From the NCBI GenBank assembly GCA_903910445.1, contig CAIVZR010000068.1, forward strand, positions 1-42,487: a stretch of DNA of 42,487 nucleotides, written 5' to 3'. The DNA is from an uncultured Bacteroidota bacterium. Its GTDB lineage: Bacteria > Bacteroidota > Bacteroidia > UKL13-3. The notes beneath the pieces were generated by a model. That model searched no databases and had not been told where the DNA came from. It worked only from the letters and a program-made list of their open reading frames with translations. Shown in pieces: positions 1 to 42,487 of this stretch. The position numbers and the translations under genes were made by a program. Every line of letters begins with the position of its first letter. Positions within the stretch are counted from its first letter, which is position 1.

Positions 1-403
1 TACTTCTAATAAGTCTTACACTTTCATTGATTTGAATAGCGCTGAACAAGGTAGTAATATTGTTTTTTACCGATTAAAACAATTTGACTTCAATGGCAAA
101 TACAGCTATAGTAAAATTGAACATACACAATTCAATTCAAGCACCAGTTTAAGTCAATACAAAGTAAGTCCGAATCCAATTAATCAATTTATGAGTTTAA
201 GCTTCACCCTTAAAGCTGCAGAAACAGTAACCATTGAAATAAGTGATTGTATTGGAAATGTAATTTATAGAGAAGAAGTAGCTGGACGGGCTGGTATTAA
301 CCAAATTCAAATTAATACAAGCTCTTTCGCTAAAGGAATATATCTGATGAAACTTATGAACTCAAGCGCAAAAAGCAGCGTTATGAAAATCATCAAAGAA
401 TAA
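1..403 (+). CDS. C-terminal part of a T9SS-secreted protein (5' end outside window)
   Basis: The reading frame is open from the first bases of the window to the stop at 401-403, so this is the 3' part of a larger gene. The last 80 or so residues form a type A T9SS sorting domain: a SPNPIN motif, then a beta-rich stretch with an IGNVIY segment, a KGIYLMKL segment and a short basic tail ending in KIIKE. In Bacteroidota this domain directs a protein through the outer membrane by the type IX system and is then removed. The catalytic or binding part lies upstream of the window, so the function cannot be given. A TTG at 32 is only an internal codon. Confidence 0.85.
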   Translation, partial: TSNKSYTFIDLNSAEQGSNIVFYRLKQFDFNGKYSYSKIEHTQFNSSTSLSQYKVSPNPINQFMSLSFTLKAAETVTIEISDCIGNVIYREEVAGRAGINQIQINTSSFAKGIYLMKLMNSSAKSSVMKIIKE

Positions 404-424
404 CTTGGCTTAGAGAACCAAGTT
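402..424 (+). terminator. Hairpin over the stop codon of the first gene
   Basis: AACTTGG (402-408) and CCAAGTT (418-424) form a 7-bp perfect stem with a 9-nt loop. It overlaps the stop codon and has no U-run, so it is more likely a 3' mRNA end structure than a terminator on its own. A better terminator follows at 443-470. Confidence 0.35.
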
Positions 425-442
425 GTATTGTATTTAATAAAG

Positions 443-470
443 AAGGCACCGTGAAGCGATGCCTTTTTTT
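443..470 (+). terminator. Rho-independent terminator after the T9SS protein
   Basis: AAGGCA (443-448) pairs with TGCCTT (460-465) across an 11-nt loop and runs straight into seven T. This ends the transcript of the first gene before the M23 peptidase gene. Confidence 0.75.
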
Positions 471-591
471 ATTTTTCTTCATGAATTAAATTTCCCATTT
501 GCCAATGTAGGAAATCATGGAATACGCAAGGTACAATAGCATAATTGTGAATTACTCATTGATTTTTATAGCGAGGAGATAAAGATATTTG

Positions 592-2235
592 ATGCCTATG
601 ATGCGCACCCTTTTGTTCTATTGCATATTGATTTTCACTGGATCAATCCATGCGCAATTTAATTTTCGTTCACCCGTTGATGGGGACATAAAAATTGCGG
701 CCAACTTCGGAGAACTGCGTGCCAATCATTTTCATGGCGGTATTGATATTCGCACCGATGGTGAAGAAGGATGGAAAGTATATGCCGTTGAAGATGGTTT
801 TGTATCGCGCATTTTAATGAGTAAGAAAGGTTATGGAAATGCACTTTACATCACGCATCCGAATGGATTAACGAGTGTGTACGGACATTTGTCGGCCTAT
901 AACGATATCATTAAAAATTTTGCGACTGCATGCCAAACGGCTCATGAAGATTTTGAACTCGACACCATACTTCTTGCCACCGCGATACCTGTAAAGAAGG
1001 GCGATGTGGTTGCATTTAGTGGCAATACAGGAGGAAGCACTGGGCCGCATTTACATTTTGAAATTCGGGATACGAAAACAGAGTTTGTAATTAACCCTGA
1101 AAATGTAGGCTTTGAGATTAAAGATATTTATGCCCCTCGAATTTTTTCTGTTGCCATCTTTTCATTGCAAGGTTATCAATCGAAATATGTTCAAACGATA
1201 CCCATCCCGAATGGAAAAATAATTCCTGTAACTCCCGGTCGTGTTGGCATTGGAATGAGTGGTATTGATTATTACAGCGATTACCAGTTCAATGCTGGAT
1301 TGTATAATACACAGCTTTTTAAAAACGATACCTTGATTTTTGAAAAGAGAATGGATACCTTTTCTTTCGATCATTGGAGATGTATTAATGCTCATCTCGA
1401 CTATGAAGTATTGCAAACAAAAAGTATCAATATTGAAAAATGTTTTCATGATGATGGCGACCTGACAGAAATCTATCCGCATTTGCTCAATCAGGGAATC
1501 ATTAATATCAAGCCGGGTCAAACAATTCAAATTCGATTGGTGACCAAGGATCATGCGGGCAACCAGATGCAGGTAGCCTTTGCCTTGAAAGGTACGGTGG
1601 CGGCCAATAAAGTGATGCCCAAATACAATGTCTTGCCTCTTCAAATAAACAATCTAACGGCTCGTAAAGCAACGCTCTCCATCCCCGCAGGTGCCATTTA
1701 TGATACCTGTATGTTTAGCTTTTATACTGATACTACTTATAGAAAATACTCGTACAAATATGTTGTAGGAGCGCGTACCATCCCCTTGCAAAAAGAGATA
1801 GAGCTCAAAATACTTCCAATAACCATTCCTAAGTCGGGAACCGAAAAACTCTATGTAAAATCGCTTACGATGGGCAGTGTAGGCGGGAAATTTACTGATG
1901 GCTATATGGTAGCCCGAACAAAAACCTGTGGTGTTTTTGTTATTGATATTGATACCAATGCGCCCATCATTACTCCAATCAATATTCCCTATTCAAAAAA
2001 CATCAGTGCCAATACCACACTGAAGTTTCGCATTTATGATACCCAAACTGGGGTGAAAAGCTTCAAAGCCACTGCCAATGGTAAGTATATTTTGTTTAGT
2101 TATGACCTTAAATACAACCTCATTACCTGTAACCTCAATGATGTAGATTTGAGTGGCACCAAAGACTTCGAACTCACTGTCACCGACGGTTGTGGGAATA
2201 TTAAACGGTATAAAACCGTACTTACCAAAAACTAA
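592..2235 (+). CDS. Exported M23-family metallopeptidase
   Basis: A probable peptidoglycan endopeptidase of the M23 (LytM/lysostaphin) family, which cleaves peptide cross-links in the periplasm using zinc. A signal peptide ends near IHAQ (about residue 22). The M23 domain fills residues 25-170: HGGID gives the first zinc ligands (H48, D52), a GHLS segment follows, and HLHFE (H153, H155) closes the site, so the catalytic set looks complete. The remaining 370 residues are beta-rich and not recognised; they may be Ig-like modules for wall or membrane attachment. Several ATGs lie near the start (592, 598, 601). I chose 592, with a GAGGAG tract at 573-578; the TTG at 589 is unlikely. It is followed closely by a lipoprotein gene in the same direction. 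Confidence 0.85.
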   Translation: MPMMRTLLFYCILIFTGSIHAQFNFRSPVDGDIKIAANFGELRANHFHGGIDIRTDGEEGWKVYAVEDGFVSRILMSKKGYGNALYITHPNGLTSVYGHLSAYNDIIKNFATACQTAHEDFELDTILLATAIPVKKGDVVAFSGNTGGSTGPHLHFEIRDTKTEFVINPENVGFEIKDIYAPRIFSVAIFSLQGYQSKYVQTIPIPNGKIIPVTPGRVGIGMSGIDYYSDYQFNAGLYNTQLFKNDTLIFEKRMDTFSFDHWRCINAHLDYEVLQTKSINIEKCFHDDGDLTEIYPHLLNQGIINIKPGQTIQIRLVTKDHAGNQMQVAFALKGTVAANKVMPKYNVLPLQINNLTARKATLSIPAGAIYDTCMFSFYTDTTYRKYSYKYVVGARTIPLQKEIELKILPITIPKSGTEKLYVKSLTMGSVGGKFTDGYMVARTKTCGVFVIDIDTNAPIITPINIPYSKNISANTTLKFRIYDTQTGVKSFKATANGKYILFSYDLKYNLITCNLNDVDLSGTKDFELTVTDGCGNIKRYKTVLTKN

Positions 2236-2259
2236 TGCTCACAGTTGAATAAGGAGTAT

Positions 2260-2267
2260 TACATTTG
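2260..2267 (+). promoter_or_regulatory. Bacteroidota -7 promoter element before the lipoprotein gene
   Basis: TACATTTG matches the Bacteroidota -7 consensus TAnnTTTG exactly and lies 24 bases before the ATG at 2292. No clear TTG occurs at the usual 19-21 base spacing upstream, so the -33 half is weak. The element argues against the TTG start at 2265, which would lie inside the promoter. Confidence 0.5.
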
Positions 2268-2291
2268 CACCTTTTTAAATCACCCCCTAAA

Positions 2292-2750
2292 ATGAAAAAA
2301 TTATTGTTAGTAGGCACCGTTGCAATTGCATTATTGGCTGCTTCATGTAAATCAAAATCAGAAAGACTGGTTGGAAACTGGAATGTTACTGAGTGTACCA
2401 TCACCAATTTGGATGAGTTACGTAAAAAAGAATTGATGGATACCCCTGACAGCTTAATGGAACAAGCCAAAGCGATGTTGGAAGACAATATCAAGAAATT
2501 TACTGATAACTCTAAAAAAGAAACCTACGAATTTGAAGCGGATAGCTTTAATATCAATCGTGCAGGTAGAAAATACAATGGCGTGTGGAAGGTAAGCAGC
2601 GATAACAAAATGTTATTCCTGGTTCCTAATATGAATGCCAATTCACCTATTGACGCCTTCACCATCGAAAGCTTAGAGGCCAAAGAAATTAAAATTTCAA
2701 GAGCCCTTACCCCTGAGAACACTGCCATCTATACTTTAGAGAAGCAATAA
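2292..2750 (+). CDS. Lipocalin-like lipoprotein
   Basis: A 152-residue lipoprotein. The signal peptide ends in a lipobox, LLAASC, with C19 as the acylated residue. After it comes RLVGNWNVT, the opening typical of small lipocalin-like domains in Bacteroidota, then a helical stretch (residues 40-70) and a beta-rich half with NGVWKVSSD and MLFLVPN. Its ligand and role are unknown. ATG 2292 gives a clean signal peptide and sits just behind a -7 promoter element. The stop lies only 2 bases from the stop of the convergent permease gene, with no terminator hairpin between them. Confidence 0.75.
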   Translation: MKKLLLVGTVAIALLAASCKSKSERLVGNWNVTECTITNLDELRKKELMDTPDSLMEQAKAMLEDNIKKFTDNSKKETYEFEADSFNINRAGRKYNGVWKVSSDNKMLFLVPNMNANSPIDAFTIESLEAKEIKISRALTPENTAIYTLEKQ

Positions 2751-2752
2751 TC

Positions 2753-4690
2753 TTAGAAATTCTTATTCAACTTGCTGTGCTTGTAGGAAAATCCGAAGTA
2801 AATGAGGAGTCCTACGGCCAGCCAGATGAAAAAATACATCCAGTTTTTATAACCCAGTTCGCTCATCATATACAAGCAGCTGGTAAGTCCCAGCATAGGG
2901 ATGAGCGAAGCATTGTGGCGAAATGCAAATACCGCCAGTGCTATCACAGTAAACAAGAAAATCCAGGTTGGGATTTTGTGTTTGAAGATGCCCCAACCCG
3001 AATCATATTTCTTCGCGTCGGCAATGGGCAATGCCGCTACCCTTGCACTATATAATGAATCGTTGAGCGATGACAGATAAGCTTCTGCATCGTTATTTTG
3101 CTGAGCAAACGCCAGGGAGTCTGAGGCTTGCAAACTTTCCTTCACCTTATTTATTTCATCCGCTTTTAAGCTTGTAATTAAATTCGAAGTCTCTTTTATT
3201 TTCGGTTCATTGAAAATAAAATTCATCATTCCTTCTTTATTATACTGGTAAGATAAAGCCCCACCCAGGAGTAGGAGAAACGTAAAAATATATTTCGAAT
3301 TAATGTAAGGCGTTTTGAAACGGCTCGGTGGTCGATTTGGATTCATATTGAGTTTGAGCACTCCTGCACATACCAGTACAAATGCGAATAAAGTACCGAT
3401 GGAGCAGAGGTCGGTAACCATATCAATATTTAAAAACAAAGTACCAGCGCCAACAATCAAGCCTGTGATGATGGTAGAGAAAGAAGGCGTTTTAAATTTC
3501 GGATGCACCTTAGCAAAACGTTTTGGAAGCAATCCATCACGGCTCATGCTCATCCATATGCGGGGCTGACCAATTTGAAAAACCAGCAATACACTTGCCA
3601 TCGCTACCACAGCGCTTACTGCTACGATACCTGCCATCCATTTCAAATTCAACTTCTCGAATACGTGAGCCAATGGATCGGCAACATCCAGTTCATTATA
3701 ATTCACCATGCCGGTGAGTACGAGCGCTACGATGATATAGAGAATGGTGCAGATGATGATGGCCCACATCATTCCTTTAGGCAAATCGCGTTGCGGATCT
3801 TTACATTCTTCGGCGGTGGTGCTAATAGCATCAAAACCAATATAGGCAAAGAAAACCGCCGATACCCCTTTGAGCACTCCTCCTACCCCATTGGGCATGA
3901 ATGGATTCCAGTTGCCTGCATCTACGTAGCCACTTCCAACAATGATAACGAGTACCACCACGATGAGTTTGATGGCCACCATGATATTGCTTGCGTTGCG
4001 CGATTCCTTGATTCCGCGATACACCAGCATGGTGATGGCTATGACAATAAACAGTGCAGGCACATTCATTACCAGGTGCATTCCTAAGAAGGAAGGCGCG
4101 GTAGTATAGGCAGTATATGCTTTTTGCAATCCTGCTCCCAGGTTCTCATACGATTTACCACTTTGCATGAGCGCAGTAGCTTCCTTATAACCATTATGAG
4201 CAGTTAAAATATCCTGGGTCATCCAGGCAGGCAAGTGAATGCCATGAATATTCAATGCATTAATATTTATTTGAGATAAGAGCGAGGTAAAATATTCGCT
4301 CCAGCCAATAGCCACCGTAACATTGCCAATAGCATATTCCATGATGAGTGCCCAGCCGATGATCCAGGCTACGAGCTCACCAAAGGCAACATAGCTATAG
4401 GTATAGGCACTTCCCGAAACGGGCACGAGGCTGGCGAATTCGGCATAGGCGAAGGCGGCGAAACTACAGGCGATGGCGGTGAAAATAAAAAGGAATACCA
4501 CCCCAGGACCTCCGTCGGCAGAGGCTTTGCCAATGGTAGTAAAAATTCCGGCACCGATGATGGCCGCAATACCCAAGGCGGTGAGGTCGATGGCAGTTAA
4601 GTGCTTGCTAAGATTATGCTCCTGCTCATTGGCAGCATTTTGCATTACCTGTGCAACACTTTTCTTTCGTAATAAATTTTTCAAATTCAT
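2753..4690 (-). CDS. APC-family amino-acid permease with enlarged hydrophilic loops
   Basis: A 645-residue inner-membrane amino-acid transporter of the APC superfamily, closest by eye to the cationic amino-acid transporter/YfnA type. The first helix region contains GAGIFTTIG, the unwound GxGIF substrate-site motif. A further family signature is FFAYIGFDAISTTAEE, followed by PQRDLP. About 12-14 hydrophobic segments are visible. Two hydrophilic stretches are unusual: residues about 140-205 and about 495-575. The second is a charged, Ser/Asp/Ala-rich, probably helical loop before the last two membrane segments. Together they account for a length well above the roughly 480-500 residues usual for the family. 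The substrate cannot be told from sequence. The gene stands alone on its strand. Confidence 0.85.
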   Translation of the reverse strand: MNLKNLLRKKSVAQVMQNAANEQEHNLSKHLTAIDLTALGIAAIIGAGIFTTIGKASADGGPGVVFLFIFTAIACSFAAFAYAEFASLVPVSGSAYTYSYVAFGELVAWIIGWALIMEYAIGNVTVAIGWSEYFTSLLSQININALNIHGIHLPAWMTQDILTAHNGYKEATALMQSGKSYENLGAGLQKAYTAYTTAPSFLGMHLVMNVPALFIVIAITMLVYRGIKESRNASNIMVAIKLIVVVLVIIVGSGYVDAGNWNPFMPNGVGGVLKGVSAVFFAYIGFDAISTTAEECKDPQRDLPKGMMWAIIICTILYIIVALVLTGMVNYNELDVADPLAHVFEKLNLKWMAGIVAVSAVVAMASVLLVFQIGQPRIWMSMSRDGLLPKRFAKVHPKFKTPSFSTIITGLIVGAGTLFLNIDMVTDLCSIGTLFAFVLVCAGVLKLNMNPNRPPSRFKTPYINSKYIFTFLLLLGGALSYQYNKEGMMNFIFNEPKIKETSNLITSLKADEINKVKESLQASDSLAFAQQNNDAEAYLSSLNDSLYSARVAALPIADAKKYDSGWGIFKHKIPTWIFLFTVIALAVFAFRHNASLIPMLGLTSCLYMMSELGYKNWMYFFIWLAVGLLIYFGFSYKHSKLNKNF

Positions 4691-5051
4691 GGAGGTTGCA
4701 ATATAGAAAAATTTATGGTTGGTTGTAAGATGAGGCTATTCGATTTTAAATTCTTGAGAATAATGATATTTAAAATTCCGAGAGGAATCAGAATTCATAA
4801 TAGATAATTTAAGATTGTCACATACTTGCGAAAACGAAAGTTTATCTGTTTATTGCAGTAGAAAATACAAACAAATAAGAATGTCTAAAATGAAAAAGCC
4901 GAGTTTCCCCGGCTCAGTTTTTTCACAACAGACGAATCCTTATTGTGATTTATTTTTATACGATTGATATTGGAGAGCATTACGCTGATTGGGTAACAAG
5001 TGGGGCACATTATGCATATAAATCATCAAGCACCCATTAAAAATTACAGCA
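4691..5051. other. 361-base intergenic region between divergent genes
   Basis: AT-rich region between the permease (leftward) and the Asp-box T9SS protein (rightward). Both promoters should lie here, but neither strand has a clean TTTG-N19-TAnnTTTG pair. It holds one strong hairpin (4897-4922). No credible small ORF was seen; the best one, from ATG 4881, is 28 codons long and runs through the hairpin. Confidence 0.6.
4893..4922. terminator. Bidirectional terminator-like hairpin in an intergenic region
   Basis: AGCCG (4897-4901) pairs with CGGCT (4910-4914). On the minus strand the stem runs directly into TTTTT, and on the plus strand into CAGTTTTTT. No gene ends here. On the minus strand it lies about 200 bases upstream of the permease start, where it could act as an attenuator or insulator. 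Confidence 0.55.
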
Positions 5052-6395
5052 ATGAAAAATATTATTTTTTTGCTATCACTAATAATTAGCAATTCTGCGA
5101 TATCGCAGTTATTGACGAATACTAGTACTTGGAAACCAATTCAATTACCTTTAAATGGGACCCAAAAAATATTTTTTTGGAGTTCAGACAGCGGGCTCGC
5201 TTTTGGAAACAATAATGAGGCAAAATTGGTTCGCACCTACGATGGAGGTAATTCATGGATTACAATTTTTGATTTAGCTGTATACACAAATTCAAACATT
5301 GTATATACATGCGCTATACAAATTAAAAGTAAAAGTGAAATAGGTATTGCATTTTGGGATAATGACAGTTTTCTAAATTTCACTAAGACTTATGATGGCG
5401 GCAATACATGGGAAAAGCATAAGTCAGTAAATCACATATCTAGTCAATGTACAGATATCCTTTTCAATGGAGATACTTTAATAATAAATAGCTCCAAGAC
5501 TAAGCCCCAAAACGACACACTCCCGTCTTATAAAGCATTACAAGTATCTATCACTAATGGAGAATATATACTTAAAGAAATACCTTTCGGTAGTTTAATA
5601 AGATTTACATCAATACCAAATACGAATCTCTCCATTATTTACAGCTGCTATGGACCTATTAATCCTGAGACACATGGTAGCGTTTATACAAGTTTGAAAT
5701 TTATAGATGACATTTCAAAGGATAAGCTTTCCTATCCTTGGTGCCCATCGGATTATCACTATGAATTCTTTCCTTTATTTACCGATATATCAAAAGGTTA
5801 TTACTTAGATTGGCATAGCGGCCTATTTAAATTTCCAGTAAATAACCTTCCTACTGATAGCTTTTATAGTTGCATGTCATGTAGACCAAGTGATAATGTT
5901 TTTGAAGCCTTATGGGATGAACGGTTTTACCGAGGCTTTTGTGTATCTGAAAATAAATTAGCCTTAACTGCATATAGAAACATTTTCATGATAGAAGGTA
6001 GTACAATTAAGGGGGCGCATTTACCCTTTAAGAATAATCAAGATGCAGCGACTTGTATCAATTATGGAACTCAAAATGTTGGTTATATTGGTACAACAAG
6101 TAATTACATCTTTAAAACAATGAGCGGGATGCAATTGAATAATATTAATAACGAAGCCCTCGAGTTTAATTTTCAGCTTTTCCCTAACCCTGCGAATAAT
6201 CAAATCACCTTGGCGAATTATTCGTTGCCGGTTCATTCGAATTACCAAATCTATAATCTATTGGGAACATTGGTTCAGCAAGGAAATTTGGAAGAAAAGG
6301 AAACAACAATAAATATAAGCACCCTTGCTGATGGGCTTTATTTTATTCGAGTTGGGAGTGCAACACTTAAATTAGTGAAGGGGCAGGATTTGTAA
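5052..6395 (+). CDS. T9SS-secreted protein with Asp-box (BNR-like) repeats
   Basis: A 447-residue secreted protein. A signal peptide ends near AISQ (residue 19). Two Asp-box-like motifs, TYDGGNSW (about 62-69) and TYDGGNTW (about 113-120), point to a beta-propeller of the sialidase/YCF48/sortilin-like type; only these two blades are obvious. A type A T9SS sorting domain begins at LFPNPANN (about 376) and ends with LADGLYFIRV and a short lysine-containing tail. Asp-boxes are structural, so no enzyme activity should be inferred from them. The gene is AT-rich and stands alone, as is common for accessory T9SS cargo. Confidence 0.75.
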   Translation: MKNIIFLLSLIISNSAISQLLTNTSTWKPIQLPLNGTQKIFFWSSDSGLAFGNNNEAKLVRTYDGGNSWITIFDLAVYTNSNIVYTCAIQIKSKSEIGIAFWDNDSFLNFTKTYDGGNTWEKHKSVNHISSQCTDILFNGDTLIINSSKTKPQNDTLPSYKALQVSITNGEYILKEIPFGSLIRFTSIPNTNLSIIYSCYGPINPETHGSVYTSLKFIDDISKDKLSYPWCPSDYHYEFFPLFTDISKGYYLDWHSGLFKFPVNNLPTDSFYSCMSCRPSDNVFEALWDERFYRGFCVSENKLALTAYRNIFMIEGSTIKGAHLPFKNNQDAATCINYGTQNVGYIGTTSNYIFKTMSGMQLNNINNEALEFNFQLFPNPANNQITLANYSLPVHSNYQIYNLLGTLVQQGNLEEKETTINISTLADGLYFIRVGSATLKLVKGQDL

Positions 6396-6427
6396 ATTTA
6401 ATAATATAATGTACTAAGGATAGTAAG

Positions 6428-7048
6428 TTAGTTACTTATTGATGTCTTTACTCTCATTAAATTATAAACAATCGAAATATTCAATCGATAATCAGATTCA
6501 AATCGGTTATTGACAACTTTCAGAAATACATTATTAAAATAATAGATATCTTTTCCATATACGAAGCTCTTTCCAAAAGCAATGCTATGTATGATAGAAA
6601 AATTATAGGGCAATTTAATTGCGATACCATAGCCTAAGAACATGCCAAGAAAATTTCTGCTGATTTTTGTGGGGGTTGAAAAATAGTTTATATCGGGATC
6701 AACATTATCGCATGAATTTCTTGAAAGCCTTAAATCTAATTCAAAAAAAGAAGAGAATAAACGCCGATTTCCATTAGGATAATAACGCTGAATAAGTCCA
6801 AGCCCAAAGCAATCTTTTACTAATGGAATTGAATATGCATTAAAGATTCCCGGCTCAAATGAAAAGCCATATAAGAAGGATATTTGTGAATAGTTCTTTT
6901 TGTAAAAACGCCCTATACTTATTCCGACATCCCGCTTGTACAAATAATCTGTGGATTGTTGCGAAACCCCAATCGTATAATAACGTTCCTCTTGTGCTAA
7001 TAAAAGCACTTGGCAAAAGACCAGAATTATAACTAAGGTGCGTCTCAT
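6428..7048 (-). CDS. Putative outer-membrane beta-barrel protein, paralogue of the upstream gene
   Basis: A 206-residue protein with a signal peptide ending near LLAQ (about residue 19). The mature part alternates hydrophobic and polar residues with many aromatics, as in small outer-membrane barrels. It shares several segments with the next gene upstream (7070-7684): YTIGV against YTIGI, the identical FYKKNYSQ, RYYPNGNRRLFSSF against RYFPNKKYSLFTSF, and NFLGMFLGYG against NILNCYLGYG. The two are therefore tandem duplicates, 21 bases apart and probably cotranscribed. Function is not recognised; an acyloxyacyl-hydrolase-like or opacity-like small barrel would fit the length. The stop lies 32 bases from the convergent T9SS gene. 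Confidence 0.6.
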   Translation of the reverse strand: MRRTLVIILVFCQVLLLAQEERYYTIGVSQQSTDYLYKRDVGISIGRFYKKNYSQISFLYGFSFEPGIFNAYSIPLVKDCFGLGLIQRYYPNGNRRLFSSFFELDLRLSRNSCDNVDPDINYFSTPTKISRNFLGMFLGYGIAIKLPYNFSIIHSIAFGKSFVYGKDIYYFNNVFLKVVNNRFESDYRLNISIVYNLMRVKTSISN

Positions 7049-7069
7049 TATTTATCTGTTGAACTTTAT

Positions 7070-7684
7070 TTAAAACCTACGGAAATGGTATAAAGCAGAG
7101 AAATTTAATTGTAGAAATGTTTCATTGAGATGGTATCCTTCAGTGTAAATATTTGGAATAAAATATTGATTTTCTCCACCAACAAAACTATAGCCTCCGG
7201 CAACACTCGTCATGACTGTAAAATGATGAAAAATATTAAGCCCAACTCCATATCCGAGATAACAATTTAAAATATTCCTTCTAATTGATTTTGGGATATA
7301 GGTATTATTAATTGAGTCAAATCCATAATTAATAGTGTTCGCATGGATGCTCAAATATGAAATATTCGCTTCAATAAATGATGTGAATAATGAGTACTTT
7401 TTATTGGGGAAATATCGGTGCGTATAACCAATTCCTGAGCGCCCCATTACGTTCTTATTGACATTCCAAATACCTCCTGAATTCCCATAATGCACTCCAA
7501 CTGCGTAAATCAAATTAACCTGAGAATAATTCTTCTTATAAAAGTACCCGAAATTCAAATTGAAGTCTGTTTCAAGATAATCAATATTATGATTCGTTAT
7601 TCCAATGGTGTATTCTCTTTTTCTTTCCTGAGAAAAAACAAATATTGTATTGAGAATAAGGAAAAATAAAAAACACGATTTCAT
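7070..7684 (-). CDS. Putative outer-membrane beta-barrel protein, paralogue of the downstream gene
   Basis: A 204-residue protein with a signal peptide ending near VFSQ. The mature part is rich in Tyr, Phe, Asn and Gly with alternating polarity and ends in FSALYHFRRF, an aromatic C-terminus of the kind recognised by the barrel assembly machinery. It is the first gene of a two-gene run with its paralogue at 6428-7048. Family and function are not recognised. A perfect -7 promoter element lies 30 bases upstream. Confidence 0.6.
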   Translation of the reverse strand: MKSCFLFFLILNTIFVFSQERKREYTIGITNHNIDYLETDFNLNFGYFYKKNYSQVNLIYAVGVHYGNSGGIWNVNKNVMGRSGIGYTHRYFPNKKYSLFTSFIEANISYLSIHANTINYGFDSINNTYIPKSIRRNILNCYLGYGVGLNIFHHFTVMTSVAGGYSFVGGENQYFIPNIYTEGYHLNETFLQLNFSALYHFRRF

Positions 7685-7713
7685 AAATTTAAAAAAGGTA
7701 TTTGCTTTTTTAA

Positions 7714-7721
7714 CAAATGTA
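7714..7721 (-). promoter_or_regulatory. -7 promoter element for the paralogous barrel pair
   Basis: On the minus strand this reads TACATTTG, an exact match to the Bacteroidota -7 consensus, 30 bases upstream of the ATG at 7684. A candidate TTTG (plus-strand CAAA, 7748-7751) is 26 bases away, longer than usual, so the -33 element is uncertain. Confidence 0.5.
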
Positions 7722-7823
7722 TTATTTATCTAGTTCATACTAGTAATCAAACTAAAGAAATGTTATTCCTAATGTTGAGATAATCATGACATGAAAACTG
7801 TCATTCTTAATAGATCTCCCCCC

Positions 7824-8510
7824 TCACGCAAAATCCACTTGTGCTTTTTCAAAATCTTCGGGGATACCGATATCGATGAAATAGTTATCGAAGGGGAAGC
7901 CCATAATTTTTAAATCAGTGGTATGTGCTTCAAATACTTCTTTCTCCATAGAGAAAGCTTGGGGTAATTGCAGGGGCTCTATGCAATTGCGCTGCGCTAC
8001 ATATACTCCGGCATTGATGAGGCCTTCGACACAAAAACGCTTCTCATTAAATTGTATGATTCTATTGTCTTCCACTTCCACCGTTCCATACCTTTCGAAG
8101 TTTAGCATGGGCTTGAGTGCTAAAGATATATCGGCCTTATTGAGCAAATGCTCTTGCATTAATAAATCGAGGGGGCAATCGAAATACGAATCACCATTGA
8201 TGATAAACACATCGAACTGATGGCATGCTTTCAATGCCAATTGAATACCGCCCCCTGTGCCTAAAGGTTCGGCTTCCACCACAAATACAAACTCTGCATC
8301 GTAGTTGGATTGTGCTATAAATTCTTCAATGATTTCATGTTTGTAGCCTACCGACAATACCACGCGCGAAACCTTCGCATCGATGAGCTTGGTGATGATA
8401 TAGTGCAGGAAAGGTTTTCCAGCCACGGGGGCCATTACCTTGGGCACCTCACTCACCACACTTCGTAGTCGAGTACCCAATCCGCCGGCAAGTATGATGG
8501 CTTCGTACAT
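7824..8510 (-). CDS. hddC: Sugar-1-phosphate nucleotidyltransferase (HddC-like)
   Basis: A 228-residue nucleotidyltransferase that joins a sugar-1-phosphate to an NTP. The signature LAGGLGTRL at residues 7-15 is followed by VPKVMAPVAGKPFLHY, which closely resembles D-glycero-D-manno-heptose-1-phosphate guanylyltransferase (HddC). INGDSYFD provides the metal-binding aspartate. It has no left-handed beta-helix acyltransferase domain, unlike GlmU or bifunctional relatives. The start codon shares one base with the ruvA stop (TAATG), so translation is probably coupled. HddC is the best guess; related mannose-1-phosphate or glucose-1-phosphate enzymes cannot be excluded, and no other heptose genes lie nearby. 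Confidence 0.75.
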   Translation of the reverse strand: MYEAIILAGGLGTRLRSVVSEVPKVMAPVAGKPFLHYIITKLIDAKVSRVVLSVGYKHEIIEEFIAQSNYDAEFVFVVEAEPLGTGGGIQLALKACHQFDVFIINGDSYFDCPLDLLMQEHLLNKADISLALKPMLNFERYGTVEVEDNRIIQFNEKRFCVEGLINAGVYVAQRNCIEPLQLPQAFSMEKEVFEAHTTDLKIMGFPFDNYFIDIGIPEDFEKAQVDFA

Positions 8511-9094
8511 TATAAATTTTTGAGGGCTAATTTAATCAATTCTTCCACAGTCAGTGTAGGATTCAATCGAAGTTGCTTATCCACCTCACGCTCGGCAGGG
8601 GCCTTGCTGAAACCGAGCATGGTAAGGGCGCTCATGGCTTCTGTGCGTACCACACTTCCCATGCCTGCACCCGAAGATTCATTGATGATGGTTTCGCGCT
8701 TAAGTTTATCCTGAAGCTCCAAAATGAGGCGCTGTGCCGATTTGGGACCTACGCCTTTAATCGCAGTGAGTGCTCCGATATTGCCCACCGAAATGGCCAA
8801 TTGTATTTCACTTGGAGTAAGCGAAGAGAGAATCATACGCCCCGTATTGGGACCCACGCCATTTACCGAAATGAGGTGCTTGAATAAATTGCGTTCGAGC
8901 TCATCAAAAAAACCGAAGAGCACATGCGCATCTTCTCTAATATTTAAATAGGTGAGCAGTCGGCCTTGCTTCAGGTCTTTTATTTTCAGATGTGTGTATA
9001 AGGAGATATGTACCTCATACCCTACCCCATTCACATCGAGCACCACGTAGGTAGGCGTGATGGTCGTAAATTTTCCTTCAAGATGTGCAATCAT
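8510..9094 (-). CDS. ruvA: Holliday junction branch-migration protein RuvA
   Basis: RuvA, the tetrameric protein that holds the Holliday junction and loads the RuvB motor. The 194 residues match family length. Domain I is an OB fold beginning MIAHLEGKF with VVLDVNGVGYEVH. Domain II has the two helix-hairpin-helix motifs, ISVNGVGPNTGRMIL and AIKGVGPKSAQRLI. After a flexible linker (about 140-150), domain III (about 151-194) contains SALTMLGFSKAPAE, which contacts RuvB. No ruvB or ruvC is present in the window. The gene starts 18 bases after hutU ends and overlaps the nucleotidyltransferase by one base, so the three appear to share a transcript. Confidence 0.95.
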   Translation of the reverse strand: MIAHLEGKFTTITPTYVVLDVNGVGYEVHISLYTHLKIKDLKQGRLLTYLNIREDAHVLFGFFDELERNLFKHLISVNGVGPNTGRMILSSLTPSEIQLAISVGNIGALTAIKGVGPKSAQRLILELQDKLKRETIINESSGAGMGSVVRTEAMSALTMLGFSKAPAEREVDKQLRLNPTLTVEELIKLALKNL

Positions 9095-9112
9095 GTGGTA
9101 GTGATTTATTAA

Positions 9113-10780
9113 TTATTTTTCTAATCGATCTTTGATTCCTAATCCATTTTTACGAAGTGTATCGATGGCAATATCATACCCTGCATCGGCATGGCGAATG
9201 ACACCCATTCCAGGGTCGTTGCGCAATACACGTTTCAGGCGGGCTTCTGCTTCTGGGGTGCCATCGGCAACGATAACCATCCCACTGTGAATGCTGTATC
9301 CCATCCCTACGCCACCACCTTGATGCAATGATACCCAGCTGGCACCACCAGCAATATTTACAAAGGCATTGAGGATAGGCCAGTCGGCAACGGCATCGCT
9401 GCCATCCATCATCGATTCTGTTTCGCGATTCGGGCTTGCTACCGATCCGGTATCGAGGTGGTCGCGACCAATAACAATCGGTGCTTTCACCTTACCAGTG
9501 CGCACCAGCTCATTGAATGCCAGTCCGGCTTTCTCACGCTCCCCTTGTCCGAGCCAACAGATACGTGCAGGCAATCCCTGAAACGCAATCTTGTCTTTTG
9601 CCATACGCAGCCAGCGTTGTAAGCCTTCATTTTCAGGAAACATTTCCTTCAGCATTTCGTCGGTAGTATAAATATCTTGTGGATCGCCACTGAGGGCTAC
9701 CCAGCGGAACGGACCACGGCCTTCACAAAATTGTGGGCGAATAAATGCGGGCACAAATCCAGGGAAGTCGAAGGCATTATTCACGCCATGTTCGAATGCC
9801 ATGGCACGTATATTATTTCCGTAATCGAAAGTGATGCTTCCCATTTTTTGGAACTCGAGCATCAGGTTCACATGTTGCACGATACTCGCAAAACTTCTTT
9901 TCAAATACTCATCGGGATTGCTTCTGCGCATGGCATCGGCCACTTCCGTATTCAATCCGTGAGGGTAATAGCCAATGAGTGGATCGTGTGCAGAAGTTTG
10001 ATCGGTAAGTAAATCGGGTACCACATTACGTGCTTTCAATCGTTCGAGCAAACTGATTGCATCGCACCAAACACCGATGGATACTGCGATTCCTTTTTCT
10101 TTCGCTTTCACTGCTTTGTCGATGGCATCGTCGATATCGCGGCTCATCATATCGAGGTAGCGAGTTTCAATTCGTTTCTTGATGCGCCATTCTTCTACTT
10201 CGGCTACCAAACATACGCCTTCATTGAGGGTCACTGCTAAAGGCTGTGCGCCACCCATGCCTCCCAGTCCGGCAGTCACGGTAAGCGTACCTTTGAGTGA
10301 GCCATTGAAATGCTTTCTTCCTGCTTCGGCGAAAGTTTCGTAGGTGCCTTGCACTATCCCTTGTGATCCAATATATATCCAGCTTCCGGCCGTCATCTGA
10401 CCGTACATCATCAATCCTTTTTTATCGAGTTCGCGAAAATGTTCCCAGTTGGCCCATTTACCCACCAGGTTACTATTTGCCAATAACACACGTGGGGTAT
10501 CGGGATTTGTTTTTAGGATGGCTACCGGCTTCCCGCTTTGGATGAGGAGGCTCTCATCATTTTCCAAATCACGAAGCGCTTTGATGATGAGGTCGTAGCT
10601 TTCCCAATTGCGTGCTGCCTTTCCTAAGCCACCGTAAACAATTAAATCTTCGGGGCGTTCGGCCACTTCCGGGTCGAGGTTATTCATCAGCATACGCATG
10701 GCAGCTTCTTGAATCCAGCCTTTACAGGTAAGTTTATTGCCATGAGGCGCATGAATGGGGGCACGTGATTGAGTAGTCAT
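9113..10780 (-). CDS. hutU: Urocanate hydratase
   Basis: Urocanase, the second enzyme of histidine breakdown, converts urocanate to 4-imidazolone-5-propionate with a tightly bound NAD as electrophile. The 555 residues equal the usual length. Recognisable blocks are [15 protein letters not shown], the glycine-rich [17 protein letters not shown] of the NAD fold, [16 protein letters not shown], and [11 protein letters not shown], whose cysteine (residue 408) corresponds to the catalytic Cys410 of the Pseudomonas enzyme. [17 protein letters not shown] follows near the end. The usual partners hutH, hutI and the formimidoyl step are absent here; instead the gene heads a run with ruvA and a nucleotidyltransferase. 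Confidence 0.97.
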
Positions 10781-10798
10781 ATTTTAAATATAGGCTTG

Positions 10799-10806
10799 CA
10801 AAAATA
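10799..10806 (-). promoter_or_regulatory. Candidate -7 promoter element for hutU
   Basis: On the minus strand this reads TATTTTTG, matching TAnnTTTG, 18 bases before the hutU ATG. There is no convincing -33 TTTG. The short region between hutU and the divergent lipoprotein gene (10781-10831) must hold both promoters; a TATATTCG at 10814-10821 could serve the rightward gene. Confidence 0.35.
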
Positions 10807-10831
10807 ATTTTATTATATTCGTGAAAAGAAA

Positions 10832-11353
10832 ATGATTCGAAAATATTTTATTTTTTTAATCCCCGTCATACTGGGAAGCTTACTTTTCACCCATTGCCGA
10901 AAGCAAGCGCTGATAAGTTCTACTCCATCTATTCAGTATTTGGGATATACAAAAATAAGTTATCAAAATTTCAACGCCGACTCCTTACTTTATTTGCAAT
11001 TTAGTTTTGAAGATGGAGATGGAGATATTGGATTGGAATTGAGCGACACGGCATCACCCTTTCGATTGGGAGAGCGATATTATTATAATGTGTTTGCCGA
11101 GTACCAGGCAGGCAAGGCTGGAGTGTATTCCTATATCATCAATGGAACAGATACCGTAAACTATAACGACCGAATAAGCAATATTCAACCAGAGACAAGA
11201 AACAAAGCCATTAATGGCATTATCACTTTGAAAATTGAGCCCATTGTGGGTACCATTGTACCTGATAGTATTCAATTTAAAATTTATTTGGTGGATCGTG
11301 CTTTGCATCAAAGCAATATTATAAGTACAGGTCCGATTCCAGTAAATTACTAA
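10832..11353 (+). CDS. Putative lipoprotein with an FEDGDGDIG motif
   Basis: A 173-residue lipoprotein. Its hydrophobic signal ends in LLFTHC, with C22 as the probable acylated residue. The mature part contains FEDGDGDIGLE, an acidic, possibly calcium-binding turn often seen in short Bacteroidota lipoproteins that precede or accompany envelope genes. The rest is beta-rich and ends in PIPVNY. The function is unknown. It is divergent from hutU (51 bases apart) and precedes secDF, which has its own promoter. Confidence 0.7.
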   Translation: MIRKYFIFLIPVILGSLLFTHCRKQALISSTPSIQYLGYTKISYQNFNADSLLYLQFSFEDGDGDIGLELSDTASPFRLGERYYYNVFAEYQAGKAGVYSYIINGTDTVNYNDRISNIQPETRNKAINGIITLKIEPIVGTIVPDSIQFKIYLVDRALHQSNIISTGPIPVNY

Positions 11354-11463
11354 ATTATTATTGTTTTGTCCTCTTTTTCGAGGCCAAAAGTCCTTTTTTC
11401 ATTGACTTTGAGGCAACTTAAAGGCTCGTTTTGATTCCCACTTTTTTATATGGCTCTCTTTTA

Positions 11464-11471
11464 TATCTTTG
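11464..11471 (+). promoter_or_regulatory. -7 promoter element of secDF
   Basis: TATCTTTG exactly matches TAnnTTTG. It lies 89 bases before the secDF ATG, which predicts a leader of about 80 bases. The -33 position holds only a T-rich tract. Confidence 0.5.
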
Positions 11472-11490
11472 CACCTCGTTTTTTTTAGCT

Positions 11491-11520
11491 TGGGATAAAA
11501 CCCACGTTCCTTAAAAAGGA
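11491..11520 (+). promoter_or_regulatory. Two adjacent small hairpins in the secDF leader
   Basis: TGGG (11491-11494) pairs with CCCA (11501-11504), and TCCTT (11508-11512) pairs with AAGGA (11516-11520) across a 3-base loop. Both lie in the predicted secDF 5' leader. They are too short to name as a riboswitch and may only stabilise the mRNA. Confidence 0.25.
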
Positions 11521-11559
11521 CTCATTTTATTAATAATTTTATACATTTAAAAAGTAGCA

Positions 11560-14511
11560 ATGAAGAATAAAGGATTGATTAGATTTTTTGCTGTAGTGCT
11601 TGCAGTGATCAGTTTGTACCAATTATCGTTTAACGCGATAGTATGGAACTACGACAAAAAAGCCGAAGCCTATGCTAGCAAATTTGCACCAGAAGAACAT
11701 GCCACCAAGGTTCGTTATTTCAAAGACTCTATTGGTAATACGCAAGTTTACAATTTACTGGTAGCGAAATTTACTTACAAAGAGTGTAAGGAAAATGCCA
11801 TTACCTTGGGTCTCGACTTACAAGGAGGTATGAACGTAACCTTAGAAGTATCTCAGGTAGAGTTTGTAAAAGCATTGGCCAATAAGAATCCTGACCCTAA
11901 CTTCAACGCTGCCGTTGATAATGCAGAAAAAATTTCGGTAACCAGTCAGAAAGGTTTCATCGATATTTTTTATGATGAGTACAAGAAATTAAGCCCAGAT
12001 AAAAAGTTGGCGGCTTTGTTCGCTACACCAACCAATAAAACCATCAACTTCAATAGCAGTGATGATGAAGTATTGAAAATGGTTAAAGAAGAATCGGCTC
12101 GTGCAATTGACCGTTCTTATGAAATTATCCGCAGTCGTATCGACAAGTTTGGAGTAACCCAACCAACTGTTCAGAAATTAGAAAACCAAGGACGTATCCT
12201 CGTGGAATTGCCTGGTGCTGATGATCCTGAGCGTGTACGAGGTTTATTACAAGCTACTGCAAAATTAGAATTCTGGGAAACCTATTTGAATGGTGAAGAT
12301 GTATTCAAATTATTAGATACCATCAGCAAAGGATTGGGTAAAGCCGATATGGGAATTACCATTGCACCTGATACTACTAAAGGTGATACCTCTTTAACAG
12401 CGGTAGCAAAACCTGATAGTACTTCAGTGGAGGATTCTTCACAAGAAGCAAAAAATGCGAAGTTGATTAAAGAAAATCCGTTAATGGCGATTCTTCAACC
12501 AGCTTTATCTCCTGATCGTAAAGACTATATGAAAGGTGCGATGATTGGATATGTAATGGTGAAAGATACTTCAAAGTTCAACAAGTACACCAGTAGCCCA
12601 ATTGCAATGTCATATATCAATAGCTTACCTGCAACCCAAGGCATTCGTTTCGCCTACGCACCGAAGAGTGATAATGGTTTCATGTATGTATATGCATTGA
12701 AAGCAAAAGATATTACTCGTGGTGCGGTGATGGACGGATCGGCGGTAGCTACTGCACGTCAGGATTTTGACCCATTGACTGGCAAACCAGATGTAAGCAT
12801 GCAAATGACTCCAAAGGGAGCTCAAGACTGGGCTGCCATTACCAAAGCAAATAAGGACAAATGTTTGGCAATTGTATTGGACGGAGCCGTTTATTCAGCA
12901 CCTAATGTACCAGGAGAAATTGCTGGAGGTAACTCACAAATCAGTGGAGGTTTCACTGTAAAAGAAGCACAAGATTTAGCAAACATCTTACAAACTGGTA
13001 AGTTGCCTGCGCCATGTAAAATCATTGAAGAGGTAATTGTTGGTCCATCATTAGGTAAAGAAGCGATTCGTTCGGGACTACTTACCTTATTGGTTGCTTT
13101 CTTAGCAATTATTGTGTTCATGGTATTATACTATAATATTGCTGGGGTATCATCTGATATCGCGGTAATCATCAACTTGTTCTTTATCCTCGGGGTATTG
13201 GCATCGTTGCATTCGGCCTTAACACTTCCTGGATTTGCAGGTATCGTGCTTACCTTAGCGGTGGCGGTAGATGCTAACGTATTGATAAATGAGCGTGTAA
13301 AAGAAGAAATGCGTGATGGTAAGAATATGCGTCAATCGGTATCAGCAGGTTATAAGCATGCCTTATCTGCGATTATCGACTCCCACGTTACCGGTTTACT
13401 GGCAGGTATTGTACTCGTATTCTTAGGAACAGGACCAATCAAAGGTTTCGCGGTTGTATTGATCATTGGTATTATCACATCCCTATTTACGGCGATCTTC
13501 ATTACTCGTTTGCAAATTGAGCGTTGGTTGGATAAAGGAAGAGAAGTGAAATTCTCTACTTCATTATCTGAGCATTTATTCAAAGGTTCAAACTTTGATT
13601 GGGTAGGAAAACGTAAGATCTATTATATCATTTCTGGAGCAGTAATTTTATTAGGTGCCATCTCTATGTTCACTAAAGGATTCTCATTAGGAGTTGACTT
13701 TAAAGGAGGATGGAGCTATGTAGTGAAATTAGATAAGCCAGCAAATACTTCTGATGTAGCTTCTGGATTGGCTGCTACTTTTGATAATTTAACTCCACAA
13801 GTAAAAACTTTTGGAAGCGATTCGAAATTAAAAATTACTACTACCTATAAAATCGACGATGCTAAATCGACCGAAACAGATGTACGTAAGCATTTGTTGG
13901 ATGGATTAACCAGTATTGGATATCAAGTAACTGATGCCTCTATTGAAAGTAGTAGCAAGATTGGTGCAACCATGGCATCGGATGCGAAATACTCCGCTTT
14001 ACGAGCCATTTTCATTGCGATTATTGGTATGTTCATTTATATCGTTATCCGATTCCGTAAATGGCAGTTTGGTGTAGGTGCTTCTGTGGCCTTGTTCCAT
14101 GACGTTTTCTTATTATTATCATTCTTCTCCATCTTGGATGGTATTGTACCGTTCTCAATGGATATCGACCAAGACTTTATTGCAGCGATCTTGACTGTAC
14201 TCGTATTCTCAATGAATGATACCGTGGTTGTATTTGACCGTATTCGTGAATACTTGAACCTTAACAAAAAAGAGAAAGACCGTGTGAAGATTATCAACTA
14301 CGCATTGAATGCTACCTTAAGTCGTACTATTGTAACGGCAGGTACTATCTTCATCGTATGTTTGATCTTGTTCGTATTTGGAGGACCAGCAATCAAAGGA
14401 TTCTCATTCGCCTTATTAATTGGTGTTATCGTAGGAACTTACTCTTCATTATGTATCGCTACTCCGGTTGTGGTTGATTTTGGAGGAAGTGATTTCGAGG
14501 GTATCAAATAA
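11560..14511 (+). CDS. secDF: Fused protein-export membrane protein SecDF
   Basis: An RND-family, proton-driven accessory of the Sec translocon that helps pull proteins into the periplasm. SecD and SecF are fused in one 983-residue chain, as is usual in Bacteroidota. The SecD half has an N-terminal membrane segment (about 8-28), GLDLQGGMNVTLEV (from 84), a long periplasmic P1 region, then a membrane block with AVAVDANVLINERVKEE (about 566), which carries the conserved aspartate, and GPIKGFAVVLIIGI. The SecF half begins near residue 680 and shows LGVDFKGGW (about 710) and NDTVVVFDRIRE (about 886). It has its own promoter and a strong terminator, so it is probably monocistronic; no yajC is adjacent. 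T9SS and lipoprotein cargo in this genome would depend on Sec export. Confidence 0.97.
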   Translation: MKNKGLIRFFAVVLAVISLYQLSFNAIVWNYDKKAEAYASKFAPEEHATKVRYFKDSIGNTQVYNLLVAKFTYKECKENAITLGLDLQGGMNVTLEVSQVEFVKALANKNPDPNFNAAVDNAEKISVTSQKGFIDIFYDEYKKLSPDKKLAALFATPTNKTINFNSSDDEVLKMVKEESARAIDRSYEIIRSRIDKFGVTQPTVQKLENQGRILVELPGADDPERVRGLLQATAKLEFWETYLNGEDVFKLLDTISKGLGKADMGITIAPDTTKGDTSLTAVAKPDSTSVEDSSQEAKNAKLIKENPLMAILQPALSPDRKDYMKGAMIGYVMVKDTSKFNKYTSSPIAMSYINSLPATQGIRFAYAPKSDNGFMYVYALKAKDITRGAVMDGSAVATARQDFDPLTGKPDVSMQMTPKGAQDWAAITKANKDKCLAIVLDGAVYSAPNVPGEIAGGNSQISGGFTVKEAQDLANILQTGKLPAPCKIIEEVIVGPSLGKEAIRSGLLTLLVAFLAIIVFMVLYYNIAGVSSDIAVIINLFFILGVLASLHSALTLPGFAGIVLTLAVAVDANVLINERVKEEMRDGKNMRQSVSAGYKHALSAIIDSHVTGLLAGIVLVFLGTGPIKGFAVVLIIGIITSLFTAIFITRLQIERWLDKGREVKFSTSLSEHLFKGSNFDWVGKRKIYYIISGAVILLGAISMFTKGFSLGVDFKGGWSYVVKLDKPANTSDVASGLAATFDNLTPQVKTFGSDSKLKITTTYKIDDAKSTETDVRKHLLDGLTSIGYQVTDASIESSSKIGATMASDAKYSALRAIFIAIIGMFIYIVIRFRKWQFGVGASVALFHDVFLLLSFFSILDGIVPFSMDIDQDFIAAILTVLVFSMNDTVVVFDRIREYLNLNKKEKDRVKIINYALNATLSRTIVTAGTIFIVCLILFVFGGPAIKGFSFALLIGVIVGTYSSLCIATPVVVDFGGSDFEGIK

Positions 14512-14530
14512 TTATAACCATCTAAACAAG

Positions 14531-14560
14531 AAGCCTTTCCATTTTGGGAAGGCTTTTTTT
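14531..14560 (+). terminator. Rho-independent terminator of secDF
   Basis: AAGCCTT pairs with AAGGCTT around a loop of about ten bases, followed by seven further T. It sits about 20 bases after the secDF stop. Confidence 0.85.
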
Positions 14561-14593
14561 ATGTATTTTGAGTTAGATTCTCACGTATTTCGC

Positions 14594-14625
14594 TTGGGAG
14601 TTGAGGGTTTATAATCGTATATTTG
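14594..14625 (+). promoter_or_regulatory. Promoter of the desaturase gene
   Basis: TTG at 14594-14596 and TATATTTG at 14618-14625 are separated by 21 bases, which fits the Bacteroidota promoter. Transcription would begin near 14632, so the start codon must be the downstream ATG at 14673 and not the TTG at 14601. Confidence 0.6.
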
Positions 14626-14672
14626 ACGGCGATACGTTCATAAGCCAACGTGTCGATTATTTTATTTCACCT

Positions 14673-15740
14673 ATGCATTTACCAAAATTCCCGGTCGTAA
14701 CTCCATCTTTTCATTCAGTTTTAAAGCATCGTGCCGAAGAATACTTCAAGAATAAAGGCATCTCGTCACACGGAAATTTCCAACTTTTTTTCAAGGCTGG
14801 ACTTCTCATTACATCATTTATAGCACTTTATATTCACTTAGTGTTTTTTACCCCAGTTTGGTATCTGGCTTTAGCGGAAGCTATTGTATTGGGATTCGTT
14901 ATCTCATTTATTGGATTTAATGTAATGCACGATGGCAGCCACGGAAGTTTTAGCAATTACCGCTGGTTGAATCGCATTGCAGCTTATACCATCAATGTAT
15001 TAGGAGCAAGTAGCTTTATGTGGAATGTGAAACATAATATTGTGCATCATACTTATACTAATATTGATGGTTTTGATGATGATATTAATGCTGGCATATT
15101 ATTGCGTTTTAACGAACATCAAAAAAGATATAAATTCCACCGTTTTCAGCATATTTATTTCTGGTTCTTATATACCCTGCTTTATATGTTTTGGGTGTTT
15201 TATACCGACTATAAAAAATATTTTACTGGCATGATTGGTGCGGTGCCATTGAAGAAACTTGATTTTGTAGATCACCTCTTCTTTTGGGGATTTAAAGCCT
15301 TAAACTTGTTTCTTTTCATCGTATTGCCAATTTACACTGTTGGATTTCTATGGTGGCTTACAGGTTTCTTAACCATCACCTTATTGGCTGGTTTCGTATT
15401 AAGCATTGTGTTCCAATTGGCTCATACCGTGGAGCATTGCAGCTTTCCTGATCCCAATACCTCGACTGGAAAGATGGAAGACGAGTGGGCAATTCATCAA
15501 TTAAAAACCACTGCCGATTTTGCTCCAGATAGTAAATTTATTTCATGGTGTGTTGGAGGATTGAACTTTCAAGTAGAGCATCATTTATTCCCTAAAATCT
15601 CTCATGTGCACTATCCTGCTTTGAGCAAGATTATCAGATCTACCTGTGAAGAATTTGGAGTACCATATATCGTTTATCCAAAGATGCACCAAGCAATAGC
15701 ATCCCATGTTACTCACTTGCGTAATTTAGGCCGTAATTAA
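14673..15740 (+). CDS. Membrane fatty-acid desaturase
   Basis: A di-iron acyl desaturase of the membrane fatty-acid desaturase family (linoleoyl-CoA/acyl-lipid type), which introduces a double bond into membrane lipid acyl chains. The three histidine boxes are intact: HDGSH (residues 86-90), HNIVHH (121-126) and QVEHH (300-304). The Q in the third box is typical of front-end type desaturases, but there is no N-terminal cytochrome b5 domain, so electrons must come from a separate donor. Four to six hydrophobic segments lie between the boxes. ATG 14673 gives 355 residues, and a promoter placed over the longer alternative start supports it. The gene stands alone after the secDF terminator; cold or fluidity control is plausible but not shown. 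Confidence 0.9.
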   Translation: MHLPKFPVVTPSFHSVLKHRAEEYFKNKGISSHGNFQLFFKAGLLITSFIALYIHLVFFTPVWYLALAEAIVLGFVISFIGFNVMHDGSHGSFSNYRWLNRIAAYTINVLGASSFMWNVKHNIVHHTYTNIDGFDDDINAGILLRFNEHQKRYKFHRFQHIYFWFLYTLLYMFWVFYTDYKKYFTGMIGAVPLKKLDFVDHLFFWGFKALNLFLFIVLPIYTVGFLWWLTGFLTITLLAGFVLSIVFQLAHTVEHCSFPDPNTSTGKMEDEWAIHQLKTTADFAPDSKFISWCVGGLNFQVEHHLFPKISHVHYPALSKIIRSTCEEFGVPYIVYPKMHQAIASHVTHLRNLGRN

Positions 15741-15765
15741 GCGTTTGTTTCTTTTCGCCTCTTAC

Positions 15766-16119
15766 TTACTCGGATTTATTTTCCTCGCTGAGTTCTTCCC
15801 AGAATGCCACCGCCCTGCGGGTATGCGGGATACAGATGCTCCCCCCTACGATATTGCCAACAGCCAATATTTCGAATAGCTCTTCCGTATTTAGTCCTAG
15901 AGCTTTTCCTTGTTGTAAATGATATTTCACGCAATCGTCGCAGCGTAATACGAGCGATGCTACCAGCCCTAACATCTCTTTAGTTTTAGCACTCAAAGCC
16001 CCATCGGCATAGGTATGCTGGTCGAGATTGAAAAAGCGTTTGATGACCAGATTATCTTCGGCCAATATTTTTTCATTCATTTTCTCGCGGTATGAATTGA
16101 ATTCTGTTACTGATGACAT
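15766..16119 (-). CDS. AhpD-like carboxymuconolactone decarboxylase-family protein
   Basis: A 117-residue all-helical protein of the CMD/AhpD family. The CDDCVKYH segment (from about residue 60) carries the CxxC pair and following histidine used in AhpD-like peroxidase or thiol-reductase chemistry, and GLNTEELFEIL follows as in the family. True carboxymuconolactone decarboxylases lack the CxxC pair, so a redox role is more likely. Its partner is unknown; no peroxiredoxin lies nearby. The C-terminus EELSEENKSE is acidic and probably disordered. It lies 25 bases from the convergent desaturase gene. Confidence 0.85.
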   Translation of the reverse strand: MSSVTEFNSYREKMNEKILAEDNLVIKRFFNLDQHTYADGALSAKTKEMLGLVASLVLRCDDCVKYHLQQGKALGLNTEELFEILAVGNIVGGSICIPHTRRAVAFWEELSEENKSE

Positions 16120-16147
16120 GGGTAATTGATTTGATTAAAATGGATAT

Positions 16148-16188
16148 AAAAAACAATTCCGACCAAAGTATGAACGATTGCCGGAATT
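16148..16188 (-). terminator. Terminator of the M16 protease gene
   Basis: On the minus strand AATTCCG pairs with CGGAATT (plus-strand 16155-16161 and 16182-16188) across a 20-base loop and is followed by G and six T. It lies about 20 bases after the protease stop and before the AhpD-like gene, so these two are probably separate transcripts. Confidence 0.6.
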
Positions 16189-16210
16189 ATTTGATGCTTA
16201 GTATGACTAT

Positions 16211-19054
16211 TTATTTTTTGATTTCGTTGCCTTCATTATCAAGTTCTACCACTTCGTAACCCCAAGCATTGAGTTTATCTTTCACAGTTGTTCTATCTCC
16301 TACTACAATAATCGCCATGCGGTTGATATCGAGGTTACGGCGAGCAAGTCCTTTAATTTCGGCTGGGGTAAGTGACATTAATACCTGAAGCTGAATCATT
16401 TTGTATTCTGGCTCTAATTGATAACGTTGTTTCATGAATAATACATTCGCTTTTTGGGCTAAGGTTTCATATTTCAACGCTTCACTTGAATTTAATGAGT
16501 TCTTCGTAAACTGCACTTCTTCCTGAGTTAATAACTTGGTATGGTAGCTTTCCATTTCCTTCAATATTTCACTGATGGTGCTATCGGTGGCATCTTTTCT
16601 AAATCCTCCTGAGATAACAAATGGTCCGCGATATTTTGTACCGCTGAAACTACTACGCACACCGTAGGTCCAGCCTTTGCTCTCACGTAAATTCATATTA
16701 AGATGGCTATTAAATGTTCCGCCAAACATAAAATTCATCAATCCCGCTTTATAAAAATTATCTTTTGCATCGAAGGGTAGCGCTAAGTATCCAATACGGA
16801 TTTGTGATTGAGCTGCTTTCTCGCTATTAATGAAATATATTTTTGTGGTAGTCACTTTTACATATTTGTCATTCTTTAATATTTCAGGTAATTGCATATC
16901 GGTTTTTTTCCACTGATCGATGAAAGAAAGCTTTTGCGTTAAGGTCATCATATTCACATCACCCACGGCTACAATCTCTGTTAATTGTGGCACATAATAT
17001 TTTTTGAAGAATTCCTTCACATCCTCAAGCGTAATGTTTTTAACGGTTTCAGCGGTACCTTCATTTGGAATCGACTTAATGTTTTCGGGACCATAAATTA
17101 TCTTATTGAAACAACGATCCGCGATAGAAGAAGGATTAATTAATGAATTTTTTATCCCCTCCAGTTGTTGGCGTTTGGCGCGTTCGAACTCAGCATCACG
17201 AAAGGCTGGGTAAAGTAATTTATCTTGCAAAAGCCCCATGGTAATATCCAGGTTCTTACTTAATGTTCCCACGTTGATATAGGTATTTTCGGCATCGGCG
17301 GTTACCGTGATGGTACTTCCAATTTTATCGAGTGCTTCTTCAAATTGTTCGGTAAGCATCGTTGCTGTACCTTCATTCATCAATCGGGCGGTAAGCACTG
17401 CCAGTCCTGCCTTGTCGGGGTGATTATAATCCATCAGGTGACCACCCTTAATAACGATTTGCAAGGTAATGTATGGGATTTCACTTTGAGTTAAGCCACT
17501 AAATTGCACTCCATTTGAGAATGAAGAGATCATGGGTTCGAAGCGTTGTGGTAAGATCGGTTCTGATGAAACTATGGGTTGAACACTTCGATCGAATTTA
17601 TCTTTAACATTACGCAATTTTATTTTTGTCACCTTCTTTGCAGCAGGGGCATCGGGCTCAGGCATTTTATAGTTATCCTCTCTGGCTAAATTGGGTTTTT
17701 CCTTATTAGAGTAAACACTCATACATACATAATGTTTGTTTTTGATGTATTGATTATAAACTCTAAGAATATCCAATTTAGTAATCTCTCTTATTTCCTT
17801 CAGTTGCTTTTGAACCATATTCGCATTGCCTCCAAACGTATAGTAATAGGCTAAAGTGGATACTTTTCCATTAACACTTTCTAGGCTCCTAATAAATTCA
17901 GTTTCTGAAGATGCCTTCGCACGAATCAAGTCATCATCGGTCACCCCAAGTAATTCAAAATCGGCAAAGCATACATTAATCATCGAATCGATGGTGCTTA
18001 ATTTCAGGTTGGGATAAGCCATGATATTGATGCCTAACTCGCCAGCCAATTCTGTTGAGGAGTTAGATACACTGGCCGAAGAAGCCAATTGCGATTTCAT
18101 GAATCGAGTATAGAACACCGATGATTTGTTGCTACTTAGAATTTCGCATAACATATCCAAAGCTGCTTCATCCGAATGAAATGCAGGTACAGTTGAATAT
18201 ACGCGGCGCAATAAAGGCTGTCGAATATTATCACTCATGGATACATAACGATCTTCAGTAAGCACCGGTTGCATGGCAGGCATTTTTTTAACCTCCGGAC
18301 ATTTTTTAATGGATCCAAAATATTTGTCTACCATTTTCAAAACGTCGGCAGTATTTACATCCCCTCCAATGGTAAGCACCGCATTGTTTGGGCCATACCA
18401 GCGCAGGAAGAAATTCTTAAGGTCATCAACATCCACTGCATTCAAGTGATTGATATACCCAATGGTAAGCCAGCTATATGGATGTGCTTGAGGGTAAAAT
18501 ACTCTTGAAATATTTTCTTGTACGAGGCCATACGGACGATTATCGTAATTCTGGCCACGCTCATTCTTTACCGTTTCACGTTGGTTCTCAAACTTGCGTT
18601 GGTTCACGGAGTCGAGGAGGAATCCCATACGATCGGCTTCCAGCCAAAGTGCTACTTCCAATTGTGTTTTTGGCAATGTTTCATAATAGTTGGTACGGTC
18701 GCGGTTAGTAGTTCCATTTAAGGTACCACCCGCATTGCTTACAATTTTGAAATGCTGATCATCGCCAACATGTTTACTTCCTTGAAACATCATGTGCTCA
18801 AAAAAGTGTGCGAAGCCCGATTTGCCCACCTCTTCGCGAGCGCTACCTACATGATAAGTAACATCTACATGCACCAAGGGGTCGCTATGGTCTTCATGAA
18901 CAATCACGGTGAGACCATTTTTCAAGCGATACATTTCATAAGGGATGGTGAGCTCATCACCAGTGCGGGTTACCTTCTCAATGAGTTTGGCTTGAGCAGA
19001 AGCATTGGAAACCAAAGCAGAAAATAATAGAAACAAAAAAATGCGATTCATCAT
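16211..19054 (-). CDS. Exported two-domain M16 zinc protease
   Basis: A 947-residue periplasmic peptidase of the M16 (pitrilysin/insulysin) family. A signal peptide ends near NASAQ (about residue 21). The first half has the inverted zinc motif HFFEH (H83, E86, H87) and, about 75 residues later, the ENQRETVKNERGQNYDNR region that supplies the third ligand glutamate. The second half repeats the fold (starting near ISSFSNGVQF) without a zinc motif and carries GWTYGVRSSF, the substrate-binding R/Y type motif of the inactive domain. Such enzymes usually degrade short peptides inside a closed chamber. Two consecutive ATGs start the gene. It is probably transcribed alone. Confidence 0.92.
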   Translation of the reverse strand: MMNRIFLFLLFSALVSNASAQAKLIEKVTRTGDELTIPYEMYRLKNGLTVIVHEDHSDPLVHVDVTYHVGSAREEVGKSGFAHFFEHMMFQGSKHVGDDQHFKIVSNAGGTLNGTTNRDRTNYYETLPKTQLEVALWLEADRMGFLLDSVNQRKFENQRETVKNERGQNYDNRPYGLVQENISRVFYPQAHPYSWLTIGYINHLNAVDVDDLKNFFLRWYGPNNAVLTIGGDVNTADVLKMVDKYFGSIKKCPEVKKMPAMQPVLTEDRYVSMSDNIRQPLLRRVYSTVPAFHSDEAALDMLCEILSSNKSSVFYTRFMKSQLASSASVSNSSTELAGELGINIMAYPNLKLSTIDSMINVCFADFELLGVTDDDLIRAKASSETEFIRSLESVNGKVSTLAYYYTFGGNANMVQKQLKEIREITKLDILRVYNQYIKNKHYVCMSVYSNKEKPNLAREDNYKMPEPDAPAAKKVTKIKLRNVKDKFDRSVQPIVSSEPILPQRFEPMISSFSNGVQFSGLTQSEIPYITLQIVIKGGHLMDYNHPDKAGLAVLTARLMNEGTATMLTEQFEEALDKIGSTITVTADAENTYINVGTLSKNLDITMGLLQDKLLYPAFRDAEFERAKRQQLEGIKNSLINPSSIADRCFNKIIYGPENIKSIPNEGTAETVKNITLEDVKEFFKKYYVPQLTEIVAVGDVNMMTLTQKLSFIDQWKKTDMQLPEILKNDKYVKVTTTKIYFINSEKAAQSQIRIGYLALPFDAKDNFYKAGLMNFMFGGTFNSHLNMNLRESKGWTYGVRSSFSGTKYRGPFVISGGFRKDATDSTISEILKEMESYHTKLLTQEEVQFTKNSLNSSEALKYETLAQKANVLFMKQRYQLEPEYKMIQLQVLMSLTPAEIKGLARRNLDINRMAIIVVGDRTTVKDKLNAWGYEVVELDNEGNEIKK

Positions 19055-19131
19055 AATACCTTAACTTTTTAGGGAGTTCAAAAAAACGATATTTTTCTGA
19101 ATAAAAAGGGTTAGTCATTAATATATTAAAA

Positions 19132-19290
19132 ATGGTGAATTACCCTGATTTGAAAAGTCGATTTCAGGGAAGAGAAGCCTTTTTATTAATCCATACGCTC
19201 GCTATCCTTAAGTATAGTAAGGCTAAAATCGCATTAGATAAGAAATATGATTCTCATCTTTATGACTTAGATTATTTGGAATTTAAGTAA
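19132..19290 (+). CDS. Possible small protein of 52 residues
   Basis: An ATG-to-TAA frame of 53 codons between the M16 protease and susC. The product begins MVNYPDLKSRFQGREAF, has a short hydrophobic stretch (FLLIHTLAIL) and a tail rich in Lys, Asp and Tyr. Codon choice looks like that of nearby genes, and there is no signal peptide. It could be a genuine small gene, a relic, or chance. Its end overlaps the -33 element of the susC promoter. No family is recognised. Confidence 0.25.
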   Translation: MVNYPDLKSRFQGREAFLLIHTLAILKYSKAKIALDKKYDSHLYDLDYLEFK

Positions 19291-19306
19291 AATAAATGTA
19301 CAATTG
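19275..19306 (+). promoter_or_regulatory. Probable promoter of the SusC/SusD operon
   Basis: TTTG (19275-19278) is followed after 20 bases by TACAATTG (19299-19306), one mismatch from TAnnTTTG. It predicts a leader of about 50 bases before the susC ATG. Confidence 0.5.
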
Positions 19307-19348
19307 TAACTTGCAATTTATTTATTAGTCTTAATACTCAAATATTAT

Positions 19349-19353
19349 AGGAG
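19349..19353 (+). promoter_or_regulatory. Shine-Dalgarno-like site of susC
   Basis: AGGAG lies 9 bases before the ATG at 19363. Strong Shine-Dalgarno matches are uncommon in this phylum; this one supports the chosen start. Confidence 0.45.
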
Positions 19354-19362
19354 CACATTTAC

Positions 19363-22300
19363 ATGAATTCATTTTTATTCAATCGCTTTTTCGCGCTTTG
19401 TAGTTTGCTGTTAATGACAGCACAACTCAATGCACAGAATACTGCAGCAATTAAGGGAAGAATGCTTGATGAGAAAAGCGAGCCACTCTCTTTTGCCACT
19501 ATTCGACTCGAAGGAACAACCATTGCACAAAACACAGATGCTGATGGGAATTTCTTATTTAAAAATTTGGCTGCTGGTAATTACGTAGTTATCGGCACCT
19601 ATTTAGGTTATGTTCCTTCTCGACAGGAAGTTAAGCTTGCTGTAGGGGAAACCAAAGAAATAAGAATCCAAATGCAGCCCGAAAACAAGAGCCTCAACGA
19701 GGTGGTTGTTGTAGGTTATGGAACACAAGTAAGAAAGGAAGTTACTGGAGCTGTTTCAAAAATAAGCAGTAAGGAAATTACTTCTATCCCGGTACCGAGT
19801 GTGGAAGCCGCCTTGCAAGGAAAAGCTGCAGGGGTTCAAATATCTATTGGTAGTGGATTGGCAGGAGCTGCGTCGGTTGTGAAAATTAGAGGTATTGCTT
19901 CGGTAAGTGCAGGTAGCGATCCTTTATATGTTGTTGATGGTATTCCTATTTCACAAGATTATTTCATTCAAAATGCAACCGATAAAGGGAATGGAGGAGG
20001 AAAGAATAATAACCCGCTGGCAACTTTAAATCCAGATGATATCGAATCCATTGAAATTTTAAAGGATGCTGCCGCAACAGCCATCTATGGTTCACGTGGT
20101 TCAAACGGGGTCATCATCATCACCACTAAACGTGCGAAGAAACAAGGATTGAAATTCGACCTCACCATTCGTGAAGGAATTTCAACAATGGCTTCTCGCC
20201 CACAGATGATGAATAATACACAGTATTTGCAGATGCTTCAAGAAGCCTATGAAAATGATGGGGGTGTAGGGCGTGCACCATTGCCAGCTGGTTTAACTTG
20301 GGAGCAAGCGCAATCAACCAATACCGATTGGGTAAAACAAACCACCCATGCTGGCTTCAAACAAACTTATAGCTTAGGAACATCTTATGCTAAGAAAAAA
20401 ATAAACTTATACGTAAATGCCACCCATGATAATAATTCAACGTATATTATTGGTGATGCTTATGTAAGAAGTGCATTTAGAGCCAATCTAGAATATCAGT
20501 TGACAAGTAAAATGAAACTTTCATACGCCGGTTCGTATGTGAATGGTTTGAATAAGCGTGTAGATGGTGGATGGGGCGGAGGCCTTGGAGCTGCGATGAG
20601 CACAGCACTTCCTATCTATCCAGTAAAAAACAGTGATGGTTCTTGGTTTACCAGTGGTGGTGTAAATAATAACCCAGTATTTATGCGTGAAAACAAAACG
20701 CAGCAAACCCGCCAGCAACGTACACTTCAAGGGGTGGTAATGGAATACTCTCCAATAAAAAATTTACTTATCCGCGTAAATGGAAATTATGACTACCTTG
20801 ATAATACTGATGATGTATATGAAGATACCGCTTTGGTAAAACAACCTAAGGGAATAGCAAAACGTGGTGCAACCTATACCAACAACTATAATATAGTTGC
20901 CACAGCATTTTATTCTCAAACCTTAAAGAAAGAACAAAAGATTTCATACTTAGCAGGTACCGAATATCAAAGAACCCGTTCGGCTTTCAAATATTTAGAA
21001 TACAATAATATTATGGGGCCATTGTATAATACTACCCCTATTGATTCTAATTTAAAACCTGGTACTAATCTATTGAGCAAAAGTATTTCTGTATTCGATA
21101 GTTATTTTGGACGTGTAAGCTATTCATTGAAAGATAAATATTTTATCTCGTTGAATGGTCGTGCCGATTATTCATCCACCTTTGGTGAAAATTATCGATG
21201 GGGTTTCTTTCCAGCCATTGGAACAGGATGGGTAGTGAGCGATGAGAAATTTTTGAAAGGAAATAAAGTTCTTACCTTCTTAAAGGCAAGAGCAAGTTAT
21301 GGTAAGACTGGTAATTCAAATTTCGGAGGATCCTACCCATGGTGGGGACGTTATAAAGTAAATCCTACCGTTTATAATGGCGTTGCTTCTCGCTATGTTG
21401 AGATATTCGAAAACCCTGATTTCCATTGGGAAACAACCAAAACTTTTGATATTGGATTCGACTTCTCTTTATTTTCGGAAAGAATAACAGGGGTATTAGA
21501 ATATTATAATAAGAATACCAGTGACGTAATTTTAAGTGTAAGTGTTCCTAATTACTATGGTTTCCAATCGGGGAATTATGCTGCCAATGTTGGAAAAATA
21601 AATAACCAAGGAATTGAATTCTCTACAAAGCTACGTGTTATTGACAAGGACAAAATCCGTTATACCATCGACTTTAATATTGCTAGAAACAAAAATAAAG
21701 TCTTGGATATTGGGTCGTATACAGAAGAAGCCGTGAGTGGAGGTACCAATGATACACGTATTGTAGAAGGTCAGCCAGTAGGGACCAATTATTTAGTTCG
21801 TTTTTCAAGAATTGATCAAAATACTGGGAAGCCAATTTATTTTGATAAGAACGGAAATGAGACTTATAAATGGGACCCAGCCAATAGGGTACCTGTTGGA
21901 AATATTTATCCTAAAGCTTTTGGGGGATGGAGCAATACCTTCATTTACAAACGTTGGGAAGTGGATATGAATTTCATTTACAGTATCGGAGGAAAAATTT
22001 ATGACTCTTCATCTAAACGCCAGATGGGAACTTTTGATTCCGACAATTGGAATCACCGCTTGGATCAATTTGATCGTTGGCAAAAACCAGGTGATCAAAG
22101 TGAGTATCCTGTGCTTACTCGTCAGCCAGCCACTTATGGATCATCTACCCCATGGATCAATACGGATATGTGGTTGAAAGATGCATCTTATATGCGTTTG
22201 AGAAATCTTAGTTTGTTTTATTCATTCAATTCTGATCAGTTAAAGAAAGCTAAATTATCAAGTGCTCGCATTGGTTTAGTTTCTACCAACTTAATATTGT

Positions 22301-22440
22301 TTACTAAATTCAGAGGATTAGATCCAGAGGTGGTGCGTGACTTTGAAAATGCTACGGATAGAAATACCAGTCCGAACATTACTTATTTAACCCCTCCTCA
22401 AGAAAGAACAAACAGCATCTCCATCGTAATCGGATTTTAA
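19363..22440 (+). CDS. susC: SusC/RagA-family TonB-linked outer-membrane transporter
   Basis: The outer-membrane barrel of a SusCD importer, which takes up oligosaccharides using TonB energy. The 1025-residue chain begins with a signal peptide ending LNAQ (about residue 25). A carboxypeptidase-D regulatory-like domain follows (about 28-113), then the NEVVVVGYGTQ segment typical of the family, and a plug with VVDGIPI and IEILKDAAATAIYGSRG. The remaining 750 residues form the barrel, closing with a terminal aromatic, NSISIVIGF. It is followed 13 bases later by susD. The two products normally form a pedal-bin pair. The downstream starch-type genes suggest alpha-glucan import, but the substrate is inferred from context only. 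Confidence 0.95.
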   Translation: MNSFLFNRFFALCSLLLMTAQLNAQNTAAIKGRMLDEKSEPLSFATIRLEGTTIAQNTDADGNFLFKNLAAGNYVVIGTYLGYVPSRQEVKLAVGETKEIRIQMQPENKSLNEVVVVGYGTQVRKEVTGAVSKISSKEITSIPVPSVEAALQGKAAGVQISIGSGLAGAASVVKIRGIASVSAGSDPLYVVDGIPISQDYFIQNATDKGNGGGKNNNPLATLNPDDIESIEILKDAAATAIYGSRGSNGVIIITTKRAKKQGLKFDLTIREGISTMASRPQMMNNTQYLQMLQEAYENDGGVGRAPLPAGLTWEQAQSTNTDWVKQTTHAGFKQTYSLGTSYAKKKINLYVNATHDNNSTYIIGDAYVRSAFRANLEYQLTSKMKLSYAGSYVNGLNKRVDGGWGGGLGAAMSTALPIYPVKNSDGSWFTSGGVNNNPVFMRENKTQQTRQQRTLQGVVMEYSPIKNLLIRVNGNYDYLDNTDDVYEDTALVKQPKGIAKRGATYTNNYNIVATAFYSQTLKKEQKISYLAGTEYQRTRSAFKYLEYNNIMGPLYNTTPIDSNLKPGTNLLSKSISVFDSYFGRVSYSLKDKYFISLNGRADYSSTFGENYRWGFFPAIGTGWVVSDEKFLKGNKVLTFLKARASYGKTGNSNFGGSYPWWGRYKVNPTVYNGVASRYVEIFENPDFHWETTKTFDIGFDFSLFSERITGVLEYYNKNTSDVILSVSVPNYYGFQSGNYAANVGKINNQGIEFSTKLRVIDKDKIRYTIDFNIARNKNKVLDIGSYTEEAVSGGTNDTRIVEGQPVGTNYLVRFSRIDQNTGKPIYFDKNGNETYKWDPANRVPVGNIYPKAFGGWSNTFIYKRWEVDMNFIYSIGGKIYDSSSKRQMGTFDSDNWNHRLDQFDRWQKPGDQSEYPVLTRQPATYGSSTPWINTDMWLKDASYMRLRNLSLFYSFNSDQLKKAKLSSARIGLVSTNLILFTKFRGLDPEVVRDFENATDRNTSPNITYLTPPQERTNSISIVIGF

Positions 22441-22453
22441 TTAACCAACAGAA

Positions 22454-23839
22454 ATGAAACGTATCACAATATATATATTTAGTGCCTTTTTACTCGTTGC
22501 TTCATTAAGCGCATGTAAAAAGATGTTTGATGTTAACCCTAACGACCCTACTCAAATTCGTAAAGCCGACGCACTCACCAAACCTTCGGATGTACAAGAA
22601 GTTTTGAATGCTGGGTACGATAATATTGCCAATTTATATAATGGCAGAGTACAATACTTCGGCGAATTGCTTTCGGATAATGTAATTGCCCCAAAATCGA
22701 ATAATGATTTTACAGAAGTATATAATAGAGCAACCATCTTCTTTAATACCTCAACCGGTGGATTTTATGGAGATATGTACAAGATTATTTACAAGGCGAA
22801 TACGGTACTTGACTTTATTGATGGGGTACCTGGATTTACCGATTCGGAGAAGCAAAGAATGATTGCAGAAGCGAAGTTCATGCGTGCCTTAGGGCATTTC
22901 ACAGCTGTTCGTTTTTTCGCTCAACCCTATGGTTATACTTCCGACAACTCACATTTAGGCGTGCCATTGCGTAAGAATTCATTACCAGAAGTAACATTAA
23001 GAAGCACGGTAAAGGAATCTTATGATTTCATTATTAAAGATTTGACAGAAGCCATTGCTAACTTACCAGAAACCAACCTGAATAATACCAATGCGACTAA
23101 GTATGCAGCAAAGGCATTATTGGCCAAGGTTTATTTCCAAATGAATGATTTTGGTAATGTAATTACACAGGTAAATGATATTGTTGCATCTGCTAAGTTT
23201 TCCCTTTCAGATAGTGTGAATCTATATAACAAATCGGCCGTTGCTCAAAAAGAAATGATTTTCTATATAAAATCAACCAGTGCTGACCAACGTTCGGGTG
23301 CGATGCGTGGAAATTATTTTGAGACAGGAGCTAACCAGCCACAAATTGGGGTATCGGCTTCCTTATATGCTGATGCTACTGCCCGTGGAGGAGATAAGCG
23401 TACAGCTTATTATGCTCCATGCACAGGAGGTTTCAGATCATTGAAATTTGATTCAAACTTCTTCAATGTTCCGGTTTTATACTTAACCGATTTGTTATTG
23501 ATGAGAGCTGAAGCGATTGCAGAAACCAATGGAACATTATCAGTAGCGATTACTGATATAAACGCCATTATCACGCGTGCATTTGGAGGCATTGGACAAA
23601 ATATTTCAACTACCAGTGGTGCCGAAACAATAAAGATTGCGGCACGAACAGAACGTCGTTTAGAAATGCCTATGGAAGGCGATCGCGTACAACAATTGAA
23701 ACGCCTTGGAGCTAAGGGCGAACCGAATATTCGAATTCGCAATGCACCATGGAATTGCAATGGCTTGGTACTTCAATTCCCTGCTTCAGAAAGCACTATT
23801 AAAGGATTTCAAATGAACCCTGAAGGAGGTTGTAACTAA
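22454..23839 (+). CDS. susD: SusD/RagB-family glycan-binding lipoprotein
   Basis: The surface lipoprotein that lids the SusC barrel and captures glycan. The signal peptide ends in the lipobox LSAC with C21 acylated, and a KK pair follows. The N-terminal SusD-like region contains YDNIANLYNGRVQYFGELLSDN, and the helical TPR-like part has FMRALGHFTAVRFFAQPYG, the most conserved SusD stretch. The C-terminal RagB region has RTERRLEMPMEGDRVQQLKRLG, which corresponds to the usual ExRxE/GxRxxDLxR-type block. At 461 residues it is slightly shorter than many relatives. It is cotranscribed with susC (13-base gap) and with the lipoprotein 14 bases downstream. Confidence 0.95.
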   Translation: MKRITIYIFSAFLLVASLSACKKMFDVNPNDPTQIRKADALTKPSDVQEVLNAGYDNIANLYNGRVQYFGELLSDNVIAPKSNNDFTEVYNRATIFFNTSTGGFYGDMYKIIYKANTVLDFIDGVPGFTDSEKQRMIAEAKFMRALGHFTAVRFFAQPYGYTSDNSHLGVPLRKNSLPEVTLRSTVKESYDFIIKDLTEAIANLPETNLNNTNATKYAAKALLAKVYFQMNDFGNVITQVNDIVASAKFSLSDSVNLYNKSAVAQKEMIFYIKSTSADQRSGAMRGNYFETGANQPQIGVSASLYADATARGGDKRTAYYAPCTGGFRSLKFDSNFFNVPVLYLTDLLLMRAEAIAETNGTLSVAITDINAIITRAFGGIGQNISTTSGAETIKIAARTERRLEMPMEGDRVQQLKRLGAKGEPNIRIRNAPWNCNGLVLQFPASESTIKGFQMNPEGGCN

Positions 23840-23853
23840 TTAAAAAATTAATC

Positions 23854-24351
23854 ATGAAACGTATATTTAAATTCACCGCTTTAATTCTGGCAACAACCAT
23901 TATTGTTGTTTCCTGCCGCCCGAAAAAGTTTTCGGATATCGGCGATGTGTCGAGTAAAACCAAGGGTATTCAGGACAACTGGATTTTATCCCATGCTTAT
24001 GTTGTGGATGAGGCCTTTGCCACTCCCGATAAATTGGATATCACCGATTTCTACAAGACAAAAACCTTGCCTACCTTAAAATTTACCGAAACAGGCTTTA
24101 CGGCGCTTACTACCGGAACTGTAAAAAACTATTTTGGAACAGGTACCGGAACTTGGAGTTTCGACAATACTGATTTCCCTAAATCGCTTTATATAAACTA
24201 TTCAGATAATTCGAAGGACACTTTCTTATTAGGAAGTACCATTAGAACAACGGACTTAGTTCTAAAACTCAAGAAAACCTTTTATTATACCAAAGGGACC
24301 GCGAAAAAAATCGCCTATTCTTATATCTGGGAATTTACAAGACAAAATTAA
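23854..24351 (+). CDS. PUL-associated lipoprotein (DUF5004-like)
   Basis: A 165-residue lipoprotein with the lipobox VVSC (C21). The mature part begins with a polar spacer and then IQDNWILSHAYVVDE, followed by TLKFTETGFTAL and GTGTWSFDN, a lipocalin-like beta pattern resembling the DUF5004 lipoproteins found beside SusD genes; that family assignment is from memory. The C-terminus reads YSYIWEFTRQN. Position three in the operon suggests a surface glycan-binding or complex-stabilising role, in the place where SusE would sit in the Bacteroides thetaiotaomicron locus. Confidence 0.65.
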   Translation: MKRIFKFTALILATTIIVVSCRPKKFSDIGDVSSKTKGIQDNWILSHAYVVDEAFATPDKLDITDFYKTKTLPTLKFTETGFTALTTGTVKNYFGTGTGTWSFDNTDFPKSLYINYSDNSKDTFLLGSTIRTTDLVLKLKKTFYYTKGTAKKIAYSYIWEFTRQN

Positions 24352-24375
24352 TTAATCTTCAAGAAAGTATCTAAG

Positions 24376-25236
24376 ATGAAAAAGTTTATAATACTCGTTA
24401 CAATTATAATTGCTGCATTTATAAAATCAAATGCACAAGCGGCCTGGATTGAACCAGGACCTACTACTGATGTTACATCGGTATGCAGAATTTATGTTGA
24501 TTTGTCAAAAATCACCAATACTTCTTTAGATGGATTAACTGGTCCATTTTATATGTGGACTTGGAATCCAAGAGAGTTGCCAGCCAATGACCCCAATGTT
24601 AATGGCACAGGAACCCAGCCATGGAAAAATTCAAACGACAATTTGAAATTAACTCCCGACCCATCAAAAGGGCCTAAGGTTTATTACTATGAAATGATCC
24701 CAACCGATTTTTACGGAGTAAATAAGGGAGATGTTTATAGCAAAGGAATCTCTTTACTGGTAAAACCTAAAGATGGTGGAGGTTATGGAGCTCCCGATTT
24801 AAAATCGGAAGATTTAAATATCAAGGTGAATGCTCCTATTGAGCGTGATACCATCTATACCCTTCCTAAATGTGCATATACCGATGAAATTTTAACCATT
24901 ATGTATAACAACCCTGTAGAACGCAATACAGGCATGTCGAATTTAGGTGCAGAGGATTGCTACTTATACATCAAAGTGACTTTAAGTGATGCCACAACTG
25001 TTGAGAAGGCGAGTTTCTTTGATGTAGGTACTGTACCTGCTTTAAAGATGACAAAAATTACTGAAGGATTATTTTCGGGACAGTTTAAATTAACCATGAT
25101 TCCTAGGGAGTTTTTAGCCATTCCGAATGGTAAAACAATCGTCTCTGCTCAGTTCATTGTGCGGAGGAAAGATTTCAATGGGGGCCCCGATCGGAGTGCA
25201 GGAAATAATGACCTAAAATATTTTGAATGCAAATAA
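24376..25236 (+). CDS. Exported PUL protein of unknown function
   Basis: A 286-residue exported protein. A signal peptide ends near SNAQA (about residue 21), and there is no lipobox. The mature sequence opens AAWIEPGPTTDVTSVCRIYVD and contains FYMWTWNPRELP, aromatic-rich segments that could contact sugar, and a second half with DEILTIMYNNPVERNTG and QFIVRRKDFNGGPDRS. It seems to hold two beta-sandwich-like halves. It may belong to the DUF4961 type of proteins that occur with SusCD and amylases, but this is not certain. Its place between the lipoprotein and the four-module binding protein, with a 24-base gap upstream, ties it to the same glucan system. Confidence 0.55.
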   Translation: MKKFIILVTIIIAAFIKSNAQAAWIEPGPTTDVTSVCRIYVDLSKITNTSLDGLTGPFYMWTWNPRELPANDPNVNGTGTQPWKNSNDNLKLTPDPSKGPKVYYYEMIPTDFYGVNKGDVYSKGISLLVKPKDGGGYGAPDLKSEDLNIKVNAPIERDTIYTLPKCAYTDEILTIMYNNPVERNTGMSNLGAEDCYLYIKVTLSDATTVEKASFFDVGTVPALKMTKITEGLFSGQFKLTMIPREFLAIPNGKTIVSAQFIVRRKDFNGGPDRSAGNNDLKYFECK

Positions 25237-25252
25237 AAATTTATTATATTTA
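25222..25252 (+). promoter_or_regulatory. Internal promoter before the glucan-binding protein gene
   Basis: TTTG (25222-25225), a 19-base spacer, and TATATTTA (25245-25252) with one mismatch at the last base. It lies 39 bases before the ATG at 25292. It could allow extra expression of the binding protein apart from the susC promoter. Confidence 0.5.
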
Positions 25253-25291
25253 CAACCTATTATTCATTAAATTAATTATCAAATTCATAAC

Positions 25292-26989
25292 ATGAAACGT
25301 ATTCTACTTTTATTAAGTGCAATTGTTTTGCTAAATGTAGCTAAAGCAACCACAGTTTTATTCGCAGTTGATATGACCGGTCAAACGGTTAGCGCTAACG
25401 GAATGCACGTTGCAGGTGATTTTCAAGGATGGAATCCATCCGCTACCGCAATGGCTAATATCCCTTCTACTCAGGTTTACTATTATTCATTTTCAACCAC
25501 TACCCCTGGAAAAATTGAATACAAATTTATAAATGGTAACGATTGGAGCGCACCAGGTGGTACTCCAGAGAATGTTCCTACCAGTGCTCAAGTAGGTGGA
25601 GGAAATTCAAACCGTTGGTACAATGTAGATACTACAATGTCTAAAGACACCGTTTTGGTTTCTTGGCAAGGAGTTTCATCATCTGCATTTGCACCTTTTG
25701 GATATAACAAACAATACATTCGTTTGGCTGTAAATATGGCTAAAGCAACTACCATTGATCCCGCTGGCGTATTAGTAGCTGGAGCTTTCAACGGATGGAG
25801 CGATAAAACTAAGATGTTAAACTTAAATACTGCTGGTAAAGTATACGAAGCACAAATGTGGTTATCAGCTGGTACTTACGAATACAAATTTAAGAATGGC
25901 CCATCAGGATGGGAAAGTGTACCGGGAACTTGTGCTCCATCAGGAGGTAACCGTGCAATCACTGTGGCTGCTGCTTCTCAAGTTATATCTCCAGTATGTT
26001 TGAGCGAATGTGGTAACTGTATCTTGAACTTGCCTAAGTACGATGTTACTTTCATGACTGATATCTCTGAAGATGTTGCTTGTGGACAAATTGACTCAGT
26101 AGATGTAACCGGAGGTCATGCATTATTAGGAAACTGGGGTAATCCAGGACAAAAAATGGCAAAAGTAGGAGCAACCAATGTTTATACTTTAAAAATCAAT
26201 CAATTTGATAGCGGGACTGCTATTGATTACAAATATCGCGTTTGGTCGAAAGGAAATGTTAGCTGGGAACAAGTTGGATGGACTTCTAACGGTAACCGTG
26301 CTTTAGTAATTACTTCAACACAAACTTTAGCAACCAATTGCTTCGGTAAAAACACAACTTGTACTGCGCCTCCAGCTTCTTCTAAAGTTACTTTCAAAGT
26401 TGACTTCGCAGGAACTTCTATCACTCCAGGTGCTAAAGTTTACTTGGTAGGAAAAGGAAATAACTCTTGGTTAAAAGGAGCTACCGGTGGTAAAATTGAA
26501 ATGACTGCTGTTTCAGGTACAGGTGGTAAAGCATACCAAGTATCAATCGATTCAATTTGCCCAGGAACAATCTATTACGGATTTGCTAATGATGCAACTG
26601 ACGAAACTTACGATACTGCTGCTGCTGGCAGAACTTGTTTAGCTCCATCAGGAGTTGGATACCAACGTGTTTACCAACGCCCTGCTACTGCTTCTACAGT
26701 TTATTATGTATTTGGAAAATGTAACAAAGGTATCTCTGCTATCAGCTATGCTGGTAAAAACGAAGATTTCCGTTTGTATCCAAATCCAATGACTAACTCA
26801 TCAACTGTTGAATTAGGAACTGGAAACTATACTATCAATGTAATTGATATCACTGGTAAAATTGTTCGCACTTATACAAATGTTAGTGGTAAAGTTACCA
26901 TCAGCAAAGGCGATTTACCAACTGGTATTTATATCGTTGATGTTACAGGTGAAAACACCCGTACTACTGAAAAATTAAGCATCAGATAA
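25292..26989 (+). CDS. T9SS-secreted protein with four starch-binding-like modules
   Basis: A 565-residue secreted protein. After a signal peptide ending near AKAT come four related beta modules of about 105-130 residues. Each is marked by a line like the core of CBM20/CBM48 or AMPK-glycogen-binding domains: HVAGDFQGWNP (about 39-49), VLVAGAFNGWSD (about 160), HALLGNWGNPG (about 276) and VYLVGKGNNSW (about 382), followed in modules 1-3 by KYR/EYKFKNG-type strands. Cysteines cluster at the joints (CLSECGNC). A type A T9SS domain starts at YPNPMTNS (about 495) and ends TEKLSIR. No catalytic residues were seen. It probably holds starch or maltodextrin at the cell surface, replacing SusE/SusF. 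The gene has its own likely promoter and a strong terminator. Confidence 0.8.
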   Translation: MKRILLLLSAIVLLNVAKATTVLFAVDMTGQTVSANGMHVAGDFQGWNPSATAMANIPSTQVYYYSFSTTTPGKIEYKFINGNDWSAPGGTPENVPTSAQVGGGNSNRWYNVDTTMSKDTVLVSWQGVSSSAFAPFGYNKQYIRLAVNMAKATTIDPAGVLVAGAFNGWSDKTKMLNLNTAGKVYEAQMWLSAGTYEYKFKNGPSGWESVPGTCAPSGGNRAITVAAASQVISPVCLSECGNCILNLPKYDVTFMTDISEDVACGQIDSVDVTGGHALLGNWGNPGQKMAKVGATNVYTLKINQFDSGTAIDYKYRVWSKGNVSWEQVGWTSNGNRALVITSTQTLATNCFGKNTTCTAPPASSKVTFKVDFAGTSITPGAKVYLVGKGNNSWLKGATGGKIEMTAVSGTGGKAYQVSIDSICPGTIYYGFANDATDETYDTAAAGRTCLAPSGVGYQRVYQRPATASTVYYVFGKCNKGISAISYAGKNEDFRLYPNPMTNSSTVELGTGNYTINVIDITGKIVRTYTNVSGKVTISKGDLPTGIYIVDVTGENTRTTEKLSIR

Positions 26990-27002
26990 TTTTATCTGAT
27001 CT

Positions 27003-27041
27003 AAAAAAAGTCTTCCTGTAATACAGGAAGACTTTTTTTTT
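27003..27041 (+). terminator. Strong rho-independent terminator ending the susCD operon
   Basis: AGTCTTCCTG pairs with CAGGAAGACT around a 5-base loop (27009-27033), flanked by an A-run and by nine T. It separates the SusCD-binding protein transcript from the amylase gene. Confidence 0.9.
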
Positions 27042-27092
27042 GAGCTAAATTTCCTGACCATTATAATGAAATTTCAATTCGCATATTAATTT

Positions 27093-27100
27093 TAACTTTA
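27093..27100 (+). promoter_or_regulatory. Weak -7-like element before the amylase gene
   Basis: TAACTTTA differs from TAnnTTTG at its last base and lies only 8 bases before the ATG at 27109, so the transcript would be almost leaderless. No clear -33 element was found. It is listed because the terminator at 27003-27041 implies that the amylase needs its own promoter. Confidence 0.25.
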
Positions 27101-27108
27101 CCCTCGAT

Positions 27109-28653
27109 ATGAGAATCATTCCTTTATACTTAGCTTTATTAATTTATACTTTAAGCATGTCGCAAGCCGCTAATCACTCCACCGTTAGTGGTGTTGAGTG
27201 GAAATCGAAATTCCCTCACCAAGTGGTATATCAAATATTCAGCCGCTCTTTTGCCGATGGTAATGGAGATGGGATTGGCGACCTACAAGGAGTGAAAAAC
27301 AAATTGCCTTATTTGAAAGAGCTCGGTATTGGAGCAATTTGGCTCACTCCAATTTTTGAATCACCTACCTATCATAAATACGATATCATAAATTATTATC
27401 AAATTGATCCAGAGTGTGGTACCAAAGAAGATTTAAAGCAATTGGTTAATGAAGCCCATATCATGGGAATAAAAATCATTCTTGACTTTGTGCCTAATCA
27501 TACCAGCACGCAGCATGAATGGTTTAAGGAGGCGGTTAAAAACAATCCTACTTACAAAAATTATTATAGCTGGAGCAGCGATACCTCAGTATGGCATAAG
27601 GAGCCTGAACACTGGCATTGGGTCGACGATCAGACCAAAGGGAATGAAAAGTATTACGGATATTTTTGGAGAGGCATGCCCGACCTTAATTACGATAATC
27701 CGAAGGTAAGAGAAGAAATAATTAAGGCAGCACAATTCTGGATTTCTGAATGTGATATAGATGGCTATCGATTGGATGCTGCCAGCCATGTTTATCCGTA
27801 TGCCGATCGCAAAAAAAACTATGCTTGGTGGACTGAATTTTCAAATGCCATGCGGGTACAAAAACCCGATTTTTATATTGTTGGAGAAATGTGGGGTGGC
27901 GACACCTTGATTGCACCTTACTTGAAAGCAGGGATGGATGCAGGGTTCAACTTTGATTTGTGGTTTAATATAAAATCTTCAATAGCAAAATCGAACGATG
28001 ATGTAACAACAAAACTATTAGCTACCTATAATCGATACTATAATAATCGCGCAACATTTTGTGATGCTACCTTACTCTCCAACCATGATAATCCAAGAAT
28101 TATGGATGAGGTGCAAGGCGATACTGACAAAGCAAAACTTGCGGCGGCAATCCTATTTACTTTACCCTATACACCGTATGTATATTACGGAGATGAGTTG
28201 GGTATGTTTGGACCAAAACCCGATGAACATATTCGTGAACCCTTTTTATGGGACGCTACTGATGAAGCTAAATGCAACTGGGAACCGAACTTTCATAATG
28301 CAGAAACCCCTACCCTATCTAGTCAAAAAAGCAATCAAAGTTCGATGTATAATACCTATCAATCATTGATAAAATTCAGAAACCAAGATGAAGTATTAAG
28401 TGATGGAAATTACGAATGCACGAGTTTACATAAGGATGGATTGATGATTTATGTGCGTTCAAAAAATGCAAAAAACTATTTGATTGTACATAATTTACAG
28501 GATTCTAGTACGCAACTCAAACTAAACGAATTGCCTCATTCAAGAGAATTCAAAATCGTGTATAGTACCGGAGGAAGAATCTTACAACCTGCCGATATGC
28601 TTGAACTCAAACCATACTCTAGTGTGGTTATTAGCTTTGTGAAATTACCGTAA
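27109..28653 (+). CDS. Exported GH13 alpha-amylase
   Basis: A glycoside hydrolase family 13 enzyme that cleaves alpha-1,4-glucan by a retaining mechanism. The signal peptide ends around SMSQA (about residue 20). The (beta/alpha)8 barrel carries all four conserved regions: DFVPNH (126-131), DGYRLDAASH with nucleophile D223, GEMWGG with acid/base E260, and NHDNPR with N325 and D327. ADGNGDGIGDLQG (from residue 50) is the calcium-type loop common in alpha-amylases and oligo-1,6- or alpha-glucosidase relatives. A C-terminal beta domain ends the 514-residue chain. There is no T9SS domain or lipobox, so it should be periplasmic. Exact specificity (amylase, neopullulanase or alpha-glucosidase) cannot be read from these motifs. 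Confidence 0.92.
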   Translation: MRIIPLYLALLIYTLSMSQAANHSTVSGVEWKSKFPHQVVYQIFSRSFADGNGDGIGDLQGVKNKLPYLKELGIGAIWLTPIFESPTYHKYDIINYYQIDPECGTKEDLKQLVNEAHIMGIKIILDFVPNHTSTQHEWFKEAVKNNPTYKNYYSWSSDTSVWHKEPEHWHWVDDQTKGNEKYYGYFWRGMPDLNYDNPKVREEIIKAAQFWISECDIDGYRLDAASHVYPYADRKKNYAWWTEFSNAMRVQKPDFYIVGEMWGGDTLIAPYLKAGMDAGFNFDLWFNIKSSIAKSNDDVTTKLLATYNRYYNNRATFCDATLLSNHDNPRIMDEVQGDTDKAKLAAAILFTLPYTPYVYYGDELGMFGPKPDEHIREPFLWDATDEAKCNWEPNFHNAETPTLSSQKSNQSSMYNTYQSLIKFRNQDEVLSDGNYECTSLHKDGLMIYVRSKNAKNYLIVHNLQDSSTQLKLNELPHSREFKIVYSTGGRILQPADMLELKPYSSVVISFVKLP

Positions 28654-28661
28654 AACACCGA

Positions 28662-28692
28662 TTTGCAGAAGTCGTCGTAAAATCTACATTTG
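28662..28692 (+). promoter_or_regulatory. Near-perfect promoter of the three-gene envelope cassette
   Basis: TTTG (28662-28665), exactly 19 bases, then TACATTTG (28685-28692). Both boxes match the Bacteroidota consensus. It lies 26 bases before the ATG at 28719 and is the best promoter in the window. Confidence 0.75.
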
Positions 28693-28718
28693 TACTCGAT
28701 TACTAATTTCGATTACCA

Positions 28719-29384
28719 ATGAAAAGAATTTCTATAATGCTATGCTTAATAATTCTCACTTTAGGATTAAAAGCAGGTGTGATTTTAGGTTATCAGGCAG
28801 GCTGCTATACCCGCGGCATTGCCAATATCCAAAGCACCACCTATTACTATAACAAAGTATTTGATGCTAATTTCAAATACCGAAATATGTTTCATGGAAT
28901 ATATTTGGGTTATCGTTTTGATATGGATAATGGTTGGTTTAGTTTGGCCTGGCATAATAAGCACAATTCCTATTCCTCCGAATATATCGATAAGGGCGTT
29001 ACAAAACAGTTCGGAATTAAACATCGCATGAATGATTTGGTTTTTGATGTGGGTTATCGTGGTAAGAAATTTGGAATCGGCGGAGGATTCGATATGGCCA
29101 ATTATAATGTATTCACCAAGCGAGGTACACCATCAGAATATAAGAGTGCCAAATGGGGATTTAATGATTATGGAAGACCCATTAAATTAATGGGCTTGCC
29201 TACATTCCCAAGCTTTTCATTAGAAGGCGAGTGTTATTTAGGCAAAGTAGCGATACTAAGAGCCACGTATCAATTTGGCATAGGCGAACTAACATTTGCG
29301 AATGATGGATCATTGATGTTCTGGGATTTTTATGGGAACAATTTAACTTTTTCTCTATTGTTTAATTTTTCTTCAAACAAATAA
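28719..29384 (+). CDS. Putative outer-membrane beta-barrel protein
   Basis: A 221-residue protein with a signal peptide ending near LGLKA (about residue 19). The mature part has many short amphipathic strands rich in Tyr, Phe, Gly and Asn, such as MFHGIYLGYRFDMDNGWFSLAW and FGIGGGFDMANYNVF, and ends with LTFSLLFNFSSNK. This fits a small outer-membrane barrel, but no family is recognised. It is first in a compact three-gene run (gaps of 4 and 5 bases) behind a near-perfect promoter, directly after the amylase. Confidence 0.6.
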   Translation: MKRISIMLCLIILTLGLKAGVILGYQAGCYTRGIANIQSTTYYYNKVFDANFKYRNMFHGIYLGYRFDMDNGWFSLAWHNKHNSYSSEYIDKGVTKQFGIKHRMNDLVFDVGYRGKKFGIGGGFDMANYNVFTKRGTPSEYKSAKWGFNDYGRPIKLMGLPTFPSFSLEGECYLGKVAILRATYQFGIGELTFANDGSLMFWDFYGNNLTFSLLFNFSSNK

Positions 29385-29388
29385 TCCT

Positions 29389-30141
29389 ATGAAAAAAACA
29401 ATCTTAAGTATATTCTTTATAGCTACCGCGCTCATAACTGCAAGGGCTCAATTCTCCTTATTTGCAACTGTGAATGCCAAAGCAGGAATTTTACAAGGCA
29501 CTTCATTCAAACGATTTGCCGATTCCTATAATCTTACCAATCCAGATAATGAAACCAAATTAAAAAACTTCGGTTTGGCTTATGGATACTCTATCACAGG
29601 CGATTTATTTTTCGATGATGCATCGATTTATATGGGTTATTACCAACATCGATTGATGGCGAATACCGAATCGAAAATCAATAACTATTATTCACGTGTA
29701 TTTCACATGATACAGAAAAGTTATGGAGGTGATTTTGGGTTTGGTAAATCGGAAGATGGAAAAGCATTTGCGATCTTTATGGGAATTTATTTTGGCACAA
29801 CCAATTTAAAATCGGGACTCACCTATAGAGATGGGTATACGAGTTATGGTTCGGATGCAATTCTCAACGGCATCTTTCACTCCTTTGCTTTCTCTGGATC
29901 CTTGGGTGCTAAATATATTGCCTGTGCTGGCCCTGTCGGTATTTCGGCAGCTATTCGGTGGAGCCCGCTTTTTGGTGCAAGTGAGTATTATGATTTTGGA
30001 AGAGATGCCAATCAGATTGGGGAAGACTGGAAGACTTATTCTTCTGTTCCTTCTTACAATTATTCGGGCAAATATCTTACCTCCGCTGCACAATCGTTCA
30101 CTATTGATTTAGGACTTGCAATTCATATTAATAAAGACTAA
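29389..30141 (+). CDS. Putative outer-membrane or periplasmic protein
   Basis: A 250-residue exported protein with a signal peptide ending ITARAQ (about residue 21). It is again rich in aromatics and glycine with alternating strands, including LKNFGLAYGYSITGDLFFDD, DFGFGKSEDGKAFAIFMGIYFG and SFTIDLGLAIHINKD at the end. It resembles the preceding gene in general character, but no aligned identity was seen. No family is recognised. It starts 4 bases after its upstream neighbour, so translation is probably coupled. Confidence 0.55.
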   Translation: MKKTILSIFFIATALITARAQFSLFATVNAKAGILQGTSFKRFADSYNLTNPDNETKLKNFGLAYGYSITGDLFFDDASIYMGYYQHRLMANTESKINNYYSRVFHMIQKSYGGDFGFGKSEDGKAFAIFMGIYFGTTNLKSGLTYRDGYTSYGSDAILNGIFHSFAFSGSLGAKYIACAGPVGISAAIRWSPLFGASEYYDFGRDANQIGEDWKTYSSVPSYNYSGKYLTSAAQSFTIDLGLAIHINKD

Positions 30142-30146
30142 TCGCC

Positions 30147-30572
30147 ATGAAAAATATCATTATCATTATCTCTATAACCTTCATACTCTACTCCTGCAAG
30201 AAGCGCAGTAATGTATACAGTTTTGCAGGCGTATGGGAAATTACAAAAGTAGAACAAGTAAGTTTTGCTCAGGATAAACAAACTCTTGATAGCACCTTGG
30301 TGAATGATACCTTAGGATGGTTTGCTTTTCAAAATTCCGTAGGCCCAAGTGGTCAAGGGAAAATTCAAATCAATTTTACTTCTTTGTCGGGATTAGCTAC
30401 CGACTATGCAACCTTTTGGGAATTGAGTGAACATGAAAGTGACCGAATTCAAATCAATAAGAAATTTTACACCAGAGAGAAAATTGTTGGTGGAGAGAAA
30501 TGGACCTGGATTTCTTCAGGCAATGTGGGAGGTATTTATAATCGCGAAACAATTTTCGTGAAGCATAAATAG
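30147..30572 (+). CDS. Small lipoprotein
   Basis: A 141-residue lipoprotein. The signal peptide ends in ILYSC with C17 acylated and KKR following. The mature part contains FAGVWEITKVEQVSF, the opening of a lipocalin-like fold, and ends WISSGNVGGIYNRETIFVKHK. It is the third gene of the cassette that starts at 28719 and begins 5 bases after the previous stop. One lipoprotein with two envelope barrels suggests an outer-membrane assembly, but the function is unknown. Confidence 0.65.
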   Translation: MKNIIIIISITFILYSCKKRSNVYSFAGVWEITKVEQVSFAQDKQTLDSTLVNDTLGWFAFQNSVGPSGQGKIQINFTSLSGLATDYATFWELSEHESDRIQINKKFYTREKIVGGEKWTWISSGNVGGIYNRETIFVKHK

Positions 30573-30600
30573 CCAAAGGATTTTTAGTTGTCTTATAAAT

Positions 30601-30712
30601 AACTTTGGAAAAGTTGATTGCCCAATATCTATGATTAATTCGAATCTGAACTTTTCCAAAGTTTTCAGCACCAGAAATATTCGAATTAATTCGTAATTAC
30701 TTTGGAAAAGTT
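30601..30712. repeat. Interleaved palindrome array (A-B-A'-B'-A)
   Basis: The 15-mer AACTTTGGAAAAGTT occurs at 30601-30615, inverted at 30649-30663, and direct again at 30698-30712 with one change at its first base. Each copy is itself palindromic (AACTTT/AAAGTT around a 3-base centre). A 12-base pair, ATTAATTCGAAT (30634-30645) and its exact inverse (30679-30690), is interleaved with them. The array sits between convergent genes, a usual place for REP-like elements or bidirectional terminators. Confidence 0.8.
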
Positions 30713-30735
30713 TGTTGAAGAGGGAAGCTTGAATT

Positions 30736-31392
30736 TTATTTGCCCTCCGCAGCATCAATCAAATTGAAATTGATTAATGCAGTAGATCTCAATACGATAT
30801 TTGCCTTGCCTAAAATTTTCGCATCCCCGATACCAATGGCGTAAAACCCGCCACGGATGGCTGCTTCAACCCCTGCCTCTGCATCTTCAAACACAATGGC
30901 CTCATTTGGATTCACGTTTAATTCTTCTGCGGCTCTTAAAAATACTTGAGGATTGGGTTTTGCTTCGGTAATTTTATTTCCATCAACGATGGCATCGAAA
31001 TAAGACGTGAGTTTTAATTTATCCAGGATGAGTAAGGCATTTTTACTGGCACTTCCCAATCCGATTAAAATATTTTTTAATTTCAATTCATCTAAGAATT
31101 CTTTAATTCCAGGAAGTATTTCCGATTCATCAATGGTTGAACAATATTCGAGATACCAGATATTCTTCTTCACGGCCATCTCTTGTTTCTCTTCTTCGCT
31201 GTATTGTATGGATCCTTTACGTAAAATTATTTCCAGGGAGGTAGTGCGACTCACGCCTTTGAGTTGTTCGTTATCGTGCTCATCGAAAGAGATATTTAAT
31301 TCATCAGCCAATCGTTTCCAAGCTAAGAAATGAAACTTTGCGGTATCTACAATTACCCCATCCAGATCAAAAATACATGCCTTGATTTTCAT
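30736..31392 (-). CDS. pgmB: Beta-phosphoglucomutase
   Basis: A HAD-superfamily enzyme that converts beta-glucose-1-phosphate to glucose-6-phosphate. The 218 residues match family length. FDLDGVIVDTAKFHFLAWK carries the phosphorylated D9, the acid/base D11 and the cap-domain helix with histidine. QLKGVSRTTSLE is the cap loop typical of beta-PGM, GSASKNA holds the motif II serine, EAKPNPQVF the motif III lysine, and VFEDAEAGVEAA the metal-binding acidic pair. Beta-glucose-1-phosphate normally comes from maltose or trehalose phosphorylase; none is in the window. Its closeness to the SusCD-amylase locus suggests a role in maltodextrin use. A TATTTTTG element (31397-31404) lies almost at the start codon. 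Confidence 0.92.
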   Translation of the reverse strand: MKIKACIFDLDGVIVDTAKFHFLAWKRLADELNISFDEHDNEQLKGVSRTTSLEIILRKGSIQYSEEEKQEMAVKKNIWYLEYCSTIDESEILPGIKEFLDELKLKNILIGLGSASKNALLILDKLKLTSYFDAIVDGNKITEAKPNPQVFLRAAEELNVNPNEAIVFEDAEAGVEAAIRGGFYAIGIGDAKILGKANIVLRSTALINFNLIDAAEGK

Positions 31393-31589
31393 ATTGCAAA
31401 AATAATTTTTATTGTGGGATTCTTATAGGAATTAAATCGCGTGAGCTCCAAAATTCCACTGCCAGCTTAATGAATATTTCATGACAGAAGTAACTATTTC
31501 TTTATTAACTTTGAAAACCACACCAAGTGGTATTTGTGTTTTGCATCTTTTAAAAATCAAAAGATTAAGAGACACCATTAAATTATAAT

Positions 31590-32105
31590 ATGAAAAAAGT
31601 AATATTTCTAGCCATCATTACTGTACTTGTAGGAACTGCTTGTAAGAAGCAGCGGAAAGATTACGAAGGAGAAGCAGAAGTATTTCTAAATGGGAGCAAA
31701 TATGTAAATAAACTTGGTGCTGATAACGCTTCTGGATTACTCTATTTTGAATTGTATCAAGGTGATAAAATAAATGACGTTCTCATAATTAAACGGTCAT
31801 TAATATTTTCTGGAATCAAATTAGACATGTCATTACAACAATTGCAAAGGGAATTTCGCGATATGCCAAGAGCTGGCTTTTCTACCAGTGAGGATGATGG
31901 TTGTATTATTGGTGATATATTTGATATCGATACTTCTGGTATTCAGAACAATTATATACAAATCACAAAGCAAAAAGATAATTATCATGAGATTTGGGGC
32001 GAATTTAGAGTTAAATTAATAAGAACTCATAATTGTAATTGTACTGACCTGCCCGATACAATTGAGTTTTCAAAAGGCACATTTCATATCCTCTTTAAGG
32101 ATTAG
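31590..32105 (+). CDS. Putative lipoprotein
   Basis: A 171-residue lipoprotein with the lipobox VGTAC (C18) followed by KKQRK. The mature part begins EGEAEVFLNGSKYVNKLG, a short beta-sandwich opening, and later has CNCTDLPDTIEFSKGTFHILF with paired cysteines. No family is recognised. It is AT-rich, stands alone, and converges on mpl with an 18-base gap. Confidence 0.65.
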   Translation: MKKVIFLAIITVLVGTACKKQRKDYEGEAEVFLNGSKYVNKLGADNASGLLYFELYQGDKINDVLIIKRSLIFSGIKLDMSLQQLQREFRDMPRAGFSTSEDDGCIIGDIFDIDTSGIQNNYIQITKQKDNYHEIWGEFRVKLIRTHNCNCTDLPDTIEFSKGTFHILFKD

Positions 32106-32123
32106 AAATACAACAATTTACAT

Positions 32124-33467
32124 TTAAACTTCCTTAAACTCCCATTTCAACCCGCCAAAAGTACCTGAACTCATCAGTAGCAATACAGTAGGTTCTGTGT
32201 AGATGCGACGATATATTTCTTCTTGTAGTAATGCCGAATTAGAGAATACCTGCACGTTGGCACCAAAATGTTGTTTTACCACCGCGGCATCCAGCACCTT
32301 GTTTTTCTGACGCAATGTTTCTTCATCAAAGAAAACAATGGCATCATCGGCATCATTCATACTGCCTGCATATTGTGGTAAAAAATTGGCATCCAAACTA
32401 CTAAACGTATGCAATTCGAAAACAGCCAATAATCTTTTTCCTTTGAACTGTTGCTTCACTGCCTTTAAGGTGCTTTTCAATTTAGAGGGGGAGTGTGCAA
32501 AATCGCGGTAGGCAATAAGCGAATCACTTTGATGCATGAGCTCTAGCCTACGTGCCGCACCACTAAAGGTTTGCATGGCAGTATAAAAATCATGGGCAGG
32601 TATATTCAAACATTCGCATACCATTCGGGCGCCTTCCATATTTTGCAAATTATGTGCACCAAATATTTGCAAGGCATACGAATTCCCTTCATGCGTGATA
32701 TGCGTAATTCCTTCCTCGTCGATGGTGTAAGCGGGCGTATTGTATGCTTTGCTTATTACCTGAGGGTGACTGGCAGCAATCGCTGAAAGGTGCTCATCGT
32801 CTTCAAAATAAAAGAGGCGCGTATTGGGCTGCATGGTGGCAACAAACAAATCGAATTGCGATACATAATTTTCGAAGGTGGGAAACACATTGATATGATC
32901 CCAGGCGATTCCCGTGATCATGGCGATATCGGGTTTGTACCAGTGAAATTTAGGGCGCATATCGAGGGGCGACGAGAGGTATTCATCCCCTTCCAAAATG
33001 ATGATGGGTGCTTCCTTGGTAAGTTGTACCATCGTTTCAAAGCCTGCAACCTGTGAGCCCACCATATAGTCGAACGATTTATTCAAGGCATGCAATACAT
33101 ACATGATCATGGCGGTGGTGGTGGTTTTGCCATGACTTCCTCCAATAACTACCCGTGTTTTATCTTTACAATTCTCGTATATAAATTCGGGGAAAGAATA
33201 AATTTTCAAACCAAGTTCCTGTGCACGCAATAACTCCGGATTATCCTTCTTTGCATGCATACCAAGAATCACCGCATCGAGGTTGGAAGTAATTCGGGAG
33301 GTATCCCAGCCCATGGTAGGGGGCAATAAACCATATTTCTCCAAACGCGATTTTGCAGGTTCGTAGATGGCATCATCACTTCCAGTTATTTCATAGCCTT
33401 TCAAATGAAGTGCGATGGTCATATTGTGCATTACTGCACCGCCACAGGCGATTAGGTGTATTTTCAT
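32124..33467 (-). CDS. mpl: Mpl-like UDP-MurNAc:tripeptide ligase (peptidoglycan recycling)
   Basis: A Mur-ligase family enzyme that attaches the recycled L-Ala-D-Glu-meso-DAP tripeptide to UDP-N-acetylmuramic acid in the cytoplasm. The N-terminal Rossmann domain starts MKIHLIACGGAVMHNMTIALH, which differs from MurC and fits Mpl, and is followed by GSDD. The ATP loop is GSHGKTTTT (110-118). EGDEYLSSPLD and ITGIAWDHINVFPTFENY are typical central-domain motifs, and FSGAARRLE and DFAHSPSKLKSTL mark the C-terminal domain. At 447 residues it has normal length. MurC is the main alternative, but the opening and the DFAHSP motif favour Mpl. A repeat tract separates it from rnhA upstream. Confidence 0.88.
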   Translation of the reverse strand: MKIHLIACGGAVMHNMTIALHLKGYEITGSDDAIYEPAKSRLEKYGLLPPTMGWDTSRITSNLDAVILGMHAKKDNPELLRAQELGLKIYSFPEFIYENCKDKTRVVIGGSHGKTTTTAMIMYVLHALNKSFDYMVGSQVAGFETMVQLTKEAPIIILEGDEYLSSPLDMRPKFHWYKPDIAMITGIAWDHINVFPTFENYVSQFDLFVATMQPNTRLFYFEDDEHLSAIAASHPQVISKAYNTPAYTIDEEGITHITHEGNSYALQIFGAHNLQNMEGARMVCECLNIPAHDFYTAMQTFSGAARRLELMHQSDSLIAYRDFAHSPSKLKSTLKAVKQQFKGKRLLAVFELHTFSSLDANFLPQYAGSMNDADDAIVFFDEETLRQKNKVLDAAVVKQHFGANVQVFSNSALLQEEIYRRIYTEPTVLLLMSSGTFGGLKWEFKEV

Positions 33468-33484
33468 TGGGGAGTATTTTGTTG

Positions 33485-33561
33485 AGTATCGAGTATTTTG
33501 TATTAAGTATTTAGTATTAAGTATTAAGTATTTAGTATTAAGTATTTAGTATTAAGTAATC
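33485..33561. repeat. Heptamer tandem repeat tract
   Basis: Eleven consecutive 7-base units of the form AGTATTW (AGTATTT and AGTATTA, with AGTATCG, TGTATTA and AGTAATC variants) run without phase change. One more unit lies at 33473-33479, after which the phase slips. The tract lies between mpl and rnhA, just before the mpl start codon on the minus strand. Confidence 0.85.
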
Positions 33562-33566
33562 GAGTC

Positions 33567-33659
33567 GCTTGTATTTACTAGATACTAACTACTATCAACT
33601 TTGGACTATATCAAGGTAGCTTGTATTTACTAAATACTTACTACTATCTACATTGGACT
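33567..33659. repeat. Pair of 41-base imperfect direct repeats
   Basis: Copies at 33567-33607 and 33619-33659, both starting GCTTGTATTTACTA and ending TTGGACT, differ at four positions. Their TACTAAATACTTA segment is complementary to the TAAGTATTTAGT units of the adjacent heptamer tract, so the whole region can fold back on itself. Confidence 0.8.
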
Positions 33660-33662
33660 CCT

Positions 33663-34130
33663 TCACGACGCCCCATTCTCCTCATACCAGGTATCCACCT
33701 GCTTGTCTCTGCTATTGGCAGCGATTACGGAGAGGACATCGCATCGTTCGTTTTCTTTGAGTCCGGCATGGCCTTTTACCCAGACCATTTTTATTTTGTG
33801 CTTATCGTATAATGGCAGAAATCTTCTCCATAAGTCTTCATTCTTTTTCCCTTTGAATCCTTTCTTCACCCAGCCAAAAACCCATTTCTGTTCGATGCTA
33901 TTCACTACATATTGTGAATCGGAGTAAATGGTGACTTCCAAATTTTCTTTTTTGAGATGCTCCAAAGCTACGATGACTGCGAGCAGTTCCATTCGGTTAT
34001 TGGTGGTGAGGCGAAATCCTTCACTTATTTCCTTGCGTCGATCGCCGTATAGCATCACCACACCGTAGCCACCTGGGCCTGGGTTTCCGAGTGCTGCTCC
34101 GTCGGTATAGATAATTACTTTAGGTGTCAA
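33663..34130 (-). CDS. rnhA: Ribonuclease HI
   Basis: Cleaves the RNA strand of RNA-DNA hybrids. The 155-residue chain has the complete active site: D10 in YTDGAALGNPGPGG, E48 in RMELLAV, D71 in YSDSQYV, H121 in VKGHAG and D131 in ENERCD. The basic handle region WVKKGFKGKKNEDLW is present, so it resembles the E. coli-type enzyme. It begins 2 bases after folC ends and is probably the last gene of the exbB-exbD-tonB-folC-rnhA run. Confidence 0.95.
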   Translation of the reverse strand: MTPKVIIYTDGAALGNPGPGGYGVVMLYGDRRKEISEGFRLTTNNRMELLAVIVALEHLKKENLEVTIYSDSQYVVNSIEQKWVFGWVKKGFKGKKNEDLWRRFLPLYDKHKIKMVWVKGHAGLKENERCDVLSVIAANSRDKQVDTWYEENGAS

Positions 34131-34132
34131 GT

Positions 34133-35452
34133 TTATTTTTTGATTTTATTTTTTCTGTTCAAATACTGCAGTGCCTCGGCCACCACAAAGGTACTTCCTC
34201 CCACAAAAAGGATATCATTTTTTTTGCACTTCTTGTATGCCTTTTGATAGGCACTGACTACATTTTTACAAACACTAAATTCGAAATGATGATCTTTAAA
34301 AAGAGCCGCCAACGCTGCTACAGGCAAAGCTCTCGGTAATTTTGGTGCACATAAAAAATAATGTGCATCACGAGGAAGCAGTGGGAGGATATCGTCGAGC
34401 TTCTTATCTTGTACCACACCAAACACCATGTTAATCTGATCTTTCTTGGCGTCTTTTAATTGCTGCAGACTTAATTGTAATCCGTGTGCATTATGGCCGG
34501 TATCTAAAATTACCAAAGGGTGTTTTTGAATTACTTGCCAGCGCCCCGCAAAGCCAGTGTGCTTCTGTATATGTGCAAGTCCCTTTCGAATATGAGCTTC
34601 TGTTATATCTAACTGAGATGATAAGCTTGCGATGCTTTGTAATACTGTTGCAATATTTTTCAATTGATAATTCCCTGCTAAAGAAACTTTCAAAGCATCG
34701 AATACCAAATTGTTTTTATGAAAAGCATTTACTGTCATGGCATCGTGGGCATGCTTTATCATTTCCAGTTTCCATTGCTGATCGGCAAAAATAATTTTGC
34801 TTCCCATTTCTTTCGCTTTGGCGCGAAATACATTTTTCGTTTTTGCCTCCGTTTCCCCAATCACTGCGGGCACTTTGGATTTTATGATTCCTGCTTTTTC
34901 TACTGCAATCTCCGCCAGTGTATTTCCCAATAAATTGGTATGATCCAATCCTATATTTGTAATGATGCTAAGTAGTGGATGGATTATATTGGTAGAATCG
35001 AGTCGGCCCCCCAGGCCTGTTTCGATGACCGCGAACTCAATTTTCGAATCAGCAAAATACTGAAAGCAGAGGGCCACGGTCATTTCAAAAAAGGATGGTT
35101 GAATTTCTTGAAATAATGATTTGTGTTTCGCAACGAATTTCACCACATATACTTTCGGAATCATGATGCCATTGATGCGAATACGTTCTCTAAAATCGAG
35201 TAGGTGTGGAGAAGTGTAGAGGCCTGTTTTATAGCCCGCACATTGTAAGATGGCAGCCAGCATATTGCTTGTGCTTCCTTTGCCGTTGGTACCAGCTATA
35301 TGAATACAGGTAATCGATTCTTGTGGATTTCCTAAGGCGTTGAGTAACCTGATGGTATTATCCAGATTGGGTTTATAGGCTGCCTCCCCTACTCGGGTGA
35401 ACATGGGCAACTGGGTGTATAAATAATCTAGAGTTTGTTTATAAGATGCCAT
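34133..35452 (-). CDS. folC: Folylpolyglutamate synthase / dihydrofolate synthase
   Basis: A Mur-ligase-related enzyme that adds glutamate to dihydropteroate and to folates, using ATP in the cytoplasm. The 439-residue length is usual. The P-loop is HIAGTNGKGSTSNM (from about residue 51), followed by YTSPHLLDFRERIRING, FEMTVALCFQYFAD, and VIETGLGGRLDSTN with the Mg-binding glutamate. ITNIGLDHTNLLGNTLAEIAVEKAGIIK and ILDTGHNAHGL complete the family signature. The ATG at 35452 is preferred over the TTG one codon earlier. The gene lies 23 bases after the TonB-like gene and 2 bases before rnhA. Confidence 0.93.
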   Translation of the reverse strand: MASYKQTLDYLYTQLPMFTRVGEAAYKPNLDNTIRLLNALGNPQESITCIHIAGTNGKGSTSNMLAAILQCAGYKTGLYTSPHLLDFRERIRINGIMIPKVYVVKFVAKHKSLFQEIQPSFFEMTVALCFQYFADSKIEFAVIETGLGGRLDSTNIIHPLLSIITNIGLDHTNLLGNTLAEIAVEKAGIIKSKVPAVIGETEAKTKNVFRAKAKEMGSKIIFADQQWKLEMIKHAHDAMTVNAFHKNNLVFDALKVSLAGNYQLKNIATVLQSIASLSSQLDITEAHIRKGLAHIQKHTGFAGRWQVIQKHPLVILDTGHNAHGLQLSLQQLKDAKKDQINMVFGVVQDKKLDDILPLLPRDAHYFLCAPKLPRALPVAALAALFKDHHFEFSVCKNVVSAYQKAYKKCKKNDILFVGGSTFVVAEALQYLNRKNKIKK

Positions 35453-35475
35453 CAATCATGCTACCAACGAATGCA

Positions 35476-36366
35476 TTATTTTCTTTCGAATCTTATTGTA
35501 TAGGTACCAATTTCATCATCTTCTGCATCGGGCTTCGCTGCAAATATGAGAGAGCTTAGAATGAGTTTTTTCATACGCTCAATTTGATTGTAGTTGGTAA
35601 TGGTAGATGGTGCAATTTTTCGTAAACTTTTCACTTTCCCATCTGGGCTTACCACCACTTCAAATTTCAGGATACCCGCTTCTTCAAAATCACTTGTAAT
35701 TTTAGGAAGAGATTTGGCAGGGCGCCCCTTTAGATATGCTTGATCACCAGTTCCGGGTCCTTTCGGACCTGTACCTGTACCATCAGGGTTTCCGTCAATA
35801 GTTCCATTATTCTTTCCTTTATTTCCTGTATCGTTTCCTCCTTGACCATTACCATCGGGGTTCCCGCCATCGTTACCATTCTTAACACCCTTATTTTTCT
35901 TGTATGTAGATGACTGGTCAACTGTTCGTTCAGGAACTTTAGGAGCTGGTTTAGTAGTAGTGGTATTGTTTTTTGTATTGGTTTGGGGAGCCGGTTTTTT
36001 ATTGTTTTTATCGGGTACCACCATATCACTTTCACTATTATTGTCGGTCACGGTTTCTTGGTCGAGGGCATTATCTCCACTGGCTTGTTCGGGAGGCGGC
36101 GGTGTTGAATTATCCGATCCTTCTGCAGTAAGCATACCACTATTCCCCCCGTCGATATCATAGCCCAAAGCTACTTGTAACCCTTCGTTAGGGAAAACCG
36201 AATCGCTTTTAAAGCCTGGAAGTATGATGAGCAAAAGCACCAACACACCATGAATAACCACTGTAGTAATTAGCCCTGAATATTTACTATCCTTAATTTT
36301 TGATGCTAAGTAGATTATGCCCCCTGCCAGAGGTACAATGAACCATTGAAGAATTGAGAAGTCCAT
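35476..36366 (-). CDS. tonB: TonB-like energy transducer with a Gly/Asn-rich linker
   Basis: A 296-residue inner-membrane anchored, periplasm-spanning protein. A hydrophobic segment at about residues 8-22 and another at about 31-50 (ITTVVIHGVLVLLLIILPG) lie at the N-terminus. A long low-complexity linker follows, first acidic and proline-rich, then Gly/Asn/Asp-rich (NGNDGGNPDGNGQGG). The last 80 residues (ILKFEVVVSPDGKVKSL to TYTIRFERK) fit the TonB C-terminal domain, which contacts TonB boxes. It is encoded after exbB and exbD, the usual motor order. The asparagine- and glycine-rich linker is less usual than the Pro-Lys repeats of E. coli TonB. It may serve SusC-type receptors or a Tol-like role. 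Confidence 0.85.
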   Translation of the reverse strand: MDFSILQWFIVPLAGGIIYLASKIKDSKYSGLITTVVIHGVLVLLLIILPGFKSDSVFPNEGLQVALGYDIDGGNSGMLTAEGSDNSTPPPPEQASGDNALDQETVTDNNSESDMVVPDKNNKKPAPQTNTKNNTTTTKPAPKVPERTVDQSSTYKKNKGVKNGNDGGNPDGNGQGGNDTGNKGKNNGTIDGNPDGTGTGPKGPGTGDQAYLKGRPAKSLPKITSDFEEAGILKFEVVVSPDGKVKSLRKIAPSTITNYNQIERMKKLILSSLIFAAKPDAEDDEIGTYTIRFERK

Positions 36367-36428
36367 ACGCTTTGGTATTTAATTTATTATTAATGAACCC
36401 TTGGCTCGAAAGGTAAATGCCTAACTAG

Positions 36429-36839
36429 TTATTGGTTCTTAGGCTTGTCGGTAGCCAGTGAAATTTTCGCTTTCAATTTATACTGTACCACTTCCATCAC
36501 TTGCACTACTTTTTCTACGGTTACTTCATTCGCAACATTCAAAAGGATTGCAGGATCTTCCTTACCCGACAATTCCTTTTCAAGGTCGGGCTGCAAAGTT
36601 TCCATCGAAGTAGGAGTATGATTGATGAACATCTCCCCTGCCGTATTGATAGATACAATCGCAGTTGGTTTCTTAGGGTCTTTATCTACTGATGATGACT
36701 TTGGACGCGTGAGTTTAATCACGTTGGGGTTGGCCATCGTAGAAGTAATCAGGAAGAAGATCAACAGGAAGAACAAAATATCGCTGAGTGCCCCTGCTTC
36801 GAGGTGTACTTGCCGATGACGTTTATCTCTTAGTTCCAT
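36429..36839 (-). CDS. exbD: ExbD/TolR-family biopolymer transport protein
   Basis: A 136-residue motor subunit with one N-terminal membrane helix, GALSDILFFLLIFFLITST, containing the essential proton-carrying aspartate D20. A basic cytoplasmic head precedes it and a periplasmic domain follows, ending with VVQVMEVVQYKLKAKISLATDK, the dimerising ExbD/TolR fold. It lies 17 bases after exbB and 62 before the TonB-like gene. Confidence 0.93.
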   Translation of the reverse strand: MELRDKRHRQVHLEAGALSDILFFLLIFFLITSTMANPNVIKLTRPKSSSVDKDPKKPTAIVSINTAGEMFINHTPTSMETLQPDLEKELSGKEDPAILLNVANEVTVEKVVQVMEVVQYKLKAKISLATDKPKNQ

Positions 36840-36856
36840 AATTGTAGATGGTTAAA

Positions 36857-37570
36857 TTATTTAGCGGGCTCTTGTAACATTTCCAAGAATTCGAATGAAA
36901 CACCTTCCATTTGATTCACTACGCGATCGATCTTGGCATTCAGATAATTATAAAATACGTACGACATCAAACCAACGATGAGACCAGCAGCAGAGGAAAC
37001 CATTTTAATATAGATACCCCCTGCGATGACGTCGATACCGATATTGGCTGACTGTGCGATATTGAAGAACGTTTTAATCATTCCAAACACGGTACCCAAG
37101 AAACCAAACATGGGAGCGATGGATGCGATGGTGCTTAGTACGAATAATGTTTTCTCGAGTTTATATACTTCCAATTTCCCTACGGCTTCCATTCCCACTT
37201 CAATATTTTTGAGTGGATTGCCAATACGTGAAACTCCTTTCTCTACAATACGGGCATATGGAGTAGGAGTGCGTTCGCATAATGATTTAGCTCCTTTGAG
37301 GTTACCACTATTCACGAGGTCTTTAATTTGAAGCACAAAGGTTGGATCAATCTTCGAGGCTTTACTGATGGTGAGGTAACGCTCTACAAAAAAATAGATA
37401 GAGAGCAAGCTCAAAATCGTGATGGGATACATGATGACCCCTCCCTTCATATACAAATCGAGGAGGCTAAGGGAAGCCTGTGGGGCTGCTTCGGCAGCAG
37501 CGGCGGCAACTTGATTTGCTGTATCAACTGCGGTGTTTACGGCTTGCAAAAACAATGCGGATAATAGCAT
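36857..37570 (-). CDS. exbB: ExbB/TolQ/MotA-family proton channel subunit
   Basis: A 237-residue inner-membrane protein that forms the pentameric channel of the TonB or Tol motor. It has a short hydrophobic, Ala-rich N-terminus, a membrane helix at VIMYPITILSLLSIYFFVERY, a cytoplasmic part with CERTPTPYARIVEKG, and the two-helix block KLEKTLFVLSTIASIAPMFG-FLGTVFGMIKTF and VSSAAGLIVGLMSYVFYNYL. The GLLGTV-like FGFLGTVFGMI motif is the family signature. It is the first gene of the minus-strand run exbB-exbD-tonB-folC-rnhA. Confidence 0.93.
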   Translation of the reverse strand: MLLSALFLQAVNTAVDTANQVAAAAAEAAPQASLSLLDLYMKGGVIMYPITILSLLSIYFFVERYLTISKASKIDPTFVLQIKDLVNSGNLKGAKSLCERTPTPYARIVEKGVSRIGNPLKNIEVGMEAVGKLEVYKLEKTLFVLSTIASIAPMFGFLGTVFGMIKTFFNIAQSANIGIDVIAGGIYIKMVSSAAGLIVGLMSYVFYNYLNAKIDRVVNQMEGVSFEFLEMLQEPAK

Positions 37571-37972
37571 AGAGAATATTTAAGTTAATCGTTGAATTGT
37601 AATAATCTTCAGGTAAAATATGCTTCATCCTAGTTGCGTAAATGCGGTTGGGTTGTACCGATAACGCAGCATCCGAAAGTTTATTTTACCACGCAGCAAA
37701 ATAATTACGACTTCCTTCTTAGGAAAACCGAAGTTCTTCACAAAAAAGGTTTTGAAGAAAAGAGGTGTTTATTAAAAAGGGCGCTAAGGAAAAGACTGTA
37801 TCAAGCTAGCAAAAGCTTGAAAATAAAAACTTACTGATATATTCGCATGAGTGTATAGATGAGATTAGATTAGTAACCTGAAAATTTAATCATTCAATTA
37901 ATGCCAATATATTAATAGAAAAACGGTCTTGAAATTTGGTGGAAGTTATACTCCATTATAAGATTCCGAATT
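37571..37972. other. 402-base intergenic region between exbB and a secreted-protein gene
   Basis: Divergent region. It contains a rightward 67-codon frame (37634-37837) that looks non-coding, and on the minus strand a TTATTTTG (37697-37704), one mismatch from a -7 element, which could drive the exbB run. No strong hairpin or RNA motif was recognised. Confidence 0.55.
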
Positions 37973-38704
37973 ATGAAACGTATACTTCCTATTCTTATAA
38001 CACTTCTGCTTTGGCTCGATCTATCTTGTCAAATTTGTAGAATTGACACCTTAAATGTAAGAATAGGTGGAACTTTAAATCAATCAATTCAGACGGTATT
38101 ACATTTCCCTATTTTCAGATCAGAAAACGGGATAATAGATTCATTAATAAATACTGATATAAAAAACAGATTCACAAAAGAAGATAATACGAACCTATCA
38201 ATTGATTCAGCATTAATTAAATGGGAACTCCCACAGAATTTTTCAATTGAATTTGAAGTAACCTACTTAAGCAATGAGTATCTTTCTTTGAATATTAGTA
38301 GCTATGGTTGTGGAGCCTATTGCTCTACCTGGATTGACTATTTTACTTATTCTCTGAAATCTGGACAATATTTAACTATTAATGATGTGATTGATACCTC
38401 TGGCCACTTTAGGGAACTTGTTATCTCAGATAAAAATCGACAATATGAGAAACAGCGGGGGGAAATAAAATTAAATTTACTTAACAATCAAAATGAAATT
38501 GATTCAAGCAATTACGAATGGATTTTGGAGAGTTATAATCTTTGTGATAGTTTTTTCGAGTTGAATACTTTTGCATTATACCCCGACCACCTAGAAATAA
38601 TTGATAATTGCCATCTTCCTAGTGCGATTAAATATATGTCACCAATTATAGAATTAAGGTACAAATACCCTGATATCAGGAAATATTTGAAAATAAAATT
38701 GTGA
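37973..38704 (+). CDS. Secreted protein, DUF3298/RsiV-like
   Basis: A 243-residue exported protein with an N-terminal signal ending near LSCQ (about residue 20); the residue before the lipobox position is acidic, so signal peptidase I cleavage is more likely than lipidation. The middle contains LSLNISSYGCGAYCSTWIDYFTYSLKSGQYLTINDVID, whose pattern (repeated strand, YFTYDL..G..LTL.D) resembles the DUF3298 domain of RsiV and PdaC-like proteins. The C-terminal LYPDHLEII and SPIIELRYKYP also fit. A role in lysozyme or peptidoglycan sensing is possible by analogy only. The gene is AT-rich and stands with two other envelope genes. Confidence 0.6.
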   Translation: MKRILPILITLLLWLDLSCQICRIDTLNVRIGGTLNQSIQTVLHFPIFRSENGIIDSLINTDIKNRFTKEDNTNLSIDSALIKWELPQNFSIEFEVTYLSNEYLSLNISSYGCGAYCSTWIDYFTYSLKSGQYLTINDVIDTSGHFRELVISDKNRQYEKQRGEIKLNLLNNQNEIDSSNYEWILESYNLCDSFFELNTFALYPDHLEIIDNCHLPSAIKYMSPIIELRYKYPDIRKYLKIKL

Positions 38705-38803
38705 AAAATAATTAGTTGATTGCTTGAAAATTATTCTTTCAAAATATCGTTATAGCAACAATAAAATAAGCCACTTAATAAAGTAGCATCCAAAATACAT
38801 ATC

Positions 38804-39325
38804 ATGAAGAAATATTCCTGGATAAAAAAAGCATTATTAGCAATTCTAATTATCATAGTAATTGGGCTTTTCATTCCAGAAAATTTCAAGATGCCAGTGC
38901 TCGGTGCAACAACTTCAAGTTATAATAAGGAATCGTTTTGGTATTATCCATGGGGTAAATCAGGTACTCATAAGGGCGTTGATATTTTTGCAAATACTGG
39001 GACACCAATTGTTTCGGCTACGAGCGGCATTGTGGTTTATTGTGGTCAATTGAGTCGAGGTGGGAATGTCGTACTTGTTTTAGGACCTAAGTGGCGCTTA
39101 CATTATTATGCTCATTTAGAAAAAATTAATACTTCAAGGTTCTCCATCGTTGGCCACCAAGACACCCTTGGTATGGTAGGAACTACTGGAAATGCGCAAG
39201 GCAAATCACCACATCTGCATTATTCAATCACCACGTTAATACCTTATTTTTTGAATATTGATTCCAGTCATCAAGGTTGGAAAAAAATGTTTTATCTAAA
39301 TCCAATAGTAAAACTAAAAAAGTAA
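38804..39325 (+). CDS. Membrane-anchored M23-family peptidase
   Basis: A 173-residue protein with one N-terminal membrane segment (about 10-23, LLAILIIIVIGLF) and a short M23 domain. Zinc-site motifs are HKGVD (H56, D60), HYYAHLE (H104) and HLHY (H137, H139), so all catalytic residues seem present. It should act on peptidoglycan peptides from the outer face of the inner membrane, unless the segment is cleaved as a signal peptide. It is unlike the larger M23 protein at 592-2235, having no added C-terminal domains. It is flanked by two unassigned secreted-protein genes. Confidence 0.8.
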   Translation: MKKYSWIKKALLAILIIIVIGLFIPENFKMPVLGATTSSYNKESFWYYPWGKSGTHKGVDIFANTGTPIVSATSGIVVYCGQLSRGGNVVLVLGPKWRLHYYAHLEKINTSRFSIVGHQDTLGMVGTTGNAQGKSPHLHYSITTLIPYFLNIDSSHQGWKKMFYLNPIVKLKK

Positions 39326-39373
39326 AGTATAAATTGAAATGTATCACTCAAATAAATTGGAGGCAAAGTAAGC

Positions 39374-40018
39374 ATGAGAACTATTTTCGATTTCGGAAGG
39401 ATGAAAATCTTTCCTATTAGAACCATGCTAATTGTTGCATTGATAGTAAATTATAGCTGCCAGCCTTCTAACAAGATTAAATGTGATAAAAGTGCAGACA
39501 GTTTGATTAATACAAAAGCGATTGAATTATTCGATAGTACTAAAATCGATAAACGATTGAGTCTCGATACCTTGCAATTCAATGAGAACATGAGAGGTAG
39601 TCTGCTGGATGAAAAATATAAAGAGGGTAAAAGCAGTCTCTCCTATTACAAAAAATTTATCCTTAAAAAAGATATCAATCAATTAAGAACTATCAGAGAA
39701 AAGGATACCAAATCGGAAATAAGATATCTCGGGGAATTGAGAGACCTAACTATCAATCAATGCTATCATATCGTCACTAATTTTAAGATTATTGGGATTG
39801 GTACAATATTATCTCCAAGAGGCCAAAGTGAGGTGGCATTTATTAATGAGAAACAAGATTCACTTTTAATTTATAGTGTAAACATGCCAAAAGATTTGCC
39901 CAAATTTATAGAGAATGAGGTGCTGTATTTCCAACCTAATGATTCACTCTTAGGTATTTCAATTTCTGGTGGCCTCCCACCGTTTTTATGTGTGCCGAAA
40001 TTAGGCTGTTATTATTAA
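39374..40018 (+). CDS. Putative lipoprotein
   Basis: A 214-residue protein with the lipobox VNYSC (C29 from this start). The mature part is charged and partly helical (residues 35-110) and ends with FQPNDSLLGISISGGLPPFLC. No family is recognised. Two starts are possible: ATG 39374, behind a GGAGG 10 bases upstream, or ATG 39401, which gives a more typical lipoprotein signal. I kept the longer form because of the ribosome-binding site. It follows the M23 gene by 48 bases and may be cotranscribed with it. Confidence 0.6.
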   Translation: MRTIFDFGRMKIFPIRTMLIVALIVNYSCQPSNKIKCDKSADSLINTKAIELFDSTKIDKRLSLDTLQFNENMRGSLLDEKYKEGKSSLSYYKKFILKKDINQLRTIREKDTKSEIRYLGELRDLTINQCYHIVTNFKIIGIGTILSPRGQSEVAFINEKQDSLLIYSVNMPKDLPKFIENEVLYFQPNDSLLGISISGGLPPFLCVPKLGCYY

Positions 40019-40143
40019 CCCATATAATCAAATTTCATTGGCTCTAAATCCAATTTATTGAGGCATCATTACCTGAGAGGTATAGCCCTTAGTCACCTGT
40101 GTTTCTTGGCAAAATTCATCCTATTCACTAAATAAAATAAATT

Positions 40144-40151
40144 TAACTTTG
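40144..40151 (+). promoter_or_regulatory. -7 promoter element of the GNAT gene
   Basis: TAACTTTG matches TAnnTTTG exactly, 12 bases before the ATG at 40164. No TTG was found at the normal -33 position. The TTG start at 40149 would overlap this element, which favours the ATG. Confidence 0.4.
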
Positions 40152-40163
40152 GCCATTCTATTT

Positions 40164-40637
40164 ATGAGCCTATTTATATTTCGCAAAGCTGGAATTGATG
40201 ATATTCAAATATTAGTTGAAGCAAGAGTTGATTTCCTGAGTGAATACTGGGGAGCACAAGAACAAACCATCGCCGATAAATTAAGAGCGGAACTACAACT
40301 GTTTTTTGAAACCGAGATTCAAGCAAATACTTATCTGTGCTGGATAGCAATGCATGAGAATATTTTAGTGGCTATTGGAGGTATGAAGATAATTCAGAAG
40401 CCAGGCAGCTTCAGGGTACCTGATGGACGATGTGGGTATATCATGAATATGTATACGACACCTGAATATCGTAGAAGGGGACTGGCCAAAACGATACTCG
40501 AAAAATTAATAGAAGAAGGCAAAGCCATGGGCATTCACTTCTTTGAATTACATACTACTGAAGACGGAGAGCCCTTATACATTCAAAACGGATTCGAACT
40601 TCATAAGGAACCGACATATCGGAAATTTGTATGGTAG
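40164..40637 (+). CDS. GNAT-family N-acetyltransferase
   Basis: A 157-residue acetyl-CoA-dependent acetyltransferase. The fold order is standard: FRKAGIDDIQILVEAR (beta1-alpha1), AMHENILVAIGGMKI, then motif A in YIMNMYTTPEYRRRGLAKTILEKLIEEGKAMG, where RRRGLA is the pyrophosphate-binding loop, and finally LHTTEDGEPLYIQNGFELH, the usual end. The substrate is unknown; similar enzymes act on small amines, antibiotics or protein N-termini. It converges on the dihydroorotase homologue with a 21-base gap. Confidence 0.88.
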   Translation: MSLFIFRKAGIDDIQILVEARVDFLSEYWGAQEQTIADKLRAELQLFFETEIQANTYLCWIAMHENILVAIGGMKIIQKPGSFRVPDGRCGYIMNMYTTPEYRRRGLAKTILEKLIEEGKAMGIHFFELHTTEDGEPLYIQNGFELHKEPTYRKFVW

Positions 40638-40658
40638 CAATAATTTAACTTCAGCTGA

Positions 40659-41927
40659 CTACGAATTCATCACGGCCAATTTATTCTTATTTCCGATGGC
40701 GATAATTTTTCCTTGCAAGGTGGTATTATAGAGTGGGGAGTTTTTCGCGAGGGAACGATTGGTACTTGCATTATAATCCCAGGAGATATTTGGATTGAAC
40801 ACTGTGAAATTGGCTTCATATCCTTCGGCAACAGAGGCCATGGGGAGGCCTAAAATGCGGCGTGGGTGCCTGCTGATGGCGGCAACCAATTTTTCCCAGG
40901 CGATGCGACCTTCCAATTTAAGTAATAAGTTATAGAAGGTTTGTAAGTTATTCATACCATTGGCAGCAATATCAAACTCTACATCTTTGTTCTCATCGTT
41001 TTGAGGGCGATGGTCGCTCACAATGGCGTCGATGGTGCCATCATTCACCCCTGCAATGAGTGCATCAATATCTGCGCGGGTGCGGAGGGGTGGATTCACT
41101 TTATAGTTTGTTTCAAATTCCATCAGGATGGAATCGTTGTAAATTAAATTGGCAATGGCTACATCGCAGGTTACATTCAATCCATCGGCTTTGGCTTTAG
41201 CAATCAATGCCACCGCCCCTAGGGTGCTGATATGAGAAAAGTGGATGCGGCTTTCCGTATAGCGCAAGAGTTCAATATCTCGAGAGATGATGATTTCTTC
41301 GGCAATGGCAGGGATGCTCTTCATTCCCAGCATCACCGAAGTGATGCCCTCATTCATCTTTCCCTTATTGCTGATATTGGTATCATCGGCATGGGCTACG
41401 ATGAAGCTGTCAAAGTTTTTTACATAGAGCAAGGCACGTAGCATCACTCCTGCGTTGGCAATGGTATTATTACCATCGGTAAAGGCCACGGCCCCACTAT
41501 TTTTCATATCGAACATCTCCGCAAGGTTGAGTCCGTCGAGGTTATGCGTGATGGCACCATAAGGGAGCACATCCACGATATGACTTTTTGTTTTCGATTT
41601 TACAAATTCAATTTCTGCTTTACTATGCAATACGGGTTGTGTGTCGGGCGTGATGGCCACTGCCGTGAAACCTCCAGCCATGGCGGAGTTCATGCCTGAT
41701 TCCAAATCTTCTTTGTGCTCGTACCCTGGCTCATTAAAATGAGCGCGCATATCGCACCATCCTGGAGAAATAAATCCATCCTTGCCATCTACAACAGTAG
41801 CGCCAGCTTCATCGATGGCTGCTCCAATTTTTTTGATGAATCCATTTTCAATGAGGATATTTTCTTTTTTTCCATGGTGAGCAGAAGCTGCATCGATAAT
41901 GGTAACATTCTTTACAATGATTTTCAT
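40659..41927 (-). CDS. pyrC: Dihydroorotase homologue with an altered metal site
   Basis: A 422-residue amidohydrolase with the whole fold of class I dihydroorotase, the enzyme that cyclises carbamoyl-aspartate in pyrimidine synthesis. The family HxH motif (D-x-HxHxREPG) reads DMRAHFNEPGYEHKEDL, so the first histidine is Arg61 while H63 remains. D151 (FTDG), H179 (VAHADD), H232 (SHIST) and D305 (SDHRPQ) are kept, but the usual DHAPH has become DHRPQ. Such changes occur in non-catalytic PyrC-like subunits that partner aspartate transcarbamoylase, and are, as I recall, common among Bacteroidota copies. Another active enzyme may exist elsewhere. Its ATG overlaps the stop of the upstream gene by 4 bases (ATGA). 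Confidence 0.85.
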   Translation of the reverse strand: MKIIVKNVTIIDAASAHHGKKENILIENGFIKKIGAAIDEAGATVVDGKDGFISPGWCDMRAHFNEPGYEHKEDLESGMNSAMAGGFTAVAITPDTQPVLHSKAEIEFVKSKTKSHIVDVLPYGAITHNLDGLNLAEMFDMKNSGAVAFTDGNNTIANAGVMLRALLYVKNFDSFIVAHADDTNISNKGKMNEGITSVMLGMKSIPAIAEEIIISRDIELLRYTESRIHFSHISTLGAVALIAKAKADGLNVTCDVAIANLIYNDSILMEFETNYKVNPPLRTRADIDALIAGVNDGTIDAIVSDHRPQNDENKDVEFDIAANGMNNLQTFYNLLLKLEGRIAWEKLVAAISRHPRRILGLPMASVAEGYEANFTVFNPNISWDYNASTNRSLAKNSPLYNTTLQGKIIAIGNKNKLAVMNS

Positions 41928-42487
41928 GATTGTACCGTGGCGGATTTTATTGTAGGATTATAGAATTTAATAAGCAATACTTCGATGCCTAAAAACACGA
42001 GCGCCAAAATGATAAACCATTTCCAGAGGCTGCTCCGGTATTGGGTTTCAGAGATGGCTTTCTCTGCTACATTGCTTACAGCATTGAGGTAATGTATATT
42101 GTGTGAGGCTAGCTCTGTTTCGAGTTCGTTATTCTTGAAATAATTTAATTCACTCTCATTGCGGCTATAGTTAAAGGCCAGGCATTGATAGATGATGGTA
42201 TCGTTAGAATTGCGAGGCTTCAAATTATAGATGCCACTATAACTCAAGTAAGGCACATACAAGGCATTGCCTCCTGCGGTGTTCATGAGTTCGGGAATAA
42301 TTTCATCATGCTCACTTTTCAAAGCAAGCACCTCTTCACCTGAACGCAATTGCTGACGTAAGGCAATTTGTTTATCGCGACCAATGATTTGATACAACGG
42401 CAATTGTTTATTGCCTAGAAGTGCCATCTTATACATGATAGGAACAAAGAGTGCGTGTTGCGGGAGGCTGCTCCATTTGGTATCGAA
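41924..42487 (-). CDS. C-terminal part of a BatA-type membrane protein (5' end outside window)
   Basis: The frame is open to the right edge of the window, so the start codon lies outside. The visible 187 residues begin FDTKWSSLPQHALFVPIMYKMAL, a pattern found near the end of BatA/vWA-associated membrane proteins of Bacteroidota. A beta-rich domain follows (about 100 residues), then a hydrophobic helix (WFIILALVFLGIEVLLIKFY) close to the C-terminus. These proteins sit in the inner membrane with a soluble periplasmic part, and their role is poorly known. It overlaps the dihydroorotase homologue by 4 bases, so the two are translationally coupled. Confidence 0.6.
   Translation of the reverse strand, partial: FDTKWSSLPQHALFVPIMYKMALLGNKQLPLYQIIGRDKQIALRQQLRSGEEVLALKSEHDEIIPELMNTAGGNALYVPYLSYSGIYNLKPRNSNDTIIYQCLAFNYSRNESELNYFKNNELETELASHNIHYLNAVSNVAEKAISETQYRSSLWKWFIILALVFLGIEVLLIKFYNPTIKSATVQS

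Follow-up and report, generated by a model that had tools for sequence, protein, structure and literature searches.

The starch system (Sus) of Bacteroides is the phylum's model of glycan uptake, and its external parts are lipoproteins. The window analysed here, a stretch of 42,487 nucleotides (contig CAIVZR010000068.1), holds a SusC/SusD (SusCD) locus with a gene for a four-module protein that resembles SusE and SusF of B. thetaiotaomicron (family PF16411) in being non-catalytic, in carrying several tandem starch-type modules and in belonging to a SusCD alpha-glucan locus. Unlike SusE and SusF, it lacks a lipoprotein signal, carries a sorting domain of the type IX secretion system (T9SS), is composed of CBM48/CBM20-type modules and is not encoded directly after susD.

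Other described systems share parts of this arrangement. To our knowledge, neither the T9SS nor SusCD has any part in the amylosome of Ruminococcus bromii or its protein Sas20. Sas20 is reported as an abundant starch-binding surface protein with multiple domains, as such comparable to the four-module protein, but it is part of that amylosome and has different domains (PMC9112005). CHU_1279 of Cytophaga hutchinsonii is likewise described as non-catalytic, with tandem CBM-like domains and a PUL-like cluster, but it binds cellulose, its cluster has no SusD homologue and it is not known to us to carry a T9SS sorting domain (PMC12016534). The fungal cell wall locus of C. pinensis combines SusCD with T9SS-exported, CBM-bearing proteins, although the CBMs reported there are fused to enzymes and directed at beta-glucan and chitin (PMC10449523). 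FjChiA, from the chitin utilization locus of F. johnsoniae, is also T9SS-exported and belongs to a SusCD locus, yet is described as a chitinase, whereas the four-module protein shows no catalytic domain and bears alpha-glucan-type modules (PMC5127042). The meeting of T9SS and SusCD in one locus, to which the initial annotation had drawn attention, is therefore present here but not new, since T9SS enzymes in SusCD loci are on record (PMC5127042, PMC10449523). F. johnsoniae is also reported to have a T9SS amylase, AmyB, and type A sorting domains are described as compatible with anchoring or release (PMC12618676). Among the literature matches listed, with few subscription papers included, we found no report of a SusCD locus encoding a T9SS protein that is non-catalytic and has alpha-glucan modules, which is weak evidence of absence. 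What is new in this locus is a predicted non-catalytic, probably highly produced T9SS binder of alpha-glucan type that is kept with SusCD.

Architecture and Export Signal of the Four-Module Protein

The 565-aa protein runs from a signal peptide through four beta-sandwich modules (M1 to M4) to a type A T9SS sorting domain (Table 1). The initial annotation had recognized this sorting domain, and both Pfam (PF18962, 42.8 bits, cut-off 27) and NCBIfam (TIGR04183, 41.1 bits, cut-off 23) bore it out, as did the predicted fold of residues 491–565, which resembles the solved T9SS sorting domains 8qb1, 8glk and 8gl6 with Z-scores of 9.3–9.8 and rmsd values of 1.9–2.3 over 72–73 residues. PF18962 was matched in all 18 aligned members of the four-module family. 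The Pfam and NCBIfam scan detected no catalytic domain in the protein, as had been claimed. The host genome codes for SprA (SprA_N 533 bits, in an open frame of 2015 aa) and exceeds the sorting-domain cut-off at at least 150 places (150 of 177 candidates scored). Because T9SS cargo is this common in the host, the sorting domain alone is unremarkable; what is noteworthy is the kind of cargo and its gene neighbours. At ten alignment columns, 14 or more of the 18 sequences have Cys, a pattern that suits disulfides outside the cytoplasm.

The AlphaFold2 model, built from 18 aligned sequences, is of moderate quality (mean pLDDT 73.4, pTM 0.39), and fold Z-scores were computed for chains ranked by Foldseek. 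The top Foldseek rows (S-layer and immunoglobulin-type chains, TM about 0.1) were discarded as an effect of tandem beta-sandwiches, which call up generic Ig-type chains. Structure prediction, proposed with the initial annotation as a check, matched M2, M3 and the sorting domain to known folds.

Four Modules and a Putative Glucan Site

Pfam matches were obtained to CBM48 in M1 (residues 35–83; 23.3 bits, cut-off 22.4), a marginal result with no stretch above the cut-off by itself, to AMPK1_CBM in M2 (residues 160–200; 37.2 bits, cut-off 26.8) and to CBM20 in M3 (residues 261–346; 29.8 bits in the whole protein and 31.5 as a single module, cut-off 23.3). The predicted fold of M2 resembles the SNF1 beta glycogen-binding domain (Z 9.2, rmsd 2.4, 81 residues), and that of M3 the CBM20 of STBD1 (Z 13.3, rmsd 2.3, 96 residues) as well as those of glucoamylase and CGTase; for M1, no fold match stands among the best 50 fold-comparison rows listed. 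M4 had no Pfam match as a single module and, taken by itself, only chance matches to solved structures. Only three of the orthologous M4s (of 17) match any family at E ≤ 0.01, namely AMPK1_CBM. Four CBM20/48-like modules had been proposed; the assignment is upheld for M1–M3, and M4 is divergent.

The main glucan site of AMPK-beta and of CBM20 is made up of two Trp, a Lys and an Asn. In profile alignments, the Trp and Lys site positions of the modules coincide with those of AMPK-beta and of the CBM20s of glucoamylase and CGTase. Eleven site positions were counted over 17 sequences, four of them from the window's genus: the W, K, W and N of M1 and of M2 are identical in all 17, as are K314 and W325 of M3, while N335 is retained in 16. 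The remaining position of M3, W282, is occupied by W in 16 and by F in 2 of 18 sequences as read from the alignment. Over the modules, 13 of the 17 aligned sequences share just 38–45% identity with the window protein. In M4 of the window, Gly takes the place of the site Lys and the second Trp is absent; judged by these residues, the canonical site of M4 appears to be lost in the window's genus.

The profile search proposed with the initial annotation extended to the SusE/F families, and here the window protein gave no match to PF16411 at E ≤ 1. Among aligned members, 4 of 18 match PF16411 at E ≤ 0.01; three scores were recorded (25.5, 21.4 and 20.1), all below the cut-off of 27.5. The M2 profile weakly matches SusF (4fe9, E 0.029), as does the four-module protein of genome G118 SusF_N (22.8 bits, cut-off 28). 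These weak matches suggest that the modules are distant kin of SusE/SusF. Membership of that family was rejected on the missing lipid anchor, the missing PF16411 match in the window protein and the wrong gene place.

Gene Order and the Position behind susD

Table 1. Features of the four-module protein and of its locus (positions in the window)
Feature	Positions	Strand	Evidence or remark
SusC/RagA-family TonB-dependent transporter	19363..22440	+	TIGR04056 721.7 bits, cut-off 368.25
SusD-like lipoprotein, Cys in signal peptide	22454..23839	+	SusD-like_3 98.8 bits, cut-off 27
Small lipoprotein, 165 aa, weakly DUF5004-like (below cut-off), first after susD	23854..24351	+	
DUF4961-like protein, 286 aa, signal peptide without lipobox	24376..25236	+	24.9 bits, cut-off 27.1
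Relaxed promoter-like site, TTTG-N19-TATATTTA	25222..25252	+	Similar site in three sister genomes
Four-module alpha-glucan-type T9SS cargo, 565 aa	25292..26989	+	ORF, coordinates and frame confirmed
Signal peptide, residues 1–19, without lipobox Cys	25292..25348 (M1 starts at 25349)	+	Cleavage site inferred by eye
M1, residues 20–128, CBM48/X25-like, putative site W47 K78 W85 N107	25349..25675	+	Pfam, alignment
M2, residues 138–246, AMPK-type CBM48-like, putative site W169 K199 W207 N220	25703..26029	+	Pfam, fold, alignment
M3, residues 247–362, CBM20, putative site W282 K314 W325 N335	26030..26377	+	Pfam, fold, alignment
M4, residues 363–478, divergent, without family match, canonical site lost	26378..26725	+	Alignment, Pfam
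Type A T9SS C-terminal sorting domain, residues 495–564	26774..26983	+	Pfam, NCBIfam, predicted fold
Long hairpin with A- and T-tracts, terminator-like, between four-module gene and amylase	27003..27041	.	MFE -21.8 kcal/mol, z -5.7
GH13 alpha-amylase with SusG_C domain	27109..28653	+	GH13 322.7 bits
Two signal-peptide proteins (221 and 250 aa) without clear family, and a 141-aa lipoprotein	28719..30572	+	Kept in genus
Beta-phosphoglucomutase, convergent	30736..31392	-	TIGR01990, 252 bits

The initial annotation placed the four-module protein in the position corresponding to SusE and SusF. This did not hold: two conserved genes at 23854–25236, which that annotation omitted, separate the four-module gene from susD in the window, and in each of the 30 loci with the gene outside the window's genus it is transcribed divergently from the susC-susD operon. 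The SusE/F position is taken by the small lipoprotein and the DUF4961-like protein, which follow susD in this order in the window and in the family loci alike.

The model of the DUF4961-like protein (mean pLDDT 79.5) relates its residues 18–156 to residues 45–167 of the Sus amylase BoGH13A_Sus from B. ovatus, with Z-scores of 10.0–10.2 (next entry 5.3) and rmsd values of 2.9–3.0 over 112–113 residues; Foldseek also ranks BoGH13A_Sus first, at E 0.002 only. Going by domain order, this N-terminal region of BoGH13A_Sus would be its CBM98. Among the frames searched, the N-domain profile gave no convincing match beyond the protein's own family; the best other match was to four-module proteins (E 0.055). 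The C-terminal part falls below the PF16328 cut-off in the window, with PF16328 matched at E ≤ 0.1 in 13 of 15 aligned members. In three of eight scanned T9SS amylases (L047, L048, L049), PF16328 exceeds its cut-off in the N-terminal part, over the same model region as is matched by the C-terminal part of the DUF4961-like protein, and this shared region points to a further tie between the two proteins.

Conservation with SusCD and Alpha-Glucan Enzymes

The comparison set comprised 58 genomes, with 35 in family f1. Within the family, full-length relatives from other genera share 36–42% identity with the window protein over the whole length and 38–45% over the modules. In a first set of 20 loci, 19 hold SusC and/or SusD genes of the system together with the four-module gene, which lies on the same strand as susCD in three (the window's genus) and divergently from it in the remaining 16. 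The twentieth locus, L055, is a short contig that lacks SusCD and has a 1051-aa frame starting with the same modules. A second set of 51 loci was picked by alignment to the DUF4961 marker, not by the four-module protein, and many of its genomes overlap with the first. The four-module gene is present in 33 of these, 30 times divergent and three times (again the window's genus) on the same strand. Sixteen of the 18 loci without it end before its place and two, both from Saprospiraceae (L140, L142), lack the gene.

Across family f1, the DUF4961 marker was found in 21 of 35 genomes, and the four-module protein in 20 of the 21 with the marker and in none of the 14 without it (Fisher p 6.5e-9, a value that ignores kinship). 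For this count, two-module relatives (about 230–247 model positions, ending before position 250) were set aside, G030 (split copy) and G025 (truncated copy) were scored as carrying the protein, and G032, a 70% complete genome that has the marker and no four-module match, was taken as absent. Marker and protein are also missing together within genera, from G004 in g1 and from G005 and G027 in g2. In a second family, genome G118 (L179) carries the full divergent set, in which the four-module protein and the amylase both have sorting domains, and in other families the protein is found near GH13-type genes (G316, G094, G255). Together with SusC and SusD upstream and GH13 downstream in the window, the count in f1 supports the proposed membership of the SusCD locus: the four-module protein belongs to the alpha-glucan SusCD system and travels with that importer across the family.

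The GH13 amylase of the window is probably periplasmic, as its signal peptide contains no Cys and it shows no T9SS domain. A homologue of the T9SS GH13 is found in 22 of the 51 marker loci. Seventeen of these homologues, one of them a 250-aa remnant, have the four-module gene beyond them, and in the remaining five loci the contig ends inside the GH13 gene. All eight scanned T9SS GH13 proteins exceed the cut-offs for both amylase and sorting domain. Of the 51 loci, eight contain GH97 and four GH31; Pfam confirmed one reference per family (345 and 404 bits, respectively). In the window's own genome, a T9SS GH13 of 944 aa, whose sorting domain scores 48.4 bits, is encoded on a different contig (G000:C14 = L089). 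This amylase stands outside a SusCD locus (L089:5044-10619) and is divergent to a GH13 with CBM48 and an alpha-amylase C-terminal domain, which we take to be a branching enzyme.

Expression Level

Seven stretches of the genome supplied 72 open frames of 200 aa or more, which were ranked by codon adaptation against a reference of six genes, one of them found by search, that we assume to encode ribosomal proteins. The four-module gene ranks first (0.789). Three ribosomal frames among the 72 reach 0.746–0.782 and one shorter ribosomal gene 0.79; SusC (0.639) and SusD (0.633) rank 17 and 18. Across 32 loci, which are related and include near-identical genomes, Nc of the gene is lower than that of SusC in 30, with one tie and one higher value (mean difference 5.4). 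High production is likely given the first rank in codon adaptation and the stronger codon bias than SusC in 30 of 32 loci.

The internal promoter suggested at 25222–25252 is plausible only. A relaxed form of the motif, based on what we presume to be the Bacteroidota promoter consensus, is present there and in three sister genomes (spacer 18–19), but the strict form (TAnnTTTG) has no match at these positions, the TTTG falls in the last codons of the preceding gene and the relaxed motif occurs eight times on both strands of the window. A sigma-70 scan was uninformative, with 41 sites found and 45.2 expected. The hairpin at 27003–27041, which could act on both strands, was judged by folding; the sigma-70 scan did not report it, a miss probably due to pairing between its A-tract and T-tract. 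Codon bias, an indirect measure, the relaxed promoter-like site and the strong hairpin favour, rather than prove, the earlier suggestion that the four-module protein may be made in excess over SusCD.

Proposed Role and Alternatives

The four-module protein is a real and conserved part of a system for alpha-glucan uptake and is probably made at a high level. Based on its architecture, sorting domain, predicted folds, site residues, co-occurrence with SusCD and codon bias, from which we infer binding, location and cooperation, we consider it likely to be a non-catalytic, multivalent capture protein for alpha-glucan (starch or glycogen) in a Sus-like uptake system, exported by the T9SS. Large amounts of the protein would be made and carried over the inner membrane by Sec, and the type A sorting domain would direct its passage of the outer membrane by the T9SS, after which it would be held at the surface or released. 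M1–M3 would hold glucan chains through the W/K/W/N platform, with M4 acting as a spacer or binding through a different site. Polymer would in this way be gathered near SusCD for the T9SS-exported amylase, whose gene lies beside SusCD in other genera and elsewhere in the window's genome. SusCD would then take in the products and the periplasmic GH13 would complete their breakdown. The role would be like that of SusE/SusF, with a different export route.

Whether the protein stays with the cell divides this reading into two. There is a nearly even prospect that it is a surface scaffold, anchored after T9SS export as part of a complex in the outer membrane that also includes SusC, SusD and the two proteins encoded after susD. 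Co-occurrence and gene linkage with SusCD agree with such a complex, SusE with SusF is reported as the centre of Sus complex assembly (PMC8211771) and type A domains are described as able to give static anchoring (PMC12618676); yet the protein has no lipid anchor, contact with SusCD is purely putative and outside the genus the genes are transcribed divergently. The chance that the sorting domain instead frees the protein to the medium, where it would coat or cross-link glucan particles and bring them to cells or to the T9SS amylase, falls somewhat short of even. The type A domain of F. johnsoniae AmyB is reported to release its cargo to the medium and that of RemA both to anchor and to release (PMC12618676). 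The very strong codon bias also fits a product that is lost from the cell, but competitors would share the benefit of a released binder, and linkage to SusCD is equally expected of a surface partner.

An adhesive rather than nutritional function, in which the protein binds the cell's own glycogen-like or capsular alpha-glucan or the matrix of lake biofilms, seems improbable to us. AMPK-type modules bind glycogen in eukaryotic relatives, and a two-module T9SS relative sits beside an ASST-like T9SS protein rather than SusCD (L067), both of which speak for adhesion; against it, 20 of the 21 genomes with the alpha-glucan SusCD locus also have the four-module protein, and in other families GH13-type genes lie near it. 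That the modules are degenerate, serving as spacer or structural cargo without glucan binding, is very improbable: M4 has lost its canonical site in the window's genus, and some CBM48s, such as that of BoGH13A_Sus, are reported not to bind, so that a CBM48 fold need not mean binding (PMC11633381), but M1–M3 retain W/K/W/N despite the 38–45% identity of 13 of the 17 sequences.

If the capture role proposed here is true, a SusCD import core can be served by a different export route, with binder and amylase both passing through the T9SS. Anchored scaffold versus released bait becomes a testable question for surface glycan-binding proteins, and lake ecologists gain a marker for alpha-glucan use by uncultured Bacteroidota. 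More tentatively, and with doubts that outweigh our confidence, the T9SS may have taken over the outside half of starch use in this freshwater lineage. Two T9SS cargo proteins, an amylase and a very abundant capture protein made up of CBMs alone, would replace the SusE, SusF and SusG lipoproteins, and the DUF4961-like protein with its predicted CBM98-like N-domain would take up the position after SusD. An excess of the capture protein may also be released, to act on glucan particles as multivalent bait or as cross-linker.

Variants of the Locus and of the Module Set

Several genomes depart from the arrangement in the window. In one sister genome, the three genes that follow the amylase (221, 250 and 141 aa) are duplicated in tandem (L040:2588-6440), and in one sister genome a 325-aa lipoprotein-like gene lies between the four-module gene and the amylase (L041:10952-11929). 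A complete genome of UKL13-3 (L133, CP012155.1) has a reduced locus in which no SusC was seen, SusD is a 193-aa remnant and the first part of the four-module protein is missing. The two-module form is present in several families of the class; the T9SS relative of this kind at L067:7425-10126 (about 340 aa) adjoins a T9SS protein with an ASST (arylsulfotransferase) match. The module set also occurs in bigger proteins, since two frames, of 1051 aa (L055:1-3153, cut at the contig end) and 979 aa (L059:8170-11109), begin with the same modules.
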